Origin: Desulfovibrionaceae bacterium
GTDB lineage: Bacteria; Desulfobacterota; Desulfovibrionia; Desulfovibrionales; Desulfovibrionaceae
Direction: 5' to 3'
NCBI GenBank assembly: GCA_029008115.1
Contig: JAQXJC010000044.1
Span: 1 to 64,000 of the forward strand
Length of the DNA stretch: 64,000 nucleotides
Below the pieces are notes generated by a model, which saw only the letters and a program-made list of their open reading frames with translations, made no database searches and had not been told where the DNA came from. Both the position numbers and the translations under genes were made by a program. Position 1 is the first letter of the stretch. Each line of letters begins with the position of its first letter. Shown one piece after another: positions 1 to 64,000 of the stretch.

Positions 1-30
1 CTCTTGTGGGAAAGTAGGCCGCCGCCAAAG
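1..30 (+). rRNA. rrf: 5S rRNA, 3' end (partial)
   Basis: The first about 30 bases match the conserved 3' arm of bacterial 5S rRNA: a GTGGGAAAGTAGG segment followed by CCGCCGCC. An intrinsic terminator follows at once, as at the end of an rRNA operon. The rest of the gene lies before the window. The exact 3' end is uncertain by a few bases. Confidence 0.8.
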
Positions 31-40
31 ATTCTTCCCA

Positions 41-74
41 AAGCCCCTGCTGCTTCAAGCGCAGGGGCTTTTTG
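41..74 (+). terminator. rRNA operon terminator
   Basis: A nine-base-pair GC-rich stem (AGCCCCTGC at 42-50 with GCAGGGGCT at 61-69) closes a ten-base loop and is followed by a T tract at 69-73. It sits about 10 bases after the 5S end, so it should terminate the rRNA operon. Confidence 0.85.
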
Positions 75-400
75 CGTTTCTCCCCCCCCACACAGACCCT
101 CACCCTCCAAATGGCCCATATTTCGATTCTCAGGCCCTAAATCGTAAAAGATGATGCATGGGGCGGAATGGGGGGAGTCATAATTCAGAGCGGGTCATTT
201 TGTTAATATTTCAGGGTGGTGTACGTGTCAGGCAACGTGAGACTCAAAGCGGATATGCGCCGTCAGGGTATGACACAGTAATACGATCCCTGGAAAAATT
301 AACGGTTTCCCGAGCTATATATTTTGTCATAGACAAGGCAGAAGATTGTACGTAATGTGATTGTGCAGTATGCCAACACCTGCTTACGAGGAAAGACGAT
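75..400. other. Intergenic region, no convincing gene
   Basis: This stretch lies between the rRNA terminator and the AT-rich restriction cassette. An open frame of 65 codons (158-355, plus) has no clear ribosome site and no recognisable similarity, so I do not call it. I see no tRNA. The region must contain the cassette promoter, but no hexamer pair stands out. The AGGA just before 401 is the likely ribosome site of the next gene. Confidence 0.5.
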
Positions 401-1834
401 ATGGCTTCTTCCGATACCTGGTTTCCTAAAGACTACTCTCCCTGCATTTCTACCGAACGCTGGCTGGAGCTGCTGGCTAACAGGGATATTGTTTCAGATG
501 AAGGACTCATTGTATTGAAATGTATGAAAGATTTTGGAGGTGAAGCTACCTGCAAACAGCTTTCTTTGAAATATGGCCGCCATTCTCAGTTCTATAATTT
601 GTCATCTTCGCGATTGGCGAAACGGATAGCGCAAAAAACGGGATGTCCAGTACTTGAACGGGATAATGCCAATTCCAAATGGTGGCCGATTTTATTTTTG
701 GGACGGTATGCCGATGCTGCCACAGAAGGAACTTATGTCTGGAAATTACGTGCTGAACTTTCAAAAGCTCTTGAACTGTATGACATCAGCTCAATTCCAT
801 TATATGAAAATAAAAATAAGGAAAATATTTCAGATGATAGTTGTAATGAGACAAAAAAGTTAAATTTTAAAATATTATTTCCATCGTTATTTGAGAAGAA
901 TAGGATTATCTTTGGTGCTCCCGGTACAGGAAAAAGCTACAAGCTCAAGAGGGATGCGAAAGAACTCTTTGGTGATAATTTTGAACGTGTTACGTTTCAT
1001 CCAGACTATACCTACTCTCATTTTGTGGGATGTTATAAACCTCAGATGACACCGCAGAGCATGGTACGCTACGGCTTCGTACCTGGCCCCTTCCTTCGTG
1101 TCCTGGTTAAGGCACTACGTTCAGGTATGCAGGGAACTCCGGTTCCTTCTCTGCTTCTCATTGAAGAAATTAACCGAGCTCGCGTGTCTGCTGTTTTTGG
1201 AGATACGTTTCAGCTTCTTGACCGTGTAGATAATGAATATAGTGAATATGCAATTACTGTATCTGAAGATATAAAAGAGTTTCTCAGAAAAGAACTTGAC
1301 TGTTCTCCTGGCGAATGTTCCCGCATACGCATCCCCGGGAATATGCTTATCTGGGCAACTATGAACAGTGCAGATCAGGGGGTATTTCCTCTTGACACAG
1401 CATTCAAGCGTCGTTGGACTTTTGAATATCTGCCTGTTGATGATCCGGATGCTCCAACTGCACTGATTCCAGTACATATTGATGGAAAGATTGTTGATGT
1501 GTCGTGGAACAGTATACGCATAGCTATAAATGATAAATTAAGTTCTATGCGTATTAATGAAAATAAACTCATCGGTCCTTATTTTCTAAAGTATTCTGTG
1601 CTGGCATGTGATGAACATGGTAGGATAAAATATTTTGAATCTTTCAATACAGTTTTCAAAAATAAGATACTTATGTATCTCTTTGAAGATGCCGCACGGC
1701 AAAGAAGGCAGGACCTCTTTGCAGGATGTGCGAACTGCCACCGGTATTCAACGCTATGCAGAGATTTTGATAAAAAAGGATTTTATATTTTTGGTACTGA
1801 CTTTATCAGAAGTATATCAAAAAATCATATATAG
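401..1834 (+). CDS. McrB/LlaJI.R1-like AAA+ NTPase of a restriction system
   Basis: This is the NTP-hydrolysing translocase subunit of a McrBC/LlaJI-type restriction system. The N-terminal part (about residues 35-125) is the wHTH-like domain common to such proteins, ending in a WWPILFLG and TEGTYVWKLR stretch. The AAA+ core has the Walker A motif GAPGTGKS (172-179), the Walker B motif LLLIEEINRA (251-260) and the family signature MNSADQ, equivalent to MNTAD of McrB. The C-terminus (MYLFEDAARQRR, then a cysteine-rich stretch) is complete for the family. An AGGA lies just upstream of the ATG. The nuclease gene follows after 50 bases. Base composition is much more AT-rich than the rest of the window, which suggests horizontal transfer. 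Whether it prefers GTP or ATP cannot be read from the sequence. Confidence 0.9.
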   Translation: MASSDTWFPKDYSPCISTERWLELLANRDIVSDEGLIVLKCMKDFGGEATCKQLSLKYGRHSQFYNLSSSRLAKRIAQKTGCPVLERDNANSKWWPILFLGRYADAATEGTYVWKLRAELSKALELYDISSIPLYENKNKENISDDSCNETKKLNFKILFPSLFEKNRIIFGAPGTGKSYKLKRDAKELFGDNFERVTFHPDYTYSHFVGCYKPQMTPQSMVRYGFVPGPFLRVLVKALRSGMQGTPVPSLLLIEEINRARVSAVFGDTFQLLDRVDNEYSEYAITVSEDIKEFLRKELDCSPGECSRIRIPGNMLIWATMNSADQGVFPLDTAFKRRWTFEYLPVDDPDAPTALIPVHIDGKIVDVSWNSIRIAINDKLSSMRINENKLIGPYFLKYSVLACDEHGRIKYFESFNTVFKNKILMYLFEDAARQRRQDLFAGCANCHRYSTLCRDFDKKGFYIFGTDFIRSISKNHI

Positions 1835-1884
1835 TATATGAATATTACAATCTGCTTTGCAGAGAAGAAGAAACATATGACAAG

Positions 1885-3261
1885 ATGATTCTTCTTAAAA
1901 AGTTTGGACTTCACAACGAGTCGGGGGAGGAGCTTCTTTCTCTCCTGCTGTCCTATGGCATTCTTAATCCTGTAAAGAAAAATCCATCCGGAAAATTTTT
2001 TAAGTTCTCATTCGTGGGTATTATTGTTTTTGATACTGTTGCTATTCATTCTTTTCCAAAATATATCAAAAGTACAGACGCTCCCGATACTAAGTTTACG
2101 CAGATTCTGAAAGTTATTCGCCGTTATAACCATAAAAAACAAGTAAGATGCCTGACTGCCGATGAAAATGAGAGTGTAGAATTCAGTCTCCTGGCAGAAG
2201 CAATTTTGCTTCTTGATGATTATGCTGAACATGGACTGTATTCAAATAGTATTCATAAATATATACGTAACGGCGATGGCGAAATCATCTGGGATAAGAC
2301 TATCAGTGATATAGAGCCATTCTTTTATAATTCAATGCCTCTCTATATGGAATTTTATACAAGATATAGTCACAATGATGAACAGAGCTATATACCAAGA
2401 CTCCATAAACATATACTGATGGAGTGCTCAAAATTACTTGAAAATTCTGGAATAGCAAGTCTTTTTGATGTGAACCTGCCTTATCTGGATGATGATTCCA
2501 GTGAATATTTTGGCCCAGATGATTATATACTGCAAAAACTTCATTCTGAACTCGATATTCAATTTGATAGCAGAAAACAGGAGTTACTGCATGCTCTTGT
2601 CAGATTCATCGAATGTAAGGAAAGCAACTTTGCCCAGTCTCTGCATATCTATGGCACGACCGCTTTTGAGCATGTCTGGGAAGCGGTATGTGCAGAGAGT
2701 TTGGGAAACCAGCTTCATACTCCGCTGACGGAATTGCCCTTATCAGTAGAGCAGGTATCGACGTACAGTTCTCATGATGCTACGCTGATGGAAATTATCA
2801 AAAAACCTGTATGGCACCTGTCAGATATACAGCCATTTGCTGGTGCTGGTACGCTCAAGCCTGATATGGTTACTTTCTGTAAGTATAATAATGAACTTTA
2901 TTTTATTATTTTTGATGCAAAATACTATACATTCTTTACATCGGCAGGAAAACTTCCCGGGATTGAGGATATTGATAAGCAATATCTGTATCATCTTGCT
3001 TTTAAAAAATTTTTGAATACCTGCGGTATATGCAATATCAGAAATATATTCTTACTTCCAACTGAAGGATAGGAAATAGAGTATAAAGGATATGTTGAAT
3101 TTACGATGCTTAAAGAACTTGGTCTTGAAAATATTCATATAGTTTTACTTCCTGCACAAAAAATATTTTCATCATATCTTCATGAAAACGATAGGGAAGA
3201 TTTTAACGTTATTGACTATATACTGGCGAACATATCAGCATCTGGTTCATGTCAGAATTGA
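1885..3261 (+). pseudogene. LlaJI-family restriction nuclease subunit, interrupted by in-frame TAG
   Basis: This encodes the nuclease partner of the upstream McrB-like NTPase and resembles LlaJI.R2 (RE_LlaJI family) more than classical McrC. Recognisable pieces are the N-terminal ILLKKFGLH segment, the mid-region YGTTAFEHVW, and a PD-(D/E)XK site made of PD (326-327) and DAK (344-346), followed by DKQYLYHLAFKKF. A TAG at 3070-3072 stops translation after 395 residues. The same frame then continues for 62 codons to a TGA at 3259-3261, encoding GYVEFTMLKELGLENIH and LLPAQKIF, the expected family C-terminus. The break is therefore a point nonsense mutation, not a natural end. The catalytic residues survive in the truncated product. 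It could be inactive, partly active, or read through by an amber suppressor. The ATG at 1885 is the first in frame; the frame is open further upstream without a start. Confidence 0.8.
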
Positions 3262-3528
3262 TATGGTACGCATGCAGAAAAAAACAGTTATCTATTGAGT
3301 TTTTCCATAGATAATTTACCAGTGCCTTGGTTCCCATCAGCGCGGTGCATCCTGCCGGCAGGGCGGGGCTGGGATTCAGCTTGCCTGCGGGCCCGCCTTG
3401 CACTATGAGTTGCAGGCGGTCTGCATGTGGTTATGCAGGCAGGAACTGGTCAAGGCACTCCGCATGTGTTTTGATGCTGCGTCATAGCGTCTGTGCTGCT
3501 GGATGCCCCATGCTCAATGGAGGATGAC

Positions 3529-5058
3529 ATGTTGTCCACGACTTCCGTCCGCACTGTTCTGGCAGAAACGCGGGCACTGTTCACTGTCCACCGCGGTTCA
3601 TTTCTATGGCTGTGCGGCCTGTACTGCGTGGGTCTGTTCGCCCTGTTGCGCAGCAATGTACTCTATGTGAACGATACTTCCCGGTTGCTGGAACGCGGGC
3701 TTTTTCTGACCGATGTGGGGCGGATGCTGGCGGATGCTCTGGGGAGCGCACTGTTCATTCCGGCTGCGGACATGTCGCCGCTCACCCAGCTGGCGGCTGC
3801 GGCCTGCATGGCGGCAGCGGGAGTGCTGCTCTGCGTCACCATCAGCGGGCGACGCATGGACCGGTATCAGGTGCTGTGCTGCGTCCCGCTGGGACTGTCG
3901 CCCTATTTTTTGCAGAACATGAGCTACAAGTTTGACTGCGTCTTCATGGCGCTGTCCGCCCTGTGCGTGACTGCCGGCTTTCACTGGCTGGTACGGTACG
4001 GACGATCATGGGCGGGGCAACTGCTGGGCGGGCTGGCGCTGTTCTGTTCGCTGTGCCTGTATCAGGCCATGCTCAATATCTTTTTTCTTCTTGGCGCATT
4101 CTGGTGCCTTGTGTGCGTGCTGGATGGCAAGGGATGGCGCGCCATACTGGGCGATGCCCTGCATCTCATTCCCGCTCTGCTCTGCGCGCTGCTTCTGTAC
4201 AAGGGCAGCCTGCTTTTTGTGACATTGAACGCCTACACGCAGCAGCACAGCGGGACATTGCCCCTGAGGGAGCTGCTGCCGGGCATGGTGCGCAATCTGC
4301 TGTCCTATGCGGCATACATCCGTGCGGACTGGAGCGGCAACAGGCTGGGGGCAGTGGCCGCGATCATGCTGATGCTGTGCGTCCTGAGCCAGTGTGTGGC
4401 GGCATTTCGTGCCGCGCCCGCATGGCGGGAGCGTTGGCTGCGCCTGGCGGCGGCGCAGGGGCTGTGGTGGCTGGGGGCTCTTGCCATGCCGGGGTTGATG
4501 CTGCTCTTGCAGGCCATGGTGCTGGAACCGCGCGTCTTTGCCCCCACGGGCTGTTATCTTGCCTTGAGCATGCTGCTGATTCACCGCTATGCCCGCAGCG
4601 TACTGCGCTGGGTGTCTGCCGTGGCATGCGGCCTGCTGCTTGTATACTGCTTTGGCTTTGCCGCGGCCTATGGCAATGCGCTTGCCATTCAGGATGATTT
4701 TGAGCGCATGCTGCGCAGTCATATTGTCATGGATATGAAGGTATTCTGCGAACGCTATCACACGTCGCGGGTCTTCTTTGCCGGTTTCATGCCTCGTTCG
4801 CCGCAGCTGCATACACTGGAAGAGGAATTTCCGGCCATCGCAAAAATGGTGCAGGTCAGCCTGCGCAATGGAGACTGGCACACCCCGCGCAAGCTCAGTG
4901 CCTGGGGCGTGCCCGCGGAACGCATGCTGCCGCGGGAGATTGCGGACTGGAAGCCGCGCATGCTGAAGCAGACGCCCTTCTATTCCATTGGAATCAGCAG
5001 TGAAAATATTCTGTTCCTGACATTGCCGTATGGCAGGCAGGATGGGCTGGGACGGTAG
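3529..5058 (+). CDS. GtrII-type glucosyltransferase domain membrane protein
   Basis: A polytopic membrane protein of about 509 residues with roughly ten hydrophobic segments and a C-terminal soluble tail of about 110 residues. It matches the Glucos_trans_II (GtrII) family pattern: an N-terminal acidic stretch (YVNDTSRLLERG), then SPLTQLAA, then a NMSYKFDCVFMALS-type segment. Such proteins transfer glucose from a polyprenyl carrier to surface polysaccharide on the outer face of the inner membrane. The acceptor here is unknown. The start is placed at ATG 3529 because GGAGG (3519-3523) lies five bases upstream; in-frame starts at 3493 (GTG) and 3517 lack such a site. No GtrA or GtrB flippase pair is adjacent. 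GC content returns to the chromosomal level here, so the acquired AT-rich block ends before this gene. Confidence 0.75.
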   Translation: MLSTTSVRTVLAETRALFTVHRGSFLWLCGLYCVGLFALLRSNVLYVNDTSRLLERGLFLTDVGRMLADALGSALFIPAADMSPLTQLAAAACMAAAGVLLCVTISGRRMDRYQVLCCVPLGLSPYFLQNMSYKFDCVFMALSALCVTAGFHWLVRYGRSWAGQLLGGLALFCSLCLYQAMLNIFFLLGAFWCLVCVLDGKGWRAILGDALHLIPALLCALLLYKGSLLFVTLNAYTQQHSGTLPLRELLPGMVRNLLSYAAYIRADWSGNRLGAVAAIMLMLCVLSQCVAAFRAAPAWRERWLRLAAAQGLWWLGALAMPGLMLLLQAMVLEPRVFAPTGCYLALSMLLIHRYARSVLRWVSAVACGLLLVYCFGFAAAYGNALAIQDDFERMLRSHIVMDMKVFCERYHTSRVFFAGFMPRSPQLHTLEEEFPAIAKMVQVSLRNGDWHTPRKLSAWGVPAERMLPREIADWKPRMLKQTPFYSIGISSENILFLTLPYGRQDGLGR

Positions 5059-5097
5059 CTGGCGGAAAGGATGCCTTTTTTGCGCACAGACGCACGC

Positions 5098-5126
5098 GCG
5101 CCGCACCCCGTATCAGGATGCGGCGC
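5098..5126. terminator. Hairpin between convergent genes
   Basis: GCGCCGCA (5098-5105) pairs with TGCGGCGC (5119-5126) around a 13-base loop, between the converging ends of the glucosyltransferase and speA. No T tract follows on either strand, so it may be a weak bidirectional terminator or an mRNA 3' end stabiliser. Confidence 0.4.
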
Positions 5127-5149
5127 ACTGCATGCTGAGGCCGGGGGGC

Positions 5150-7069
5150 CTATCGTTCAAAATAGGTATAGCCGCGCAGGCCGTCTTCAAATGCCTGGAG
5201 AATGGCAAAACGGTCGGAAGGCGTGATGCGCCCTTCGCGCACGGAGCTTTCGGCAGCGGCCCGGATGTCTTCCAGAATGCGGCGCGGATCATATTCCACG
5301 TAGGAAAGCACGTCGGCCACCGTATCGCCGCGAATTTCGCGCACATATTCGTAGCTGCCATCGTCATGAATGCGGATGGAGACCACGTGCGTATCGCCCA
5401 GCAGGTTGTGCAGATCGCCCAGCGTTTCCTGATAGGCGCCCACAAGGAATACGCCCATGTAGTATTCCTCGCCATCCTTCAGGCGGTGCAGCTCCAGCGT
5501 GGACTTCATGCCCTGCGGGTCGATGAACTTGTCGATGCGGCCGTCGGAATCGCAGGTGATGTCCGAGATGATGCAGTGCTGGGTGGGGCATTCGTTCAGA
5601 CGGTGCACGGGCATGATCGGGAAAAGCTGGTCAATGGCCCAGGAGTCGGTGAGAGACTGGAACACGCTGAAGTTGGCGTAGTAGATGTCCGCCAGGCTGC
5701 TGTCAATGTCCGCCAGATCGCGGGGAAGATGCTTCAGCCTGTTCTTCTCCTGCGCGATGCGCTTCATGATGGCCCAGAAGAAATGCTCGGACAGGGTGCG
5801 CTGCCGCAGGGTCACACGCCCGGCGGAAAAGAGCTGGCGCATTTCATCGCGGTAATAGATGGCGTCATTATAGCATTCCTGAAGGCTGCGCAGGGTAATG
5901 GAATTGTAGCATTCCTTCAGGTTACGCAGCGTTTCGGGCGTGCCTTCGGGCAGCTCGTCGGGGAGCTGGCCGATTTCCACCACGCTGAAGTCCAGAATGT
6001 TGAAGAGCAGCACGGAATAGTAGGCGACAGTGGCGCGGCCGGATTCCGTGATGATGTGCGGGTGGGGAACGTCCTTTTCATCCAGGATGGTCATGACGGC
6101 TTCCACCACGTCCGCACAGTATTCATCCAGATGATAGTTGCGGCTGGAGACGAAGTTGGTGTGGGAGCCGTCGTAGTCCACGGCGAGACCGCCGCCCAGG
6201 TCCAGGTAGCCCATGGGCGCGCCCTCGTCCACAAGGCCCATGTACAGGCGTCCGGCTTCGGTCACGGCGGTGCGGATGTCGCGGATGTTCGGCACCTGCG
6301 AACCGAGGTGGTAGTGCAGAAGCTGGAGGCAGTCCAGCATGCCGGCTTCCTTGAGCTTGTCCACCACGTCCACAATCTGGGCCGGCGTCAGGCCAAAGGT
6401 GGAGCGCTCGCCGCCGGACTCCGTCCAGTGGCCGCTGGCCTTCACGGCCAGCTTGGCGCGCACCCCGATATTGGGCTTCACGCCCAGCGCCTTGCCCCGA
6501 TCCAGGATCATTTCCAGCTCGCCGGGCATTTCCAGCACAAAGAAGCAGTTCAGGCCCATGCGCATGGCCTGGAGGCCGAGGTCCACAAATTCCTCGTCCT
6601 TGTAGCCATTGCAGATCAGGCAGGCCTGCTTGTCCCGGAACTGGGAGACGGCGGCGATCAGCTCGGCCTTGGAACCCACCTCCATGCCGTGGTGGTACTT
6701 GCTGCCGAACTGGGCGATTTTTTCCAGAACCTGCTGCTGCTGATTGACCTTGATGGGAAAGACTCCCCGGTACTCGCCCTTGTAGCCCAGCTTGTGTATG
6801 GCCTTGCGGAAGCATTCATGCAGGCGGGTGATGCGGGAGTCCAGAATATTTTCCACGCGCAGCAGCACGGGCATGTCATATCCCCGATCATGCAGGCCGT
6901 TGATGACCTCCATCACACTGACCTGCGGCCCCTTGTTGCGGCCCTGCGGACAAATGACCACCTCGCCTTTCTCTGAAACGTCGAAGAAGCCGCCGCCCCA
7001 GTTGCGGATGCCGTACAGCTCCACCGAGTCATCCACGCGCCATTGCTGCATAGAACGATTTTTCGCCAC
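5150..7069 (-). CDS. speA: Biosynthetic arginine decarboxylase
   Basis: A PLP-dependent fold-III decarboxylase that converts arginine to agmatine, the first step of putrescine and spermidine synthesis. The start is set at GTG 7069: CCTCC at 7076-7080 (GGAGG on the coding strand) lies six bases upstream, giving 639 residues. Longer in-frame starts up to 7141 have no such site. The PLP lysine lies in FPIKVNQ (about K107). HYHLGSQ and LDLGGGLAVDYDG are typical of SpeA, as is the C-terminal CDSDGRIDKF block carrying the catalytic cysteine. About residues 295-320 contain two similar 12-residue units (TLRNLKECYNSI and TLRSLQECYNDA), a region where the family is naturally quasi-repetitive. It is transcribed divergently from the efflux operon. 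The polyamine exporter pair mdtJI lies 5 kb away. Confidence 0.95.
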   Translation of the reverse strand: MAKNRSMQQWRVDDSVELYGIRNWGGGFFDVSEKGEVVICPQGRNKGPQVSVMEVINGLHDRGYDMPVLLRVENILDSRITRLHECFRKAIHKLGYKGEYRGVFPIKVNQQQQVLEKIAQFGSKYHHGMEVGSKAELIAAVSQFRDKQACLICNGYKDEEFVDLGLQAMRMGLNCFFVLEMPGELEMILDRGKALGVKPNIGVRAKLAVKASGHWTESGGERSTFGLTPAQIVDVVDKLKEAGMLDCLQLLHYHLGSQVPNIRDIRTAVTEAGRLYMGLVDEGAPMGYLDLGGGLAVDYDGSHTNFVSSRNYHLDEYCADVVEAVMTILDEKDVPHPHIITESGRATVAYYSVLLFNILDFSVVEIGQLPDELPEGTPETLRNLKECYNSITLRSLQECYNDAIYYRDEMRQLFSAGRVTLRQRTLSEHFFWAIMKRIAQEKNRLKHLPRDLADIDSSLADIYYANFSVFQSLTDSWAIDQLFPIMPVHRLNECPTQHCIISDITCDSDGRIDKFIDPQGMKSTLELHRLKDGEEYYMGVFLVGAYQETLGDLHNLLGDTHVVSIRIHDDGSYEYVREIRGDTVADVLSYVEYDPRRILEDIRAAAESSVREGRITPSDRFAILQAFEDGLRGYTYFER

Positions 7070-7250
7070 CTGCCACCTCCAGAAAAAACGGGATACCCGC
7101 GACACGGGCATATTTTCAGGCATAACCTTTAGATGCACCATTCCCCGGTGTCAAGGGAAAGCGGTCGGGCTGCCATGCAAAAGGCTTGACGAAGGGGGCG
7201 ACTCTGTTTCAGGCTGGAGCAATTCATCATGGTACGGGAGGGCATGCGTT

Positions 7251-8336
7251 ATGCGACAGGCATTTACCCTGTGTTGTTGCCTGCTGTGCGCCTTGCTGGC
7301 GTCCTGCGGCGACGAGGGGCGGGGAAAGGGAGAAGCCCGTCCCGCTCCTGTGCGCGTTGCGCAGGCTGTCCGGCAGGATGTTCCCCGCACGCTGGAAACT
7401 GTGGGGACGGTGCAGGCCTCTTCCTCTGTGGAGGTGCGCGCCCGCGTTACCGGTGAGATTGCGGAAGTCTGCTTCACGGAAGGCGAGGACGTGCGTGAAG
7501 GGCAGGTGCTGCTGCGCATAGACTCCCGGCCCTACGAGGCCGCATTGCGGGAGGCGCAGGGCAATCTGGCTCAGAGCGAAGCCAGGATGCGCAAGGCCAG
7601 ACGCGATGCGGGGCGCTATGCCCGTCTGGCGGAGGGCGGCTATGTGAGCCGCGATGCCTGTGAGCAGATGGCCACGGAGGCCGCCGCGGACGAGGCCGCG
7701 GTGCGGGCCGGGCGTGCCGCCGTGGAGCGGGCCGCGCTGGACGTGGCCTACTGCACGCTGGCCGCCCCCATCAGCGGCCGCGCCGGAGAGCTTGCCCTGC
7801 ACAGGGGGAACATGGTCAGAAGTACGGAAACAGCCATGCTGCGCATTGACGCGCTGAGCCCCTGCCATGTGTATTTTTCCGTGCCGGAGCGCCATCTTCC
7901 CGCCGTGCAGGAGCGCATGCGGGCCGGCATGCTGCGGGTGAAGGCCACGCCCAGAGGCGGCAGGCCGGCGGAGGGGCTGGTCGGACTGGTGGACAGCGCC
8001 GTGGATACTGCCACGGGGACCATCAGGCTGCGCGCCGAATTCCCCAATGAGGACAGGGCGCTGTGGCCTGGCCAGTTTGTGGAAATCAGCCTGCTGCTGG
8101 GCGAGGAGCCCGGCGCGCTTACGGTACCCGCCGAAGCTATTCTGGACGGGGAAGGCAAGCGCTATGTGTACGTGGTGCGGGATGGGCGGGCCCGGTACCG
8201 TGCAGTCCGGGAACTGTTTGCCGGCGGCGGTCTGGCCGTGCTGGCTTCCGGTGTGGAAGAAGGCGAGCTGGTGGTCACGGAGGGGCAGATGCGTCTTGCC
8301 CCGGACATGCCGGTGAAGGTGAGCGAGAAGAAATAG
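7251..8336 (+). CDS. RND efflux periplasmic adaptor lipoprotein
   Basis: The membrane-fusion (HlyD/AcrA-type) subunit of a tripartite multidrug pump, bridging the inner-membrane RND transporter to an outer-membrane channel. The N-terminus is a lipoprotein signal with lipobox LLASC, acylated at C19. Next come a biotinyl-lipoyl half-motif (VEVRARVTGEIAEV), an alpha-helical hairpin of about 70 residues with many Arg and Ala, the second lipoyl half (APISGRAG), and beta-barrel and membrane-proximal domains (AVDTATGTIRLRAEF, LWPGQFVEI). GGGAGG lies about eight bases before ATG 7251. The RND permease starts 90 bases downstream, so the two are co-transcribed. No outer-membrane TolC-type gene is nearby, so the pump probably uses a shared channel. 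Confidence 0.92.
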   Translation: MRQAFTLCCCLLCALLASCGDEGRGKGEARPAPVRVAQAVRQDVPRTLETVGTVQASSSVEVRARVTGEIAEVCFTEGEDVREGQVLLRIDSRPYEAALREAQGNLAQSEARMRKARRDAGRYARLAEGGYVSRDACEQMATEAAADEAAVRAGRAAVERAALDVAYCTLAAPISGRAGELALHRGNMVRSTETAMLRIDALSPCHVYFSVPERHLPAVQERMRAGMLRVKATPRGGRPAEGLVGLVDSAVDTATGTIRLRAEFPNEDRALWPGQFVEISLLLGEEPGALTVPAEAILDGEGKRYVYVVRDGRARYRAVRELFAGGGLAVLASGVEEGELVVTEGQMRLAPDMPVKVSEKK

Positions 8337-8426
8337 CCGGATCGCATGCTGCGGCGGAACACTGCCGCCGGCAGCAATGCGGACGGTGTGCGATGCGGGC
8401 ATGGCTGCGGCCGCCCCGGAGGTCCT

Positions 8427-11400
8427 ATGAATGTCGCGGCCCTGTTCATCCGCCGGCCTGTGGCCACAGTGCTGCTTATGCTGGGTCTGCTGGTATTCGG
8501 CATTGCCGGCTATGGCCGGCTGCCTGTCAACCATCTCCCCAATGTGGATTTTCCCACCATTGAGGTGCAGGCCGAGCTGGCCGGCGCCGACCCCGAAACC
8601 ATGGCGGCCAGCGTGGCGGCGCCTCTGGAAAAGGAACTCTTCGCCATCGCGGGCATCTCGTCCATCAGCTCCATCAATGCGGCAGGGCGCACCCGCATCA
8701 CCATCCAGTTTGATCTGGACAGGAATATTGACGCCGCCGCGCTGGATGTGCAGTCCGCCATCGGGCTGGCCCAGCGCCGCATGCCCTCGTCCATGACGGC
8801 TGCCCCCAGCTTCCGCAAGGTAAATCCTGCGGACATGCCCATCCTGTATCTGACGGTCTCTTCCGATACGCTGCCGCTGCATGCCCTGAACGAGTATGCG
8901 GATACACTCATTGCCCAGCGCCTGTCCATGGTGCCCGGCGTGGCGCAGGTGCTTATCTTCGGGCGCAAGCGCTATGCCGTGCGGGCCCGTCTGGACCCCG
9001 ACGCCCTGGCCTCGCGCGGACTGGGCATTGATGAGGTGGGCGATGCCGTGCAGGCGGCCAACAGCAAGCTGCCCACAGGCTCCCTGCAGGGGAGCAGCCG
9101 CGCCAGCAGCATCAAGGCCAGCGGCCAGCTGTTCAGCGCGGCGGAATTTGGCGAAACCATCGTGGCATGGCGCAACGGCGCGCCCGTGCGCCTCAGGGAG
9201 CTGGGTGAGGTGGTGGACAGCGTGGAGCACGACAGGCAGGTGGCCTGGACGGGCAGGGGGCTCTGCATCACGCTGGGCGTGAAGCGCCAGCCCGGCGCCA
9301 ATACCGTGCAGGTGGTGGACACTGTACGCGCGCTGCTGCCCGTGCTGGAAAAGGGCATTCCTCCCGCCGTGCAGGTACGGGTGGCCTATGACCGCTCCCT
9401 GTCCGTCCGCGAATCCGTGAACGAGATTACCTTTACCCTGATCCTCACCATAGGTCTTGTGGTGCTGGTGATTTTCCTGTTCCTGCGCAATGTCCGTGCC
9501 ACGGTCATTCCGGGACTGGCCCTGCCGCTCTCCGTGGCGGGTACCTTTGGCATCATGTATGCCGGCGGCTACAGCGTGGATAATCTTTCGCTCATGGCCC
9601 TGACGCTGGCCGTGGGCTTCGTGGTGGACGACGCCATCGTCATGCTGGAGAATATCGTCCGCCATCAGGAGATGGGCAAGCCTCCCATGCGGGCGGCGCT
9701 GGACGGATCGGAGGAAATCGGCTTCACCATTCTGTCCATGACCATCTCGCTGGCGGCGGTCTTCCTGCCCGTGCTCTGCATGGGTGGCATCATAGGGCGG
9801 CTGTTTCAGGAATTTGCCGTGGTCATCATTGGCGCCATTCTGCTGTCCGGCGTCATTTCCCTGACCTTGACGCCCATGCTCTGCGCGCATTTTCTGCGTC
9901 AGAGCCCCCGGAGCGGAGCGCAGTGCGGCGGCGGTCTGTTTGGCCTGCTGGAACGCTGGCTGGCGGCCATGTCGGATGCCTATGCCTCTTCGCTGCGTGC
10001 GGCGCTGCGGCATCGCCTGCTGGTCCTGCTGCTGTCGCTGGCGCTGGCCGGAGCGGCAGCCTGGCTGGCAGTAACCATGCCCAAGGGCTTTCTTCCGGTG
10101 GAGGACGCCGGCATGATCGTAGCCTCCACCGAGGCCGCCCAGGGCGTGTCCTTTTCCGGCATGGTGGCGGCGCAGCGGAAGCTGGACGCGGCCCTCGCCG
10201 CCAATCCCGATATTGAAAGCTACAGCTCCATGGTGGGCATTGTGGGCTCCAGCCAGAGCATGAACAACGGGCAGGTGGTGATCTATCTGAAGCCGTGGGG
10301 CAGGCGCGCCTCCATTCAGGAAGCGGCGGCACGCCTGCGTCGCGAGCTGAACGCACATCCCGACATCCGCGCCTTTATCCGCATTCCTCCGGCCATCAAT
10401 ATCGGCGGTCGTGCTTCCAAGGCGCTGTATCAGTACACCATGAGCGGGCAGGATACCGCGGAGCTGTACGCCGCGGCGCAGAAGGTGGAGGCGGCGCTGC
10501 GCGCCCTGCCCGAGCTTCAGGATGTGAACTCGGACCTCCAGCTGAAGAATCCTGAGCTGCGCGTGGAGATTGACCGCGACAGGGCGGCGGCACTGGGGCT
10601 TTCCGTCAGCCGTATCGAGCAGGCCCTGCAATCCGCCTATGGTTCGCGGGAAATATCCACCATCTACACGGCGGCCAACGACTACAAGGTATTCATGGAA
10701 TTGCAGGATCGCTTCCAGCAGGAAGCGGCGGCGTTGAGCCGCCTGCATGTGCGCGCTTCAGGCGGAGGGCTGGTGCCGCTTTCCGCCGTGGCTACCTTCC
10801 GGCCGGCTGTGGGCCCCATTGCCGTGAATCATAACGGACAGTTTCCCGCCGTGACAGTTTCCTACGGCCTGCGCCCCGGCGTCGCGCTCAGCCAGGGACT
10901 GGAGGCCGTGGAGCGGGTCGGGCGCGAACTGCTGCCCGACAGCATTACAGCGCAGTCTCAGGGGGCGGCGCAGGCTTTTCAGGACTCCCTTTCCGGCATG
11001 GGCTGGCTCCTGCTGCTGGCGCTGGCAGTCATCTATCTGGTGCTGGGCATGCTCTACGAAAGCTTCATTCATCCCCTGACCATTCTGTCCGGCCTGCCTT
11101 CGGCTGGCTTTGGCGCGCTGCTCACGCTCCGGCTGTTTGGCGCGGACCTGAATCTCTATGCCTTTGTGGGGGTGATTATGCTCATGGGCATTGTGAAGAA
11201 GAATGCCATCATGATGCTGGACTTCGCGCTGGAAGCGCAGCGCCGGGACGCCTCCCTGACGCCGCTGGCCGCCATTACCGAAGGCTGCATCATCCGCTTC
11301 AGGCCCATCATGATGACGACCGTTGCCGCGCTCATGGGCGCACTGCCGCTGGCCATAGGCATGGGGGCCGGCGGGGCCGCCCGGCGGCCGCTGGGGCTGG

Positions 11401-11528
11401 CCGTGGTGGGCGGGCTGCTGTTTTCCCAGCTGGTGACACTCTACATTACACCTGTGTACTATTATTATCTGGAAAAGCTGTCTGCCTCGCTGCGGGGCAG
11501 ATTCTGGAGGAATCATGAGACCGTATGA
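8427..11528 (+). CDS. RND multidrug efflux permease (MdtB/MdtC-like)
   Basis: The proton-driven inner-membrane transporter of the tripartite pump, 1033 residues, the normal length for the HAE1 family. It opens with FIRRPVATVLLMLG and LPVNHLPNVDFPTIEV, closest in feel to E. coli MdtC. Transmembrane helix 4 carries the proton-relay pair Asp401-Asp402 in GFVVDDAIVMLEN. Two large periplasmic loops and twelve transmembrane segments are visible, with helix 10-12 motifs (GFGALLTLRLFG, GIVKKNAIMM). GGAGGTCCT precedes ATG 8427. The end overlaps the start of the next gene by 14 bases, so transcription continues into it. Substrates cannot be deduced; MdtBC relatives handle bile salts and novobiocin, which would suit a gut organism. 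Confidence 0.93.
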   Translation: MNVAALFIRRPVATVLLMLGLLVFGIAGYGRLPVNHLPNVDFPTIEVQAELAGADPETMAASVAAPLEKELFAIAGISSISSINAAGRTRITIQFDLDRNIDAAALDVQSAIGLAQRRMPSSMTAAPSFRKVNPADMPILYLTVSSDTLPLHALNEYADTLIAQRLSMVPGVAQVLIFGRKRYAVRARLDPDALASRGLGIDEVGDAVQAANSKLPTGSLQGSSRASSIKASGQLFSAAEFGETIVAWRNGAPVRLRELGEVVDSVEHDRQVAWTGRGLCITLGVKRQPGANTVQVVDTVRALLPVLEKGIPPAVQVRVAYDRSLSVRESVNEITFTLILTIGLVVLVIFLFLRNVRATVIPGLALPLSVAGTFGIMYAGGYSVDNLSLMALTLAVGFVVDDAIVMLENIVRHQEMGKPPMRAALDGSEEIGFTILSMTISLAAVFLPVLCMGGIIGRLFQEFAVVIIGAILLSGVISLTLTPMLCAHFLRQSPRSGAQCGGGLFGLLERWLAAMSDAYASSLRAALRHRLLVLLLSLALAGAAAWLAVTMPKGFLPVEDAGMIVASTEAAQGVSFSGMVAAQRKLDAALAANPDIESYSSMVGIVGSSQSMNNGQVVIYLKPWGRRASIQEAAARLRRELNAHPDIRAFIRIPPAINIGGRASKALYQYTMSGQDTAELYAAAQKVEAALRALPELQDVNSDLQLKNPELRVEIDRDRAAALGLSVSRIEQALQSAYGSREISTIYTAANDYKVFMELQDRFQQEAAALSRLHVRASGGGLVPLSAVATFRPAVGPIAVNHNGQFPAVTVSYGLRPGVALSQGLEAVERVGRELLPDSITAQSQGAAQAFQDSLSGMGWLLLLALAVIYLVLGMLYESFIHPLTILSGLPSAGFGALLTLRLFGADLNLYAFVGVIMLMGIVKKNAIMMLDFALEAQRRDASLTPLAAITEGCIIRFRPIMMTTVAALMGALPLAIGMGAGGAARRPLGLAVVGGLLFSQLVTLYITPVYYYYLEKLSASLRGRFWRNHETV

Positions 11529-12234
11529 CCGTGATGACGCGCCGCGCTGCGGGCGATGCGGCACCTGCTGCCGCAAGGGCGGCCCCACGTTGCAGGCGGA
11601 GGATGCCGCGCTGGTGGCAGAAGGGGTGCTGCCGCTGGCCTCGCTGGTGACGCTGCGCCTGTTTGAGCTGGCCTGGGACGAGGCGCAGGGCCGCCTGCGT
11701 CCCCAGCCGCGGGAGACCGTGAAAGTCAGGGGGACTGGAGAGGCGGCCTTTCCGTGGCACTGCATCTTTCACCGCGCGGACAGCCTGTGCGGCATTCATG
11801 AACGCCGTCCTGCGCAGTGCCGTGCGCTGCTGTGCAGGGATACGCGGCCGCTGGAGGCGCTCTATGCGCAGGGACAGATCGGTCGCGCCGAAGTGCTGGC
11901 GGCCCTTCCCCTGCGCCCCGGCTGGCTGGAGCTGGCGCAGGCGCACGAGGAGTCCTGCGGCGTGGAGCGCATGGTGCGGCTGGCGGTGGAAGCATGGCGC
12001 GGCCCCGAAGGAGGACGCCGCGCCGCAGCGGAGGCGCTGGGCGGCATGCTGCGGCAGGACGCCGCCTTCCGCGCGCTGTGCGTGGAGCGGGCGGGCATTG
12101 CGCGGGAGGAGCTGCCCTTCCTTCTGGGGCGTCCGCTGGCGGAGCTGCTGGAGGGAACCGGCCTTGCGGCGGAGCCGCAGGGAGCGGAAGGCTGGCGTCT
12201 TCACCGTGCCGGCCGCTGTCTGTACGATCTGTAG
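11515..12234 (+). CDS. YkgJ-family cysteine cluster protein
   Basis: A 239-residue soluble protein with the N-terminal cluster CGRCGTCCRKGG, the CxxCxxCC signature of the YkgJ family, whose members are thought to bind zinc or an iron-sulfur centre. A second cysteine group (WHCIFHR, LCGIHERRPAQCRALLC, residues about 83-112) completes the usual metal-binding set. The C-terminal half is Arg/Ala/Glu-rich and helical. It overlaps the RND permease by 14 bases and precedes the SMR pair by 77 bases, so it is probably part of the efflux operon. Its biochemical role is unknown. Confidence 0.85.
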   Translation: MRPYDRDDAPRCGRCGTCCRKGGPTLQAEDAALVAEGVLPLASLVTLRLFELAWDEAQGRLRPQPRETVKVRGTGEAAFPWHCIFHRADSLCGIHERRPAQCRALLCRDTRPLEALYAQGQIGRAEVLAALPLRPGWLELAQAHEESCGVERMVRLAVEAWRGPEGGRRAAAEALGGMLRQDAAFRALCVERAGIAREELPFLLGRPLAELLEGTGLAAEPQGAEGWRLHRAGRCLYDL

Positions 12235-12311
12235 CGGCAGCGGCGGCAAGGCAGGTATACATGCGGCCTTGCGGCATGAGGCCCCATATAATGACAAAGG
12301 AGAACGACGAC

Positions 12312-12707
12312 ATGGAGCAGGGTGGACGTCCGGACTGGCGGCATTGGGCGGCGCTGGCTGCGGCAATCGTGCTGGAGGTGGCCGGAACCACGGTGATGAA
12401 GCTGTCGCACGGCTGGGATTTTTCCGGCGCGGCGAGCGTTGGGCTGTGTGCCATGTGGCTGTGCGTGGGGCTGTCCTACTACAGTCTGTCCGTGGCCACC
12501 ATGGCACTGCCTGTAGGCGTGGCCTTTGCCTGCTGGGAAGCTGCCGGGCTGGCGCTGATTACCCTGTCTTCCGTCCTGGTGCTGGGGGAGGTGCTGACGC
12601 TGCGGCGTTTTCTGGGGCTGTGCTGCGTTCTGGCCGGCGCGCTGCTGGTGCATGTGGGCACATCTTCCGGCGGCGCGGCGGAAGGAAGGAGCGAGCATCA
12701 TGCCTGA
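12312..12707 (+). CDS. mdtJ: SMR-family polyamine exporter subunit MdtJ-like
   Basis: A four-helix small multidrug resistance protein of 131 residues. The essential membrane-embedded glutamate is present (E22 in AIVLEVAGT), and helix 2-3 motifs (GLSYYSLSVAT, GVAFACWEAAGL) align with E. coli MdtJ, which works with MdtI to export spermidine. The start is ATG 12312, with AAGGAG nine bases upstream. The gene overlaps mdtI by eight bases, typical of paired SMR genes that act as an obligate heterodimer. Arginine decarboxylase in the same region supports a polyamine role, but paired SMRs can also export other cations. Confidence 0.85.
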   Translation: MEQGGRPDWRHWAALAAAIVLEVAGTTVMKLSHGWDFSGAASVGLCAMWLCVGLSYYSLSVATMALPVGVAFACWEAAGLALITLSSVLVLGEVLTLRRFLGLCCVLAGALLVHVGTSSGGAAEGRSEHHA

Positions 12708-13038
12708 TCTTGCGCCGCTGTTTTCATGGAGCATGCTGCTGGTGCTGCTGTCGGCCGTGCTGGACGTGCTGGCCAACCTGCTGCTGGCGCGTTCGGAGGG
12801 CTTTCGCCGGCGCTGGCTGGGCGTCCTGTCCCTGCTGATGGTGGGCGCGGCGTTCGGCCTGCTCTCGCTGGCGGTGCGGGAGATGGACCTTGCCGTGGCC
12901 TATGCCGTGTGGGGGGCCTTCGGCATTCTGGGAACCAGCCTCGGCGGATGGCTGTTCTTCCGGCAGCGCATGGGCCTGTCCGCCTTTGCGGGCGTGGGGC
13001 TTCTGGTGTGCGGCATGCTCCTCCTGCGCTGCGGATAG
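12700..13038 (+). CDS. mdtI: SMR-family polyamine exporter subunit MdtI-like
   Basis: A four-helix SMR protein of 112 residues, partner of the preceding MdtJ-like subunit. EGFRRRWLGVLSLLMV, LAVREMDLAVAYAVWG and FFRQRMG follow E. coli MdtI closely. The charged residue in helix 1 is Asp (D22 in SAVLDVLANLL) where MdtI and nearly all SMR proteins have Glu. Asp may still bind protons but would shift pKa and geometry. MdtJ keeps its Glu, so the heterodimer would have one Glu and one Asp. The gene ends 33 bases before the convergent focA end. Confidence 0.87.
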   Translation: MPDLAPLFSWSMLLVLLSAVLDVLANLLLARSEGFRRRWLGVLSLLMVGAAFGLLSLAVREMDLAVAYAVWGAFGILGTSLGGWLFFRQRMGLSAFAGVGLLVCGMLLLRCG

Positions 13039-13071
13039 GGCCGCAGGAAGAGCAATGCCGCGCTTTGCCGA

Positions 13072-13899
13072 TTACTTCCGGTAGCTGAACCAGTAGGCCA
13101 TGCCCACAAAGGCGCCCCCGCCCACAATATTGCCCAGAGTGACGGGCAGGAGATTCTTCAGGAAGAAGGATGCCCAGGTAAGATTGCCCAGCGCACCGGC
13201 GTCCAGACCGGAGGCGGCGGCCCAGAGCGGATTGGCCTTGGCGAACAGGCCGGCGCTGATATAGTACATATTGGCCACGGAATGCTCGAAGCCGGAGGTG
13301 ATGAACAGCCAGATGGGGAAGAAGATGGCGAAGCACTTGCTGACGATGTCCCTGGATCCATAGGCCATCCACACGGCGAGGCAGACCAGCCAGTTGCACA
13401 TGATGCCAAGATAGAAGGCGGACAGGAAGGGCAGAGAGGTCTTGCCCGCGGCAATGCGGATGGTCATGCCGCCCAGCAGATGCGCCCCGGAATTGAACAG
13501 GCCGGATTCCGTCATCATGTGCGCGATGAGCAGCGCGCCCACAAAGTTGCCGGCGTAGACAAGGCCCCAGTTGCGCAGAGCCTGCGCCAGCGTGAGGCGC
13601 TTTTCCGCCACACCCATGAGCATGAGCGTATTTCCCGTGAACAGCTCGCCGCCGGCAATGACAACCAGCATCAGGCCGGTGGGGAACACGGCCCCGGCAA
13701 GGGCCTTGCCCAGGCCGTAGGTGGAGGGTTCGGCAAGAAGATTGAAGGCGGCCATATTGGAACCTTCGGAAGCGAACGCGATGAAGGCGCCTGCCAGAAT
13801 GGCCAGCACGAAGGAACGGGCCGCGGGCATGGCGGCTTTTTTAATGCCGGTTTCCACAGTGGCGGCACATATTTCCGCCGGTGCGAGGTAGTTGGACAT
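13072..13899 (-). CDS. focA: Formate/nitrite transporter (FocA/NirC family)
   Basis: A six-helix pentameric anion channel of 275 residues. Family marks are AFNLLAE and the omega-loop region, PTGLMLVVIAGGELFTGNTL in helix 2, and SGFEHSVANMYYI in helix 5, whose histidine is the central gate residue of FocA. It probably moves formate (or nitrite or hydrosulfide, which relatives also carry) across the inner membrane. The start is ATG 13899, preceded by GGGGGAG; the frame continues upstream without a better site. It is divergent from the riboswitch-controlled terC gene. The choice among anions is not decidable from sequence alone. Confidence 0.88.
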   Translation of the reverse strand: MSNYLAPAEICAATVETGIKKAAMPAARSFVLAILAGAFIAFASEGSNMAAFNLLAEPSTYGLGKALAGAVFPTGLMLVVIAGGELFTGNTLMLMGVAEKRLTLAQALRNWGLVYAGNFVGALLIAHMMTESGLFNSGAHLLGGMTIRIAAGKTSLPFLSAFYLGIMCNWLVCLAVWMAYGSRDIVSKCFAIFFPIWLFITSGFEHSVANMYYISAGLFAKANPLWAAASGLDAGALGNLTWASFFLKNLLPVTLGNIVGGGAFVGMAYWFSYRK

Positions 13900-14076
13900 G
13901 GCTCCCCCTGGTTGCGGTTTGTGAGCGGAGCAGCGCCCCCCGCGGGGTGCTGAAAAACCTCTATAGCAGGCTTCAGGGAAAATGGGAATATTGGGGCATG
14001 TCCCTATGCACGGCATGGCTGGTGGTCATGAGGGCTTGACCTTCATGCGGATATGGAATAGCGTAGCCCCATTGTG

Positions 14077-14202
14077 CTAAGGGGAGTAGCTGGGGCCTTG
14101 AGCCCTTGGCCGCGTCAACAGCATGGCCTGTGAGCCTGGTGCGGCCGCCAGAATATTTCCTGCGCCGGGAACGGACAGGATATGCTGGCAAGTGAGACCT
14201 TC
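14077..14202 (+). promoter_or_regulatory. yybP-ykoY (Mn2+) riboswitch
   Basis: Several conserved blocks of this aptamer occur in order: AAGGGGAGTAGC (14079-14090), CGTCAACA (14113-14120), GGCCTGTGAGCCTGG (14125-14139) and a GCAAG..GACCTT end (14189-14201) whose CCTT can pair with the first AAGG to close P1. The class binds Mn2+ and commonly controls TerC/Alx-family genes, which is exactly the gene 64 bases downstream. I matched it by eye, so boundaries may shift by about ten bases. Confidence 0.82.
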
Positions 14203-14231
14203 ACGACGGAACAGCGTCGGGGAGGTCTTTT
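14195..14231 (+). terminator. Riboswitch-controlled intrinsic terminator
   Basis: AGACCT (14195-14200) pairs with AGGTCT (14223-14228), with an inner CGACG/CGTCG stem (14204-14208 with 14215-14219), followed by TTTT. The first arm is also the 3' strand of the riboswitch P1 helix. The two folds exclude each other: ligand-stabilised P1 would prevent the terminator, giving an ON switch for the downstream gene. Confidence 0.75.
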
Positions 14232-14265
14232 GTATTTCTCCGGCGGAACATCCAAAGGAGAACAC

Positions 14266-15219
14266 ATGTTTGCACAGCATTCACTGACAGAAGTCCTTAT
14301 CTTTTTCGTACTGGTTGCCGCCTGCCTGTGGTGCGACCTGCACGCCCACCGCTCGGACAAGCCTGTTTCCGCCCGCGATGCCGCCCTGTGGACCTGCGTC
14401 TGGGTGGGGCTGGCCATGGGCTTCGCCGCATACATCGGCATCAGCTTCGGTGCGGAGCAGGCGCAGCTCTTCATCGCCGGCTATCTGCTGGAAGAATCCC
14501 TTTCCATTGACAATCTCTTTGTGATGATGGCCATTTTCGCGTCCTTTTCAGTCAGGGACGCCATGCAGCACCGCGTGCTGTACTACGGCATTCTGGGCGC
14601 GCTGGTGATGCGCTTCCTCTTTGTCGCCGCAGGCAGCTCGCTGGTGGCCGCCTTCGGGCCCTATGCGCTGGCCGGCTTCGGGCTGTTCGTATTGTGGACG
14701 GCCTGGAAGATGTGGCAGGCCATGCGCGGCGGCCGGCAGGAGGAAGTGGAGGATTTCACCCATCACTGGGCTGTGCGCCACGTGCGCCGCATCGTGCCCG
14801 TGCATACGCAGATGAGCGGCCACGACTTTTTTGTGAAGGTGGAGGAGGGCGGCCGCCATGTGTGGAAGGCCACGCCGCTCTTTCTCTGTCTGGTGGTGGT
14901 GGAACTTTCGGACGTGATGTTCGCCTTTGACTCCGTGCCCGCCATCATCGCCATCACGCAGGACCCCTTTCTTGTATACACCAGCAACATCTTTGCCATT
15001 CTCGGCCTGCGCTCCATGTACTTCCTGCTGGCGGCGGCCAAGCGCTACCTGCGCCATCTGGAAAAGGCCGTCATTGCCATTCTGGCCTTCATTGGCGTGA
15101 AGATGCTGCTTGCCGTTCTTGGCATCGTGCATCTGCCGGCCATGGCCAGTCTGGCCGTGGTGGCCGGCCTGCTGGCGCTGGGCATTCTGGCCTCCTGCCT
15201 GCCGGAACGGCGGGCCTAG
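14266..15219 (+). CDS. TerC/Alx-family integral membrane protein (probable Mn2+ exporter)
   Basis: A 317-residue polytopic protein of the TerC superfamily. The two repeated acidic motifs that form the metal path are present: LLEESLSIDNLFVMM (helix 3) and VVELSDVMFAFDSVPA (helix 6 region). About eight to nine transmembrane segments flank a charged cytoplasmic loop (about residues 155-200). Alx and other TerC relatives export Mn2+. The Mn2+ riboswitch upstream with a terminator strongly supports that role here. The start is ATG 14266, with AAAGGAG upstream. The gene stands alone with a GC-rich hairpin after it. Confidence 0.9.
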   Translation: MFAQHSLTEVLIFFVLVAACLWCDLHAHRSDKPVSARDAALWTCVWVGLAMGFAAYIGISFGAEQAQLFIAGYLLEESLSIDNLFVMMAIFASFSVRDAMQHRVLYYGILGALVMRFLFVAAGSSLVAAFGPYALAGFGLFVLWTAWKMWQAMRGGRQEEVEDFTHHWAVRHVRRIVPVHTQMSGHDFFVKVEEGGRHVWKATPLFLCLVVVELSDVMFAFDSVPAIIAITQDPFLVYTSNIFAILGLRSMYFLLAAAKRYLRHLEKAVIAILAFIGVKMLLAVLGIVHLPAMASLAVVAGLLALGILASCLPERRA

Positions 15220-15524
15220 CCGGCCGCGGGACACGTCGGAACGTGGCGGGGGAATGCTCGTTTCCCCCGCCGCCGGAGGAGAGCCTGCTTCCGGCGGGAA
15301 TGGCGGCGGGATGTTTCGGCATGCCGCATTTATGGGACGCGAGCTGTGCTCGCCCGCACGGACAGGTACGACATTGGACGCAGCTTCCCGCGCAGTGCGG
15401 ACAGCCCATCGCTGGCGGGGCATCCCGGCCTGCGGCACAGAGAAGACGCCTGGATGCCGGACAGTCCTGTGGCGGCCTGTCGCGCATGGATGGCAGGCTC
15501 CTCCGGCATCAGGCGGGAACGCGA
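15220..15524. other. Intergenic region between convergent genes
   Basis: 305 bases between the terC stop and the end of the minus-strand TPR gene. Apart from the hairpin at 15245-15271 I see no gene, tRNA or repeat. Open frames through it are GC-driven and lack ribosome sites. Confidence 0.5.
15245..15271 (+). terminator. Terminator-like hairpin after terC
   Basis: GGCGGGGGAA (15245-15254) pairs with TTCCCCCGCC (15262-15271) around a short loop, 25 bases after the terC stop. The ten-pair stem is strong, but no T tract follows, so it may be a factor-aided terminator or a 3' stabiliser. Confidence 0.5.
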
Positions 15525-18002
15525 TCAGGTGTTGGAAGATTCTTCCTCGTCCCGCGCAAAGCCGTTGGGGACAGGAACGCTGCCATTGGCCATGCGCTCG
15601 GTGCGCAGTGCATCGTCTTCGCGTCCCAGCGCGCGCAGGGCGCGGGCCAGCAGGCGCCAGCCCTGCGGCACAGGTTGCAGGCAGACGCTCTTGCGGGCCA
15701 GCATTTCCGCCATGGCGGGGTCTTCGCCGCCATCCAGATACAGTCCGGCAAGCATCCGCAGGGATGCGGCATCGCGCGGGTTTTTCAGCAGGGCGTCGTG
15801 CAGGAGCTCGCGGGCTTCTGCGCCGCGCTTCTGCAGCAGGGCCATGCGCGCCAGATGCCGCCGGGCCAGGCAGGAATCCGGCAGTGCGGCCTCAAGGGCC
15901 GCGGCCTGCTGGTAGTACTGGCAGGCCAGCTTTCTGCGTCCGCCCTGTTCGGCAATCTGGCCGAGGCGGATGTGCGCATAGAGATGATTGGGATCGAGCC
16001 TGATGCACAGATTGAACTGCCGCGCGGCGGCGCGGGTTTCATGCAGCGTCTGGCACAGCGTGCCCATGTTGTAGGCCACGGAGGCGTCCTGCGGGGCGCG
16101 CTTCTGCGCTTCCAGAAAATAGCGCCGCGCCTGTCCGGTCTGCCCCGCGGCGGCCATGCACACCCCCAGAGAGTTCCAGGCCGTGGCGTTGCCGTCATCG
16201 GCCAGCAGGGCCAGCCGGTATTCTTCCACGGCGCCGAACACGTCCCCGAGGCTGTAGCGGCGGTCGGCGCTGACGTTGAAGGCCAGCGAATCGCACTGGC
16301 TGACGCGCGGCGCCGGCAGGAGCAGGGCGCAATCCAGCGCCTTGAGCGCGCAGGCCAGCATTTCCGCCCTGTCAAAATGCAGCAGAGGATAGGCCGCGAT
16401 GCCGGTAGCCAGATCGAGGCGGCGTTCAGCCATGCGGGAGGCGAGACTGGCATACAGCTCCCGCAGCGCGTCCATGTCCGCGGTTGCATGCAGGAAGATC
16501 AGGCAGTGGCTGCCGTAGCGGCCGCCGGGCAGAGAGTCTTCCATGCCGGCAGCCTGTGCCAGCGCCCGCCGTTCGCCCACAATCTCCGGCAGGAGCTGTT
16601 CCACCTGAGCGGCGGAAAGCGCCGCATCCGTCTGCGGAGCCACGCGCAGCACAGCCAGGGCAAAGGCCGTGCGCCGCTCCCGTTCCGAGGCCAGCGCCCG
16701 CAGAAAATCATCGTGGCACAGCAGGCCGGTTAGGGGATCAGTACGGAGCGGAAGCTGCGCTCCGTACTGTGAAGCGTCACCGTCCGGCAGAAGGATCAGG
16801 GAATCGCCGCGCTGCGGTGGCCAGGCCGGATCGCCAGGGTGCCTGATCTCGGCAATGGAGCACGTTTCCTGCACGTCCAGCAGAGAAATTTCCCCTCTGT
16901 AGGCGGCGTCCCTGTCCTGTTCGCGGCGGGCGGCGCCGTTCCAGACGGTAAAGCGCATGCCTTCCCGTGCCCCGGCCTGCCTGCCCAGCGTGATGCGCAG
17001 CCGGTTGGGCGGCAGCACCTCCCGCACCGCGCCGCCCTGATGCAGAATGCGGGAAACATCCATGACAGGCGGCTCGTCAGGGGCCTGTGCCACACGCAGG
17101 CGATCCGCGGCCACGTGTGCCGCCAGCCGGGCGCGGGAGAGCAGGATGCGCGACTGCTCGAACATGGGCAGGGCCAGTTCCACGCCCTGCATGTCCTGCG
17201 GATACACCGCATATCCGCCGACGAGCCGGGGCGCCACGGGCTGGCGGGTGACGGCATCCTGAAAGACAAGAGCGCGCATGCGGCCGAGGGCGGCTTCCGC
17301 CGTGCGGCGGCAGGTGGCGCGGCCGGACATGGGCAGCAGCAGAAGAAATTCCCGCGGCCCGGAGCGGGCGACGCTCACGTCTGCGGGCAGCTCCTGCATC
17401 AGTGCCTCGGCCAGCCGGCGCATCATGTCATCGCCAAAGGCATGGCCCTCCCGCTGGAGAATGTCGGAAAAATTGTCGCAGCGCAGGCAGATCATGCCCG
17501 TGCAGAGGCGGTGCAAATCGTTGGGCCTGTCCGCCTGTTCCTGATACGCGGCCGCGTCATCGCCAGCGTCCGGCATGACGTGCAGGCTGGCCCGTGCGCC
17601 ATCTGCCTCCCGGGCCATGCGTTCCAGCAGCACGCGGCTGCGGAGCAGACCGGTCACAGGATCAAGAAGGCTGGCCCTGTGCCAGGCCAGCTTGTCCAGC
17701 GCCAGTGCGGCGATGGCGGGCAGGGCCGGAAGCAGCGGACGCGCCTGTCTGCCGTTCACACCGCTCATCATGAATACGCCAAGGAGCCGTCCGCCTCGCC
17801 GCAGGGGCAGGAGAACCTTGCGCTCGCCGGCAACCCATTCCGCAGCGGGAAGCACATCCTCCTGCGGAAAGTACAGGGCGTGGGCGGCAAAGGGGAGCAC
17901 GGCACGGAGCGAGTCGCACAGCAACGGCTCCAGCTCCATGAGATCGCGGCGGCGGAGTTCTGGGGTCTGTAAGTCCATGACAGAGGCTATAGCGTCCGTC
18001 AT
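15525..18002 (-). CDS. TPR protein with two degenerate GGDEF domains
   Basis: An 825-residue cytoplasmic protein. About residues 20-110 look GAF-like, followed by LDPVTGLLRSRVLLERM, the typical entry of a GGDEF domain. The signature position reads GPREF (about residue 214) instead of GGDEF. A beta-rich linker follows, then a second entry (DPLTGLLCHDDFLRAL, about 430), whose signature reads GGRYGSH (about 490). Residues about 575-790 hold several TPR repeats (for example NATAWNSLGVCMAAAGQTGQAR and DASVAYNMGTL). Neither GGDEF site looks catalytic, so it is more likely a sensor or scaffold than a c-di-GMP synthase. The start is not certain: ATG 18002 and ATG 17978 both lack a good ribosome site. 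It is divergent from the MBL operon. Confidence 0.75.
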   Translation of the reverse strand: MTDAIASVMDLQTPELRRRDLMELEPLLCDSLRAVLPFAAHALYFPQEDVLPAAEWVAGERKVLLPLRRGGRLLGVFMMSGVNGRQARPLLPALPAIAALALDKLAWHRASLLDPVTGLLRSRVLLERMAREADGARASLHVMPDAGDDAAAYQEQADRPNDLHRLCTGMICLRCDNFSDILQREGHAFGDDMMRRLAEALMQELPADVSVARSGPREFLLLLPMSGRATCRRTAEAALGRMRALVFQDAVTRQPVAPRLVGGYAVYPQDMQGVELALPMFEQSRILLSRARLAAHVAADRLRVAQAPDEPPVMDVSRILHQGGAVREVLPPNRLRITLGRQAGAREGMRFTVWNGAARREQDRDAAYRGEISLLDVQETCSIAEIRHPGDPAWPPQRGDSLILLPDGDASQYGAQLPLRTDPLTGLLCHDDFLRALASERERRTAFALAVLRVAPQTDAALSAAQVEQLLPEIVGERRALAQAAGMEDSLPGGRYGSHCLIFLHATADMDALRELYASLASRMAERRLDLATGIAAYPLLHFDRAEMLACALKALDCALLLPAPRVSQCDSLAFNVSADRRYSLGDVFGAVEEYRLALLADDGNATAWNSLGVCMAAAGQTGQARRYFLEAQKRAPQDASVAYNMGTLCQTLHETRAAARQFNLCIRLDPNHLYAHIRLGQIAEQGGRRKLACQYYQQAAALEAALPDSCLARRHLARMALLQKRGAEARELLHDALLKNPRDAASLRMLAGLYLDGGEDPAMAEMLARKSVCLQPVPQGWRLLARALRALGREDDALRTERMANGSVPVPNGFARDEEESSNT

Positions 18003-18198
18003 GGCAAAAGTCTAGACATTCTCTCGCATGCGGCGCGGCAAGATGCGGGGTGCAGCGCCGCCCCTTGGGGCGGATTGCGGCGGAAGTGATTCTTCCATGT
18101 CCAGAAGCGCGGAGGTGCCGGACGGGAGGTTCCGGGCAGCGGCCTTGCTCCCGCCGCAGTCCTGCCGTATACATACCGGAAAAACAAGGAAGACAGGC

Positions 18199-18843
18199 AT
18201 GCCGATAGTCACTTTTGCTTTGGGCCCTTTGGAAACAAACTGCTATCTTCTGCATGACACTACGCAGGCCGTGGCTGTGGACGTGGGGGGAGACCCCGCG
18301 GACATGCTGGATTTTTTGCGGGAACGCGGCCTCATGCTGACCCATATCCTGATCACGCACCAGCATTTTGATCACCTGTACGGCGTGGCCGCCCTGCAGC
18401 AGGCGACGGGCGCGCAGACTCTGGCCCCGGCCGCTGATGACTGCCTGCGTGCATCCAGCGTGGGCAGGGGCGGGCAGTGGGGCCTGCCTCTGGTGCCGGA
18501 CTTTGCGGCGGAGCCCCTGCCCCTGGGGGAACAGCGCTTCGGCGCCTTTGCCATGCAGGTGCTGGAAACGCCGGGGCACACGCCCGGCAGCGTGTCGCTG
18601 TATGTTCAGGAAGAAAAGGCTGTATTCACAGGAGACGCCCTGTTTTATCGGTCCGTGGGGCGCACGGATTTTCCCGGCGGCGATGCGGCGCAGCTGATCC
18701 GCTCCATCCGCACACGGCTCTTCACACTGCCGGAGGACACCCGCGTGTTCCCCGGGCATGGCCCGGAGACGCGCGTGGGAGACGAGCGGGCGGGAAATCC
18801 CTATTGCGGTGATTTTGCCATGCCCGGAGCGGCAGGGGCATGA
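18199..18843 (+). CDS. MBL-fold (glyoxalase II-like) hydrolase
   Basis: A 214-residue metallo-beta-lactamase fold protein. The dinuclear metal site is visible: THQHFDH (HxHxDH), then LETPGHTPGS, TGDALFYRSVGRTDF and FPGHGPETRVG near the C-terminus. The order and spacing match small glyoxalase II-like hydrolases that cleave thioesters such as S-lactoylglutathione, though the physiological substrate is unknown. The start is ATG 18199 after an AAGGAAG site. The stop overlaps the next start by four bases (ATGA), so translation is coupled to the flavin reductase gene. Confidence 0.9.
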   Translation: MPIVTFALGPLETNCYLLHDTTQAVAVDVGGDPADMLDFLRERGLMLTHILITHQHFDHLYGVAALQQATGAQTLAPAADDCLRASSVGRGGQWGLPLVPDFAAEPLPLGEQRFGAFAMQVLETPGHTPGSVSLYVQEEKAVFTGDALFYRSVGRTDFPGGDAAQLIRSIRTRLFTLPEDTRVFPGHGPETRVGDERAGNPYCGDFAMPGAAGA

Positions 18844-19439
18844 CGCCGGTACTGGTGCTGGCGTGCAGCCCGCGCCCCGGTGGCAATTCCGATGCCCTGG
18901 CGGACTGCTTTGCCGAGGGAGTGCGCAGCGGCGGCCAGCCTGCGGAGGTGCTGCGCCTGCGGGATTTTCGCGTGCGCCCCTGCACAGGGTGCGGCCGCTG
19001 TGCCACCAGTCCCGGCCGGCAGTGCATGCTGGCCGCAGGGGATGATGCGGAGGCGCTGTTTTCCCGGATGCTGGCCGCGCCGCTGGTCTGCATTGCCGCG
19101 CCCGTCTATTTTTACGGGCCGCCCGCCGGGCTGAAGGCTTTCATTGACCGTGCCCAGCGCTTCTGGCGTGCGGATGGGGCGGGCGGGACGGCACGGCAGG
19201 AAGGCGGCGCGCTCTGGGCCGGGCTGGTTGCCGGCCGCCCGCGCGGGGAAAAGCTGTTCCTCGGTACGGAGCTGAGCCTGAAGTACTGGGGCCTTGCTCT
19301 GGGGCTGAAGCTGGCAGAGTGCCATCACTGCCTGAACTGTGACGGGCCGGATGCCCTGCGGCAGGATCGTGCACGGTGCGAGGTTATCCGCGCATGGGGC
19401 AGACGGGCGGCAGCCGCCGCAGCGCGGCGGGCAGAGTAA
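18840..19439 (+). CDS. NADPH-dependent FMN reductase / flavodoxin-like protein
   Basis: A 199-residue flavodoxin-fold protein of the NADPH-dependent FMN reductase group. VLACSPRPGGNSDALAD is the phosphate-binding loop, and CTGCGRC is the cysteine motif seen in iron-sulfur flavoproteins of anaerobes. APVYFYGPPAGLKAFIDR is the second flavin-contact segment. A CHHCLNC group near the end adds further cysteines, so an Fe-S cluster is possible. It overlaps the preceding hydrolase by four bases and the following ComF-like gene by one (TAATG). Its redox partner is unknown. Confidence 0.88.
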   Translation: MTPVLVLACSPRPGGNSDALADCFAEGVRSGGQPAEVLRLRDFRVRPCTGCGRCATSPGRQCMLAAGDDAEALFSRMLAAPLVCIAAPVYFYGPPAGLKAFIDRAQRFWRADGAGGTARQEGGALWAGLVAGRPRGEKLFLGTELSLKYWGLALGLKLAECHHCLNCDGPDALRQDRARCEVIRAWGRRAAAAAARRAE

Positions 19440-20197
19440 TGCCACGGCATGCAGGCCGTGCCGCGCAGATGCTGTCCCGCCTGTTCAGGCTGGTCTCCCG
19501 CATGCCCGTGTGGGCAGAACGCCGCTGCTGCTTCTGCCGCGCGCCATTTCTGCCTTCGCCCCCGGCCTCTTTCGCCGGAGAGCGCTGGCTCTGTCCGGAT
19601 TGCCGTCCCCGCTTCGCGCCGCATGACGCCGGCTGCTGCCGGCTGTGCGGCCGGCCGGTGGGGCCGGAGCGGGGAGACATGTGTCAGAACTGTCTGCACA
19701 GTCCTCCGCCGTGGGATGCCTACGCATGGCACGGCCCCTATCGGGCAGACCTGCGGGCCCTGCTGCTGGAGTTCAAGTTTCACGGCCGGGTGGGCCTTGC
19801 GCCCTTTTTTGCGGATATGCTGGTGGATGCCGCCGCCGTCCTGCCGCCCTGTGATATGATTGTGCCCATGCCCAGCCACGCGGCGCGCCTGCGGGAGCGC
19901 GGCTATAATCAGACCTGTGTGCTGGCAGGGGAGCTGTCCCGCCGCATGGCTGTGCCGCTGTCATCGGGCCTGCTTGTCCGCGTGCGGGATGCGCCGCATC
20001 AGACGCGCCTGAACGCGGCTGCCCGCCGGCAGGCTCCGCGCGGTTCCTTTGCCGCTGGCAGCGCCGAGGGGCTGAAGGTGCTCCTGCTGGATGACATCAT
20101 GACCACAGGGGCCACAGCCAGCCATGCGGCGCGCTGTCTGCTGGATGCAGGTGCCGCGTCCGTGCGCCTGCTTACTGTGGCGCGCACGGGTCTGTAG
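19439..20197 (+). CDS. ComF-family phosphoribosyltransferase-like protein
   Basis: A 252-residue protein with the two parts of ComF: an N-terminal zinc-finger region with cysteine pairs (CCFCRAPF, LCPDC, CCRLCGRP, CQNC) and a C-terminal type I PRTase-like domain with the PRPP-loop motif VLLLDDIMTTGAT. The double-zinc-finger form is the usual one outside competent Gram-positives, where the role in DNA uptake or amidophosphoribosyl transfer is unproved. The start at 19439 shares one base with the previous stop. Upstream in-frame starts lie inside the previous gene. No other competence genes are in the window. Confidence 0.88.
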   Translation: MPRHAGRAAQMLSRLFRLVSRMPVWAERRCCFCRAPFLPSPPASFAGERWLCPDCRPRFAPHDAGCCRLCGRPVGPERGDMCQNCLHSPPPWDAYAWHGPYRADLRALLLEFKFHGRVGLAPFFADMLVDAAAVLPPCDMIVPMPSHAARLRERGYNQTCVLAGELSRRMAVPLSSGLLVRVRDAPHQTRLNAAARRQAPRGSFAAGSAEGLKVLLLDDIMTTGATASHAARCLLDAGAASVRLLTVARTGL

Positions 20198-20320
20198 CGG
20201 ATCGCCTTGCCTTTTTTGTGCCGCTGTCATATACTTAGTATGGTGCAGGGCTTTCATATTCCGCAGTCTGCTGCCTTCCGGCGTCCCTGTGCTCTGCCGG
20301 CGGACATTCATGGAGATGTC

Positions 20321-20374
20321 ATGAGAGTGGCGGCGGCGCTACATGTCCTTCCGTGGACGTTGTTTCTTCTGTAA
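20321..20374 (+). other. Possible 17-codon leader ORF before the Tim44-like gene
   Basis: TGGAGATGTCATGA is present here and again at the start of the next gene, so the same ribosome site and start context occur twice, 69 bases apart. The first copy opens a short frame with a hydrophobic, leucine-rich tail ending in TAA at 20372-20374, 15 bases before the real start. It may be a translated leader or a relic of a local duplication. Confidence 0.3.
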
Positions 20375-20389
20375 CATTATGGAGATGTC

Positions 20390-21280
20390 ATGAAAGTAAC
20401 AGTGATACTAAGCATACTTGTCCTTCTGCTTGGCGCCTTTCTGCTGGGCGTGCAGGATGCCGATGCAGCCCGCCTCGGCGGCGGGCGCTCCTTTGGCAGC
20501 CGCCCCAGCATGAGCCAGGCGGCTCCCTCGTCCACGCTGAACCGGCAGAGCACGGCGCAGACCTCCCGTCCCGGTGCGGCGGCCACGGCCTCCCGCCCCG
20601 GCCTGTTCGGCGGCATGGGCGGCATGCTCGGCGGTCTGCTGGCTGGTTCTCTCATCGGCTCGCTGCTCTTTGGCGGCGGCATGGGCGGCGGAGGCGGCTT
20701 TCTCGATCTGCTCCTGATTGCTCTGCTGGCCTTCCTGGCATTCAGGTTCTTCGCCGCCCGCCGGCAGGCCCAGACGCCGGCGGCCTCTCCTGCCGGGGGT
20801 GAGGGCGCGCCGCAGGGGATGTTCCGCCAGGGCGCGCAGGACAATGCCTGGAGCCGCCTGCAGGAAGAGCCGGCGCGGACGGGAGCGCAGTGGAACGGCG
20901 TGCAGGTGCCGGCCGGCTTTGACGTGGAGGAGTTTCTGCGCGGCGCGAAGATGGCCTATAACCGCATGCAGGCTTCGTGGGATGCCCGCAATCTGACGGA
21001 TATTGCCCAGTTTGCCACGGATGCGGTGATGGAGGAGGTTCGCCGCCAGTTTGCGGAGGACCCCACGCCCTCGAAGACGGAAATCCTCATGCTGGATGCG
21101 ACTCTGCTGGGTGTGGAAAGCGGCGCGGGCGAGGAGCGCGCGCAGGTGCTTTTTGACGCCAACCTGCGCGAAGGTTCCGGCGGTATGGCGTCGCAGGTGC
21201 GCGAAGTGTGGCATTTTGTGCGCCGCACGTCCGGCGACACCATGTGGCGCCTGGATGGTATTCAGCAGGTGGAATCCTGA
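20390..21280 (+). CDS. Tim44-like domain protein
   Basis: A 296-residue membrane-anchored protein. The N-terminal signal or anchor (VILSILVLLLGAFLLG) is followed by an Arg/Ser/Ala-rich linker, a glycine-rich stretch (GGMGGMLGGLLAGSLIG), and a second hydrophobic helix (FLDLLLIALLAFLAFRFF). The C-terminal domain (about residues 165-296, FDVEEFLRGAKMAYNRMQASW, EVWHFVRR) is the Tim44/MRP-L45-like fold found in bacterial proteins of this layout. Bacterial Tim44-like proteins are envelope proteins of unclear function. The start is ATG 20390 with GGAG upstream. A duplicated copy of the same start context lies 69 bases before it. Confidence 0.85.
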   Translation: MKVTVILSILVLLLGAFLLGVQDADAARLGGGRSFGSRPSMSQAAPSSTLNRQSTAQTSRPGAAATASRPGLFGGMGGMLGGLLAGSLIGSLLFGGGMGGGGGFLDLLLIALLAFLAFRFFAARRQAQTPAASPAGGEGAPQGMFRQGAQDNAWSRLQEEPARTGAQWNGVQVPAGFDVEEFLRGAKMAYNRMQASWDARNLTDIAQFATDAVMEEVRRQFAEDPTPSKTEILMLDATLLGVESGAGEERAQVLFDANLREGSGGMASQVREVWHFVRRTSGDTMWRLDGIQQVES

Positions 21281-21402
21281 TATTCCGCAGTGCTGACCGG
21301 GGGCTTTTCTCCCGGACATGAGTGAGCTATGGTAGGGGCGGCGGCCGCAGCGGGCGGACGCCGCCCCGTGTTGTTTTTCGCTTCCGGACTGTTCGGTGCA
21401 TC

Positions 21403-23130
21403 ATGAAATTTCTGGTTTCCCAGCTCTCCGCCCTGCTGAAGCCGCAGGGGGTTACCGCGAACACGACCTTTCTGCTGAAGTTCACGGCTGTTCTCGTCGG
21501 GCTTGTGATTCTGTACAGCGTGCTGTTCCACGGCATCATGAGCTATGAAGGGCGGGAGTTCTCGTGGCTGACGGGCGTGTACTGGACGCTGACGGTCATG
21601 TCCACGCTGGGCTTTGGCGACATCACCTTCTCGTCCGACATGGGGAAGCTTTTTTCCATTGTGGTGCTGCTTTCCGGCGTCATCCTCCTGCTGGTGATGA
21701 TGCCCTTCACCTTCACGCAGTATGTGTATGCCCCGTGGCTGGAGGCGCAGAAGCAGAACCGCGCCCCGAGGAGCGTGCCCGCCTCGCTGGAGGATCATGT
21801 CATCGTGGTGGGCACGTCGCCCGCCGCCCTGAGCCTGTGCGAGGAGATTGCCGGCTACGGCGTATATGCCGTGACGCTGTGCAATGAAATGCCGCGCGCA
21901 CTGGAGCTGGTGGATGCCGGCTTTCATGTTGTGGTGGGAGACTATGACAAGAGCGAGACCTACGCCCGTCTGAATACGGACAGGGCCGCGCTGGTGGTGG
22001 CGCTGGAAGGGGAGATGCGCAATACCAACATTGCCTTCACCATACGCGAATACGAGAAGAGACTGGAAAAAACGCATGCCGTGCCCGTGCTGGCCCGTGC
22101 CGAGCATGGCGACGCACTGGACATCCTGCAGCTGGCCGGCTGTTCCGCCGTGTTTCAGTTCCACAAGCTGCTGGGGGAGGGACTCTCCCGCCGTGTCATC
22201 AACAGAACCAGCCGCTCCAGCATCATCGATCGCTTTGGCGATCTGGTGGTGGCGGAAGCGCCGGTCATGCGCACGGACCTGGAGGGGAAAACGCCCGTCA
22301 ACTGCGGCCTGCGCCAGCATACGGGTGTGAACATCGTGGGCCTGTGGGAGCGCGGCCGCTTCAAGCTGCCCCAGCCGCACGAGCCATTTACCCCCAATAC
22401 CGTGCTGGTGCTGGCCGGAACGGAAGAGCAGATGCGCGCATTCAACGAATTCGTGCAGGAGCGGCTTCAGGAACCTGCGAAGGAAGAGGGGCAGGTTCTT
22501 ATTCTGGGGGGCGGCCGTGTGGGCAAGGCGGCGGCGGACATGCTGCGGCAGCGTGGCGTGGCCTGCTGCATAGTGGAGCGCGAAGGCAGCATACGGAATA
22601 CGGACCTTGCCTATATTCAGGGCGATGCCGCCGATCGCGAGGTGCTGGATCGGGCTGGTCTTGCCACTGCCCCGGCAGTGATTATCACAACTCATGATGA
22701 CGATATCAACATCTACCTGACCATCTACTGCCGCCGTCTGCGGCCGGACATGCAGATAGTCAGCCGGGCCAATCTGGATCGCAATGTGGGCATCCTGCAT
22801 GCCGCCGGTGCGGACCTGGTGCTTTCCCTGTCCTCCATGGTGGCCAGCAATGTGATCAACATGCTTTCGCCGGGGCGCGTCTTCATGCTCAGCGAGGGAC
22901 TGTCCATCTTCCGTACCGTGGCCGGGCCGGGACTGGAGGGGCAGACCCTTCAGGCCAGCGGTATCCGGCATCGCACAAACTGCAGCGTGGTGGCCGTGCA
23001 TGGCCTGGACGGCGCCATGCTGATCAATCCCCGCCCCGGCTACGTATTCGCCCGCGAGGATGATGTGTATCTCATCGGCGATCGCGCCGCGGAGCAGCGC
23101 TATTATGAACTGTTCGGCCGCGAGGACTGA
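21403..23130 (+). CDS. Potassium channel with tandem RCK (TrkA) domains
   Basis: A 575-residue two-helix channel subunit. Helix 1 is about residues 23-44; the pore loop has the selectivity filter TLGFGD (68-73), a variant of TVGYGD; helix 2 is about 82-105. Two cytoplasmic RCK modules follow, each with a Rossmann nucleotide site: HVIVVGTSPAAL (about 130) and VLILGGGRVGKAA (about 365), each continuing into a TrkA-C-like part. Such channels conduct K+ and are gated by nucleotides or Ca2+. Tandem RCKs within one chain suggest four subunits carry the full gating ring. No K+-uptake genes are adjacent. Confidence 0.9.
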   Translation: MKFLVSQLSALLKPQGVTANTTFLLKFTAVLVGLVILYSVLFHGIMSYEGREFSWLTGVYWTLTVMSTLGFGDITFSSDMGKLFSIVVLLSGVILLLVMMPFTFTQYVYAPWLEAQKQNRAPRSVPASLEDHVIVVGTSPAALSLCEEIAGYGVYAVTLCNEMPRALELVDAGFHVVVGDYDKSETYARLNTDRAALVVALEGEMRNTNIAFTIREYEKRLEKTHAVPVLARAEHGDALDILQLAGCSAVFQFHKLLGEGLSRRVINRTSRSSIIDRFGDLVVAEAPVMRTDLEGKTPVNCGLRQHTGVNIVGLWERGRFKLPQPHEPFTPNTVLVLAGTEEQMRAFNEFVQERLQEPAKEEGQVLILGGGRVGKAAADMLRQRGVACCIVEREGSIRNTDLAYIQGDAADREVLDRAGLATAPAVIITTHDDDINIYLTIYCRRLRPDMQIVSRANLDRNVGILHAAGADLVLSLSSMVASNVINMLSPGRVFMLSEGLSIFRTVAGPGLEGQTLQASGIRHRTNCSVVAVHGLDGAMLINPRPGYVFAREDDVYLIGDRAAEQRYYELFGRED

Positions 23131-23186
23131 TGCTCCTTCCGGACGCATCACCACCGCCCTTTTTCACTTCAGCCAAAGGACTGCCC

Positions 23187-23594
23187 ATGATTGACGTGAA
23201 GCAGCACATGATGGAACATGATCACTTTGCCCGCCTGCTGGGCATGAATATCGAAGTGGCGGAAAAGGGGCGTTCGCGCGTCAGCATGCCCCTGCGCCGG
23301 GAACTGTGCAATGGCGTGGGGGTCGCCCACGGCGGCGCGATTTTTGCTCTGGCGGATGTGGCCTTTGGCGCCGCCGCCAACAGCGGACAGGAGAACGCCG
23401 TGGTCACCATGAGCAGCAATATCGTTTATCTTCAGCCCGGCCGCGTCAGTCCTCTGGTGGCGGAGGCGCTTGTGGTGCGGCAGGGACAGCATCTGGGGCA
23501 GTATGAAGTCAGCGTGCGCGACGGCGCCGGCACGCTGGTGGCCCGCTGCCAGTCGGGCGGCTTTGTAACGGATTTCAGACTGGACGGAAAATAG
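23187..23594 (+). CDS. PaaI-type hotdog-fold thioesterase
   Basis: A 135-residue hotdog protein. VGVAHGGAIFALADVAFG carries the HGG and acidic elements of the PaaI/4HBT catalytic site. It should hydrolyse acyl- or aryl-CoA thioesters, with substrate unknown. The start is ATG 23187 with AAAGGA seven bases upstream. The first in-frame ATG (23130) overlaps the channel stop and has no such site. A terminator-like hairpin follows, and the next gene converges from the other strand. Confidence 0.9.
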   Translation: MIDVKQHMMEHDHFARLLGMNIEVAEKGRSRVSMPLRRELCNGVGVAHGGAIFALADVAFGAAANSGQENAVVTMSSNIVYLQPGRVSPLVAEALVVRQGQHLGQYEVSVRDGAGTLVARCQSGGFVTDFRLDGK

Positions 23595-23612
23595 CTTCCC
23601 CCAGTATGCGAA

Positions 23613-23637
23613 AACCCCCGGCATTGTCGGGGGGGTT
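23613..23637. terminator. Terminator between convergent genes
   Basis: AACCCCC (23613-23619) pairs with GGGGGTT (about 23631-23637) around a GGCATTGTC-containing loop, 18 bases after the thioesterase stop. The A tract on the left makes it usable in both directions for the convergent SNF2 gene. Confidence 0.65.
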
Positions 23638-23683
23638 CATGTTCTGCCGCAGGATATGGCGGATGGCCGCCGCGCCTGCATGC

Positions 23684-26600
23684 CTATACGTCAAAGAGCA
23701 TTTCGAGGTCTTCGCGGGTGAGCGACTTCCAGGTGTCCTGACCGGGAATGATGGCCTCGGCCACACCGCGCTTGGCTTCCTGAAGCTTGAGAATCTTTTC
23801 CTCCACGGTGTTTTCGCAGATAAGCTTGTAGGAAAACACCTGCCGGGTCTGGCCGATGCGGTGCGTGCGGTCGGTAGCCTGACTTTCCACGGCGGGGTTC
23901 CACCACGGATCGTAGTGGATGACGTAGTCTGCGGAGGTCAGGTTCAGCCCCGTGCCGCCGGCCTTGAGGGAAATCAGGAAGATGGGAATGTCCGGGCTGC
24001 TGTTGAAGCGATCCACCTGCTCGAAGCGATCCTTGCTGGCGCCATCCAGATAGCAGAAGGGAACGCCGCTGGCGGCGAGCCACTGGCGGATGATGTGGAG
24101 CATCTGCACAAACTGCGAGAATACAAGCACCTTGTGCCCGCCCTCCACGATTTCCATGACCATGTCCTTGAAGGCTTCGAACTTGCCGGAGGGCAGGTTG
24201 TTGGAGAAGCCGGGCATGTCCAGCTTGAGCAGGCGCGGATGGCAGCATATCTGGCGTAGCTTGAGCAGGGCATCCAGAATGGACATCTGGCTCTTGGCCA
24301 GCCCTTTCTGATCCACGTCCGCCAGCACCTGTTCGCGCAGCTTGTGCGCCAGCGCGGCATAGAGGGCCTGCTGTTCGTCTTCCAGCGCGCAGCAGGTGAC
24401 GCTTTCCACCTTGGGCGGCAGGTCCTTGGCCACTTCGGCCTTGGTGCGGCGCAGGATGAAGGGACGCACGCGGGTGCGCAGATATTCCAGCGTTTCCGTA
24501 TCGCCATCCTTGATGGGCTTGATGATGCCGCGCTGGAAGGCATGCTGGGAACCGAGGAAGCCCGGCATCAGGAATTCGAACAGGGACCACAGCTCGAACA
24601 GGTTGTTCTCGATGGGCGTGCCGGAGAGGCAGAGCCGCATGCGCGAGCTGATGCGCCGCACGGAGCGGGCCGTGATGGTGTTGGGATTCTTGATGTTCTG
24701 GGCTTCATCCAGAATGACGGCATTGAAGTCGTGCTTTTCCAGTTCCTCAAGGTCGCGGCGCAGCAGGGCATAGGTGGTGATGATCAGATCAGAGTCTGCA
24801 ATGCGCTGGAACATGCCTTCGCGGCGCGTGCCATAGATGGTCAGCCGCCGCATGTCCGGCACAAACTTCTGCGCCTCGCGTTCCCAGTTGGGCAGCACGG
24901 AGGTGGGCACGACGATGAGGTTGGGGCCGGTGTATCCGTGCTCCAGCATGTGCTGGATAAAGGAGAGCGTCTGCACCGTCTTGCCCAGGCCCATTTCGTC
25001 GGCCAGAATGCCGCCGAAGCCGTATTCCGACAGGAAATTGAGGTAGGACAGGCCCTGAAGCTGATAGCCGCGCAGTTCCGCGTTCAGGCCGCGCGGCTGC
25101 GGAATGGGCCGTACTTCGCGGAAGCTGCGGATTTTTTCGCGCAGGGAATTCCAGAAGGAGTCTGTCTGCGCGCCGGGCAGGTCTTCCAGCAGGCTGTCCA
25201 GCACGGGGGCCTCGAACTGCTGGAATTTCTGCTGCGGCGGCTTGCTGGGGTCCAGACCCAGTGCCGTGAGCTTGTGCGAGAGCTTTTCCAGCCATGCTTC
25301 CGGCAGGCTCGTGTAGGAGCCGTCCTTGAGCTGGACATAGCGCTTGCCCTTGGCCCAGGCCTTCCAGATTTTTTCCAGCGGCACGGACTGGCCGTCATAT
25401 TCCACGTTGATGTCCAGTGAGAACCACTTTTCCTTCTCGTTGCTTTCCACGCTGGCTGTGATGACGGACTGGGACGTGCGCACCTTGTAGCGCGAAAGGG
25501 CCTTTTCGCCATAGACGCGGTATTTTTCCACCAGCGCGGGATAGGAATCCAGCAGGAAAGCTATGGCCTCCTCCGGTTCCAAGAACCAGAGCTTGTTGGA
25601 GCGTGACTGAAAGCCCATGTCCTCCAGTTCGTCCATAAGCCCGGCTTCCTCGTCCTGATGGCGGCGCACCAGATAGGTGGCGTTCTGATAGGTATAGCTG
25701 CCGGTCTGGAAGTCGGGGTTGGGGCCGTTCAGCAGGAACTCCCCGTGCATGGTTTCGTAAATATTTTCGATTTCCAGCGTGAGCAGGCTTCCTTCCTCGT
25801 CAAGGAAGAGCTTGGGATTGTAGGTGGCTGGCTGGAAGACCGGCTCCATGAGCTTGAGGAATTTCTGCGGCTCGTACAGCTCCGTGGCGGGCAGGCGCGT
25901 CCATACGCGGTCGAGGAATTCGGAGACCTCGGCCTGCGGCACCACGGGGGGATTATCGATGAGGTCATGCACCAGCGCGGGATGCAGGCCCGTCTGCACA
26001 GGATAGAAATTGTGCTGGTGGCACACCCACAGCGGCATCTGCCCGTGGAAGGTCACGGGCTCCTCGGCATGGTCGCGCCCGTCCTCTCCGCTGTGCTGCT
26101 GGCCGATGGGAATGGGGGGGCGCCCCTCGCGCAGCAGCAGCACGGTGAAGCTGAAGCCCTCGTCCGAAAGGTTGGGCTTGAGCTTCAGGGCGAAGGGAGC
26201 GCTTTCAATGCGGCAGGGCGTGTCCGTATCCTGCCACAGCAGGTAGTATTCGCGGCGCACGGCCCAGAAGAACCACGAGACCAGCCCGGCGGGAATTTCC
26301 ACGCGGTGTCCGTAGTAGTCGAGATGCTGGCCAATCTGGCGGGCCACAGCCGGGAGCTGGGGCGAAAGCTCGCTCCAGTCGGGGTTGCGCAGCAGTTGCT
26401 CCAGAGTAATTTCCGTATGTACGGTGGACAGGCCGGACTTGTTCTGCCTGCCGCGGAAGAGCGAGACCGAAAGCCTGCCCGGCTCGGGATAGAAGCGGAA
26501 GATCAGATAGTGCTTGCCCGCTTCGGGCTCCATGTCCGTGGCGAAGAATGAGCGGAAGCTCTGCTTCCAGTCCTTCTTGACGATGGCCTCGCTTTCCGGG

Positions 26601-26935
26601 GCGGTGACATCGTCATTGCGGAACTCATCCTGAATGCGCAGCGACAGGGCGGCCACATGACTGCAAACCCCTGTAAAAGCTTCGGTGCAGTTGCACTCAT
26701 GTTTAGTCGTGCGATCAATCAGCGTAAAGCGCAAAACCGGGGTATAGACCTGGAAGTCATCCCCCTGGATGACTCCCTGGATTTGCCAGCTGTCGCTTTC
26801 CTGCTGGATATTTATTTTTTGCACACCGCCTTCGGACAGAGTATACTGCCCCATGTCGCGGATGTACTCAGGTATGGCATCGTGGAGAAACTGCTGGTTC
26901 AGCTCCCGGACGATGTTTTTTTCAGCGCGCGTCAT
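23684..26935 (-). CDS. SNF2-family helicase with SWIM zinc finger
   Basis: A 1083-residue Swi2/Snf2-type DNA translocase. A SWIM-type zinc finger lies near the N-terminus (CNCTEAFTGVCSH), followed by a long middle region of about 400 residues of unknown fold. The helicase motor covers about residues 620-1083: motif I DEMGLGKTVQTLSF (about 643), DEAQ box (about 741), and later motifs GLNLTSADYVIHYDPWWNP and ATDRTHRIGQTRQV. This is the common bacterial HepA/SNF2 plus SWIM architecture, with roles in nucleic-acid remodelling or restart. The start is ATG 26935 with AAGGAG upstream; the frame continues 21 codons further without a site. No phage or defence partner adjoins it. Confidence 0.92.
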   Translation of the reverse strand: MTRAEKNIVRELNQQFLHDAIPEYIRDMGQYTLSEGGVQKINIQQESDSWQIQGVIQGDDFQVYTPVLRFTLIDRTTKHECNCTEAFTGVCSHVAALSLRIQDEFRNDDVTAPESEAIVKKDWKQSFRSFFATDMEPEAGKHYLIFRFYPEPGRLSVSLFRGRQNKSGLSTVHTEITLEQLLRNPDWSELSPQLPAVARQIGQHLDYYGHRVEIPAGLVSWFFWAVRREYYLLWQDTDTPCRIESAPFALKLKPNLSDEGFSFTVLLLREGRPPIPIGQQHSGEDGRDHAEEPVTFHGQMPLWVCHQHNFYPVQTGLHPALVHDLIDNPPVVPQAEVSEFLDRVWTRLPATELYEPQKFLKLMEPVFQPATYNPKLFLDEEGSLLTLEIENIYETMHGEFLLNGPNPDFQTGSYTYQNATYLVRRHQDEEAGLMDELEDMGFQSRSNKLWFLEPEEAIAFLLDSYPALVEKYRVYGEKALSRYKVRTSQSVITASVESNEKEKWFSLDINVEYDGQSVPLEKIWKAWAKGKRYVQLKDGSYTSLPEAWLEKLSHKLTALGLDPSKPPQQKFQQFEAPVLDSLLEDLPGAQTDSFWNSLREKIRSFREVRPIPQPRGLNAELRGYQLQGLSYLNFLSEYGFGGILADEMGLGKTVQTLSFIQHMLEHGYTGPNLIVVPTSVLPNWEREAQKFVPDMRRLTIYGTRREGMFQRIADSDLIITTYALLRRDLEELEKHDFNAVILDEAQNIKNPNTITARSVRRISSRMRLCLSGTPIENNLFELWSLFEFLMPGFLGSQHAFQRGIIKPIKDGDTETLEYLRTRVRPFILRRTKAEVAKDLPPKVESVTCCALEDEQQALYAALAHKLREQVLADVDQKGLAKSQMSILDALLKLRQICCHPRLLKLDMPGFSNNLPSGKFEAFKDMVMEIVEGGHKVLVFSQFVQMLHIIRQWLAASGVPFCYLDGASKDRFEQVDRFNSSPDIPIFLISLKAGGTGLNLTSADYVIHYDPWWNPAVESQATDRTHRIGQTRQVFSYKLICENTVEEKILKLQEAKRGVAEAIIPGQDTWKSLTREDLEMLFDV

Positions 26936-27085
26936 GGCACTCCTTTCCTGACAAATGCTATCCTTGGCGCAAGGTGTAGGTGCCTGCATATCACACAAGC
27001 AATCGTGAAATCAATAGCAATGGGTAAAGTTATGGATAATTTGTTCCATTTTGCAGGCGGCGGGAGAAAAATCCGGTCTTCCGTC

Positions 27086-28747
27086 ATGAAAAAGGCGAAA
27101 ATTCTGCCGCTGGCATGCTGTCTGTGCGTTATGGCGCTGCTGGCGGCCTGCGGCGGCGATGACGGGGCCGGAGGAGAGCCTGCGGCGGTTCAGCCGCGGG
27201 CTGTGGCCGGAGGGAGCGGCCCCGCTGACGGCGACCGCATCATTCTCGGTTCGCTGGGCGAAGCCTCCAACCTCATTCCCTATCTGACGGCCGATGCCGC
27301 CTCGCATTCGGTGGCCGGCCTGCTCTATGTTTCTCTGCTTCGCTATGACAGGAACCTTGCCGTGGAGCCCTATGCGGCGGAATCCTATGCCGTGCTGGAC
27401 GGGGGCAGGCGGCTGCGCTTCACGCTGCGCAGGGGCATTCTCTGGGAAGATGGCGAGGAGGTGACGGCGGAAGATGTGAAATTCACCTGGCAGCTGGTGC
27501 GCGAGCCGGCCACGGGCAGTCCCTATGCCGAGGATTTCCGGCAGGTGAAGGAATTTCACGTGCTGGATCGCTATTCCTTTGAGGTGGTGTACGATACCTA
27601 TTTTGTGCGGGCGCTGGGCACATGGATGAATCCCATTCTGCCCCGGCACGTGCTGGAAGGGCAGGATATCCGCACCACCTCCTTTGCCCGCAGGCCCGTG
27701 GGGGCCGGCCCCTACCGGCTGGCGTCCTGGGAAACGGGTTCCCGCATCACGCTGAAGGCTTCTCCCACCTATTTCGAGGGCAGGCCGCACATCAGCGAGG
27801 TCGTGTTCCGGATTATTCCCGACGTGTCCACCACCTTCATGGAGGCCGGGGCCGGCCGGCTGGATGTGGTGGATTTGACGCCGCAGCAGTATCTGCGCCA
27901 GACGAACACCCCCTGGTGGCGGCGCGAGTTCCGCAAATACGACTATCTGGCCTCGCTCTATGTCTTTCTCGGGTTCAATCTGGAGCATCCCGTGTTTCAG
28001 GACGTGCGGGTACGGCAGGCCATTTCACGGGGCATTGGGCGTGATGACCTGGTAAGGGGTGTTCTGCTGGGGCAGGGCGTGGCGGCGTTTGGCCCGTTCA
28101 AGCCGGGCACATGGGCCAGCCATCCTGATCTGCGTCCGCCGCGGCGCGATGTGGCCGCGGCGCGCCGCCTGCTGGCGGAGGCCGGCTATGCGGATACGGA
28201 CGGAGACGGCGTGCTGGAAAAGAACGGCCGTCCGCTGGCGTTCACCATTCTGACCAATCAGGGCAACGAGCAGCGCATTCTGACAGCCACGGTCATACAG
28301 GCCCAGCTCAGGGAGATTGGCATTGCCGTGAAGGTGCGCACAGTGGAGTGGGCGGCCTTTATCCGCGAGTTCGTGGACAAGGGCCGCTTCGATGCCATCA
28401 TTCTGGGATGGACGCTGCCGCCTGATCCGGACTGCTATTCCGTGTGGCACTCCTCGCAGGCCGTGCCCGGCGGGCTGAATCTGGTGCGCTACCGCAATGC
28501 GGAGGTGGACAGGCTGCTGGAAGACGCCCGATCCACGCCGGATCAGGAGGTACGTGCGGCGCTGTACCGGAAGTTTCAGGAAGTGCTGGATCGTGACCAG
28601 CCCTATTGCTTCCTGTATGTGCCGTCCGCGCTCATGGCCGTGCAGGCACGCTTCCGGGGCGTGGAGCCGGCGCAGGCCGGCATCATGTATAATTTTGACA
28701 AATGGTGGGTTCCGAAAGACTTGCAGAAATATGCGGTTACGCCGTAA
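27086..28747 (+). CDS. Peptide-binding lipoprotein (SBP_bac_5), ABC transporter
   Basis: A 553-residue extracytoplasmic solute-binding protein of the oligopeptide/dipeptide family. The lipoprotein signal ends in LLAAC (acylated Cys22). Family hallmarks are PAESYAVLD-type entry, RRGILWEDGEEVTAEDVKFTW, FEGRPHISEVVFR, VRQAISRGIGRDDLV, and KNGRPLAFTILTN. It should capture peptides, or nickel or opines in relatives. Start choice: ATG 27086 gives a clean signal peptide, but its ribosome site is poor. An upstream ATG near 27032 would add about 18 residues. No permease or ATPase genes are adjacent, so it is an orphan receptor. Confidence 0.88.
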   Translation: MKKAKILPLACCLCVMALLAACGGDDGAGGEPAAVQPRAVAGGSGPADGDRIILGSLGEASNLIPYLTADAASHSVAGLLYVSLLRYDRNLAVEPYAAESYAVLDGGRRLRFTLRRGILWEDGEEVTAEDVKFTWQLVREPATGSPYAEDFRQVKEFHVLDRYSFEVVYDTYFVRALGTWMNPILPRHVLEGQDIRTTSFARRPVGAGPYRLASWETGSRITLKASPTYFEGRPHISEVVFRIIPDVSTTFMEAGAGRLDVVDLTPQQYLRQTNTPWWRREFRKYDYLASLYVFLGFNLEHPVFQDVRVRQAISRGIGRDDLVRGVLLGQGVAAFGPFKPGTWASHPDLRPPRRDVAAARRLLAEAGYADTDGDGVLEKNGRPLAFTILTNQGNEQRILTATVIQAQLREIGIAVKVRTVEWAAFIREFVDKGRFDAIILGWTLPPDPDCYSVWHSSQAVPGGLNLVRYRNAEVDRLLEDARSTPDQEVRAALYRKFQEVLDRDQPYCFLYVPSALMAVQARFRGVEPAQAGIMYNFDKWWVPKDLQKYAVTP

Positions 28748-28821
28748 GATGCGTTCATGTCCGGCGCTGAACGCCGGCCGCGCACCCTCCGCCGTGGGGC
28801 AAGAAGCAGAGCAGGCATGGT

Positions 28822-30984
28822 ATGATTCGCATTCAGGAAATTCTTGACAAGGTGTCCGCCCGTGATCCGCACGCCAATCTGGAGCTGATCCAGCGCGCCT
28901 ATGTTTTCGCCGCCGCGCATCATGCGGGGCAGACCCGCCTTTCAGGCGAGCCGTATTTGTCGCATCCTCTGGCCGTGGCAAACACATTGGCGGAGATGGG
29001 TTTTGACGAGCCTTCTGTGGCGGCGGGCCTGCTGCATGATACGGTGGAAGACACCAAGGCCACCATTGACGAGCTGGCTGAGCAGTTCGGCGATGAGGTG
29101 GCCGACATTGTGGACGGTGTGACCAAGATCAGCCTTATCCCCTTTGAAAACAAGGAGGAGGCGCAGGCGGAGAACATCCGCAAGATGATTCTGGCCATGA
29201 GCCACGACATGCGCGTGCTCATGGTCAAGCTGGCCGACCGCATGCACAATATGAGCACGCTGGAGTTCCAGAAGGAGTACAAGCAGAAGCGCATTGCCCA
29301 GGAGACCATGGACATCTATGCGCCGCTGGCCAACCGTCTGGGGCTGTATCGCGTGAAGCAGCAGCTTGAGGACCTGAGCTTCAAGTATCTGCGGCCGGAT
29401 ATGTACAATCATATCACGGACTGGCTGGACGCGCATCAGGTGGTGGAAAAGCAGATTCTGGACACCGTGGTGGAGCAGCTGGAGATTCTGCTGGAAGAGA
29501 ACGATCTGAAGGGCTCGGTCAAGGGCCGCATCAAGCACAAGTTCAGCATCTACAAGAAGATGACGTCCCAGTCCCTGACCATGGACGAGATGCACGACAT
29601 CATGGCCTTCCGCGTGCTGGTGGACGACGTGAAGGACTGCTATGCCGTGCTGGGGCTGGTGCATTCCGTATGGAAGCCCGTGCATGGGCGCTTCAAGGAT
29701 TATATCTCCCAGCCCAAGGCCAACGGCTACCAGAGTCTGCACACCACGGTCATCGGGCCGGATGCGGAACGCATCGAAATTCAGATTCGTACCAACGCCA
29801 TGCACAGGCAGGCCGAGCACGGCGTGGCGGCGCACTGGCTCTATAAGGAAAAGGGCCGGGCCATCAATCCCAAGGACCTGGAGCAGTTCTCATGGCTGCG
29901 GGAAATTTTTGAGCGCCAGCGCGATGAAAGCGATTCCAAGGAGTTCATGCACTCCCTGAAGCTCGATCTCTTCAAGGATGAGGTCTATGTCTATACGCCC
30001 GCCGGGGATGTGAAGGAGCTGCCCGAAGGCGCCACGCCGCTGGACTTCGCTTTCCATATCCATACCAAGGTGGGGCATCACTGTTCCGGCGCCAAGGTCA
30101 ACGGCCGCCTCGTGCCGCTGGGAACTCCCCTGCAGAACGGGGATACGGTGGAAATTCTCACCGATCCGGCCCGCAATCCCAACCGCGACTGGCTGAAGAT
30201 GGTCAAAACGGCCAAGGCCCGCAGCCGCATCCAGCACTACCTGCGCACGGAGGAACGCGCCCATGCCCTGACGCTGGGGCGCGAAATGCTGGAAAAGGAA
30301 GGGCGGAAGCTCAGCCTGAACGTGTCCAAAGCCCTGAAGAAGGGCGAGCTGGCCATTGTGGCGCAGGACATGAACTACGAATCCGTGGACGATCTGCTGG
30401 CGGGCGTGGGCTATGCCAGCGTCACGCCGCGCCGTGTGCTGAACCGTCTCTATGCCGTGCTGCATCCCGATGCGCCCACCCCCGCCCCTGCCGCGGAGGA
30501 GGGGAGTGCTCCGGCCAGGGAAAAAGAATCCCGCCCCAGCGGCGGTGTGGGCATCTCTGGCGTGGATGGCGTGCTCATGCGCTTCGCCCAATGCTGCAAT
30601 CCCGTGCTGGGTGATCCCATTGTGGGCTATATCAGCCGCGGGCAGGGCGTCAGCGTGCATCGCGCCGACTGTCCCAACGTGGCCAACATGGAGCCGGAGC
30701 GCCTGATCTCCGTGCACTGGGACGGGCAGGAGCCGGAAAAGCCCTATGAGGCGCGCATCTACGTTCTTTGCCGCAACGAAAAGGGCGTGCTGGCGCAGGT
30801 GGCTGCCTGCCTCGCCCGCGATGGCGTGAATATCGAGGCGCTGGAGACCCACGGCATGGTGGACGGTCGTTCCGAAATGAACATTACCGTGGAAGTGAAG
30901 AACGTCAGCCAGCTGTACACCCTTATCGACGAAATCCGCGCCATTCCCGCCATTCTGGAAGTCGTCCGCGCCACGGAGGACTAG
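28822..30984 (+). CDS. relA: Bifunctional (p)ppGpp synthetase/hydrolase (Rel/SpoT)
   Basis: A 720-residue long RSH enzyme. The HD hydrolase domain has HHAGQTRLSGEPYLSHP and LLHDTVEDT, intact for ppGpp hydrolysis. The synthetase domain has the RIKHKFSIYKKM loop (basic, RxKD-like context of bifunctional Rel) and YISQPKANGYQSLHTTV. A TGS domain (VYVYTPAGDVKELPEGATPLD), a linker with the conserved-cysteine region (FAQCCNPVLGD) and a C-terminal ACT domain follow. It sets the stringent-response alarmone level in response to amino-acid starvation. The start is ATG 28822, 74 bases after the peptide-binding protein. Confidence 0.95.
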   Translation: MIRIQEILDKVSARDPHANLELIQRAYVFAAAHHAGQTRLSGEPYLSHPLAVANTLAEMGFDEPSVAAGLLHDTVEDTKATIDELAEQFGDEVADIVDGVTKISLIPFENKEEAQAENIRKMILAMSHDMRVLMVKLADRMHNMSTLEFQKEYKQKRIAQETMDIYAPLANRLGLYRVKQQLEDLSFKYLRPDMYNHITDWLDAHQVVEKQILDTVVEQLEILLEENDLKGSVKGRIKHKFSIYKKMTSQSLTMDEMHDIMAFRVLVDDVKDCYAVLGLVHSVWKPVHGRFKDYISQPKANGYQSLHTTVIGPDAERIEIQIRTNAMHRQAEHGVAAHWLYKEKGRAINPKDLEQFSWLREIFERQRDESDSKEFMHSLKLDLFKDEVYVYTPAGDVKELPEGATPLDFAFHIHTKVGHHCSGAKVNGRLVPLGTPLQNGDTVEILTDPARNPNRDWLKMVKTAKARSRIQHYLRTEERAHALTLGREMLEKEGRKLSLNVSKALKKGELAIVAQDMNYESVDDLLAGVGYASVTPRRVLNRLYAVLHPDAPTPAPAAEEGSAPAREKESRPSGGVGISGVDGVLMRFAQCCNPVLGDPIVGYISRGQGVSVHRADCPNVANMEPERLISVHWDGQEPEKPYEARIYVLCRNEKGVLAQVAACLARDGVNIEALETHGMVDGRSEMNITVEVKNVSQLYTLIDEIRAIPAILEVVRATED

Positions 30985-31051
30985 CTTCCGGCAGGGCTCT
31001 CTCTTCGCCGCGCATGCGGTGGAAAAAGTCTGGCGGCACGTACCGCGGGAA

Positions 31052-31081
31052 CGAAAAAACGCCCCGGAATTCCGGGGCGTC
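31052..31081 (-). terminator. Strong terminator for the MCE operon
   Basis: A perfect inverted repeat (ACGCCCCGGAATTCCGGGGCGT at 31059-31080, centred on AATT) is bordered on its left by AAAAAA, which is a T tract on the minus strand. It lies just after the last gene of the minus-strand lipid-transport operon and also between it and the Rel gene end. Confidence 0.85.
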
Positions 31082-31107
31082 TCTGTGCATGCAGGTCTGC
31101 CTTGCCG

Positions 31108-31692
31108 CTAGCGGCGGGCGGATGTCTTCAGCACGGCTTCGGCCATATCCGTTGCCAGCAGGCGCAGCAGCCGGCTCTGTGCCTGTACAAGATCGCCGAT
31201 ATTTTCGCCGCAGGACTCGCTGTAGGCGCGGTGCTCCCGCACGGGGGCATGCCCATCCTGTTCGATGGAGAACTGGGCGTCCAGCACGGCTCCTCCCTGC
31301 ACGCCTTCAAAGCGCAGCACGTCCACAGCAATGCGCAGCCCTCCGTCATCATCCTGATGCAGCAGAACATGACCGGCACGTTCCAGGCGCGGGGCCAGCG
31401 TCTCCGTCAGGGCGCGGCGCACGCCGTTCTTCAGCGGCTCAGCCCAGACATGAAACTCGGCCACATTCAGGGTGACGCCGTCCGCTCCCCGGCAGACAAT
31501 GCCGCCGCGGTCAAGATAGTCCGGCAGGGAAATGCGATCCAGGCGCACCGGAGTCCGCCCGGACAGAGGCGTCCCGGCAGGAGCATCGCCGGGGCGCGCA
31601 TCCAGCACATAATAGTGTGTTTCAGGGCTGCGGGGCATGCAGGCCGGCAGCAGCAGGGCGCAGCTGATCAGAACCGGAAAAAGCATGTTCAT
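31108..31692 (-). CDS. PqiC-like ABC-transport auxiliary lipoprotein
   Basis: A 194-residue lipoprotein (lipobox LLPAC, Cys18) of the PqiC/ABC_trans_aux family, recognised by THYYVLDARPG and VRLDRISLPDYLDRGGIV near the N-terminus. PqiC-type proteins sit in the outer membrane and dock the MCE protein bridge that carries lipids across the periplasm. The ATGA overlap with the MCE gene shows translational coupling. It is the last gene of the mlaE-mlaF-mlaD-pqiC order on the minus strand. Confidence 0.85.
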   Translation of the reverse strand: MNMLFPVLISCALLLPACMPRSPETHYYVLDARPGDAPAGTPLSGRTPVRLDRISLPDYLDRGGIVCRGADGVTLNVAEFHVWAEPLKNGVRRALTETLAPRLERAGHVLLHQDDDGGLRIAVDVLRFEGVQGGAVLDAQFSIEQDGHAPVREHRAYSESCGENIGDLVQAQSRLLRLLATDMAEAVLKTSARR

Positions 31693-32642
31693 CGGCGTTT
31701 GCCTCCTTTGCCCGTCAGCAGGGCCTCGGGGTTGCGTTCCAGCGTATCGGCCAGCGCGCGCAGGGAACGGGCGGCGGCGGCCAGCTCCTGCATGGCCTGC
31801 TGGAATTTCCGCATGGCGGGCGAATCGTTGCTCAGGGCGGACTCCGCATTGCCGAGGGTGGCGCTGGCAACCTTCAGCGTGCTGTCCGCGCTTGTGGCGG
31901 CGCCGGTCACGGCCTGCATGGCCGTCCGGAAAGAGCGCATGGTTTCCGGCAGTTCCTTCCCGGCAGCGGTGACGGCAAGGTTCAGATTGGCCGCCAGCTC
32001 GGAAGTGTCCCTCAGGGTGGCGTTCAGCTTTTTCAGCGTGTCTTCAAGCTCGCCGCTTTCCAGCAGGGCGGATATTCTGGAGAACGAGCGGCGCATCTCC
32101 TGCGCCATTTCCGCCAGGGGAATATTCTCCATGGATTTTGCCAGATTGTCCAGTGTGGAAAGCGTGGTGGGGATTTCCCTGTCTGGATTGCTGGAATAGT
32201 AGATGGGCGTTGTACCGGGGAACATGTCCAGGTCAACGCGGTATTTCCCCGTGACAAGGCTGTTCAGGTGCAGGCTGGCGCGCAGGCCGTTGTCCACCAG
32301 CCTCTTGAACACATGGTGGCGCGCATTGTCCGAAAGCTCACTGCCGCTGCGGCCGCCAAAGGCATCAGGCGAGAGCCGCACCCTGACGGCAATGAGCATG
32401 CCGCGCCGCTCCCTGGGATTGGGAGTGAGGCTGATCTTGGTCACACTGCCCAGCGGCACGCCGCGGAACACCACGGGCGCGCCCACGCTCAGGCCATTGA
32501 CGGAGCCGGAAAAATACAGGCTGTATTCCTCATCCTTGCTGAGGAGGCTTTTGCCGCCGAGCGTGACTATGCCCAGCACCAGCAGGAAAATCCCCCCCAG
32601 CACAAAGGCGCCCACACTGGCCTTGCTTATATTCCGCGCCAT
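31689..32642 (-). CDS. MCE-domain (MlaD-like) lipid transport protein
   Basis: A 317-residue protein with one N-terminal transmembrane helix (AFVLGGIFLLVLGIVTLGG) and a single MCE domain (LYFSGSVNGLSVGAPVVFRGVPLG). A long helical C-terminus follows (about residues 150-310) that would form the hexameric barrel or tube reaching into the periplasm. It binds lipids and shuttles them between membranes. The longer helical tail is more Mce/PqiB-like than the short E. coli MlaD. It is encoded between the ATPase and the PqiC-like lipoprotein. Confidence 0.88.
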   Translation of the reverse strand: MARNISKASVGAFVLGGIFLLVLGIVTLGGKSLLSKDEEYSLYFSGSVNGLSVGAPVVFRGVPLGSVTKISLTPNPRERRGMLIAVRVRLSPDAFGGRSGSELSDNARHHVFKRLVDNGLRASLHLNSLVTGKYRVDLDMFPGTTPIYYSSNPDREIPTTLSTLDNLAKSMENIPLAEMAQEMRRSFSRISALLESGELEDTLKKLNATLRDTSELAANLNLAVTAAGKELPETMRSFRTAMQAVTGAATSADSTLKVASATLGNAESALSNDSPAMRKFQQAMQELAAAARSLRALADTLERNPEALLTGKGGKRR

Positions 32643-32684
32643 AGTTTTCCCCTTGAAACGGGCCGGACGGGCCGGCGTTTCCTG

Positions 32685-33443
32685 CTATTCCGCCGCGCCG
32701 CGCAGGAGGAAGCGCCGCACCAGCGGATTTGTGTCCGGCGCTTCCAGAAGGGCGCCCGGATTGCCATGCGCCAGCGCCGTGCGGCTTCCCGCATCCAGAA
32801 AGACGGAATTGCTGCCAATGGCAAAGATGCTCGCCAGCTCGTGCGTGACAATGACAAAGGTTTTATCCAGCGTTTCCCGCAGCTCCAGAATGAGATCGTC
32901 CAGCAGGCGGGCGGAGAGCGGGTCCAGCCCGGCGGAAGGCTCGTCCAGAAAAATGATGTCAGGGTCCAGAGCCAGCGCCCGGGCCAGCCCTGCGCGCTTG
33001 CGCATGCCGCCGCTGATCTCCGAAGGATAATAGTCCTCAAATCCGGCAAGCCCTGCCATGGCCAGCTTCAGCGAGGCCTGTTCACGGATGTCCGCCGCGG
33101 ACAGGCTGGTATGCAGCTGGAGGGGGAGCCCCACGTTTTCCGCCAGCGTCATGGAGCTCCACAGGGCGCCGCTCTGAAACAGCACGCCGGCGCGGCGCAT
33201 GGCCGCCTGGCGCCGGGCAGGCGTGGCGCCCCAGAAATCAAGATCTCCGTAATGCACGCTCCCCGCGGAGGGTTCCTTCAGCCCGATGAGCACGCGGAGC
33301 AGCGTGCTCTTGCCGCAGCCGCTGCCGCCCATGATGATGAATACGTCTCCCCTGTTGATGGTGGCGTCCACATCATGCATGAGCACAAAGGAGCCGTATG
33401 ACACGGTGAGGCCGGAAATGGTGATGCAGGGGGTATTGTCCAT
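32685..33443 (-). CDS. MlaF-like ABC ATPase
   Basis: A 252-residue ABC ATPase that powers lipid transport by the MCE complex. Walker A is GGSGCGKS, the signature is ISGGMRKRAGLARALAL (the MKxR variant typical of MlaF), and Walker B is DIIFLDEPSAGLDPL. The start is ATG 33443, two bases after the permease stop, consistent with a single transcript. The C-terminal region is the usual short MlaF tail. Confidence 0.92.
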   Translation of the reverse strand: MDNTPCITISGLTVSYGSFVLMHDVDATINRGDVFIIMGGSGCGKSTLLRVLIGLKEPSAGSVHYGDLDFWGATPARRQAAMRRAGVLFQSGALWSSMTLAENVGLPLQLHTSLSAADIREQASLKLAMAGLAGFEDYYPSEISGGMRKRAGLARALALDPDIIFLDEPSAGLDPLSARLLDDLILELRETLDKTFVIVTHELASIFAIGSNSVFLDAGSRTALAHGNPGALLEAPDTNPLVRRFLLRGAAE

Positions 33444-33445
33444 GC

Positions 33446-34618
33446 CTAGATGCCCAGCACGTTGCAGATGACAGTGATGATTGCGGTGGCCACGATAATC
33501 CAGACGATGGACTGCACCACGGCGGCGGTGGTGGCCATGCCCACAGCCGCCGCGCTCCGGCCGCAGCGCAGTCCCTGATAGCAGCCGGCCAGCGCGATGA
33601 TGATGCCGAAGACCGTGGCATAGGTCAGCCCGATGAGCCCCTGCCTGAAGGAGACCATGCTTGCCGTGGCGCTGAGGTATTCCAGCGGAGAAATATCCAG
33701 CATGCAGGCGCCCACCACAAAGCCGCCGGCAATGCCCATGACATCGGCATAGACCGTGAGCAGGGGAACCATGAGTGACAGGGCCAGCATGCGGGGCAGG
33801 ACGAGAAATTCCATGGGAGAGACCCCCAGGGTGGCAAGGGCGTCCACCTCCTCGTTGACCTGCATGGTGCCGATGAGCGCGGCATAGGCCGCGCCTACGC
33901 GCCCGGACATGACCACCCCCACCATGACCGCGCCCATGACGCGCAGCATGCCTATGCCCACCAGGCCGGCCACGTATATCTGCGCGCCGAACTGCGTGAG
34001 CTGCACCGCGCCCACAAAGGCGAGGATCAGGCCGAACAGCATGCTGGTGAGGGAAATGATGGGCAGTGCGCCCACGCCGCATTCGTGCATGGCGGCGATG
34101 AAGTCCTGACGGCGCATGTCCGTGCGCCCCCGGCAGAGGCGGGCCAGTGCGCAGGCCACATCGCCAATGAAGGACAGGACTTCCGAACAGACCGCCGGCA
34201 GACGCAGCGCCATGCCGCCCACGGCGGCCAGCAGGCCCTTCTCTCCGGCGCGGCGTTCGGAACCTTCCTTGGACGGAACAGCCAGCGTCAGCGTGAGCAG
34301 GCGGGACAGTCCCTGCGGCAGATCGGCGTCATGGATGGGCAGGCTGCGGGCGCGCGCAGTCCTGGCAAGGTGAAACAGCACGGAGATGAGGCTGCTGTCC
34401 CATGCCCCGAGGTCATCGCCGGCGCATAGGCGGAGCGCGGTCAGGCCCGGCTCTTCCAGCGCGCGCTGCGCGTCGCGGCAGCCAGAAGGCGCGGGCCGTC
34501 CCAGCTTCCATTCGCCGCCGACCTGCACGGTGAGAATGCCGTCGTTCAGATCGTGGCGCAGATACGGGGGGGCTGGCATCGTGTCCATATCCCACAGTAT
34601 AGAAAATTCTTTCAGCAT
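33446..34618 (-). CDS. MlaE-family permease with N-terminal STAS-like domain
   Basis: About 390 residues. The first about 110 residues resemble a STAS/MlaB-like domain (LTVQVGGEWKLG, LRLCAGDDLGAWDSSLISVLFHL). The rest is the MlaE permease: FGLILAFVGAVQLTQFGAQIYVAGL, GRVGAAYAALIGTMQVNEEVDALATLG and PRMLALSLMVPLLTVYADVMG. Fusion of MlaB and MlaE into one chain is common in alpha- and delta-proteobacterial lineages. The start is uncertain: ATG 34618, 34588 and 34579 are all in frame, and GGGA before 34579 is the better ribosome site. It is divergent from polA. Confidence 0.88.
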   Translation of the reverse strand: MLKEFSILWDMDTMPAPPYLRHDLNDGILTVQVGGEWKLGRPAPSGCRDAQRALEEPGLTALRLCAGDDLGAWDSSLISVLFHLARTARARSLPIHDADLPQGLSRLLTLTLAVPSKEGSERRAGEKGLLAAVGGMALRLPAVCSEVLSFIGDVACALARLCRGRTDMRRQDFIAAMHECGVGALPIISLTSMLFGLILAFVGAVQLTQFGAQIYVAGLVGIGMLRVMGAVMVGVVMSGRVGAAYAALIGTMQVNEEVDALATLGVSPMEFLVLPRMLALSLMVPLLTVYADVMGIAGGFVVGACMLDISPLEYLSATASMVSFRQGLIGLTYATVFGIIIALAGCYQGLRCGRSAAAVGMATTAAVVQSIVWIIVATAIITVICNVLGI

Positions 34619-34826
34619 AGCAAGGGGCAATTTGCGGCGGCCAGCGCGGCCGTCCCCGGCGCGGGCTGGAAGATTCCGGAACCACCGGGGACGCTGCCGG
34701 ACATTCCCCTTGCGGGCGGTACGCGCTGACGCTATGCTTGCGGCAGGAATGCCGGCCTGCCGCGCGGATGCCTGCGCCGTGCGCCGCCGGCCGCCGTCAC
34801 GTTCACCTCCAGCCTGTGATGCTGCC

Positions 34827-37472
34827 ATGTCGCTGAAACAACGTCTGCACCTGGAACAGGAACCCGTCTATCTGATGGACGGGTCGGCCTTCATCTATCG
34901 TGGATTCTTTGCCAACCGCGCCATGCAGCGCTCGGACGGCTTTCCCACCAATGCCCTGGTGGTGGTCTTCCGCATTCTGCTCCGCATCCTGCGCGAGGAG
35001 CAGCCCCGGTACTTTGCCTTTCTGCTGGACGGGCGCGGCCCCAATTTCCGCCACGAGATTTTTCCGTTGTACAAGGCGAACCGTGATGCCGCGCCGGAGG
35101 ATCTGACGCGCCAGATTGAGCCCGTGAAGCGCGCGGTGGCGGCGCTGGGGCTGACGCTGGAAGTGGCCAGCGGATGCGAGGCCGATGACTGCATCGCGTC
35201 CGTGGCGGCCCGCATTGCCGCTGCCGGGCGCCCGGTGATTATCGTCAGCGGCGATAAGGACCTGCGGCAGTGCCTCGGCCCCAATGTCTTCATGTGGGAC
35301 CCCGGCCTCAAGGAAGAAAAGCTGCATACTCTGGAGAGCTTCCGCACGGAATACGGGCTTGAGCCGGCGGCATGGGCGGACATGCAGGCCCTTATGGGCG
35401 ACACGGCGGACAACATTCCCGGCGTGCCCGGCATTGGCCCCAAGACGGCGGAGAAGATTTTCAGAACATTCCGCTCGCTGGAGGACATCCGCGATCGCCT
35501 TGACGAGATGGAGCCCCGCCTGCGCGCCAAGATCGAAGGGCATCTGGATGCCGCGTTCATGTATCGCCGGCTCACGCGCCTTTCCCTGGAGCATTGCGCG
35601 CACCTTGGTCTGGAGGAGCTGGCCGTGCGCGCGCCGCAGGTGGAGAAACTGGCCCTGCTGACGCAGGAGTTCGAGCTGAAAACCCTGCGCCGGGATGTGG
35701 ATTTGCTGATCCGCTCCTGCGGGCGGGTTCCGGACATGCCGGCGTCCGCGGCGTCCGCCGCCGAGGCCGGGGCGGCAGGCGGCACGCGGCAGATGTCGCT
35801 CTTCAGTCTGACGCCCTCTCCCCGGCACATGCCGGAGCTGGGGCCGGGAGATGCCCTGCCGGACTGTGCCGGACGTGTGGCGGCCGTGCTCTTTCCCCAG
35901 GGCCCGGGGGAATATCCCGTGCTGGCCGTGGATGGCTGGCAGTGGCGCTATGCCGGCGACGTGGAGGAGCTGCTCCCCGTGCTGTCGGAGGCGGCGCAGG
36001 TGGTGAGCGCCGATGTGAAGGGCCTGCTGGCGCGCTCATCCTGCTGGTGGAGCCTTCCCGCGCAGTTGTGGTTTGACGTGGGGCTGGCCGCCTATCTGAT
36101 TGATCCTGAGGAAAGCGACTACGGCTGGCCGAAGCTGGCTGCTCGCTGGGCCGGCAGGCTGGGGCTGGCCGCGGAGGACGCGGGCCTGCTGGCCCTGCGC
36201 ATGGCGGAGGAGCTGGGGCGGCAGCTGGAGGACTGCGGCTTGAGCGCGTTGTACCGGGAGCTGGAGCTGCCTCTTATTGCCGTGCTGGCAAGGATGGAGG
36301 CGCAGGGCGTGGCCATTGATGCCCGGGCCTTCGCATCCTTTCTGGACGATGTGCAGCGGGAGCTGGACGCGCTGACGGCGGAGGTGCATGCGGCGGCCGG
36401 CTGCCAGTTCAATATCCGCTCCGCACAGCAGCTGGGAGAGGTTCTGTTCTCCACCCTGCAACTGCCCATATCCGGCAAGACGCGCGGCGGCAAGTTCTCC
36501 ACGGATGTTGCCGCGCTGGAGAAGCTGGCGGGCAGCCATCCCGTGGTGGACACCATTCTCAAATATCGCAAGCTGGAAAAGATGCGCTCCACCTATCTGG
36601 CGCCACTGCCCAGGCTGATGGACAGCCGGGGGCGCATCCATACCACGTTCAACCAGACAGCCACGGCCACGGGGCGCCTTTCTTCCAGCAATCCCAATCT
36701 TCAGAATATTCCTGTGCGCGGCGCGCTGGGAAAGCGCATGCGGACATGCTTTGTGGCCGGGGAAGGCTGCCGTCTGGTTTCCGCCGACTATTCGCAGGTG
36801 GAACTGCGCGTGCTGGCCCATGTTTCGCAGGAACCGGCCCTGCTGGAGGCTTTCCGCCGTGGCGAGGACATTCATACCCGCACGGCGGCACTGGTGTTCG
36901 ATCTGGCGCCGGAGAACGTGACGCCGGATCAGCGGCGCTCGGCCAAGACCATCAATTTTGGCCTGATCTACGGCATGGGAGCGCAGAAGCTGGCCAGGGA
37001 GCTGCACATTGGCATCCAGCAGGCACGGGATTTCATAGAGCAGTATTTCAGACAGCTGGGCAGGCTCAGGGAATTTTATGAAAGCGTGGTAGCAGGCGCG
37101 CGCGAGCGCGGGTATGTCACCACGCTGGCCGGGCGCAGGCGCATGCTGCCGGACATCAATTCCCGCAACGGGCAGGCCGCGGCCCTGGCCCGGCGGCAGG
37201 CCGTCAATACCGTCATTCAGGGTTCCGCTGCCGACGTGATCAAGCTGGCCATGCTGGCTGTGCAGGAAGATGCCCGGCTGGCGGAATGGAATGCGCGGCA
37301 GGTGCTTCAGGTGCACGACGAGCTGCTGCTGGAGGTGCCGGCGGCACATGCGGAGGATGCCGCCCGGCGCGTGGCGGCGCTGATGGCCTCGGTGCGGCCC
37401 GGCGGACAGGAGCTTTCCGTACCTCTGCTGGTGGACTGGGGCGTGGGAGACGACTGGGGAGCGGCTCACTAG
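34827..37472 (+). CDS. polA: DNA polymerase I, proofreading domain degenerate
   Basis: 881 residues. The N-terminal 5'-nuclease domain (about 1-300) has YLMDGSAFIYR, GCEADDCIAS, SGDKDLRQ and the helix-hairpin-helix GVPGIGPKTAEKI. The C-terminal polymerase (about 480-881) is intact: motif A SADYSQVELR (about 650), motif B RRSAKTINFGLIYG (about 700) and motif C LQVHDELLLEV (about 827). Between them, where E. coli has the DxE exonuclease I motif, this protein reads AAVLFPQGPGEY, and no acidic triad is visible. Proofreading is therefore probably absent, as in Taq-like enzymes. The role is Okazaki-fragment processing and repair. The start is ATG 34827; the ribosome site is weak. Confidence 0.94.
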   Translation: MSLKQRLHLEQEPVYLMDGSAFIYRGFFANRAMQRSDGFPTNALVVVFRILLRILREEQPRYFAFLLDGRGPNFRHEIFPLYKANRDAAPEDLTRQIEPVKRAVAALGLTLEVASGCEADDCIASVAARIAAAGRPVIIVSGDKDLRQCLGPNVFMWDPGLKEEKLHTLESFRTEYGLEPAAWADMQALMGDTADNIPGVPGIGPKTAEKIFRTFRSLEDIRDRLDEMEPRLRAKIEGHLDAAFMYRRLTRLSLEHCAHLGLEELAVRAPQVEKLALLTQEFELKTLRRDVDLLIRSCGRVPDMPASAASAAEAGAAGGTRQMSLFSLTPSPRHMPELGPGDALPDCAGRVAAVLFPQGPGEYPVLAVDGWQWRYAGDVEELLPVLSEAAQVVSADVKGLLARSSCWWSLPAQLWFDVGLAAYLIDPEESDYGWPKLAARWAGRLGLAAEDAGLLALRMAEELGRQLEDCGLSALYRELELPLIAVLARMEAQGVAIDARAFASFLDDVQRELDALTAEVHAAAGCQFNIRSAQQLGEVLFSTLQLPISGKTRGGKFSTDVAALEKLAGSHPVVDTILKYRKLEKMRSTYLAPLPRLMDSRGRIHTTFNQTATATGRLSSSNPNLQNIPVRGALGKRMRTCFVAGEGCRLVSADYSQVELRVLAHVSQEPALLEAFRRGEDIHTRTAALVFDLAPENVTPDQRRSAKTINFGLIYGMGAQKLARELHIGIQQARDFIEQYFRQLGRLREFYESVVAGARERGYVTTLAGRRRMLPDINSRNGQAAALARRQAVNTVIQGSAADVIKLAMLAVQEDARLAEWNARQVLQVHDELLLEVPAAHAEDAARRVAALMASVRPGGQELSVPLLVDWGVGDDWGAAH

Positions 37473-37605
37473 CCGCTGTCATCCCCGGACAGGAGAGCGG
37501 GCGGAACCGGCGGTGCGGCATCTGGCGCATGGCGTGCCGTGGCGTCCGGGTGCCGCGCAGGGGCTCTGGCGCAGCAATCCTGCGGTCGGAAATGCTTCGC
37601 CGCGT

Positions 37606-38850
37606 TCAGTCGAAATCCGCCATCAGCGCCGGAAGCTGGAAGGCCTTTTCAGGATATTCCGCCAGCTCGGCACGCAGGCGTCCGGCGGCCTCCTGCAACT
37701 GCGGTGAAGAGACGCCGTTGCGGATGGAGCTGTGCGCTTCCATGAAGGCCGCCAGCAGGTCGCAGGCCTTGATGAGCTGGCCGTCCTTGGGGTCCAGCGC
37801 ATCGGCATTGCAGGAGGTATGCAGCGTGGCGAAACCGTCTATCCTGTGGACTGTGCCGTCCGCCGTGCGGGTGCTTTCCTGAAATTCCGATCCGACATCC
37901 ATGCCCAGATAGTAGCCGATCCGCTCGGCCAGCGCGGCAAAGCCGTCCCGGCGCAGGGGGGCGAAGATGCGGCGCTCCATTTCCTGCTCCTCATAGTCGC
38001 GGATGAGCTCCGGCAGGCTGGCCACGGAGCGCTTGACCGGCGAGATGATGTCCCGCGTCAGCACTTCGGGCAGATCATGAAACAGGCCGCAGAAGAAGTT
38101 GTTGCAGCGGCGTGCGCTGCACACGTCCAGATTCAGACTGTAGAAGTAGGAGTGGGCTGCCACCATGAACATGTGTCCCAGTACGGACGTGCGCGGCAGG
38201 CGCGGCACCTGCGTCCAGCGAATCTGAAAGCGGAGCTGGCCGCAGATATTGGCAAAGCGGCTCAGGGCGCTGGCCGGATCAAGCAGGGCCGGCACGCCCG
38301 GCAGGTCGCGCAGGGCGTCCAGCTCCCTCTGGAAGTTCCGCTCGATTTCTTCCATTTCATCATCAAAGGTATTCAGCGGGCGCAGCGTGCGGAATTCCCA
38401 GCGCGAGGCATAGCGGTGCGCCGCCTCCAGGATGCGCCGTGCGGTGCCGCTGCCGTCCCCGTCCGCATGCCATGCGCGGAAGCGCTCCCAGAAGCCGGGG
38501 TCTGCGGGAGCCAGCACAGGCTCCAGCTGCCTGAAGACAAAGTCGGAAAGCTGCCGGCGGTGCTCCGGATTGCTGCGGATGCGATAGAAGACCGGCGGCT
38601 TGATATCCGTGACGACCAGCCGGTAGCAGTAGTCGAAGAGGCCGCCTTCGATGATTTCCAGCCCCAGCTTCAGCCGTTCCTGCGGGCTGCTGCCGGCAGT
38701 GTGCTCCAGCCAGAGGGCGCAGGCCGTCAGCATCTTGTGACCCTGCTTGTCAATTTCCATGAGCTCTGCCGGGCGGAGCTTGTCGTTCCAGCGTAGCAGA
38801 TGCGCGCCTGAAAACAGAAAGCCGAGAAGGCTCCTGCGGATATGCAGCAT
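37606..38850 (-). CDS. HD-domain (YfbR-like) hydrolase
   Basis: A 414-residue protein. The C-terminal half has an HD-type metal site (LGHMFMVAAHSYF, FCGLFHDLPEVLTRDI) like YfbR and related 5'-deoxynucleotidases. The N-terminal half (about 1-200) is not recognised by me. This is about twice the length of YfbR, so the N-terminal part is an added domain. A phosphohydrolase acting on nucleotides is the best guess. The start is ATG 38850, with GGAGG seven bases upstream. It converges with polA and is divergent from rplM. Confidence 0.8.
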   Translation of the reverse strand: MLHIRRSLLGFLFSGAHLLRWNDKLRPAELMEIDKQGHKMLTACALWLEHTAGSSPQERLKLGLEIIEGGLFDYCYRLVVTDIKPPVFYRIRSNPEHRRQLSDFVFRQLEPVLAPADPGFWERFRAWHADGDGSGTARRILEAAHRYASRWEFRTLRPLNTFDDEMEEIERNFQRELDALRDLPGVPALLDPASALSRFANICGQLRFQIRWTQVPRLPRTSVLGHMFMVAAHSYFYSLNLDVCSARRCNNFFCGLFHDLPEVLTRDIISPVKRSVASLPELIRDYEEQEMERRIFAPLRRDGFAALAERIGYYLGMDVGSEFQESTRTADGTVHRIDGFATLHTSCNADALDPKDGQLIKACDLLAAFMEAHSSIRNGVSSPQLQEAAGRLRAELAEYPEKAFQLPALMADFD

Positions 38851-39004
38851 GGGTAACCTCCTGGAATTATGGCTGATCGAACTTTTTCTGGGAATGCGCA
38901 AAAAAACTCTTGGCAGTATAGGGTGTTTTGGTGTAAAGAACAAGCGTTTCAGTTCTTCTCCGGCAGGGTTGTCATTGTCACCATCCCCCGTTACCGTTTT
39001 TACA

Positions 39005-39033
39005 TTGACAATCCGTGCCCGCTACTTTATGAA
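39005..39033 (+). promoter_or_regulatory. Sigma-70-type promoter of rplM-rpsI
   Basis: TTGACA (39005-39010) and TATGAA (39028-39033) are separated by 17 bases. The first gene starts about 40 bases downstream. The -35 is consensus and the -10 matches four of six. Confidence 0.65.
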
Positions 39034-39073
39034 AACAACCTTTCGATAGCAATTTTCTGAGGAGTCAATCCCA

Positions 39074-39508
39074 ATGAAGACGTTCAGCCCCACTCCCAAA
39101 GACATCGACCGCCAGTGGTTCGTGGTTGATGCCCAGGATCAAGTGCTGGGCCGTCTGGCCAGCCAGATCGCCCATCGCCTGCGTGGCAAGCATAAGCCCG
39201 AATTTGCCCCTCATATGGACAATGGCGACTTCATCGTCGTGGTCAACTGCGACAAGATTCGTGTGACCGGCACCAAGATGCAGAACAAGCTGTATCGCCG
39301 CTACTCCGGCTATGTGGGCGGTCTGAAGACCACCAGGCTGCACGATCTGATGGTTCAGAAGCCCGGCCAGGCTCTGGTGGAAGCCGTGCGCGGCATGCTG
39401 CCCCGCAATACGCTGGGCCGCAACATGCTGAAGAAGCTGAAGGTGTATGCGGGTGAAACGCACCCCCACACCGCCCAGAATCCCCAGCCCCTGACCCTGC
39501 CTTACTAG
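39074..39508 (+). CDS. rplM: 50S ribosomal protein L13
   Basis: 144 residues, the standard length of bacterial L13. Recognisable segments are [46 protein letters not shown] and [19 protein letters not shown]. It is an early-binding large-subunit protein contacting 23S rRNA. GAGGAG precedes the ATG. rpsI follows after 17 bases, the conserved rplM-rpsI operon. The gene uses few, C-ending codons, as expected for high expression. Confidence 0.98.
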
Positions 39509-39525
39509 AGACGTAGGAGAGTATC

Positions 39526-39918
39526 ATGTCCGCTGATTTCAATTACGGCACCGGTCGCCGCAAGACCGCCACTGCCCGTACCCGTCTCTACGCCGGTTCT
39601 GGCAGCATTCTGGTGAATGGTCGTTCCTTTGAGGAATACTTCCCCCGCAAGACCCTCCAGATGATCATCCGCCAGCCCTTGGTGCTCTGCAAGGTGGCTG
39701 ACAAGTTTGACGTGAAGGTGACTGTCGCCGGCGGCGGTGTGGCTGGTCAGGCCGAAGCTGTGCGCCACGGCATCTCCCGCGCGCTGCTGACGGTGGACGC
39801 TTCCATGCGCGGCGCCCTGAAGAAGGCCGGCTTCCTGACTCGCGATGCCCGCAAGAAGGAACGCAAAAAGTACGGCCTGCGTGCCGCCCGCGCCCGCTAC
39901 CAGTACTCCAAGCGTTAA
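39526..39918 (+). CDS. rpsI: 30S ribosomal protein S9
   Basis: 130 residues. The N-terminus [20 protein letters not shown] and the C-terminal basic tail ending YQYSKR, which reaches the P-site tRNA, are diagnostic. It is co-transcribed with rplM, 17 bases apart. AGGAG lies upstream of the ATG. A strong terminator follows 35 bases after the stop. Confidence 0.98.
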
Positions 39919-39953
39919 TGCCGCACCGGCCCTGCCGGAAACTGCATGCACAG

Positions 39954-39983
39954 GGACGGTCCTTCGGGGCCGTCCTTTTTTAT
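39954..39983 (+). terminator. Terminator of rplM-rpsI
   Basis: GGACGG(T)CC pairs with GG(GC)CGTCC around a TTCG tetraloop, followed by six T residues (39977-39982). It is a textbook intrinsic terminator. Confidence 0.92.
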
Positions 39984-40428
39984 TGCCCAACGTGCGTGCG
40001 GGATGCGGCCTTTTGCCGGCGGAAAGGAGAACGAAGGCATGCGCTGCGTGGAACGGCGGACACCTTTCCGGTGCCGTGGTATTTCTGCGCGAACAGCGAG
40101 GGAAGCTTGCGCGGAAGAGGGGTGGCGCCGCATACGGCGGAATGGGCCTGCCGCGAGGGGAAGGAGAGGGCGCGCTGTACGCCGGAAACAGCGCATGTTC
40201 CGGTATCTCCAGAGATGTGGCTGTGGCGTCAGAGCGGCAGCGCTGTCTCAGGTTGCGGCGGCTGTGCGGTCGGGGAGGGCAGTCTCCGCCGCACGGCTGT
40301 GCGGAAGGGCCCGTCGCCGCGCTGCCAGCGTGGCTCTCTGTGCAGAGAGAGGGAGGAGAGAAACGCGCGGCAGAAGGGGCATGCGTGCGCAGGCCAGCTC
40401 CCGGTCGGCCGTGCATGCGCAATGCCGG
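39984..40428. other. 445-base gap without a supported gene
   Basis: This GC-rich stretch between the rpsI terminator and the BMP gene has long open frames in all three plus frames, which argues against any one being a gene. The translated products are Arg/Ala/Gly/Cys-rich without recognisable domains, and I see no ribosome site. No tRNA, repeat or hairpin pair stood out. Confidence 0.5.
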
Positions 40429-41454
40429 CTAGAGGCAGTCGCAGAGCTGGCCCTTTTTGCGGGTGGTGACGTCGATGCGCCCCAGTTCCAGCTCCCGGCG
40501 CAGCTCCCGCAGCCGGCTTTCCAGGCGGGGCGGCATGTGGCCTCCCAGCGCGCGCTTGAGCGGGGCCATGTCTGAAATGTCCACGCCGCCGCTCTTCAGG
40601 TCCAGGCTGACCACGGCACGGCCCTGAAAGGAGTCTGTGGCCGCAGCCTCGACAAGCTTCAGAACGGCCATGTCGGCGCGCTTGATGATGGAGAAAATGA
40701 CGTGCCCCGGCGCCAGATCGTCCTGATTGGCATCTGCGCCGAAGGCGTAGCGTCCGGACTCCCGTGCGGCCCGCAGACAGCCCAGTCCGGAAGCTCCGGC
40801 TGAAGAGGCAATGATGTCGATGCCGCTGCTGTACAGTTGCAGGGCCACGGCATGCCCCAGCTCGGGATCGGAATAGGTGCCGAGCACCTTGTCCACAACG
40901 CGCAGGGACGGGTCCACGGTATGGGCGCCCATGGCAAAGGCATTGCGCATGTTTTGGGAAACGGCGGTGTTCTTCCCGCTGATCCAGGCCAGATCGTCGC
41001 CGCCGCGAATGCCGGGCACGCGCGTGTCGCGGGCCAGCATGCCCGCCGCGGCCCCGGCCAGAAAAGAAACCTCGGCGTCCGCAAAGATGAAGGACATGAT
41101 GTTCGGCGCAGGCGCGGCCACGTCAATGCAGCCGAAGCGTGTCTTCGGATAGTCCCCCGCACGGCTGCGCAGCAGGGTATGGAAGGCGGTGGTGGGAACG
41201 ATCACAAGATCGGAGGACGATGCCGCGCGGGCAAAGCTTTCCTCCTGCTCGTCCGGATTCCGGGCCACAAGCACCGTCGTGCGGCATTTCCAGCGCTTCT
41301 GCGCTTCCCGCAGGCCGGCCAGCAGGCTGTCGTTCCAGCCGCTGTCGCCTCCGCCGCTTTCGAGCAGCAGTGTTACGCGCAGCGGCGCGGCAGCGTGGAC
41401 AGGGGCGGGGCAGAGCAGCAGAAGACACAGCAGCAGACAATGGAACAGTGGCAC
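40429..41454 (-). CDS. BMP-family periplasmic binding protein
   Basis: A 341-residue secreted protein of the basic membrane protein (BMP/Med) family, periplasmic receptors for nucleosides or similar ligands. After the signal peptide (LLLCLLLLCPAPVHA), VTLLLESGGGDSGWNDSLLAGL and FGCIDVAAPAPNIMSFIFAD lead into VSFLAGAAAGMLA. The start is set at GTG 41454 because GGGAGG lies six bases upstream (41461-41466). An ATG at 41478 would add eight residues but lacks a site. No BMP-type permease or ATPase is adjacent, although a LIV operon starts divergently 218 bases away. The ligand is unknown. Confidence 0.82.
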   Translation of the reverse strand: MPLFHCLLLCLLLLCPAPVHAAAPLRVTLLLESGGGDSGWNDSLLAGLREAQKRWKCRTTVLVARNPDEQEESFARAASSSDLVIVPTTAFHTLLRSRAGDYPKTRFGCIDVAAPAPNIMSFIFADAEVSFLAGAAAGMLARDTRVPGIRGGDDLAWISGKNTAVSQNMRNAFAMGAHTVDPSLRVVDKVLGTYSDPELGHAVALQLYSSGIDIIASSAGASGLGCLRAARESGRYAFGADANQDDLAPGHVIFSIIKRADMAVLKLVEAAATDSFQGRAVVSLDLKSGGVDISDMAPLKRALGGHMPPRLESRLRELRRELELGRIDVTTRKKGQLCDCL

Positions 41455-41672
41455 AGGTTCCCTCCCAGGAAATGGCATACGCCGCACGGTACGCGCCTGC
41501 CTGCCATTTGTCCAGCAGAGCCGCTGCGCGCTCCCCTGTGGTGGATGCCGTAAAAAGGGCTTTTGCTTTACACGGATTTACGCTAGGATGCACCGTTCAA
41601 CACGCGCCGGCATGGGAGGAATGCGGGAAATGCTTTCTGCGGGGCCGCGCGTCAACAGGACAAGGAGGCAAA

Positions 41673-42791
41673 ATGAAGCGTCTTTTCACCGCGCTCGGCA
41701 TCTGCGCGCTGACGCTGGCACTGCCCTTGGGTGTGCTGGCGGCGGAGGTCAAAATCGGAGTGATGTGTCCCCTGACGGGCAAATGGGCCTCGGAAGGGCA
41801 GGACATGCAGAAGATCGTCTCCCTGCTGGCCGATGAAGCCAACAGCCAGGGTACTCTTGGCGGCAACACGGTGAAGCTTGTCGTGGAAGACGATGCCGGC
41901 GATCCGCGCACTGCGGCCCTGGCCGCGCAGAAGCTGGTTTCCAGTGGCGTGGTTGCCGTTATCGGCACCTATGGCTCTGCCGTGACCGAAGCCAGCCAGA
42001 ACATCATCGCGGAAGCCGACGTGGTGCAGATTGCCACCGGCTCCACCAGCATTCGTCTGACGGAAAAGGGCCTGCCGCTCTTCTTCCGCACCTGCCCGCG
42101 CGACGACTCGCAGGGAGTTTCCGTTGCCAGCCAGATTCAGAAAATGGGCGCGAAGAAGATTGCCGTGCTGCATGACAACTCCTCCTACGCCAAGGGCCTT
42201 GCCGAAGAAGCTCGCGACGTGCTGAAGAAGCAGGGCGTGGAGCTGGTCTTCTTTGATGCGCTGACCCCCGGGGAGCGCGACTATACCGCCATCCTGACCA
42301 AGCTGAAGGCCACGGGGGCGGACCTTGTTTTTTATTCCGGCTACTATCCTGAAATGGGCATGCTGCTGCGCCAGCGCGCCCAGATGAACTGGAATGTTCT
42401 CATGCTGGGCGGCGACGCCACCAACCACCCCGACCTGGTGCAGATTGCCGGGGCGGAGGCGGCCAAGGGCTTTTACTTCGTCAGCCCGCCCATGCCGCAG
42501 GACCTCGATTCCGAGGCGGCCCGCGCCTTTCTGGCGGCATTCAAGACCAAGTATGGCGGCGAGCCCAGCTCCGTGTGGGCTGTGGTGGCCGGCGATGCCT
42601 TCAAGGCTCTGGCAGCGTCCATTGCCGGGGGCAATACCGAGCCCGAAGCCATTGCGGAAGGGCTGCGCCAGCTGCGTGACCTGCCCGGCCTGACGGGCAA
42701 TCTGGGATTTGACAGGAAGGGCGACCGCGTGGGCGCCTTCTATCGCACCTATGTCGTGGATGCGCAGGGCAGGTTCATCCTCCAGCCCTAG
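41673..42791 (+). CDS. livJ: Branched-chain amino-acid ABC transporter, binding protein
   Basis: A 372-residue periplasmic receptor with a cleavable signal peptide (LGICALTLALPLGVLAAE), then the type I fold: KIGVMCPLTGKWASEGQDM, VVEDDAGDPRTAALAAQKLV, VAVIGTYGSAVTEAS, FFRTCPRDDSQG. It captures leucine, isoleucine, valine or related amino acids (relatives also take aromatic acids or urea). AAGGAGG is seven bases before the ATG. It is the first gene of livJHMGF. A strong stem-loop separates it from livH, which would favour higher receptor levels. Confidence 0.92.
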   Translation: MKRLFTALGICALTLALPLGVLAAEVKIGVMCPLTGKWASEGQDMQKIVSLLADEANSQGTLGGNTVKLVVEDDAGDPRTAALAAQKLVSSGVVAVIGTYGSAVTEASQNIIAEADVVQIATGSTSIRLTEKGLPLFFRTCPRDDSQGVSVASQIQKMGAKKIAVLHDNSSYAKGLAEEARDVLKKQGVELVFFDALTPGERDYTAILTKLKATGADLVFYSGYYPEMGMLLRQRAQMNWNVLMLGGDATNHPDLVQIAGAEAAKGFYFVSPPMPQDLDSEAARAFLAAFKTKYGGEPSSVWAVVAGDAFKALAASIAGGNTEPEAIAEGLRQLRDLPGLTGNLGFDRKGDRVGAFYRTYVVDAQGRFILQP

Positions 42792-42802
42792 CACCGCTGT
42801 CC

Positions 42803-42829
42803 GCGCGGGGCGTGCAGATCGCCCCGCGC
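42803..42829 (+). promoter_or_regulatory. Stem-loop between livJ and livH
   Basis: GCGCGGGGCG (42803-42812) and CGCCCCGCGC (42820-42829) form a perfect ten-pair stem with a seven-base loop, 12 bases after the livJ stop and with no T tract. Such hairpins after binding-protein genes stabilise the upstream message and reduce downstream expression. Confidence 0.65.
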
Positions 42830-42929
42830 AGCACGTTCTACCCCTTCCCCCCGGGAAGGGCTCTGCCGCCCGGCCCCATCCGTCGGAGCGTGCCAGCCGG
42901 CGGACGGGGCCGGCTGCGGATTCGGGATC

Positions 42930-43835
42930 ATGGAAGAATTTCTCCAACAGCTTTTGAACGGTCTGGCCGTGGGCGGCATCTATGCGCTGGTGGCGCTGGG
43001 ATACACCATGGTATACGGCGTGCTCAAGCTCATCAATTTTGCGCATGGGGACCTGTTCACCATTGGCGCCTATCTGGGCATGACGCTGCTTGTCAGCTCC
43101 AGGCTGGCCGGCTCCCTGCCGCCGGTTCTGGTGCTGCTGGCCGTGTTTTTCATGGTGGCCCTGCTGGTGGCGCTGGTGGGCTGCCTGCTGGAGCGGGCGG
43201 CATACCGGCCCCTGCGCAAGGCCAGCCGGCTTTCCGCCGTGGTGTCGGCGCTGGGCGCCTCCATCTTTTTTCAGAACGCCATCATGCTCATCTACGGCGC
43301 GCGTCTGTACGTCTATCCCGAGGACTGGCGGCCGGACTTCACCGTGGATATTCTGGGCTTTACCGTGCCCGGCGTGCGCCTGCTGGTCATCGTGGCCAGC
43401 CTTGTCCTCATGCTTGCCCTGCATGCCTTCATCCAGAGAACCCGCATTGGCGCGGCCGTGCGCGCCGTGGCCATCGATCAGGGGGCGGCGCGGCTCATGG
43501 GTATCAACGTGGATCGCATCATTTCGCTTGTCTTCCTCATTGGCCCCGGGCTGGGCGGCGCCGCCGGCCTCATGGTGGGCATCTATTACGGGCAGATCGA
43601 CTTCACCATGGGCTGGAGCTACGGCCTGAAGGCCTTTACCGCCGCCATTCTCGGCGGCATAGGGAACATTCCCGGCGCCATGCTGGGCGGCCTGCTGCTG
43701 GGCGTCATTGAGGCGCTGTCCTCGGCCTATGTTTCCATGGCCTGGAAGGATGCCATTGCCTTTCTTGTGCTGATTCTCATCCTGATTATCCGCCCCACGG
43801 GACTGCTGGGCGAAAGGGTGGCAGACAAGCTATGA
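42930..43835 (+). CDS. livH: Branched-chain amino-acid ABC permease LivH
   Basis: A 301-residue inner-membrane permease. It has LLNGLAVGGIYALVALGYTMVYGVLKLINFAHGD in pieces typical of LivH, a conserved GMTLL helix, and the cytoplasmic coupling segment RTRIGAAVRAVAIDQGAARLMGI that contacts the ATPases. About eight transmembrane helices. With LivM it forms the channel. The last four bases overlap livM (ATGA), so the two subunits are translated together. Confidence 0.94.
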   Translation: MEEFLQQLLNGLAVGGIYALVALGYTMVYGVLKLINFAHGDLFTIGAYLGMTLLVSSRLAGSLPPVLVLLAVFFMVALLVALVGCLLERAAYRPLRKASRLSAVVSALGASIFFQNAIMLIYGARLYVYPEDWRPDFTVDILGFTVPGVRLLVIVASLVLMLALHAFIQRTRIGAAVRAVAIDQGAARLMGINVDRIISLVFLIGPGLGGAAGLMVGIYYGQIDFTMGWSYGLKAFTAAILGGIGNIPGAMLGGLLLGVIEALSSAYVSMAWKDAIAFLVLILILIIRPTGLLGERVADKL

Positions 43836-44851
43836 TGAATTCCGCGTCCCGCCGCCGCGCCGCCTCCGTGATACTGGCTCTGGTGCTGGCTGTTCTTCCC
43901 CTGCTGCTGGACCGCTACTGGACGGATGTCTGCGTCAGCATCGGCCTGTACGCGCTGCTGGCGCTTTCGCTGAACGTCATTCTCGGGCAGGCGGGCATCT
44001 TCCACATGGGACATGCGGCCTTCTATGCCGTGGGGGCCTACGTCACCGCTATTGTGAACACGCAGTGCCATGTGCCCGTGCTCTGGCTCATGCCGCTGGC
44101 CGGATGCGCGGCGGCCCTGTTTGCGCTGATCGTGGCCAGACCCATCATCCACCTGCGCGGTGACTATCTGCTGATTGTCACCATTGGCATTGTGGAAATT
44201 GTGCGCATTGCGCTGGTCAATGACGTGGGCGGGCTGACTGGCGGGGCCAACGGCATTTTCGGCATTGCGCGGCCTGAACTGTTCGGCTTCAAGATTCGCA
44301 AGGGCATTCAGTTCTACTATCTGGTCTGGGGCATGGTGGGGGCAAGTCTGCTGCTGCTTGGCTGGCTGGCGCGCTCGCGCTTTGGCCGTGCCCTCAGCTA
44401 CATCAAGGAAGACGACATCGCCGCCGAGGGCTGCGGCGTGGACGTGGCCCGCTACAAGCTGGCGGCCTTTGTGCTGGGCGCCTTCTGGGCCGGCATGGCG
44501 GGCACGCTGTATGCCGCAAAGATGACCATCATTGCGCCGGAATCCTTCAGTTTCATGGAATCCGTGATTATCTTTGCCGTGGTGATTCTCAGCGGGGGAA
44601 GCCAGCTCGGCGTGCTGGTCAGCACCTTCCTGTTCATCGGCCTGCCGGAGCTGCTGCGTGAATTTTCCAACGCCCGCATGCTGATTTTCGGTCTGGCCAT
44701 GATGGTGATGATGGTCTGGCGGCCGCAGGGCCTGCTGCCGCCTCTGCCGCGCCGGTACCGGGTGCGGGAGCGCCTGTCCCGCCTGCTGCCGCGGGGGGCT
44801 GGCGATGCTGCCGAAGCTGGCAATACCAGGGAGGTGCCGCATGTGCGCTGA
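43832..44851 (+). CDS. livM: Branched-chain amino-acid ABC permease LivM
   Basis: A 339-residue permease, partner of LivH. ALSLNVILGQAGIFHMGHAAFYAVGAY is the LivM-type N-terminal signature (in two parts), and SRFGRALSYIKEDDIAAEGCGV is the EAA-like coupling loop. GGSQLGVLVSTFLFIGLPELL closes the membrane part. A basic tail of about 40 residues follows. The end overlaps livG by 11 bases. Confidence 0.94.
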   Translation: MMNSASRRRAASVILALVLAVLPLLLDRYWTDVCVSIGLYALLALSLNVILGQAGIFHMGHAAFYAVGAYVTAIVNTQCHVPVLWLMPLAGCAAALFALIVARPIIHLRGDYLLIVTIGIVEIVRIALVNDVGGLTGGANGIFGIARPELFGFKIRKGIQFYYLVWGMVGASLLLLGWLARSRFGRALSYIKEDDIAAEGCGVDVARYKLAAFVLGAFWAGMAGTLYAAKMTIIAPESFSFMESVIIFAVVILSGGSQLGVLVSTFLFIGLPELLREFSNARMLIFGLAMMVMMVWRPQGLLPPLPRRYRVRERLSRLLPRGAGDAAEAGNTREVPHVR

Positions 44852-45635
44852 AGCCGGAACCGCGCCGGCCAGCCTGCTTTCGCTGGACGGCGTGACCAAG
44901 ATATTCGGCGGCCTCATTGCCGTGAATGATGTTTCCTTCAATGTGCGTGAAGGAAGCGTGGTGGGACTCATCGGCCCCAACGGCGCGGGCAAGACGACGG
45001 TATTCAACTGCATTACCGGTAACTATCTGCCGGAGCAGGGCGACATCCTGTTTGCCGGCCGCTCCATCCGCGGGGAGAAGCCGCATGCCATTGTGGAGCT
45101 GGGCATTGCCCGCACCTTTCAGAGCATTCGCCTTTTCAGCAGGCTGCCTGTGCTGGAAAATGTGCTGGCCGGCCAGCACTGCCGCCTGAAGTCCGGCCTG
45201 CTGGCCTCCATGTTTCACACGCCGTCCCAGCGCCGCGAGGAGCGGAAGGCCGTGGAACGGGCCATGGAAGAGCTGGCCTTTGTGGGCCTGGCGGAGAAGT
45301 ATGCTGAAGAGGCGGGAAGCCTCTCCTACGGCAACCAGCGTCTGGTGGAGATCGCCCGCGCTCTGGCCAGCAATCCGCGTCTGCTGATTCTGGACGAGCC
45401 TGCCGGCGGGATGAATGATCAGGAAACTGTCGCCCTGGTGGATACCATTACCGCCATCCGCAGGCGGGGTGTGACCGTACTGCTCATCGAGCACGACATG
45501 CGGCTGGTGATGCAGGTGTGCAGGCATCTCATTGTGCTGGAGCACGGCACCATGATTGCCGAAGGCGCGCCGGAGGTGGTGCGCAAGGACCCCGACGTGA
45601 TACGCGCCTATCTGGGCGCGGAAGATGAGATGTAA
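44841..45635 (+). CDS. livG: Branched-chain amino-acid ABC ATPase LivG
   Basis: A 264-residue ABC ATPase. Walker A is GPNGAGKTT, the Q-loop region is ARTFQSIRLFSRL, the signature is LSYGNQRLVEIARALAS (the LSYG form typical of LivG), and Walker B is LLILDEPAGGM. The start is ATG 44841 inside the end of livM, with GGGAGG upstream. It pairs with LivF to power the LivHM channel. Confidence 0.94.
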   Translation: MCAEAGTAPASLLSLDGVTKIFGGLIAVNDVSFNVREGSVVGLIGPNGAGKTTVFNCITGNYLPEQGDILFAGRSIRGEKPHAIVELGIARTFQSIRLFSRLPVLENVLAGQHCRLKSGLLASMFHTPSQRREERKAVERAMEELAFVGLAEKYAEEAGSLSYGNQRLVEIARALASNPRLLILDEPAGGMNDQETVALVDTITAIRRRGVTVLLIEHDMRLVMQVCRHLIVLEHGTMIAEGAPEVVRKDPDVIRAYLGAEDEM

Positions 45636-45637
45636 AC

Positions 45638-46348
45638 ATGCCTTTGCTGGAATTGAAGAATCTGCACGTCTGCTATGGCAACGTGGAGGCGCTGCACGGC
45701 ATTGACCTGTGCGTGGAGGAAGGTGAGATCGTCACCATCCTTGGCGCCAACGGTGCGGGCAAGAGCACCACGCTGCTGAGCATCAGCGGGCTGGTGAAAC
45801 CCTCGCAAGGGGAGGTGCTGTTCAGGGGAGAGGCCCTGCATACGCTGCCCAGCCATGAGGTTGTCCGGCGCGGCATTACCCAGTCGCCGGAAGGGCGCCG
45901 TGTTTTCGGCACCATGAGCGTGCTGGAAAATCTGCGCCTCGGCGCCTTTACGCTGCGGGATGCCGCCGCCAATGAGGCCACGCTGGAATGGATATTTGAG
46001 CTGTTTCCCCGTCTGCTGGAACGCAAGGAGCAGCTGGCGGGAACGCTCTCCGGTGGCGAACAGCAGATGCTGGCCATTGGCCGGGCGCTGATGGGCAAGC
46101 CGCGCGTCCTTCTGCTGGATGAGCCTTCGCTGGGACTGGCCCCGCTGCTGGTGCGCTCCATTTTCGATACGGTACGCGAGATTAACCGGCGCGGCGTCAC
46201 GGTGGTGCTGGTGGAGCAGAATGCCCGTGCCGCCCTGAAGCTGGCGACGCGCGGCTATGTGCTGGAGGTGGGCAGAGTGGTCATGGCGGACAGCGCCGCC
46301 AGTCTGCTGGCCAATCCTTCTGTCCGGGAGGCCTATCTGGGCGGGTAG
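45638..46348 (+). CDS. livF: Branched-chain amino-acid ABC ATPase LivF
   Basis: A 236-residue ABC ATPase. Walker A is GANGAGKSTTL, the signature is LSGGEQQMLAIGRALMG, and Walker B is VLLLDEPSLGLAP, the standard LivF set. It starts two bases after livG. It is the last gene of the operon. Its paralogue at 62636-63367 belongs to a second LIV system. Confidence 0.94.
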   Translation: MPLLELKNLHVCYGNVEALHGIDLCVEEGEIVTILGANGAGKSTTLLSISGLVKPSQGEVLFRGEALHTLPSHEVVRRGITQSPEGRRVFGTMSVLENLRLGAFTLRDAAANEATLEWIFELFPRLLERKEQLAGTLSGGEQQMLAIGRALMGKPRVLLLDEPSLGLAPLLVRSIFDTVREINRRGVTVVLVEQNARAALKLATRGYVLEVGRVVMADSAASLLANPSVREAYLGG

Positions 46349-46361
46349 CACATTCCCGCCC

Positions 46362-46397
46362 GCCGCCGGCGTTGCAGGCAGGGGGCCGCCCGGCGGC
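46362..46397 (+). terminator. Terminator-like hairpin after livF
   Basis: GCCGCCGG (46362-46369) and CCGGCGGC (46390-46397) pair around a 20-base loop 13 bases after livF. No T tract follows, so termination here is doubtful and some read-through into the glycosyltransferase gene is possible. Confidence 0.35.
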
Positions 46398-46447
46398 ATT
46401 GCCGTTCCCAGTTGTTTCCCCAATGCTGTCTGGCAGCAAAGTGAGAC

Positions 46448-47887
46448 ATGAGTACTTCCAGAAATCTCAAGGTTCTGATTTTTATTCTGGCCTATAATGC
46501 GGAAAAAACCATTACCAACGTGCTGGATCGCATTCCGCAGGAACTGGCCGGCATGTGCGAACCTTCGGTGCTGGTTATTGACGATTGCAGTGGCGACGCC
46601 ACCTGGCAGAAGGCCCGCGACCATCTGAAGGAGTTCTGGTGCCCGGGTGAAGCGCTGCGCAACCCTGTGAACCAGGGATACGGCGGCAACCAGAAGGTCG
46701 GGTACCTGTACGCGGCGGAGCACGGCTATGATGTCGTGGCCATGGTGCATGGCGACGGTCAGTACGCCCCGGAGCGCCTGCCTGCGCTGCTGGAGCCCTT
46801 CCTGCGCACAGGAGAACGGGTGGACGCGGTATTCGGCTCGCGTATGCTGCGGAAGAGCGACGCCCTGAAGGGCGGCATGCCGTACTACAAATTTGTGGGC
46901 AATACTGTGCTGACCACGTTCCAGAATCTGGTGCTGGGGTCGCACCTTTCCGAATTCCACACCGGATACCGCATCTATCGTGTGGATGCCCTCAAGGCTT
47001 TGCCTCTGCATCTGAATACCAATGACTTCCATTTTGATACGGAAATCATTGTGCAGATGCTGTTTTCCGGCGGCCGGATTGTGGAGCTGCCCATTCCCAC
47101 GTTCTATGGTGACGAGGTATGCCATGTCAACGGCCTGCGCTATGCGTGGGATGTGGTGGTGGCTACGCTGAAGGCCAGGCTTGTGCGCATGGGTATCTTC
47201 TACGACCCGAAGTTCTATTTTCCGCAGACGGATGTGGCCCGTTCTGTCAGCAGGTTCAGCTTCTTCTCTTCCAGCCGCGTGGTGGCGGCGGCAGTGACAC
47301 CGGGCAGTCTGGTTCTTGATCTTGGCTGTTCGGATGGCGAGCTGGCAGACTACCTGCGCCGGGAAAAGGGCTGCACCGTGCTGGATGCCGCCGGCGTCGA
47401 TCTGGACAGGGAATTGCCCCATGTCCCCTGGGACAGTCTGGACTGCGTGCTTGCCCTGGATGTGCTGGAAGAGCGGGACAGGCCCGGGGAATTTCTCGAC
47501 AGGCTGAAGGAGCGGCTTGCGAACAACGGCAGAGTGCGGATTATTGCCGGCAGTGCCAATGTGGCCTTCTTCATCACGCGCTTCATGCTCCTGCTGGGAC
47601 AGTTCAACTACAGCCGGCGCGGTATTCTGGCGCTGAAGCACAAGCGGCTGTTCACACGCGCCTCGCTGGGCCGGCTCTTTCGCTATGCCGGATATGAAGT
47701 ATTGCGACGGCAGGACGTGGGCGCTCCCTACCCTCTGGCGCTGGGAGAAGGCTGGCTCGCCCGTGCGCTCATGGCCGTGAACGGGCTTCTTGTGAAGGTG
47801 CTGCCAGGTCTGTTTGCCTGGCAGACAGTGCTGGAGGCGCGCCCTCTGCCCAGCGTTGCCAGCGTGCTGCGGAGCGCACAGCGCTAG
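46448..47887 (+). CDS. Glycosyltransferase family 2 fused to a methyltransferase domain
   Basis: 479 residues. The N-terminal GT2 domain (about 1-230) resembles dolichol/undecaprenyl-phosphate sugar transferases: VLIFILAYNAEKTITNVLDR, VIDDCSGDAT, MVHGDGQYAPERLP with the DxD-type acid, and DFHFDTEIIVQML. The C-terminal part (about 280-420) starts with the SAM-binding motif LVLDLGCSDGELADYL and CVLALDVLEE, a class I methyltransferase. C-terminal hydrophobic stretches (about 360-380 and 440-460) may contact the membrane. It begins a three-gene envelope cluster; the next gene starts one base after its stop. The fusion suggests adding a sugar and methylating the same lipid-linked product, which is an inference. 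Confidence 0.85.
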   Translation: MSTSRNLKVLIFILAYNAEKTITNVLDRIPQELAGMCEPSVLVIDDCSGDATWQKARDHLKEFWCPGEALRNPVNQGYGGNQKVGYLYAAEHGYDVVAMVHGDGQYAPERLPALLEPFLRTGERVDAVFGSRMLRKSDALKGGMPYYKFVGNTVLTTFQNLVLGSHLSEFHTGYRIYRVDALKALPLHLNTNDFHFDTEIIVQMLFSGGRIVELPIPTFYGDEVCHVNGLRYAWDVVVATLKARLVRMGIFYDPKFYFPQTDVARSVSRFSFFSSSRVVAAAVTPGSLVLDLGCSDGELADYLRREKGCTVLDAAGVDLDRELPHVPWDSLDCVLALDVLEERDRPGEFLDRLKERLANNGRVRIIAGSANVAFFITRFMLLLGQFNYSRRGILALKHKRLFTRASLGRLFRYAGYEVLRRQDVGAPYPLALGEGWLARALMAVNGLLVKVLPGLFAWQTVLEARPLPSVASVLRSAQR

Positions 47888-47888
47888 C

Positions 47889-48845
47889 ATGAATATGCGT
47901 TCCCCCGGTGGACGCCGGCTGGTGCTGACACTTCAGTGGCTGATCAGTCTGGGCGCGCTGGCCTATGCGCTGGCTGGCGCGGATGTGCTTCGGCTGTAGG
48001 AGGCGCTGCGGAGCTATGCCTTTCTGCCCATGCTTGCCGTGTTCGGCGTGGCCGCGCTGGATTATGCCGGCATGGGCCTGCGGCTGCGATGGCTGCTGCC
48101 GCCGGGAGTGCGGTATGGACGGAGCCTGCGGGCCGTGGTGCTCTGCGCGGGCTATAACAATATCCTGCCAGCCAAGGCGGGCGACGCGCTCAAGGTCGTA
48201 TATCTGACCAGAACAACAGGACATTCCCTGCTGACCGTGGGGAGCGCAATTCTGTGGGAACGCCTCATGGACGTGCTGGTTCTGCTGTGCGTCGCCATGC
48301 TGGCCTATGCGTCTGGAACAGGGCAGGGCCCTCTGCTGCCGGCTGCTCTGGCGCTGGGGGGAGCGGCAGCCTTCTGGATATGCCGCCGCTGGTCCCCCTG
48401 CTTTCATGCAGCCTATGCCCGCCTGCCTTCCAGACGTCTGGCGTCCATCCTCTCCGGCGCGCATGCCCGGCTTGTGGATGCCGTCTCTCTCCCCTGGTTT
48501 CTGCGGGCCTTTGTTCTGTCTCTGTGCATCTGGTGCTGCTATTTTGCCAGCTTTGCGCTGTCGCTTTGCCTGGTGGCCGGGCTTGAACTGACGCTGGCCC
48601 AGATACTTGCGGTATTTGCCGTCACCTGTCTGGGCATGGCCGTCCCGTCTTCTCCCGGCGGGCTGGGCGTGTTTGAAGGCGCCGTGGTGCTGTCGCTTTC
48701 CTGGGCCGGCGTGGATCGGAATACCGCGCTGGGCGTGGCTCTGTTCATTCACGCCGTTCATTTTATTCCGCTGGCGGTCGCTGCCGTCAGCCTCAATAAC
48801 TGCGGCGACCTGCTGACTCGTGAGGCAGGAACGTCGCACCGCTAG
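47889..48845 (+). pseudogene. UPF0104 (LPG synthase TM-like) flippase-like protein, interrupted by TAG
   Basis: A seven- to eight-helix membrane protein of the lysylphosphatidylglycerol-synthase transmembrane (UPF0104/AglD-like) family, recognised by GYNNILPAKAGDALKVVYL and SSPGGLGVFEGAVVLSLSW. Relatives act in lipid flipping or in assembling surface glycans. The frame starts at ATG 47889, one base after the upstream stop. It is cut by TAG at 47997-47999 after 36 codons, in the short stretch between the first and second helices. It then runs open in the same frame to the TAG at 48843-48845. The upstream part (LQWLISLGALAYALAGADVL) is a clear first helix, so the stop is inside the gene. Re-initiation at ATG 48030 would lose helix 1. 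Confidence 0.75.
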
Positions 48846-48853
48846 GAGTCTCC

Positions 48854-50476
48854 ATGCGTGGCATGCTGCGAACTGACTGGTGGGTGCTGGCCGGCATCTT
48901 CTGCGTTTCCGTCCTGGTGCATGTGGGGCGCATGGGCGCCTCCATCAACGGGGTGGACCTGTCCACCGATCCGGCCATGTATGCTTCCATTGCGGCGGCG
49001 TGCGGACAGCCGGAAGCCTTTGCAGGGGACTTTGTGTTCGGCGCCGCCTCTCTGTTTTCCACACACGTCACTCCGCTGGTGAAGGCCGTACACTGGCTGG
49101 CCTGGGATGGAAACTATGGTCTGGCCTATCTCAGGCTCACAGGCGTAAGTGTGTTCATGCACTACGCCGCCTTCTATCTGCTGGGCGTCGTTCTGTTCAG
49201 GGAGCGCTGGAAGGCCCTGATATTTACCGTGCTCATGGGCCTGTCGTACTGGGTGCCGTGGGGCACATACTGGGGGGGCGGGTATCTGGACTACACGCCA
49301 CGCAGCCTGTTCAACGCGCTGTACGCCGTTTATCTGTGCGTGGCGCTGTCGCTGCTGGAGCGCCCCCGCTGGTGGCCGCTCTTCATGGCAGCCACGGGCC
49401 TGCTGGTATATGTGCATTCCATCAGCGCGCTGGCTGCTGCCGCTGGCCTGTGGCTTTCTTTTGCGGCCTCCAGGCCGAAGGACAGCACGTGGGGGCGGCA
49501 TCTGGGCTGGCTGGTGGTGAGCGGCTGCTGTTTTCTGGCAGCCATGACGCCCTATGCGCTGGTCTATCTGCATACTTCCGGCATCACGCTCGGGGCGGAG
49601 GATGTGGCCTTCATGCGGCATATTCTGCGTACACGTTTTGATATTGAATATGCGGAATACTGGTACGGCATGGGGAAGTTCCTCTGGCAGTATACGAGAC
49701 TGCCGGTCATTCCGCTGGCCCTGTGGGGCACATGGATGATTTTCCGGCACGGCACGCCCCGCGAGCGGCTGCTGGGAAAGCATATCTGGCTCTGGGTGGC
49801 CGGCACGCTGGCAGTCATTGTGCTTTTTGTGCTGGATCAGCAGGTGTCCGCCGCCCTGGGGCGGCAGCATTACGAATTTGATCTGGTGCGCGTCCACCGC
49901 TTCTTTCCCTTCTTCGCCATCTGTCTGATTTTTCTGGGAGCAGATATTCTGCTGCGGGTGGCGCGCGGGGGCTGGAGGCAGAGGGCCGCACGCCTGTTTG
50001 CATGCGCGCTGGCAGTGGGATTTTTCTGCGGAGGTCAGCAGGATATGGTCCGCACCAGCCTGCTGTGGTACTGGAACAGGCTGGATGCCGCCCGCTATGA
50101 AGCCGCCTATGGCCCGCAGCTCCGCCGTGCGGCAATGGTGGAGGCCCTGAAGCGGCATACGCGGCTTGGAGAGAGTATTTTCTACGCGGGCGAGGATCAG
50201 TCCATACGATACAGTGCCCTGCGCCCGCGCACCTATGGCTGGAAGGACGCCTGTCTGATGTACTATGCCAAGGCCATTCCCCGGCGGCGCCTGTGGGATC
50301 GCATGGAAACTGCTCTGGCTTCGGGGTCGACGGCCTATATCGACGCCGGGCTGGAAACAGGGCCGGACTATCTGCTGAGTGAGCGGCCGCAGGACAGGGC
50401 CCTGCTGGAAGAGCGTGTCGGTCCCATAATCTGGGAGAACAGCCGCTATCTTCTGGTGCGGAATCTGCACAGGTAG
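48854..50476 (+). CDS. Polytopic membrane protein, possible GT-C type
   Basis: 540 residues with about ten to eleven hydrophobic segments and a hydrophilic C-terminal domain (about residues 405-540). I do not recognise a specific family. The layout, an acidic loop right after helix 1 (GVDLSTDPAMYAS) followed by many helices and a C-terminal globular part, resembles GT-C fold glycosyltransferases or integral-membrane enzymes of envelope glycan assembly. The start is ATG 48854 with GGAG upstream, eight bases after the interrupted gene. Position in the cluster suggests a substrate linked to the GT2-methyltransferase protein. A terminator follows. Confidence 0.7.
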   Translation: MRGMLRTDWWVLAGIFCVSVLVHVGRMGASINGVDLSTDPAMYASIAAACGQPEAFAGDFVFGAASLFSTHVTPLVKAVHWLAWDGNYGLAYLRLTGVSVFMHYAAFYLLGVVLFRERWKALIFTVLMGLSYWVPWGTYWGGGYLDYTPRSLFNALYAVYLCVALSLLERPRWWPLFMAATGLLVYVHSISALAAAAGLWLSFAASRPKDSTWGRHLGWLVVSGCCFLAAMTPYALVYLHTSGITLGAEDVAFMRHILRTRFDIEYAEYWYGMGKFLWQYTRLPVIPLALWGTWMIFRHGTPRERLLGKHIWLWVAGTLAVIVLFVLDQQVSAALGRQHYEFDLVRVHRFFPFFAICLIFLGADILLRVARGGWRQRAARLFACALAVGFFCGGQQDMVRTSLLWYWNRLDAARYEAAYGPQLRRAAMVEALKRHTRLGESIFYAGEDQSIRYSALRPRTYGWKDACLMYYAKAIPRRRLWDRMETALASGSTAYIDAGLETGPDYLLSERPQDRALLEERVGPIIWENSRYLLVRNLHR

Positions 50477-50503
50477 GATGCCCGCACAATACTGAACAGA
50501 TGA

Positions 50504-50534
50504 AAGCCCCCCGGTGGTTGTACCGGGGGGCTCC
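50504..50534 (+). terminator. Terminator after the glycan cluster
   Basis: AGCCCCCCGGT and ACCGGGGGGCT form a long GC-rich stem around a short loop, starting about 28 bases after the stop of the membrane-protein gene and followed by CCTGTTT. It probably ends transcription of the cluster. Confidence 0.75.
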
Positions 50535-50640
50535 TGTTTCTGGTCGGATTGCGTGCGCGTTCTCGTTCAGGTGAGGAGAATGACGCGCGATGGGACAGAC
50601 AGGGAAACTGTTTCCCGCGCCTGCCGCGGAAGAGCGGTCG

Positions 50641-50889
50641 CTACTTTTTTACCCCGGGCAGGAAGCGCACGGTATCGCGGTTCATGCGTTCCACTTCTTC
50701 GGTGACAGGCACATCGTTGTAGTACAGCACGCCGGGATTGGTGATGCCGACGCGCTCCACGGAATTGCCGTAATGCTCCATGGCGGGGATGCGGGCGACG
50801 ATGAAGGGCGTTGCTACCCAGAAGAAAAACCAGATGAACAGGATGCCGCCCAGCAGGCCGCAGCAGCGGGAGAAAAGCGTATTCCGCAT
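50641..50889 (-). CDS. Small membrane protein, unknown function
   Basis: 82 residues with one transmembrane segment near the N-terminus (GLLGGILFIWFFFWVATPFI) and a hydrophilic remainder, ending in a Lys-Lys tail. A CGGAG site lies six bases before the ATG at 50889. I do not recognise the family. It is downstream of the sulfate exporter on the same strand but separated by a hairpin and 198 bases, so it may be independently transcribed. Confidence 0.65.
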   Translation of the reverse strand: MRNTLFSRCCGLLGGILFIWFFFWVATPFIVARIPAMEHYGNSVERVGITNPGVLYYNDVPVTEEVERMNRDTVRFLPGVKK

Positions 50890-51037
50890 GAAAGACTCCG
50901 GTAGGTTGCCATCCTTGTGGCGGGATGGACTGGGATTGGATATGGGGAAGGTTCAGGCGGTTCCTTGCAGGAACATGATGCCTGCTTTGTACGTGTTCCC
51001 GGCCATGCTGTAAAGACCCGCGGGGAAGAAGACGGGA

Positions 51038-51064
51038 ACGGCCCGGAGCATTGCTCCGGGCCGT
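51038..51064 (-). terminator. Hairpin after the sulfate exporter gene
   Basis: ACGGCCCGGAGC pairs with GCTCCGGGCCGT around a three-base loop, a perfect twelve-pair stem. On the minus strand it lies 23 bases after the exporter stop and is followed by pyrimidine-rich sequence, so a terminator is likely. Confidence 0.7.
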
Positions 51065-51087
51065 CTGTTCACTGAATCACGCGGGCA

Positions 51088-52842
51088 CTAGATGCGGGCG
51101 GTGATTTCGGGGAAGACCATGTAGAACATGACGTAGGCCATGGCCAGGGTCAGGGCCAGGTTGAAGCTCTGGCCGCAGACATACAGGATGACCGGCTTGC
51201 CGCCCTTGAAGTAGTGGGCGAGTTCGCGGAAGTTGGTGGCCAGACCGATGGCGGCAAAGGCCAGGGTGAAGCACCAGCCGCGCAGGGGAGAGGTCATGCC
51301 CTTGATGGCGCCGGCGGAAACCAGACCGCTGCTCAGGTCAGGACCAAGCTGGCCGGAGATGTAGGAGAAGATCACGGACGCGGCGAGGAAGCCCAGCACG
51401 AACTTGGGGAAGCGGTGCCACACTTCCATGAAGTTGATGTCCGCGCCTTCCACGCGGTCAACCTTGGTGACCCAGTACACGGCGATGCAGAAGGCGCTGA
51501 CGCCGATGAGCACGTTCTGGATCATCTTGATGGTAGCGGCCACGTACATGGCCTTTTCACCCAGGAACGCGCCGGCAGCGGCCACGGCGCCGGTGGAGTC
51601 GATGGTACCGCCGATCCACGCGCCGCCCAGCACTTCAGGCAGGCCCAGGGCGTTGATGACGGCGGGCAGGACGATCATCATGATGGCCGTGAAGAGCAGA
51701 GAGATACCCACGGACAGGGCCAGCTCTTCCTTCTTGGCGCGGCAGGCGGCCGCGGCGGCAATGGCGGCGGAGGTGCCGCACACGGACATGTCGGCGGAAA
51801 TGGTGATGTTCAGGGTCTTGGAAGGCATCTTGATGACCTTCTGACCGAAGATGAAGGTGGAGATCAGCACGATGGGCGTGACGACCCAGGCCACGAACAG
51901 GCCGGGGATGCCGATGGCGATGATCTTGTCCAGCAGGATTTCGGCGCCCAGCAGCACCAGACCGGTCTTGATGTAGAATTCAACCTGAAGCGCGGGCTTC
52001 ATCCACTTGGGGGTGCCCACGGTGTTGGCAATCAGCATGCCGAGGAAGATGGCCCAGGCTTCGGTGCTCACGCCCCAGTATTTCATGGTGGTCTGGGCGC
52101 CCATCAGCATGGCCAGCACGGTGAAGATGAACACGCCGATGAAGCCGACAAAGAACTGCATGAAGTTCTGGCCCATGAAGACGATGCCAACGCCGAAGCA
52201 GATGGCCATAGCCAGGAAGAGCACGGGCAGCGTGGGCAGGATGTTGAAGGCCTTGGCCTTGCCCACCTTGTCCTTGGCCTTCTTGGCCTTCAGGTGAGCG
52301 GCGCGCCAGTCGGCAATCTTCTGCTCGGCAGCCTTGTTCAGCTCGGCGTCCTTGTATTCGGCGCCGGCAGCGGCGGCCTGGGCTTCCTGAGCGGCGGCCA
52401 GAGCGGCGTCTTCGGCGGCCTTGGCCTTTTCAGCGGCGGGCTTGGCCTTTTCAGCCTTGGCCTTGGCCTGTTCCGGCGTGGTCACAAAGGCGTCCAGAGG
52501 ATTGTTGGTCCAGGAGCCGGGCTTGCCCATGAAGTGCTTGATGCTCTTGGCCAGTTCCGCGCCGTAGGGCTTCACTTTCTTGGAAGCCTGGGCCTGATAC
52601 CATTCAATGGTCTTGAACGGAGCCTTGGCGGCTTCGGCCTGCATGGTGGCTTCGGCCTTGGCAATCTTGTCCAGCGCCTTGGCCTTGTATTCGGCGGGGA
52701 CGCTGCTCACGTGCAGATACAGGGCCAGAAGGCAGAAGGCCAGGCCGAGCCAGATGGCCCAGTAGTCTTCCTTGGTCCACAGGTCGGACCAGCTGGACTG
52801 GGCCTTGTCGATAACGACATTATCCTGATGTTGTTGTGACAT
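51088..52842 (-). CDS. YeiH-family sulfate exporter with N-terminal coiled insertion
   Basis: 584 residues. The C-terminal about 385 residues are the PF03601/YeiH putative sulfate exporter: MLMGAQTTMKYWGVS, KTGLVLLGAEILL, ISADMSVCGTSAAIAAAAAC, WIGGTIDSTGAVAAAGAFLG. The N-terminus has an extra transmembrane helix (about 28-45), then an insertion (about 47-198) rich in Ala, Lys and Glu (EQAKAKAEKAKPAAEKAK) that should form coiled helices before the core resumes at FNILPTLPVLF. The codon bias is strong, as for a highly expressed gene. GGAGG precedes ATG 52842. Upstream lie a leader hairpin, a CRP/FNR-type palindrome and an extended -10 promoter. It may export sulfate or sulfite, but the direct substrate is not proved for the family. 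Confidence 0.88.
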   Translation of the reverse strand: MSQQHQDNVVIDKAQSSWSDLWTKEDYWAIWLGLAFCLLALYLHVSSVPAEYKAKALDKIAKAEATMQAEAAKAPFKTIEWYQAQASKKVKPYGAELAKSIKHFMGKPGSWTNNPLDAFVTTPEQAKAKAEKAKPAAEKAKAAEDAALAAAQEAQAAAAGAEYKDAELNKAAEQKIADWRAAHLKAKKAKDKVGKAKAFNILPTLPVLFLAMAICFGVGIVFMGQNFMQFFVGFIGVFIFTVLAMLMGAQTTMKYWGVSTEAWAIFLGMLIANTVGTPKWMKPALQVEFYIKTGLVLLGAEILLDKIIAIGIPGLFVAWVVTPIVLISTFIFGQKVIKMPSKTLNITISADMSVCGTSAAIAAAAACRAKKEELALSVGISLLFTAIMMIVLPAVINALGLPEVLGGAWIGGTIDSTGAVAAAGAFLGEKAMYVAATIKMIQNVLIGVSAFCIAVYWVTKVDRVEGADINFMEVWHRFPKFVLGFLAASVIFSYISGQLGPDLSSGLVSAGAIKGMTSPLRGWCFTLAFAAIGLATNFRELAHYFKGGKPVILYVCGQSFNLALTLAMAYVMFYMVFPEITARI

Positions 52843-52871
52843 GGTATACCTCCATCAGATCAATTGAAGAA

Positions 52872-52911
52872 CTTGCGACACCTTGTTCCACAACAGGGCG
52901 TTTTTCGCAAG
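52872..52911 (-). promoter_or_regulatory. Leader hairpin upstream of the sulfate exporter
   Basis: CTTGCGA (52872-52878) pairs with TCGCAAG (52905-52911), and CCTTGTT with AACAGGG inside (one G-T pair), leaving a small loop. It lies 30 bases before the start codon in the transcribed leader and directly beside the CRP-like site. Its role is not known. Confidence 0.6.
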
Positions 52912-52912
52912 A

Positions 52913-52928
52913 TGTGATATTTATCACA
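52913..52928. promoter_or_regulatory. CRP/FNR-family (HcpR-like) palindromic site
   Basis: TGTGATATTTATCACA is a perfect TGTGA-N6-TCACA palindrome. This consensus is used by CRP and by HcpR-type regulators in Desulfovibrio. It lies 71 bases upstream of the sulfate exporter start and so could control that gene. The regulator is not in the window. Confidence 0.7.
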
Positions 52929-53042
52929 AGGGGATGCGACACAGACCGCGCAGGAAAATCTGGCGGGAGCGTTCCATGACCGGCAAATGCCGGCTGGCCG
53001 CATTCCGTACCGCATCTTTCTTGTAATATACTATAATATTTT

Positions 53043-53058
53043 TAATTTTCGAAAATTA
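53043..53058. promoter_or_regulatory. 16-bp palindrome over the exporter promoter
   Basis: TAATTTTCGAAAATTA is a perfect 16-base palindrome whose right half overlaps the -10 element at 53055-53060 and which covers the expected transcription start. This is a typical place for a repressor operator. It is AT-rich, unlike its surroundings. The binding protein is unknown. Confidence 0.5.
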
Positions 53059-53084
53059 TAGCACATGATTCCGGCAGATGTCCA
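53055..53084 (-). promoter_or_regulatory. Extended -10 promoter for the sulfate exporter
   Basis: On the minus strand TGGACA (-35, 53084-53079) and TATAAT (-10, 53060-53055) are 18 bases apart, with TGC directly before the -10 (extended element). Transcription would run toward the exporter with a leader of about 205 bases containing the CRP-like site and hairpin. No minus-strand gene lies between. Confidence 0.6.
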
Positions 53085-53180
53085 GACAGGGGAAAAGATT
53101 TTTTTCACACTGCCGCTCGCGAAATTTTTTCCTGCGGCGTCTGCGCGGGTACGGCCCTCCCCCCCCGGAGGGCCGAGCTC

Positions 53181-54446
53181 CTATGCGATGCGCCGTCCTC
53201 CGATCCAGTGGGCGGCCACACGGCCTGTCATCTCCTGCCCCAGCCAGGGCGTGTTGGCGCTTTTGGAATAGAGGGTTTCGGGAGACACCGTCCAGCGGGC
53301 GTCGGGATCGAAGAGGAAAAAGTCCGCGGGATCGCCGGGAGCGAACATATTGACCGGCAGCTTGAAAATCTCCGCCGGGCGCCGGCAGCACAGGCGTTCC
53401 AGATCGGCTTCCTCCAGCACGCCTTCCCGCACAAGACGCCACATGAGCGTGACGGAAAGATCCAGGCCGGTGAAGCCGTTAGGCGCCTCATCCAGGGGGC
53501 ATTCCTTTTCATGGGCGGCGTGGGGGGCGTGGTCAGTGACAATAATATCTATGGTTCCGTCCCTGACGGCCTGCCGCAGGGCGGCCACGTCTTCCGGCGT
53601 GCGCAGGGGCGGATTGACCTTGGCGTTGGCGCTGTAGCCCTCCAGGGCGGTGTCATCCAGCAGCAGGTAGTGCGGGCATGTTTCCGCGCTGACCCGCACG
53701 CCGCGCGCCTTGCCCCAGGCGATGAGGTCCACGCCGCGCTTGCAGGAGACATGGGCAATATGCACGGGGAGATTGAGGTATTCCGCCAGCAGGATGTCAC
53801 GGGCAATGTGCATGGCCTCGCCCACGTCGGGCTGGCCTTTCACGCCAAGGCGGCCGCTGGTGACGCCGTCGTTCATGTGCGCGTCCCTGGCCAGCGAGGC
53901 ATCCTCGCAATGATCAATGACGATGCGGTCGAGATCGGCGGCATATTCCATGACGCGGCGCAGCAGCTCGCTGTTTTCCATGGAGCGTCCGTCGTTGGAG
54001 AAGGCGGCGCAGCCTGCGGCGGCCAGCTCTTCCAGAGGCGCCATCTCCTCGCCTTTCAGCCCGACGGTGGCCGCGCCAATGGGATAGACGCGGGGGCCGC
54101 CCTGGGGGAAGGCCTTGCGCGCCTGCTGGAGGATGAAGGAGGTCACGGCGGCGTTGTCGTTGACGGGGCGGGTGTTGGCCATGCACATGACGGCGCCAAA
54201 GCCGCCATGCGCGGCGGCCTGAAGGCCGGAGGCCACGTCCTCCTTGTATTCAAAGCCCGGCTCGCGCAGGTGCACATGCGCGTCAATAAAGCTGGGGAAG
54301 AGCACAAGGCCCCTGGCATCGAAAATTTCGGCATCCGGTTCCGGCTGGTGGTGCCCGGCGGGAACCATGTTCTGCACCTGCCCGTCCAGTACGAACAGGT
54401 CTACAGCTGCGCCCAGATAACGGGCGTTCCGCACGCACAATTTCAT
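53181..54446 (-). CDS. pyrC: Dihydroorotase, type I
   Basis: A 421-residue zinc amidohydrolase for the third step of de novo pyrimidine synthesis, cyclising carbamoyl-aspartate. The metal ligands are intact: [10 protein letters not shown] (HxH), AFSNDGRSM (bridging Asp of the type I, Aquifex-like class), [14 protein letters not shown] and VTDHAPH. It is therefore not the inactive PyrC' form that only scaffolds aspartate carbamoyltransferase. The start overlaps the pyrB stop by four bases (ATGA), so it is translated with PyrB and may form the type I DHO-ATC complex. Confidence 0.95.
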
Positions 54447-55402
54447 TGTTGATTGCCTCCGTCTTTGCGTGTCGCCAGCAGGTAGAGCACGGCCATGCGG
54501 GTGGCCACGCCGGCGGACACCTGATCGAGCACGCGGCTCTGGGGGCAGTCCGCCACCTGCGCGGAAATTTCAAGGCCGCGGTTCATGGGCCCGGGATGCA
54601 GCACGGGTGCGCCGCTTTTGGCCAGCCCCAGCAGCTCCGGCGTGAGGCAGAAGCGGCGGGAGTATTCCGACAGGCTCGGCAGCAGGCCGGCTTCCTGCCG
54701 TTCCAGCTGAAGACGCAGGCACATGACGGCATCCACGCCCTTCACGGCTTCGCGCACGTCCCCCACAAATTCCACGGGCCAGGTTTCCCGGCCGGCGGGC
54801 AGCAGGGTGCGCGGCGCGCACATGCGCACCTTCACGCCCAGCATGGAGAGCAGATGCGCGTTGGAACGCGCTACGCGGCTGTGGGCTATGTCGCCCAGAA
54901 TCAGCAGCGTGCGGCCCTCGAAGGCGTTCTGCCAGGCGCGGCGCAGGGTAAAGCAGTCCAGCAGGGCCTGCGTGGGATGCGCGTGCCAGCCGTCGCCGCC
55001 GTTGACTACCCCGCAGTCCAGCCGCTCGGCGATGAATCTGGCCGCGCCGCTGCTGGAATGCCGGATGACGATGACATCGGGGTTCATAGCCTGAAGGGTC
55101 CAGACCGTGTCTTTCAGGCTTTCGCCCTTGTTGATGCTGGAGCCGCTCTTGGCCAGGGCAAAGGTATCCGCGGAAAGGCGCTTGCCCGCCATGTCAAAGG
55201 AAGTCTTGGTCCGAGTGCTGTTTTCCGCAAAGAAGAGCACCACGCTCTTGCCCTTCAGGGTCGGGACTTTTTTGACGGGCCGGTGGTTGATGGCGTCGAA
55301 GGATTCTGCCAGGTCCAGCACATGCCGCACGTCTTCGCGGGAAAGCTGGGTGACGTCCAGCAGGTCCTTGTGCTGCCAGAGGTAGTGGTTTTCGTGTTCC
55401 AT
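54443..55402 (-). CDS. pyrB: Aspartate carbamoyltransferase catalytic subunit
   Basis: 319 residues. It joins carbamoyl phosphate and aspartate. [17 protein letters not shown] is the phosphate-binding loop, with [12 protein letters not shown] as the 80s-loop contact and [12 protein letters not shown] and [11 protein letters not shown] later. STRTK replaces the common STRTR. No pyrI regulatory subunit is adjacent, so it is probably the unregulated or PyrC-complexed class. The start ATG 55402 has no obvious Shine-Dalgarno but matches the usual N-terminus length. It is the first gene of pyrB-pyrC, divergent from the TSUP gene. Confidence 0.95.
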
Positions 55403-55662
55403 GATGGCTTGGTGGGGGTTGCGGTTGGCGAAAAGCCCCCGTGGACGGGGGAGACGGCTTGGAACTGGGCATGCCTGCCGCTGTGAGACCGCGCTGCCGC
55501 AAATATACGTGCCCTCTCTGGCCGTGTAAAGTCCCGTTCCGGGGCGAAAAGAGGGAAAATGAGGGCCTGCCGGCCCCCTTGTCATACCCTGCCCGGGAGC
55601 GTACAAGGGGAGGGCGGCGAACCGCCGCGGAGGGCAAGGTACGCAAAGGAGGAGAGTTTCTG

Positions 55663-56460
55663 ATGTTCATGTCGCTGATAGTGTATCTGTGTTGCGGCGC
55701 AGTGGCCGGCGTGCTGGCCGGGCTGCTTGGAGTGGGAGGGGGCATTGTCATTGTGCCCATGCTGGTCATGGTATTCCCGTCGCAGGGCATTCCTCCCGAA
55801 TATGTACAACAGCTGGCGCTGGGCACGTCGCTGGCCAGCATTGTGATCACGTCCGTGTCCAGCACCCGCGCGCATCACAGCCGCGGCGCGGTGCACTGGG
55901 ACATCTGGAAGCGCATCACGCCCGGCATCCTGCTGGGCACATTCTGCGGCGGACTTGTGGCCACCAGAATGCCCACCATGTTTCTGAAGGTCTTCTTCAT
56001 CTGCTTCCTGTACGTTGTGGCGGTACAGATGCTGCTGAACTACCGTCCCGCCGCCAGCCGTGAAATGCCCGGCCGTCTGGGGACGGCTGTTGCAGGCACG
56101 GGCATAGGTCTCATTTCCAGCTTCGTGGGCATTGGCGGCGGGACGCTCTCCGTGCCCTTCATGTCCTTCTGCAACGTGCCGCTGCATCATGCCGTGGGCA
56201 CCTCCGCCGCCATAGGCTTTCCTATTGCCGTGGCGGGGACGCTGGGCTATGTCATAGGCGGCTGGAGCGCGCCAAACCTGCCGGCAGGCTGTCTGGGCTT
56301 CGTCCATCTCTGGGCCCTGCTGGGGCTGGCTTCGGCTTCCTTCTGCACCGCGCCGCTGGGCGCGAAGCTGGCGCACGCCATGCCGGTGAAGACCCTGAAG
56401 CGTGCGTTCGCCGTTTTTGTGATTATCATTGCAACTAAAATGCTGTGGGGGCTGTTCTAG
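55663..56460 (+). CDS. TSUP (TauE/SafE) family sulfite/organosulfur exporter
   Basis: A 265-residue membrane protein with two repeated halves, each starting with the family glycine motif: [19 protein letters not shown] and [19 protein letters not shown]. About eight helices. TSUP members such as TauE and SafE export sulfite, sulfoacetate or related anions. In a sulfur-metabolising anaerobe this could handle sulfite or taurine-derived anions, an inference. The start is ATG 55663 after AAAGGAGGAG. It is the first of a possible plus-strand run ending at 59816. Confidence 0.92.
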
Positions 56461-56579
56461 GCCGGCTCGCATGCCGGTTCCGGCAACAGGGCGGCCCGCT
56501 CCGGCGCGCCGCCTTTTTTCATGGCCCGTCCGTCATGCTCCCAGGAGCGTTATCCCAACCCCAACAAGGAGAAACTGTC

Positions 56580-57449
56580 ATGGCGCTGTACACATACAAC
56601 CGCAAGCTGGCGCAGGCGGTATGGTGGAACATTCTGCTGCTGACCATCGGCGCGTTTGTTATGGCCGTGGCTGTGCAGGCCGTGGCCGCGCCGCATGGGC
56701 TGCTTTCCGGCGGACTCATGGGGGCGGCCCTGCTGGTGTGGTACGGCACGGGAGCGCTGACGGTGCCCGTGCTGTATCTGCTGATCTGCCTGCCCGTCTA
56801 TCTCTGGGGCTGGTTCTTTGTGGGAAGACGCTTTCTGCTCTACACGGCCTACGGGTCGGGCATGACGGCCCTGTTCGGCATGTTCATCAACTTTACCATA
56901 CCCGTGACCTCGGAGCTGTATGCCGGGATTGTCGCCGGGGTGATGACGGGCGCGGCGGCAGGCATCATGCTGCGCACGCTGGGGAGCGCCGGCGGCACGG
57001 ACGTGGTGGCCGTGGCCCTGAAGGAGCGCTGGAATATTCCCATCGGGCAGTTCACCTTCGGGGTCAACTTCGTACTCTTCCTGCTGGGCGCGTTCTTCAT
57101 GCCCTTTGACACCATCATCCTTTCCATGATCATGATGTTTATTCAGGCGCAGGTACTTGAGTACGTGCTGAGCATGTTCAACAAGCGCAAGCTGGTGATG
57201 ATTATTTCCGAGCAGGGGGAAGCCGTCTGCGAAGCCATTCTCGTGTCCCAGCCCTTCGGCGCCACCATGATCCGGGGGAAGGGAGCCTATTCCGGCGGCA
57301 ACAGGGAAGTGCTGGTTACCGTTACGACCAATACCGTGCTGAAGCAGCTGGAAAACCTCGTCTTTGATATTGATCCCCATGCGCTGTTCATTGTGGAAAA
57401 TACATTCTATGTCTCCGGCGGCCAGTTCTCCAGGAAGTCCTATGCATAA
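56580..57449 (+). CDS. YitT-family membrane protein
   Basis: 289 residues. The N-terminal half has about five to six helices with the YitT/DUF161 pattern (GLLSGGLMGAALLVWYGTG). The C-terminal half has a DUF2179-like soluble domain (KLVMIISEQGEAVCEAIL, GATMIRGKGAYSGGNREVLV, FDIDPHALFIVENT). The family is widespread and its transported substrate is unknown. AAGGAG precedes the ATG. It overlaps the amidohydrolase gene by eight bases. Confidence 0.9.
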   Translation: MALYTYNRKLAQAVWWNILLLTIGAFVMAVAVQAVAAPHGLLSGGLMGAALLVWYGTGALTVPVLYLLICLPVYLWGWFFVGRRFLLYTAYGSGMTALFGMFINFTIPVTSELYAGIVAGVMTGAAAGIMLRTLGSAGGTDVVAVALKERWNIPIGQFTFGVNFVLFLLGAFFMPFDTIILSMIMMFIQAQVLEYVLSMFNKRKLVMIISEQGEAVCEAILVSQPFGATMIRGKGAYSGGNREVLVTVTTNTVLKQLENLVFDIDPHALFIVENTFYVSGGQFSRKSYA

Positions 57450-58656
57450 TACCGATACAGCCGCCCGGTCTGTGCGGGCCGTGCGGGCCCGCCGCGCGCT
57501 GACCATGCGGGGAGAGGGCCCGGCGCGTGGCGAGGCCGATCTGCTCCGTCCCCTGTCCTTCATGGATGATGCGCTGGTGCTGACAGCAGGAGGGCGGATA
57601 GTCTCTGTGGAGAAATTTTCGCCTGCCGCGGTGCCTGCGGGATGTGCCGTGCGCGATTTGGGAGAGGTGACGCTCATGCCTGCGCTGACCAATGCGCACT
57701 GCCATCTGCAACTGGCGCATCTGGCGGGCAGAACGGCATGGGGGCGGGGCTTCACGCCGTGGCTGGCCTCCATGATTCCCCTGCTCCACGAAGCTCTTGA
57801 TGAACAGGGCATTGCCGGCGAGGCAGCTGCCCTCCGGGATGGAGGCACGTGGCTGGTGGGCGATTATGCCGGGTGCGGCGCACTGCTGACCGGGCGTGCG
57901 GCCTCCGCTGCGGAGGTGGCCTACACGGGATTCTGCGAATGGTTCGGCTTTGCCGCGCCCTTCACGGATGACGAGCGGCCGTGGCCGCCGTCCTGCCGCG
58001 GCCTGATGGCGCGGGCGGCGGGCCTTCCCGGTACCTGCTGGCAGCCCTGCGGGCATGCGCTGTATTCCACGCACGGGGACGTACTGCGCGATGCACATGC
58101 CCACTGCCGGGCCACGGGAGGCGTATTTTCCCTGCACCTTGCGGAATCTCCCGAGGAGACGGAGCTGCTGTGCGGCGGCAGGGGGCCGCTGGCCGATCTG
58201 TATGCCGGCATTGTGCTGCCGGAAGGCTGGCGCGCGCCCGGGCTTCCTCCGGTGCGTCTGGCGGATGCGCTGGGCCTGCTGGGGGCCGGTACGCTGGCCA
58301 TCCATGCCGTGCAGTGCGATGCCGCGGACTGCCGCCTGCTGGCGGAACGCGGCGCGGCCGTATGCCTGTGCCCACGTTCCAATGAGCATCTGGCCGTGGG
58401 GACGGCTCCCGTCCGGGAGCATATGCGCGCCGGAACGCTGCTGTGCCTGGGCACGGACGGCCTGAGCTCCAATACGGATGTGCAGGTCATGGGCGAGGCG
58501 CGCTGGCTGCGGGAACGGCTGGATGTGCCGGTGGCGGCGCTGGCACGCATGCTGACCGTCAACGGGGCGGCGGCGCTGGGGAGGTCTGGCGGAGCCCTTT
58601 CCCACGGCATGGCGGCACGCTGGGCCATCTGGCCGGCGGACTGGGACGCGGCGTAG
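57442..58656 (+). CDS. Amidohydrolase (aminofutalosine-deaminase-like)
   Basis: 404 residues of the ATZ/TRZ-type amidohydrolase superfamily. The metal site is NAHCHLQL (HxH), then SLHLAESPEE, HAVQCDAADCRLLAERG and LCLGTDGLSSN (final Asp). The PRSN and GTDGLSSN context resembles 6-amino-6-deoxyfutalosine deaminases of the alternative menaquinone pathway and other amidohydrolases of the same group; I cannot separate these by eye. No mqn genes are in the window. The start overlaps the YitT stop, so the two are co-translated. Confidence 0.83.
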   Translation: MHNTDTAARSVRAVRARRALTMRGEGPARGEADLLRPLSFMDDALVLTAGGRIVSVEKFSPAAVPAGCAVRDLGEVTLMPALTNAHCHLQLAHLAGRTAWGRGFTPWLASMIPLLHEALDEQGIAGEAAALRDGGTWLVGDYAGCGALLTGRAASAAEVAYTGFCEWFGFAAPFTDDERPWPPSCRGLMARAAGLPGTCWQPCGHALYSTHGDVLRDAHAHCRATGGVFSLHLAESPEETELLCGGRGPLADLYAGIVLPEGWRAPGLPPVRLADALGLLGAGTLAIHAVQCDAADCRLLAERGAAVCLCPRSNEHLAVGTAPVREHMRAGTLLCLGTDGLSSNTDVQVMGEARWLRERLDVPVAALARMLTVNGAAALGRSGGALSHGMAARWAIWPADWDAA

Positions 58657-58730
58657 CCCTGGCCGGGGCATGCTTGCCCTGCGGCGGGTTATGGTGCAGA
58701 CTGAAGCGCAGTTTTTGTCAAGGAGCGGAC

Positions 58731-59816
58731 ATGGCACGCATTCTCTACGGCATACACGGCACGGGGCACGGCCATGCCATGCGCGGGCTGACCATTGCCC
58801 GGCGTCTGGGGCGGCATGAATTTCTCTTTATCGCCAATGACGATGCGCCGCAGGTGTTCGGGAACGAGTTTCCCGTGCGGCGCATTCCCAATCTGGGGAC
58901 GGTATTCAGGAACTATCAGGTGGACATGCCTGCCACCATTCGCCGCGCCGTGCCGCTGCTGTGGCATCGAGAGCGCTACATCCGCCAGGTTCGTGAGATC
59001 ATCAGGGAATTTAAGCCCGATGTCTGCATGACGGACCTGGAATACTTTGTGCCGCGTGCGGCGGAGCGGGAAGGGCTGCCCTGCCTGACACTGGATCATC
59101 AGCATGTGATTACCTGCTGCCGGCATGATCTGCCCCGGGACATGCTGTGGGAGTATGCCGTGCAGGGCATCACGCCGAAATATCTGTTCCGGCCTACGGA
59201 GGCCAACATCATCGTGGCATTTTATCAGCCGCCGGTACTGCCGCGCTACAATGCGCGCGTGGTGCCGCCCATCCTGCGGCGCCAGGTGCTGCGCCTGCGG
59301 CCGCGCGACGACGGGCATGTGCTGGTCTATCAGAGCAATTCCACGCATCGCCGGCTCATTGACTTCCTGAAGCGTTCCACATCGCGCACCTGCTATGTGT
59401 TCGGCTATGACCGCACGGAAGGGCGGGACGGCAACGTGGTGTTCATGAAGAAGTCGGAGCAGGGCTTTCTGGAATTGCTGGAAGGCTGTTCCTACGTCAT
59501 TCAGGGCGGAGGGCATACGCTGATGACGGAATCGCTGCACTGCGGCAAGCCCGTGCTGACCATGCCCATCAGGGCGATGGTGGAGCAGCGTTTCAATGCG
59601 CTGTACATGGAGCGGCTGGGATACGGCATGCAGGCGGACATGGCCACGCTGGAGCCCCCCCTGCTGGAGAGGTTCGAGGCCCGTCTGCCGGAGTTTCGCG
59701 CCAATATTGCGCGCGGAAATTTCTGCGGCAACGAGCAGGTCTTCGGCATGGTGGACTGCTTCATCCGCACCCATCGTCTGCCCGGGGCGGGGCAGGAAGT
59801 GCGCGTGGAGGAATAG
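58731..59816 (+). CDS. MJ1255/VC2487-type glycosyltransferase
   Basis: 361 residues with a GT-B fold. The N-terminus ILYGIHGTGHGHAMRGLTIA and the C-terminal nucleotide-sugar motif VIQGGGHTLMTESLHCGKP match the MJ1255/VC2487 family, a relative of MurG/UGT enzymes of unknown acceptor. AAGGAG precedes ATG 58731. It lies 74 bases after the amidohydrolase, and a terminator follows. No lipid or glycan operon adjoins it directly, so its acceptor is open. Confidence 0.88.
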   Translation: MARILYGIHGTGHGHAMRGLTIARRLGRHEFLFIANDDAPQVFGNEFPVRRIPNLGTVFRNYQVDMPATIRRAVPLLWHRERYIRQVREIIREFKPDVCMTDLEYFVPRAAEREGLPCLTLDHQHVITCCRHDLPRDMLWEYAVQGITPKYLFRPTEANIIVAFYQPPVLPRYNARVVPPILRRQVLRLRPRDDGHVLVYQSNSTHRRLIDFLKRSTSRTCYVFGYDRTEGRDGNVVFMKKSEQGFLELLEGCSYVIQGGGHTLMTESLHCGKPVLTMPIRAMVEQRFNALYMERLGYGMQADMATLEPPLLERFEARLPEFRANIARGNFCGNEQVFGMVDCFIRTHRLPGAGQEVRVEE

Positions 59817-59860
59817 GGCCGTTCCGGCGGACGGCGCCGGAAGGAAATGGCTGCACGAAA

Positions 59861-59895
59861 GGGGCGTCCTCCGCTGCGGGAAGACGCCCCTGTTT
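59861..59895. terminator. Terminator between convergent genes
   Basis: GGGGCGTC (59861-59868) pairs with GACGCCCC (59883-59890), followed by TGTTTT on the plus strand. It lies after the glycosyltransferase stop and after the convergent M16 gene end. Confidence 0.75.
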
Positions 59896-59909
59896 TCGTG
59901 CCGTGCTGT

Positions 59910-62525
59910 CTAGTGCGGCAGGACTGTGACCGTATAGGCCTCATCCATGTTCAGATATTTTTTGGCCAGCGCCTGAAGATCGGCAGGCTCAAGCTGCTCG
60001 GCCTTTGCCATGATATCCCTGAGGAAGGTAGTCGGCTTGTTCAGGATTGTCAGTGTGGCGGCTTCCGAGGATCGTTCCGACAGGAGCTGCCGCCCGCGAT
60101 GGTAGCTGCCGCGCATCTGGGCGCAGCCTGCCTTGAGCAGAGACGCCTCCAGCGGCGTTTCCTGAAGCTGCCTGATGACGGAGGCAAAGCCCTGCCGGGC
60201 CTGTTCCAGCTTGTCCGGTTCCGTGCCGATGTAGAAGGCCATGTAGCCGGACTGCGCGGCCATGTGCGTGAAGGCTGTCACCGTGTAGCCAAGGCCCTGT
60301 TTGTCCCGCAGTTCAGTGAACAGCAGGCCGCTTTGTCCGGCCAGCACCTCTTTCAGCAGGGAAAAGGCGGGCAGGTCTTTGTGCGTGGAGGGCACGGTCT
60401 TGAAGATCAGCAGCAGATGGGCCTGATTCCGTTCCGGAAGAGCAAGCTTCAGCGTCTTTTCCCCGCCCCATGCCGGCACGGGCACGGAGACGGCCTCATC
60501 CCGCGGCACGGGCAGCGACCGGGCAAAATCCAGCACGGCCTGCCGGTCAAAGTCGCCGGCCACGGCCAGAACCCAGGGCTGCCGCACCTGGCGGCTCCAG
60601 AAGTCTTTCACATCCTGCACGTCATAGGCGGCAACATCCGCAGCCGTGCCCAGAGAAGCATAGCCATAGGGATGGCCGGGATACAGGAATTTTCCCAGTT
60701 TGGAGAAGGCCAGTCCCAGCGGCTGGTCATTCTGCCGGACAATGGCCGCCAGCTGCTGCTTCTTTCCCCGGGCCACATCATCGGGGGCAAAGCGCGGCTC
60801 GGTCAGGATGCTTTTCAGCAGGGAGAAGATGTCCGCATTGAAGCGCGAGGGCTGCCGCAGGGAGATGCTGAAAGTTTCCTGATCGGCGGAGGTGGCGATG
60901 GACGTCGCTCGATTGCACAGATATACCTCCATTTCCTGCGAGGAGAGGCTGCCGGCGCCATCTGTCAATGTCTGCGCCGTGAGATGGGCCAGACCTTCCC
61001 GCCCGGCCGGCAGCAGCGCGTTGCCGCCGGTGAATTCCATGTTCACGGAGGTATAGGGCATGGTCGTGTCATGGATGAGCAGCAGCGTGCGTCCCTGTCC
61101 CAGATCGATGGTTTCCAGAGGCTCGTCCGCCGCAGCGGCCTGCCTGCCTTCCGCCCCGCCGGAAGGCCAGCTCTTTTCCAGCGCGGTCTTCAGGTCAGGC
61201 GCGGTGCCGCTCTTGGGATAGATGCACTGCACGTTCAGGCGTTGGGGGCGAATCCATGTGTCCAGAGCCTTCTGCACATCAGCCAGCGTGACGCGGCGGT
61301 AGGCCGTCAGCATGTTCGGCCCGGCATCCAGCCCGCCCTGTTCAAACTGGAGAAAGCCCATCCACGAGGCCATGGATTCCAGACTTTCGTGCTCGCGCTG
61401 GAAGGCGTCCTCCACATTTACTCTGGCGCAGCGCAGTTCCTCCTCCGTAAAGTCCGTGGCCTTGAGCGTGGCAAGGTCTTTGACAAGCTCCTCCCAGAAT
61501 TGCGGCAGCTTGTCCGCATCCAGCGTGGCGACAATGCTGAATATGCCCGCGCCGGCAAAGTTCTGGTTATCGGCATGGATGCTGTCCACCAGCTGCTTTT
61601 CATACTGATACTTGCGGGAAAGCCAGGAAGCCCCATTGCCTGTGAGCAGATAGGCAAGGACATCAAGGTCTATGCTCCGCATGTCCCGCTGGACGGGTGC
61701 GGGAAAGCTCAGCCCCAGATACACCTTGTTCCATGCCCCCGGCTGCACGGAGACGCGCGGACCGCTGGCCAGGTCTTCCACGCGCACGGCGTCGCGCACG
61801 GCGATTTCCGCGCTGTTTTCCAGACTGCCGAACTGGCGTCTGGCCTCGTCCATGACGCTCTCAAGCTCCACGTTGCCCACGACCACCAGCAGCATGTTCT
61901 GCGGCTGGTAGAACTTTCTGATGTAGGCACGCATATGATCCGCCGTAATGGCCCGGACTGTGTTTTCAAAACCGATGATGGGCCGCTCGTATGGCGTGCC
62001 GTTCAGGGTTGCGGCGAGCATGCTCTCCGCAAGATTGGACGTGGGGGAGTCCTTGTAGCGCTTCAGCTCCGCGATGACCACCTCTTTCTCCATCTCCAGG
62101 TCCTTGGGATCGAGCAGGGGATTGAAGGCCATGTCCCGAACCACGTCCATGCCCAGCTTCCACTGATCCGCCGGCATGTCCGTGAGGTAGCAGGTGCGGT
62201 CGAAGCTGGTGAAGGCATTCAGATAGCCGCCGGCGGCTTCGATTTGCCGGGCTGTTTCCCCGCCGGGACGGGAGGATGTGCCCTTGAAGACCATGTGCTC
62301 CAGCAAATGGCTGATGCCCGCTTCCTCGTCCGTTTCGTAGGCCGAGCCGGCATGCACAAGGAGGCGTATGCTCGCCAGGGGGAAGCGGCTGTCCTTTGCC
62401 GCAAGAATGGTCATGCCGTTGGGCAGACGGGCCAGTCGTGTTTCCGGAGCGGCGCCGTATGCGGGGCGCGCCGCCGCAGCCAATGTCATGCAAACTCCTA
62501 ATATCAAAGGCAGGAATGTTTTCAT
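59910..62525 (-). CDS. M16 family zinc metalloprotease, secreted, two-domain
   Basis: 871 residues with an N-terminal signal peptide (LPLILGVCMTLAAAARPAYGA). The inverted zinc motif HLLEH is at residues 73-77, and the third ligand Glu153 is 76 residues later (EVVIAELKR), the exact M16 spacing. A second, inactive-looking half (about 480-871) ends in the M16 C-terminal fold. Such proteins degrade peptides or process precursors in the periplasm or outer membrane (pitrilysin/PqqL-like). The start ATG 62525 has an AGGTGG site close by. It is the only gene between two terminators. Confidence 0.93.
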   Translation of the reverse strand: MKTFLPLILGVCMTLAAAARPAYGAAPETRLARLPNGMTILAAKDSRFPLASIRLLVHAGSAYETDEEAGISHLLEHMVFKGTSSRPGGETARQIEAAGGYLNAFTSFDRTCYLTDMPADQWKLGMDVVRDMAFNPLLDPKDLEMEKEVVIAELKRYKDSPTSNLAESMLAATLNGTPYERPIIGFENTVRAITADHMRAYIRKFYQPQNMLLVVVGNVELESVMDEARRQFGSLENSAEIAVRDAVRVEDLASGPRVSVQPGAWNKVYLGLSFPAPVQRDMRSIDLDVLAYLLTGNGASWLSRKYQYEKQLVDSIHADNQNFAGAGIFSIVATLDADKLPQFWEELVKDLATLKATDFTEEELRCARVNVEDAFQREHESLESMASWMGFLQFEQGGLDAGPNMLTAYRRVTLADVQKALDTWIRPQRLNVQCIYPKSGTAPDLKTALEKSWPSGGAEGRQAAAADEPLETIDLGQGRTLLLIHDTTMPYTSVNMEFTGGNALLPAGREGLAHLTAQTLTDGAGSLSSQEMEVYLCNRATSIATSADQETFSISLRQPSRFNADIFSLLKSILTEPRFAPDDVARGKKQQLAAIVRQNDQPLGLAFSKLGKFLYPGHPYGYASLGTAADVAAYDVQDVKDFWSRQVRQPWVLAVAGDFDRQAVLDFARSLPVPRDEAVSVPVPAWGGEKTLKLALPERNQAHLLLIFKTVPSTHKDLPAFSLLKEVLAGQSGLLFTELRDKQGLGYTVTAFTHMAAQSGYMAFYIGTEPDKLEQARQGFASVIRQLQETPLEASLLKAGCAQMRGSYHRGRQLLSERSSEAATLTILNKPTTFLRDIMAKAEQLEPADLQALAKKYLNMDEAYTVTVLPH

Positions 62526-62547
62526 GCTCCACCTATGGTAAAAGATG

Positions 62548-62577
62548 AGAAAAGGAGGGTTGTGACCCTCCTTCTCA
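62548..62577 (-). terminator. Terminator of the second LIV operon
   Basis: GAGAAAAGGAGGG pairs with CCCTCCTTCTC. On the minus strand the stem is followed by TTTTCTCATC-type sequence. It lies 59 bases after the livF stop and upstream of the M16 gene. Confidence 0.65.
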
Positions 62578-62635
62578 TAATCATTCCCGGGATGACCTGC
62601 AAGCTGCGCGTGCAGGCTGTGGAGCGCCGCGGATT

Positions 62636-63367
62636 CTATCCGCCGAGGTAGGCTTCCTTGACTTTGGGATTTTCCAGCATTTCCGCGCCCGGGCCTTCCA
62701 GCACCACGCGGCCCACTTCCAGAATATAGGCGTAGTCGGCGACGGAGAGGGCGGCAAAGGCGTTCTGTTCCACAAGCAGCACGGTCTTTCCCTGCGCGTT
62801 GATGCGGCGGATGATGTCGAAGATTTCCTTGACCAGCAGAGGAGCAAGGCCGAGCGACGGTTCGTCCAGCATCACCATGTCAGGATTGCTCATGAGCGCG
62901 CGGCCCACGGAGAGCATCTGCTGCTCGCCGCCGGAGAGCGTGCCTCCCTGCTGCCAGCTGCGTTCCCGCAGGCGGGGAAAGAGATCGTAGACCTGCTCCA
63001 TATCTGCCCGTATGCCGTCCGTGTCGCTGCGGCTGTATGCGCCCAGCAGCAGATTTTCCTCCACTGTCAGATGGGGAAGAATGCGCCGGCCTTCAGGCGA
63101 AAGGGAAATGCCATGCCGCACCATGTCCTCCGGCTTCAGCCCCATGAGGGAGACTGGCGCGTCCCCTTCGCGGCGGCGCAGCAGGATTTCCCCGCTCACG
63201 GTCTTGTTGAGGCCGGCTATGCTGCGGATGGTACTGCTCTTGCCGGCGCCGTTGGCGCCGATGAGCGTCACAATGCTGCCGCGCGGGATGTTGAGGCTGA
63301 TGCCCTGCACTGCATGGATGCCGCCATAGCGCACATCCAGATTCCTGATTTCCAGCATCATGTCCAT
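62636..63367 (-). CDS. livF: LivF-type ABC ATPase (second LIV system)
   Basis: A 243-residue ABC ATPase. Walker A is GANGAGKSS, the signature is LSGGEQQMLSVGRALMS, and Walker B is MVMLDEPSLGLAP, the LivF pattern. It differs clearly in sequence from the LivF at 45638-46348, so it is a paralogue of a separate transporter rather than a recent copy. The gene starts three bases after the livG stop and ends the operon before a terminator. Confidence 0.93.
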   Translation of the reverse strand: MDMMLEIRNLDVRYGGIHAVQGISLNIPRGSIVTLIGANGAGKSSTIRSIAGLNKTVSGEILLRRREGDAPVSLMGLKPEDMVRHGISLSPEGRRILPHLTVEENLLLGAYSRSDTDGIRADMEQVYDLFPRLRERSWQQGGTLSGGEQQMLSVGRALMSNPDMVMLDEPSLGLAPLLVKEIFDIIRRINAQGKTVLLVEQNAFAALSVADYAYILEVGRVVLEGPGAEMLENPKVKEAYLGG

Positions 63368-63370
63368 AAG

Positions 63371-64000
63371 CTACAGCACTCCGTCGCCCAGATAGGCCTT
63401 GATGACATCGGGATTGCTGCGGATGGCGTCGGGATCGCCTTCCGCAATGAGCGCGCCGTATTCCATGACCCAGATATACTGGCATACGCCCATGACGACC
63501 TTCATGTCATGTTCGATGAGCAGAATGGTGAGGGCATAGCGTTCCCGAAGGTTCAGGATGAGCCGCAGCAAATCCATGCTTTCCTGCGGATTCATGCCGG
63601 CGGCGGGTTCATCCAGCAGCAGGAACTTCGGCTCCGTGGCCAGAGCCCGGGCGATTTCCAGCCGGCGCTGCGCGCCGTAGGGCAGGCTGCCAGCCGGCTC
63701 GTTCATGTAGGTGTCCAGATCAAGATCATGGATGAGCTGTCTGGATTTTTCCTGCATGGCCTCTTCTTCCCTGCGGAAGGGCGGCAGACCCAGCGGCGCC
63801 ATCCACCAGGGGCAGGTGCGGCGGACATGGCAGCCTACCATGACATTTTCCAGCGCGGTCATGCTCTGCGAAAGGCGGATATTCTGGAAGGTACGCGCCA
63901 TGCCCGCGCGGCAGATTTCGTGCGGCGCCTTGCCCGTGACCTCCCTGCCGTCAAAGATGACGGCGCCCTCGGTGGGCCTGTAGAAGCCGCTGATGATGTT
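63371..64000 (-). CDS. livG: LivG-type ABC ATPase (second LIV system), partial
   Basis: The N-terminus lies beyond the window. The first residues seen are NIISGFYRPTEGAVIFDG, after the missing Walker A; then ARTFQNIRLSQSM (Q-loop), the signature LPYGAQRRLEIARALAT (PYG variant) and Walker B FLLLDEPAAGM. The C-terminus is complete at 63371. The upstream livJHM genes should be outside the window on the same strand. The substrate may differ from that of the first LIV system. Confidence 0.9.
   Translation of the reverse strand, partial: NIISGFYRPTEGAVIFDGREVTGKAPHEICRAGMARTFQNIRLSQSMTALENVMVGCHVRRTCPWWMAPLGLPPFRREEEAMQEKSRQLIHDLDLDTYMNEPAGSLPYGAQRRLEIARALATEPKFLLLDEPAAGMNPQESMDLLRLILNLRERYALTILLIEHDMKVVMGVCQYIWVMEYGALIAEGDPDAIRSNPDVIKAYLGDGVL

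Follow-up and report, generated by a model that had tools for sequence, protein, structure and literature searches.

A probable yybP-ykoY-type Mn2+ riboswitch upstream of a Desulfovibrionaceae terC/alx gene with a predicted expression platform coupling termination to ribosome-site masking

The closest described relatives of the leader analyzed here are Mn2+ riboswitches of the yybP-ykoY class (RF00080). The L. lactis yybP element is of the transcriptional type and combines a four-way junction and L1 and L3 motifs with a P1.1 switch helix that shares a strand with an intrinsic terminator, giving an ON response to ligand; the roles in this class of the A-minor adenosine of L1 and the Mn2+-contacting adenosine of L3 have been described (PMC6754395). 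The E. coli alx and mntP riboswitches act on translation, with mntP also involving Rho (PMC11647493). Dual transcription/translation platforms were described by Barrick and Breaker in 2007, who predicted that one switch acts on both steps (PMC2258182), and terminators are combined with translation control in the B. thuringiensis Bc1 c-di-GMP riboswitch, reported to be incoherent with two terminators (PMC11218506), and in the antisense-controlled pT181 attenuator, where the terminator itself masks the ribosome site (PMC5435934). Within a 64,000-nucleotide stretch of Desulfovibrionaceae DNA (the window), the leader of a terC/alx gene resembles the L. lactis type in the structural features named above and in a predicted ON response, and shares with the E. 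coli switches the aptamer class, a TerC target (alx) and predicted translation-level control. It departs from the L. lactis type in falling under the Rfam cut-off, in a P1.2 helix that can be A-U paired, and in an extra arm, segment D, that would tie the terminator to the Shine-Dalgarno sequence. Whereas E. coli alx and mntP act on translation, one strand would here be contested by an intrinsic terminator and by a distinct mask over the ribosome site, and in contrast to dual platforms with the ribosome site inside the 3′ side of the terminator, two separate hairpins would be joined by a chain of strand exchanges. A search of open-licence literature found no described Desulfovibrio Mn2+ switch and, for the yybP-ykoY class, no account of a layout in which a terminator and a distinct mask over the ribosome site have a strand in common. 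The aptamer with its antitermination platform is a new member of an already known class, and the coupling of terminator to ribosome-site mask appears to be a new variant.

The gene behind the aptamer (14266..15219, plus strand, ATG at 14266) encodes a 317-aa protein that exceeds the profile cut-offs for TerC/Alx membrane proteins, scoring 156.3 bits against PF03741 (TerC) and 368 bits against TIGR03718 R_switched_Alx (cut-off 246.4), and is thus of the Mn2+-homeostasis type expected downstream of RF00080. The Shine-Dalgarno sequence AAAGGAG (14254-14260) lies five bases before this ATG; an alternative start codon at 14182 in the list of open reading frames falls inside aptamer helix P4 and was rejected, as the ribosome site and the relatives favor 14266. 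A likely promoter at 14036..14064 on the plus strand (TTGACC at 14036-14041, a 17-nt spacer and TAGCGT at 14059-14064) agrees in position with clear TTGACA/TATAAT-like promoters directly 5′ of the aptamer in relatives; its −10 element is poor, and a consensus promoter scan of the window did not report it. The divergent neighbor on the minus strand (13072-13899) is a formate/nitrite transporter gene (PF01226, 274 bits) whose product is FocA-like yet scores under the FocA equivalog cut-off. TerC proteins are reported to mediate Mn2+ efflux in E. coli and Vibrio and the metalation of exported enzymes in Bacillus, and because their role is debated, an earlier note on this DNA overreached in tying the protein directly to Mn2+ export. 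A function as Mn2+ exporter is plausible here, and the terC product is likely to reduce the Mn2+ content of the cell or shift its distribution.

The Mn2+ aptamer occupies 14079..14201 on the plus strand and is predicted to fold as a four-way junction of P1.1 (14079-14082, AAGG, with 14198-14201, CCTT), P1.2 (14089-14090 with 14192-14193), P2 (14092-14096 with 14102-14106), P3.1 (14108-14114 with 14140-14146), P3.2 (around 14125-14136) and P4 (14147-14151 with 14185-14189). Covariation bears out this hallmark architecture: across 11 aligned leaders the six helices are paired in 98% of cells, 16 of the 27 pairs have changed on both sides, none of 500 shuffles did as well, and a control in which helix partners were slid by 1-3 columns reduced pairing to 28-42%. 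P1.2 covaries as GUAGC with GCAAG and GUAAC with GUGAG, through a G-U intermediate found in the window, giving G-C, G-U and A-U pairs overall. The other hallmark of RF00080, an L1 of the form GGGGAGUA with an A-minor adenosine and an L3 with an Mn2+-contacting adenosine, is likewise present, and both residues are invariant in relatives. The L1 5′ strand GGAGTA (14083..14088) is identical in all 11 leaders and supplies A14085, equivalent to A10 of L. lactis. L3, a predicted metal-binding loop (UCAACAGCAU, 14115..14124), was set in register with the Rfam consensus UCAACAUACU and the published structure, and its A14120 corresponds to A48 of X. oryzae and A41 of L. lactis, which contact Mn2+ there. 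A 4-nt insertion in L1 (GCAAGUGAGACC) was considered and rejected, since the relatives show an extended P4 instead, with L1 reading AGUGAGACC and P1.2 covarying.

Standard annotation passes over this element. Scanning the entire window at curated Rfam thresholds gave no match, and a permissive leader scan placed RF00080 at 14069-14189 with 24.4 bits (E 5.9e-5), the top RF00080 match genome-wide yet under the gathering threshold of 45 bits, which is a curation cut-off and not a structural feature. The earlier note had named such a sub-threshold covariance score as one outcome that would count against a yybP-ykoY assignment, and nominally it does, yet the E value and the covariation support the element and overturn its dismissal on the empty threshold scan. 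The low score reflects poor coverage of the clade by the Rfam model, not absence of the element: in a direct test 0 of 40 related leaders reached the threshold, so it fails the whole clade and not the window alone. At E 0.01, RF00080 retrieved 14 of 99 family genomes, one of them over threshold. A model of aptamer and terminator sequence from the 11 aligned leaders, the window among them (R1), matched 104 of 288 family genomes and 19 of 44 genera, as well as genomes of a second family of the order; most matches in other genomes are independent of the training set, and the window's own 115.5 bits (E 8.7e-29) is that of a training member. TerC homologues within Desulfovibrionaceae carry a related leader, including those of Candidatus Bilophila, Mailhella and Avidesulfovibrio. 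The clade is nearly invisible to standard annotation, and the leader, judged by its structure, very likely represents a divergent Desulfovibrionales branch of the yybP-ykoY class despite its Rfam score. Mn2+ as the ligand and the ON direction are carried over from the known class by analogy. With the RF00080 match, TIGR03718 assignment, covariation and R1 in agreement, the central proposal of the earlier note, a predicted Mn2+ riboswitch whose ON-type antitermination platform precedes a TerC gene, is well supported.

The aptamer overlaps a putative intrinsic terminator in the manner that defines antitermination. Segment B (AGACCTTCACGACG, 14195..14208, plus strand) contains the P1 3′ strand and serves as the terminator 5′ arm, segment C (CGTCGGGGAGGTCT, 14215..14228) forms the 3′ arm and carries a Shine-Dalgarno-like GGAGG, and the stem is followed by a U-tract (TTTT at 14228..14231, then GTATTT) that is weak in the window and longer in relatives. 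As the earlier note had recognized, AGACCT at 14195-14200 belongs both to the aptamer 3′ closing region around P1.1 and to the 14195-14208/14215-14228 stem, making the two helices mutually exclusive; the shared strand runs over 14195-14201, and both the P1/terminator overlap and the U-tract are kept in relatives. A consensus terminator scan of the window flagged the P3/P4 region only and did not report the terminator at 14195-14231, which has a mismatch in its stem and a short T-run. We infer that transcription terminates at this stem-loop.

Side-by-side reading of the relatives uncovered a further kept arm directly 3′ of the U-tract, segment D (14234..14245), which is able to form 12 bp with C (14215-14226) or, through 14236-14241, to pair with segment E (14257..14262), the Shine-Dalgarno GGAG plus AA. 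In the window, C:D comprises 12 contiguous pairs including G-U, with a duplex energy of −17.9 kcal/mol where shuffled sequences average −10.7 (p 0.01). Of 25 TerC leaders examined, 23 have a C:D duplex stronger than shuffles at p ≤ 0.05; among 26 leaders of the large genus g40, which stand before Na/Ca-exchanger genes, there is none, so D is no automatic companion of a terminator. Variable C/D positions pair with the D of their own leader in 53 of 56 cases (permutation mean 46.6, maximum 52). D:E joins UUCUCC at 14236-14241 to GGAGAA at 14257-14262 (6 bp), and the calculated cost of opening the ribosome site in the window is 7.7 kcal/mol without C and 1.0 with C free, a height reached by 0 of 60 shuffles; the corresponding means are 6.8 and 3.4 kcal/mol in TerC leaders and 3.5 and 4.7 in g40 leaders. 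D:E is leader-specific among TerC leaders (p 0.00025). When 40 leaders retained after thinning were compared, none of 10,000 permutations equaled the own pairings for B:C, C:D or D:E, and the control pairings C:E and B:D gave p 0.20 and 0.83; all these permutation p-values are optimistic because the relatives are not independent.

Given C:D, a degree of D:E complementarity follows automatically from the Shine-Dalgarno core; in several leaders (L139, L132, L188 and L190) the complementarity reaches past GGAG. The layout becomes more explicit in distant genera and the second family, where C reads CTGGAGGTC, D reads GACCTCCAGC and E can repeat either the CTGGAGG of C or CCGGAGGTT; several leaders there precede Tim44-TerC operons. 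Many of the TerC and Tim44-TerC leaders in the two families carry both C:D and D:E pairings, both are lacking in the g40 leaders, and D is absent from the sister genome G026. Two other roles for D were rejected: a second terminator would call for a T-run, which does not follow D, and a terminator for an opposite-strand gene does not fit the divergent orientation of the neighbor at 13072-13899. The antitermination platform of the earlier note stands but is incomplete, as competition of the terminator 3′ arm and the Shine-Dalgarno region for D predicts translational control as well, and the feature, placed by that note at 14077-14231, should extend from about 14074 to 14268 to take in the downstream arm and ribosome site.

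Folding calculations bear on the predicted switch in different ways. When the window leader was folded as a growing chain with P1 formed, C:D reached 0.79-1.00 until ~25 nt of coding sequence had emerged, and with the terminator formed D:E approached 1.00 once E was out. At full equilibrium aptamer P1 and C:D were both absent from the unforced fold, and enforcing the aptamer still left D:E dominant (0.98) because coding sequence at 14286-14297 pairs upstream; the terminator 3′ region (14221-14233) can pair with this early terC segment and shift the equilibrium toward masking of the ribosome site. In relatives, P1 formation often leaves the upper part of the terminator stem intact, which restricts C:D at equilibrium; the median difference across TerC leaders is just 1.2 kcal/mol. 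Plain equilibrium folding was set aside as proof of switching, since its outcome varies with the amount of coding sequence included. The surviving upper stem and the equilibrium preference for D:E make the coupling dependent on folding order; for the hallmark of a dual platform, a ribosome site masked when the terminator forms, leader-specific pairing and growing-chain folds agree and equilibrium folds are ambiguous.

We favor, with somewhat more confidence than doubt, an Mn2+-activated yybP-ykoY riboswitch with a coupled two-level expression platform built as a chain of five segments: A (the P1 5′ strand, AAGG), B (at once P1 3′ strand and 5′ arm of the terminator), C (the terminator 3′ arm resembling a Shine-Dalgarno sequence), D (an anti-Shine-Dalgarno arm after the U-tract) and E (the real Shine-Dalgarno sequence). 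With Mn2+ bound, A:B would hold and block the terminator, C would capture D during transcription, and E would be left free, so that terC is both transcribed and translated. Without Mn2+, B:C would form and transcription would terminate, and in any read-through RNA the occupied C would leave D to pair with E and mask the ribosome site. Comparative sequence analysis supports the aptamer fold, the conflict of A:B with B:C and the leader specificity of both C:D and D:E, and D's choice between C and E is presumed to track the state of the aptamer. That control is exerted jointly on transcription and translation seems to us somewhat more probable than not.

Much of the doubt concerns whether the ribosome site is regulated at all. 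In a transcription-only Mn2+ riboswitch D would be a by-product, for example a coincidental complementarity or a hairpin around the U-tract that stabilizes the mRNA, as befits the known class mechanism in L. lactis, the g40 leaders that work without D and the lack of a clean ribosome-site switch in equilibrium folds. Such a reading would leave unexplained the leader-specific D:E pairing among TerC leaders and in the wider thinned set, its extension beyond the GGAG core in the four leaders named above, and the repetition of the sequence of C in E in distant genera; we consider it unlikely, though a serious contender.

The opposite emphasis, an inefficient terminator-like hairpin with ribosome-site masking by D as the main output, draws on the weak U-tract of the window (CTTTTGTATTT) and on leader L194, which has lost the U-tract and in which B, C, D and the Shine-Dalgarno segment remain complementary, but a strong U-tract adjoins the stem in most relatives and renders such a translation-dominated switch improbable. 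Least probable of all is that the fold is kept but in this genome responds to a different ion or no longer senses one: the sub-threshold Rfam score and the window's departures from its relatives in P4 length and promoter quality point that way, whereas the L1 and L3 metal-site residues are invariant and TerC and Na/Ca-exchanger targets fit Mn2+ homeostasis.

Related aptamers also stand before other genes. In many Desulfovibrionaceae, Mn2+-type aptamers precede Na/Ca-exchanger family genes (PF01699; L154-L179, L184, L185 and L188), and the g40 leaders of this kind have a terminator and no D arm. Tim44-like (PF04280) and TerC genes lie together behind the same riboswitch at L182, L183, L186, L187, L201 and L218, with the most explicit C, D and E repeats. 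At L210 and L213, both in the second family, a CNNM/CorC-type transporter gene (PF01595) is found ~1-1.8 kb downstream of Mn2+-type aptamers. L194, in genome G015, is possibly a purely translational version.

Across the Desulfovibrionales, the balance of evidence tilts toward a family-wide device whose single metal-ion aptamer governs a chain of four alternative helices (A:B, B:C, C:D and D:E) and so sets termination and masking together, with C as a Shine-Dalgarno mimic that would unmask the ribosome site only if the terminator is open. These findings add to the known range of Mn2+ riboswitches a clade for which Rfam returns almost nothing, and offer a testable example of a riboswitch that may couple termination and translation by strand exchange between two hairpins. 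If true, this arrangement would explain a tight OFF state despite a leaky terminator and provide a natural design for low-leak RNA switches. In sulfate reducers, the findings also bring TerC, Tim44-TerC and Na/Ca-exchanger genes under predicted Mn2+ control.
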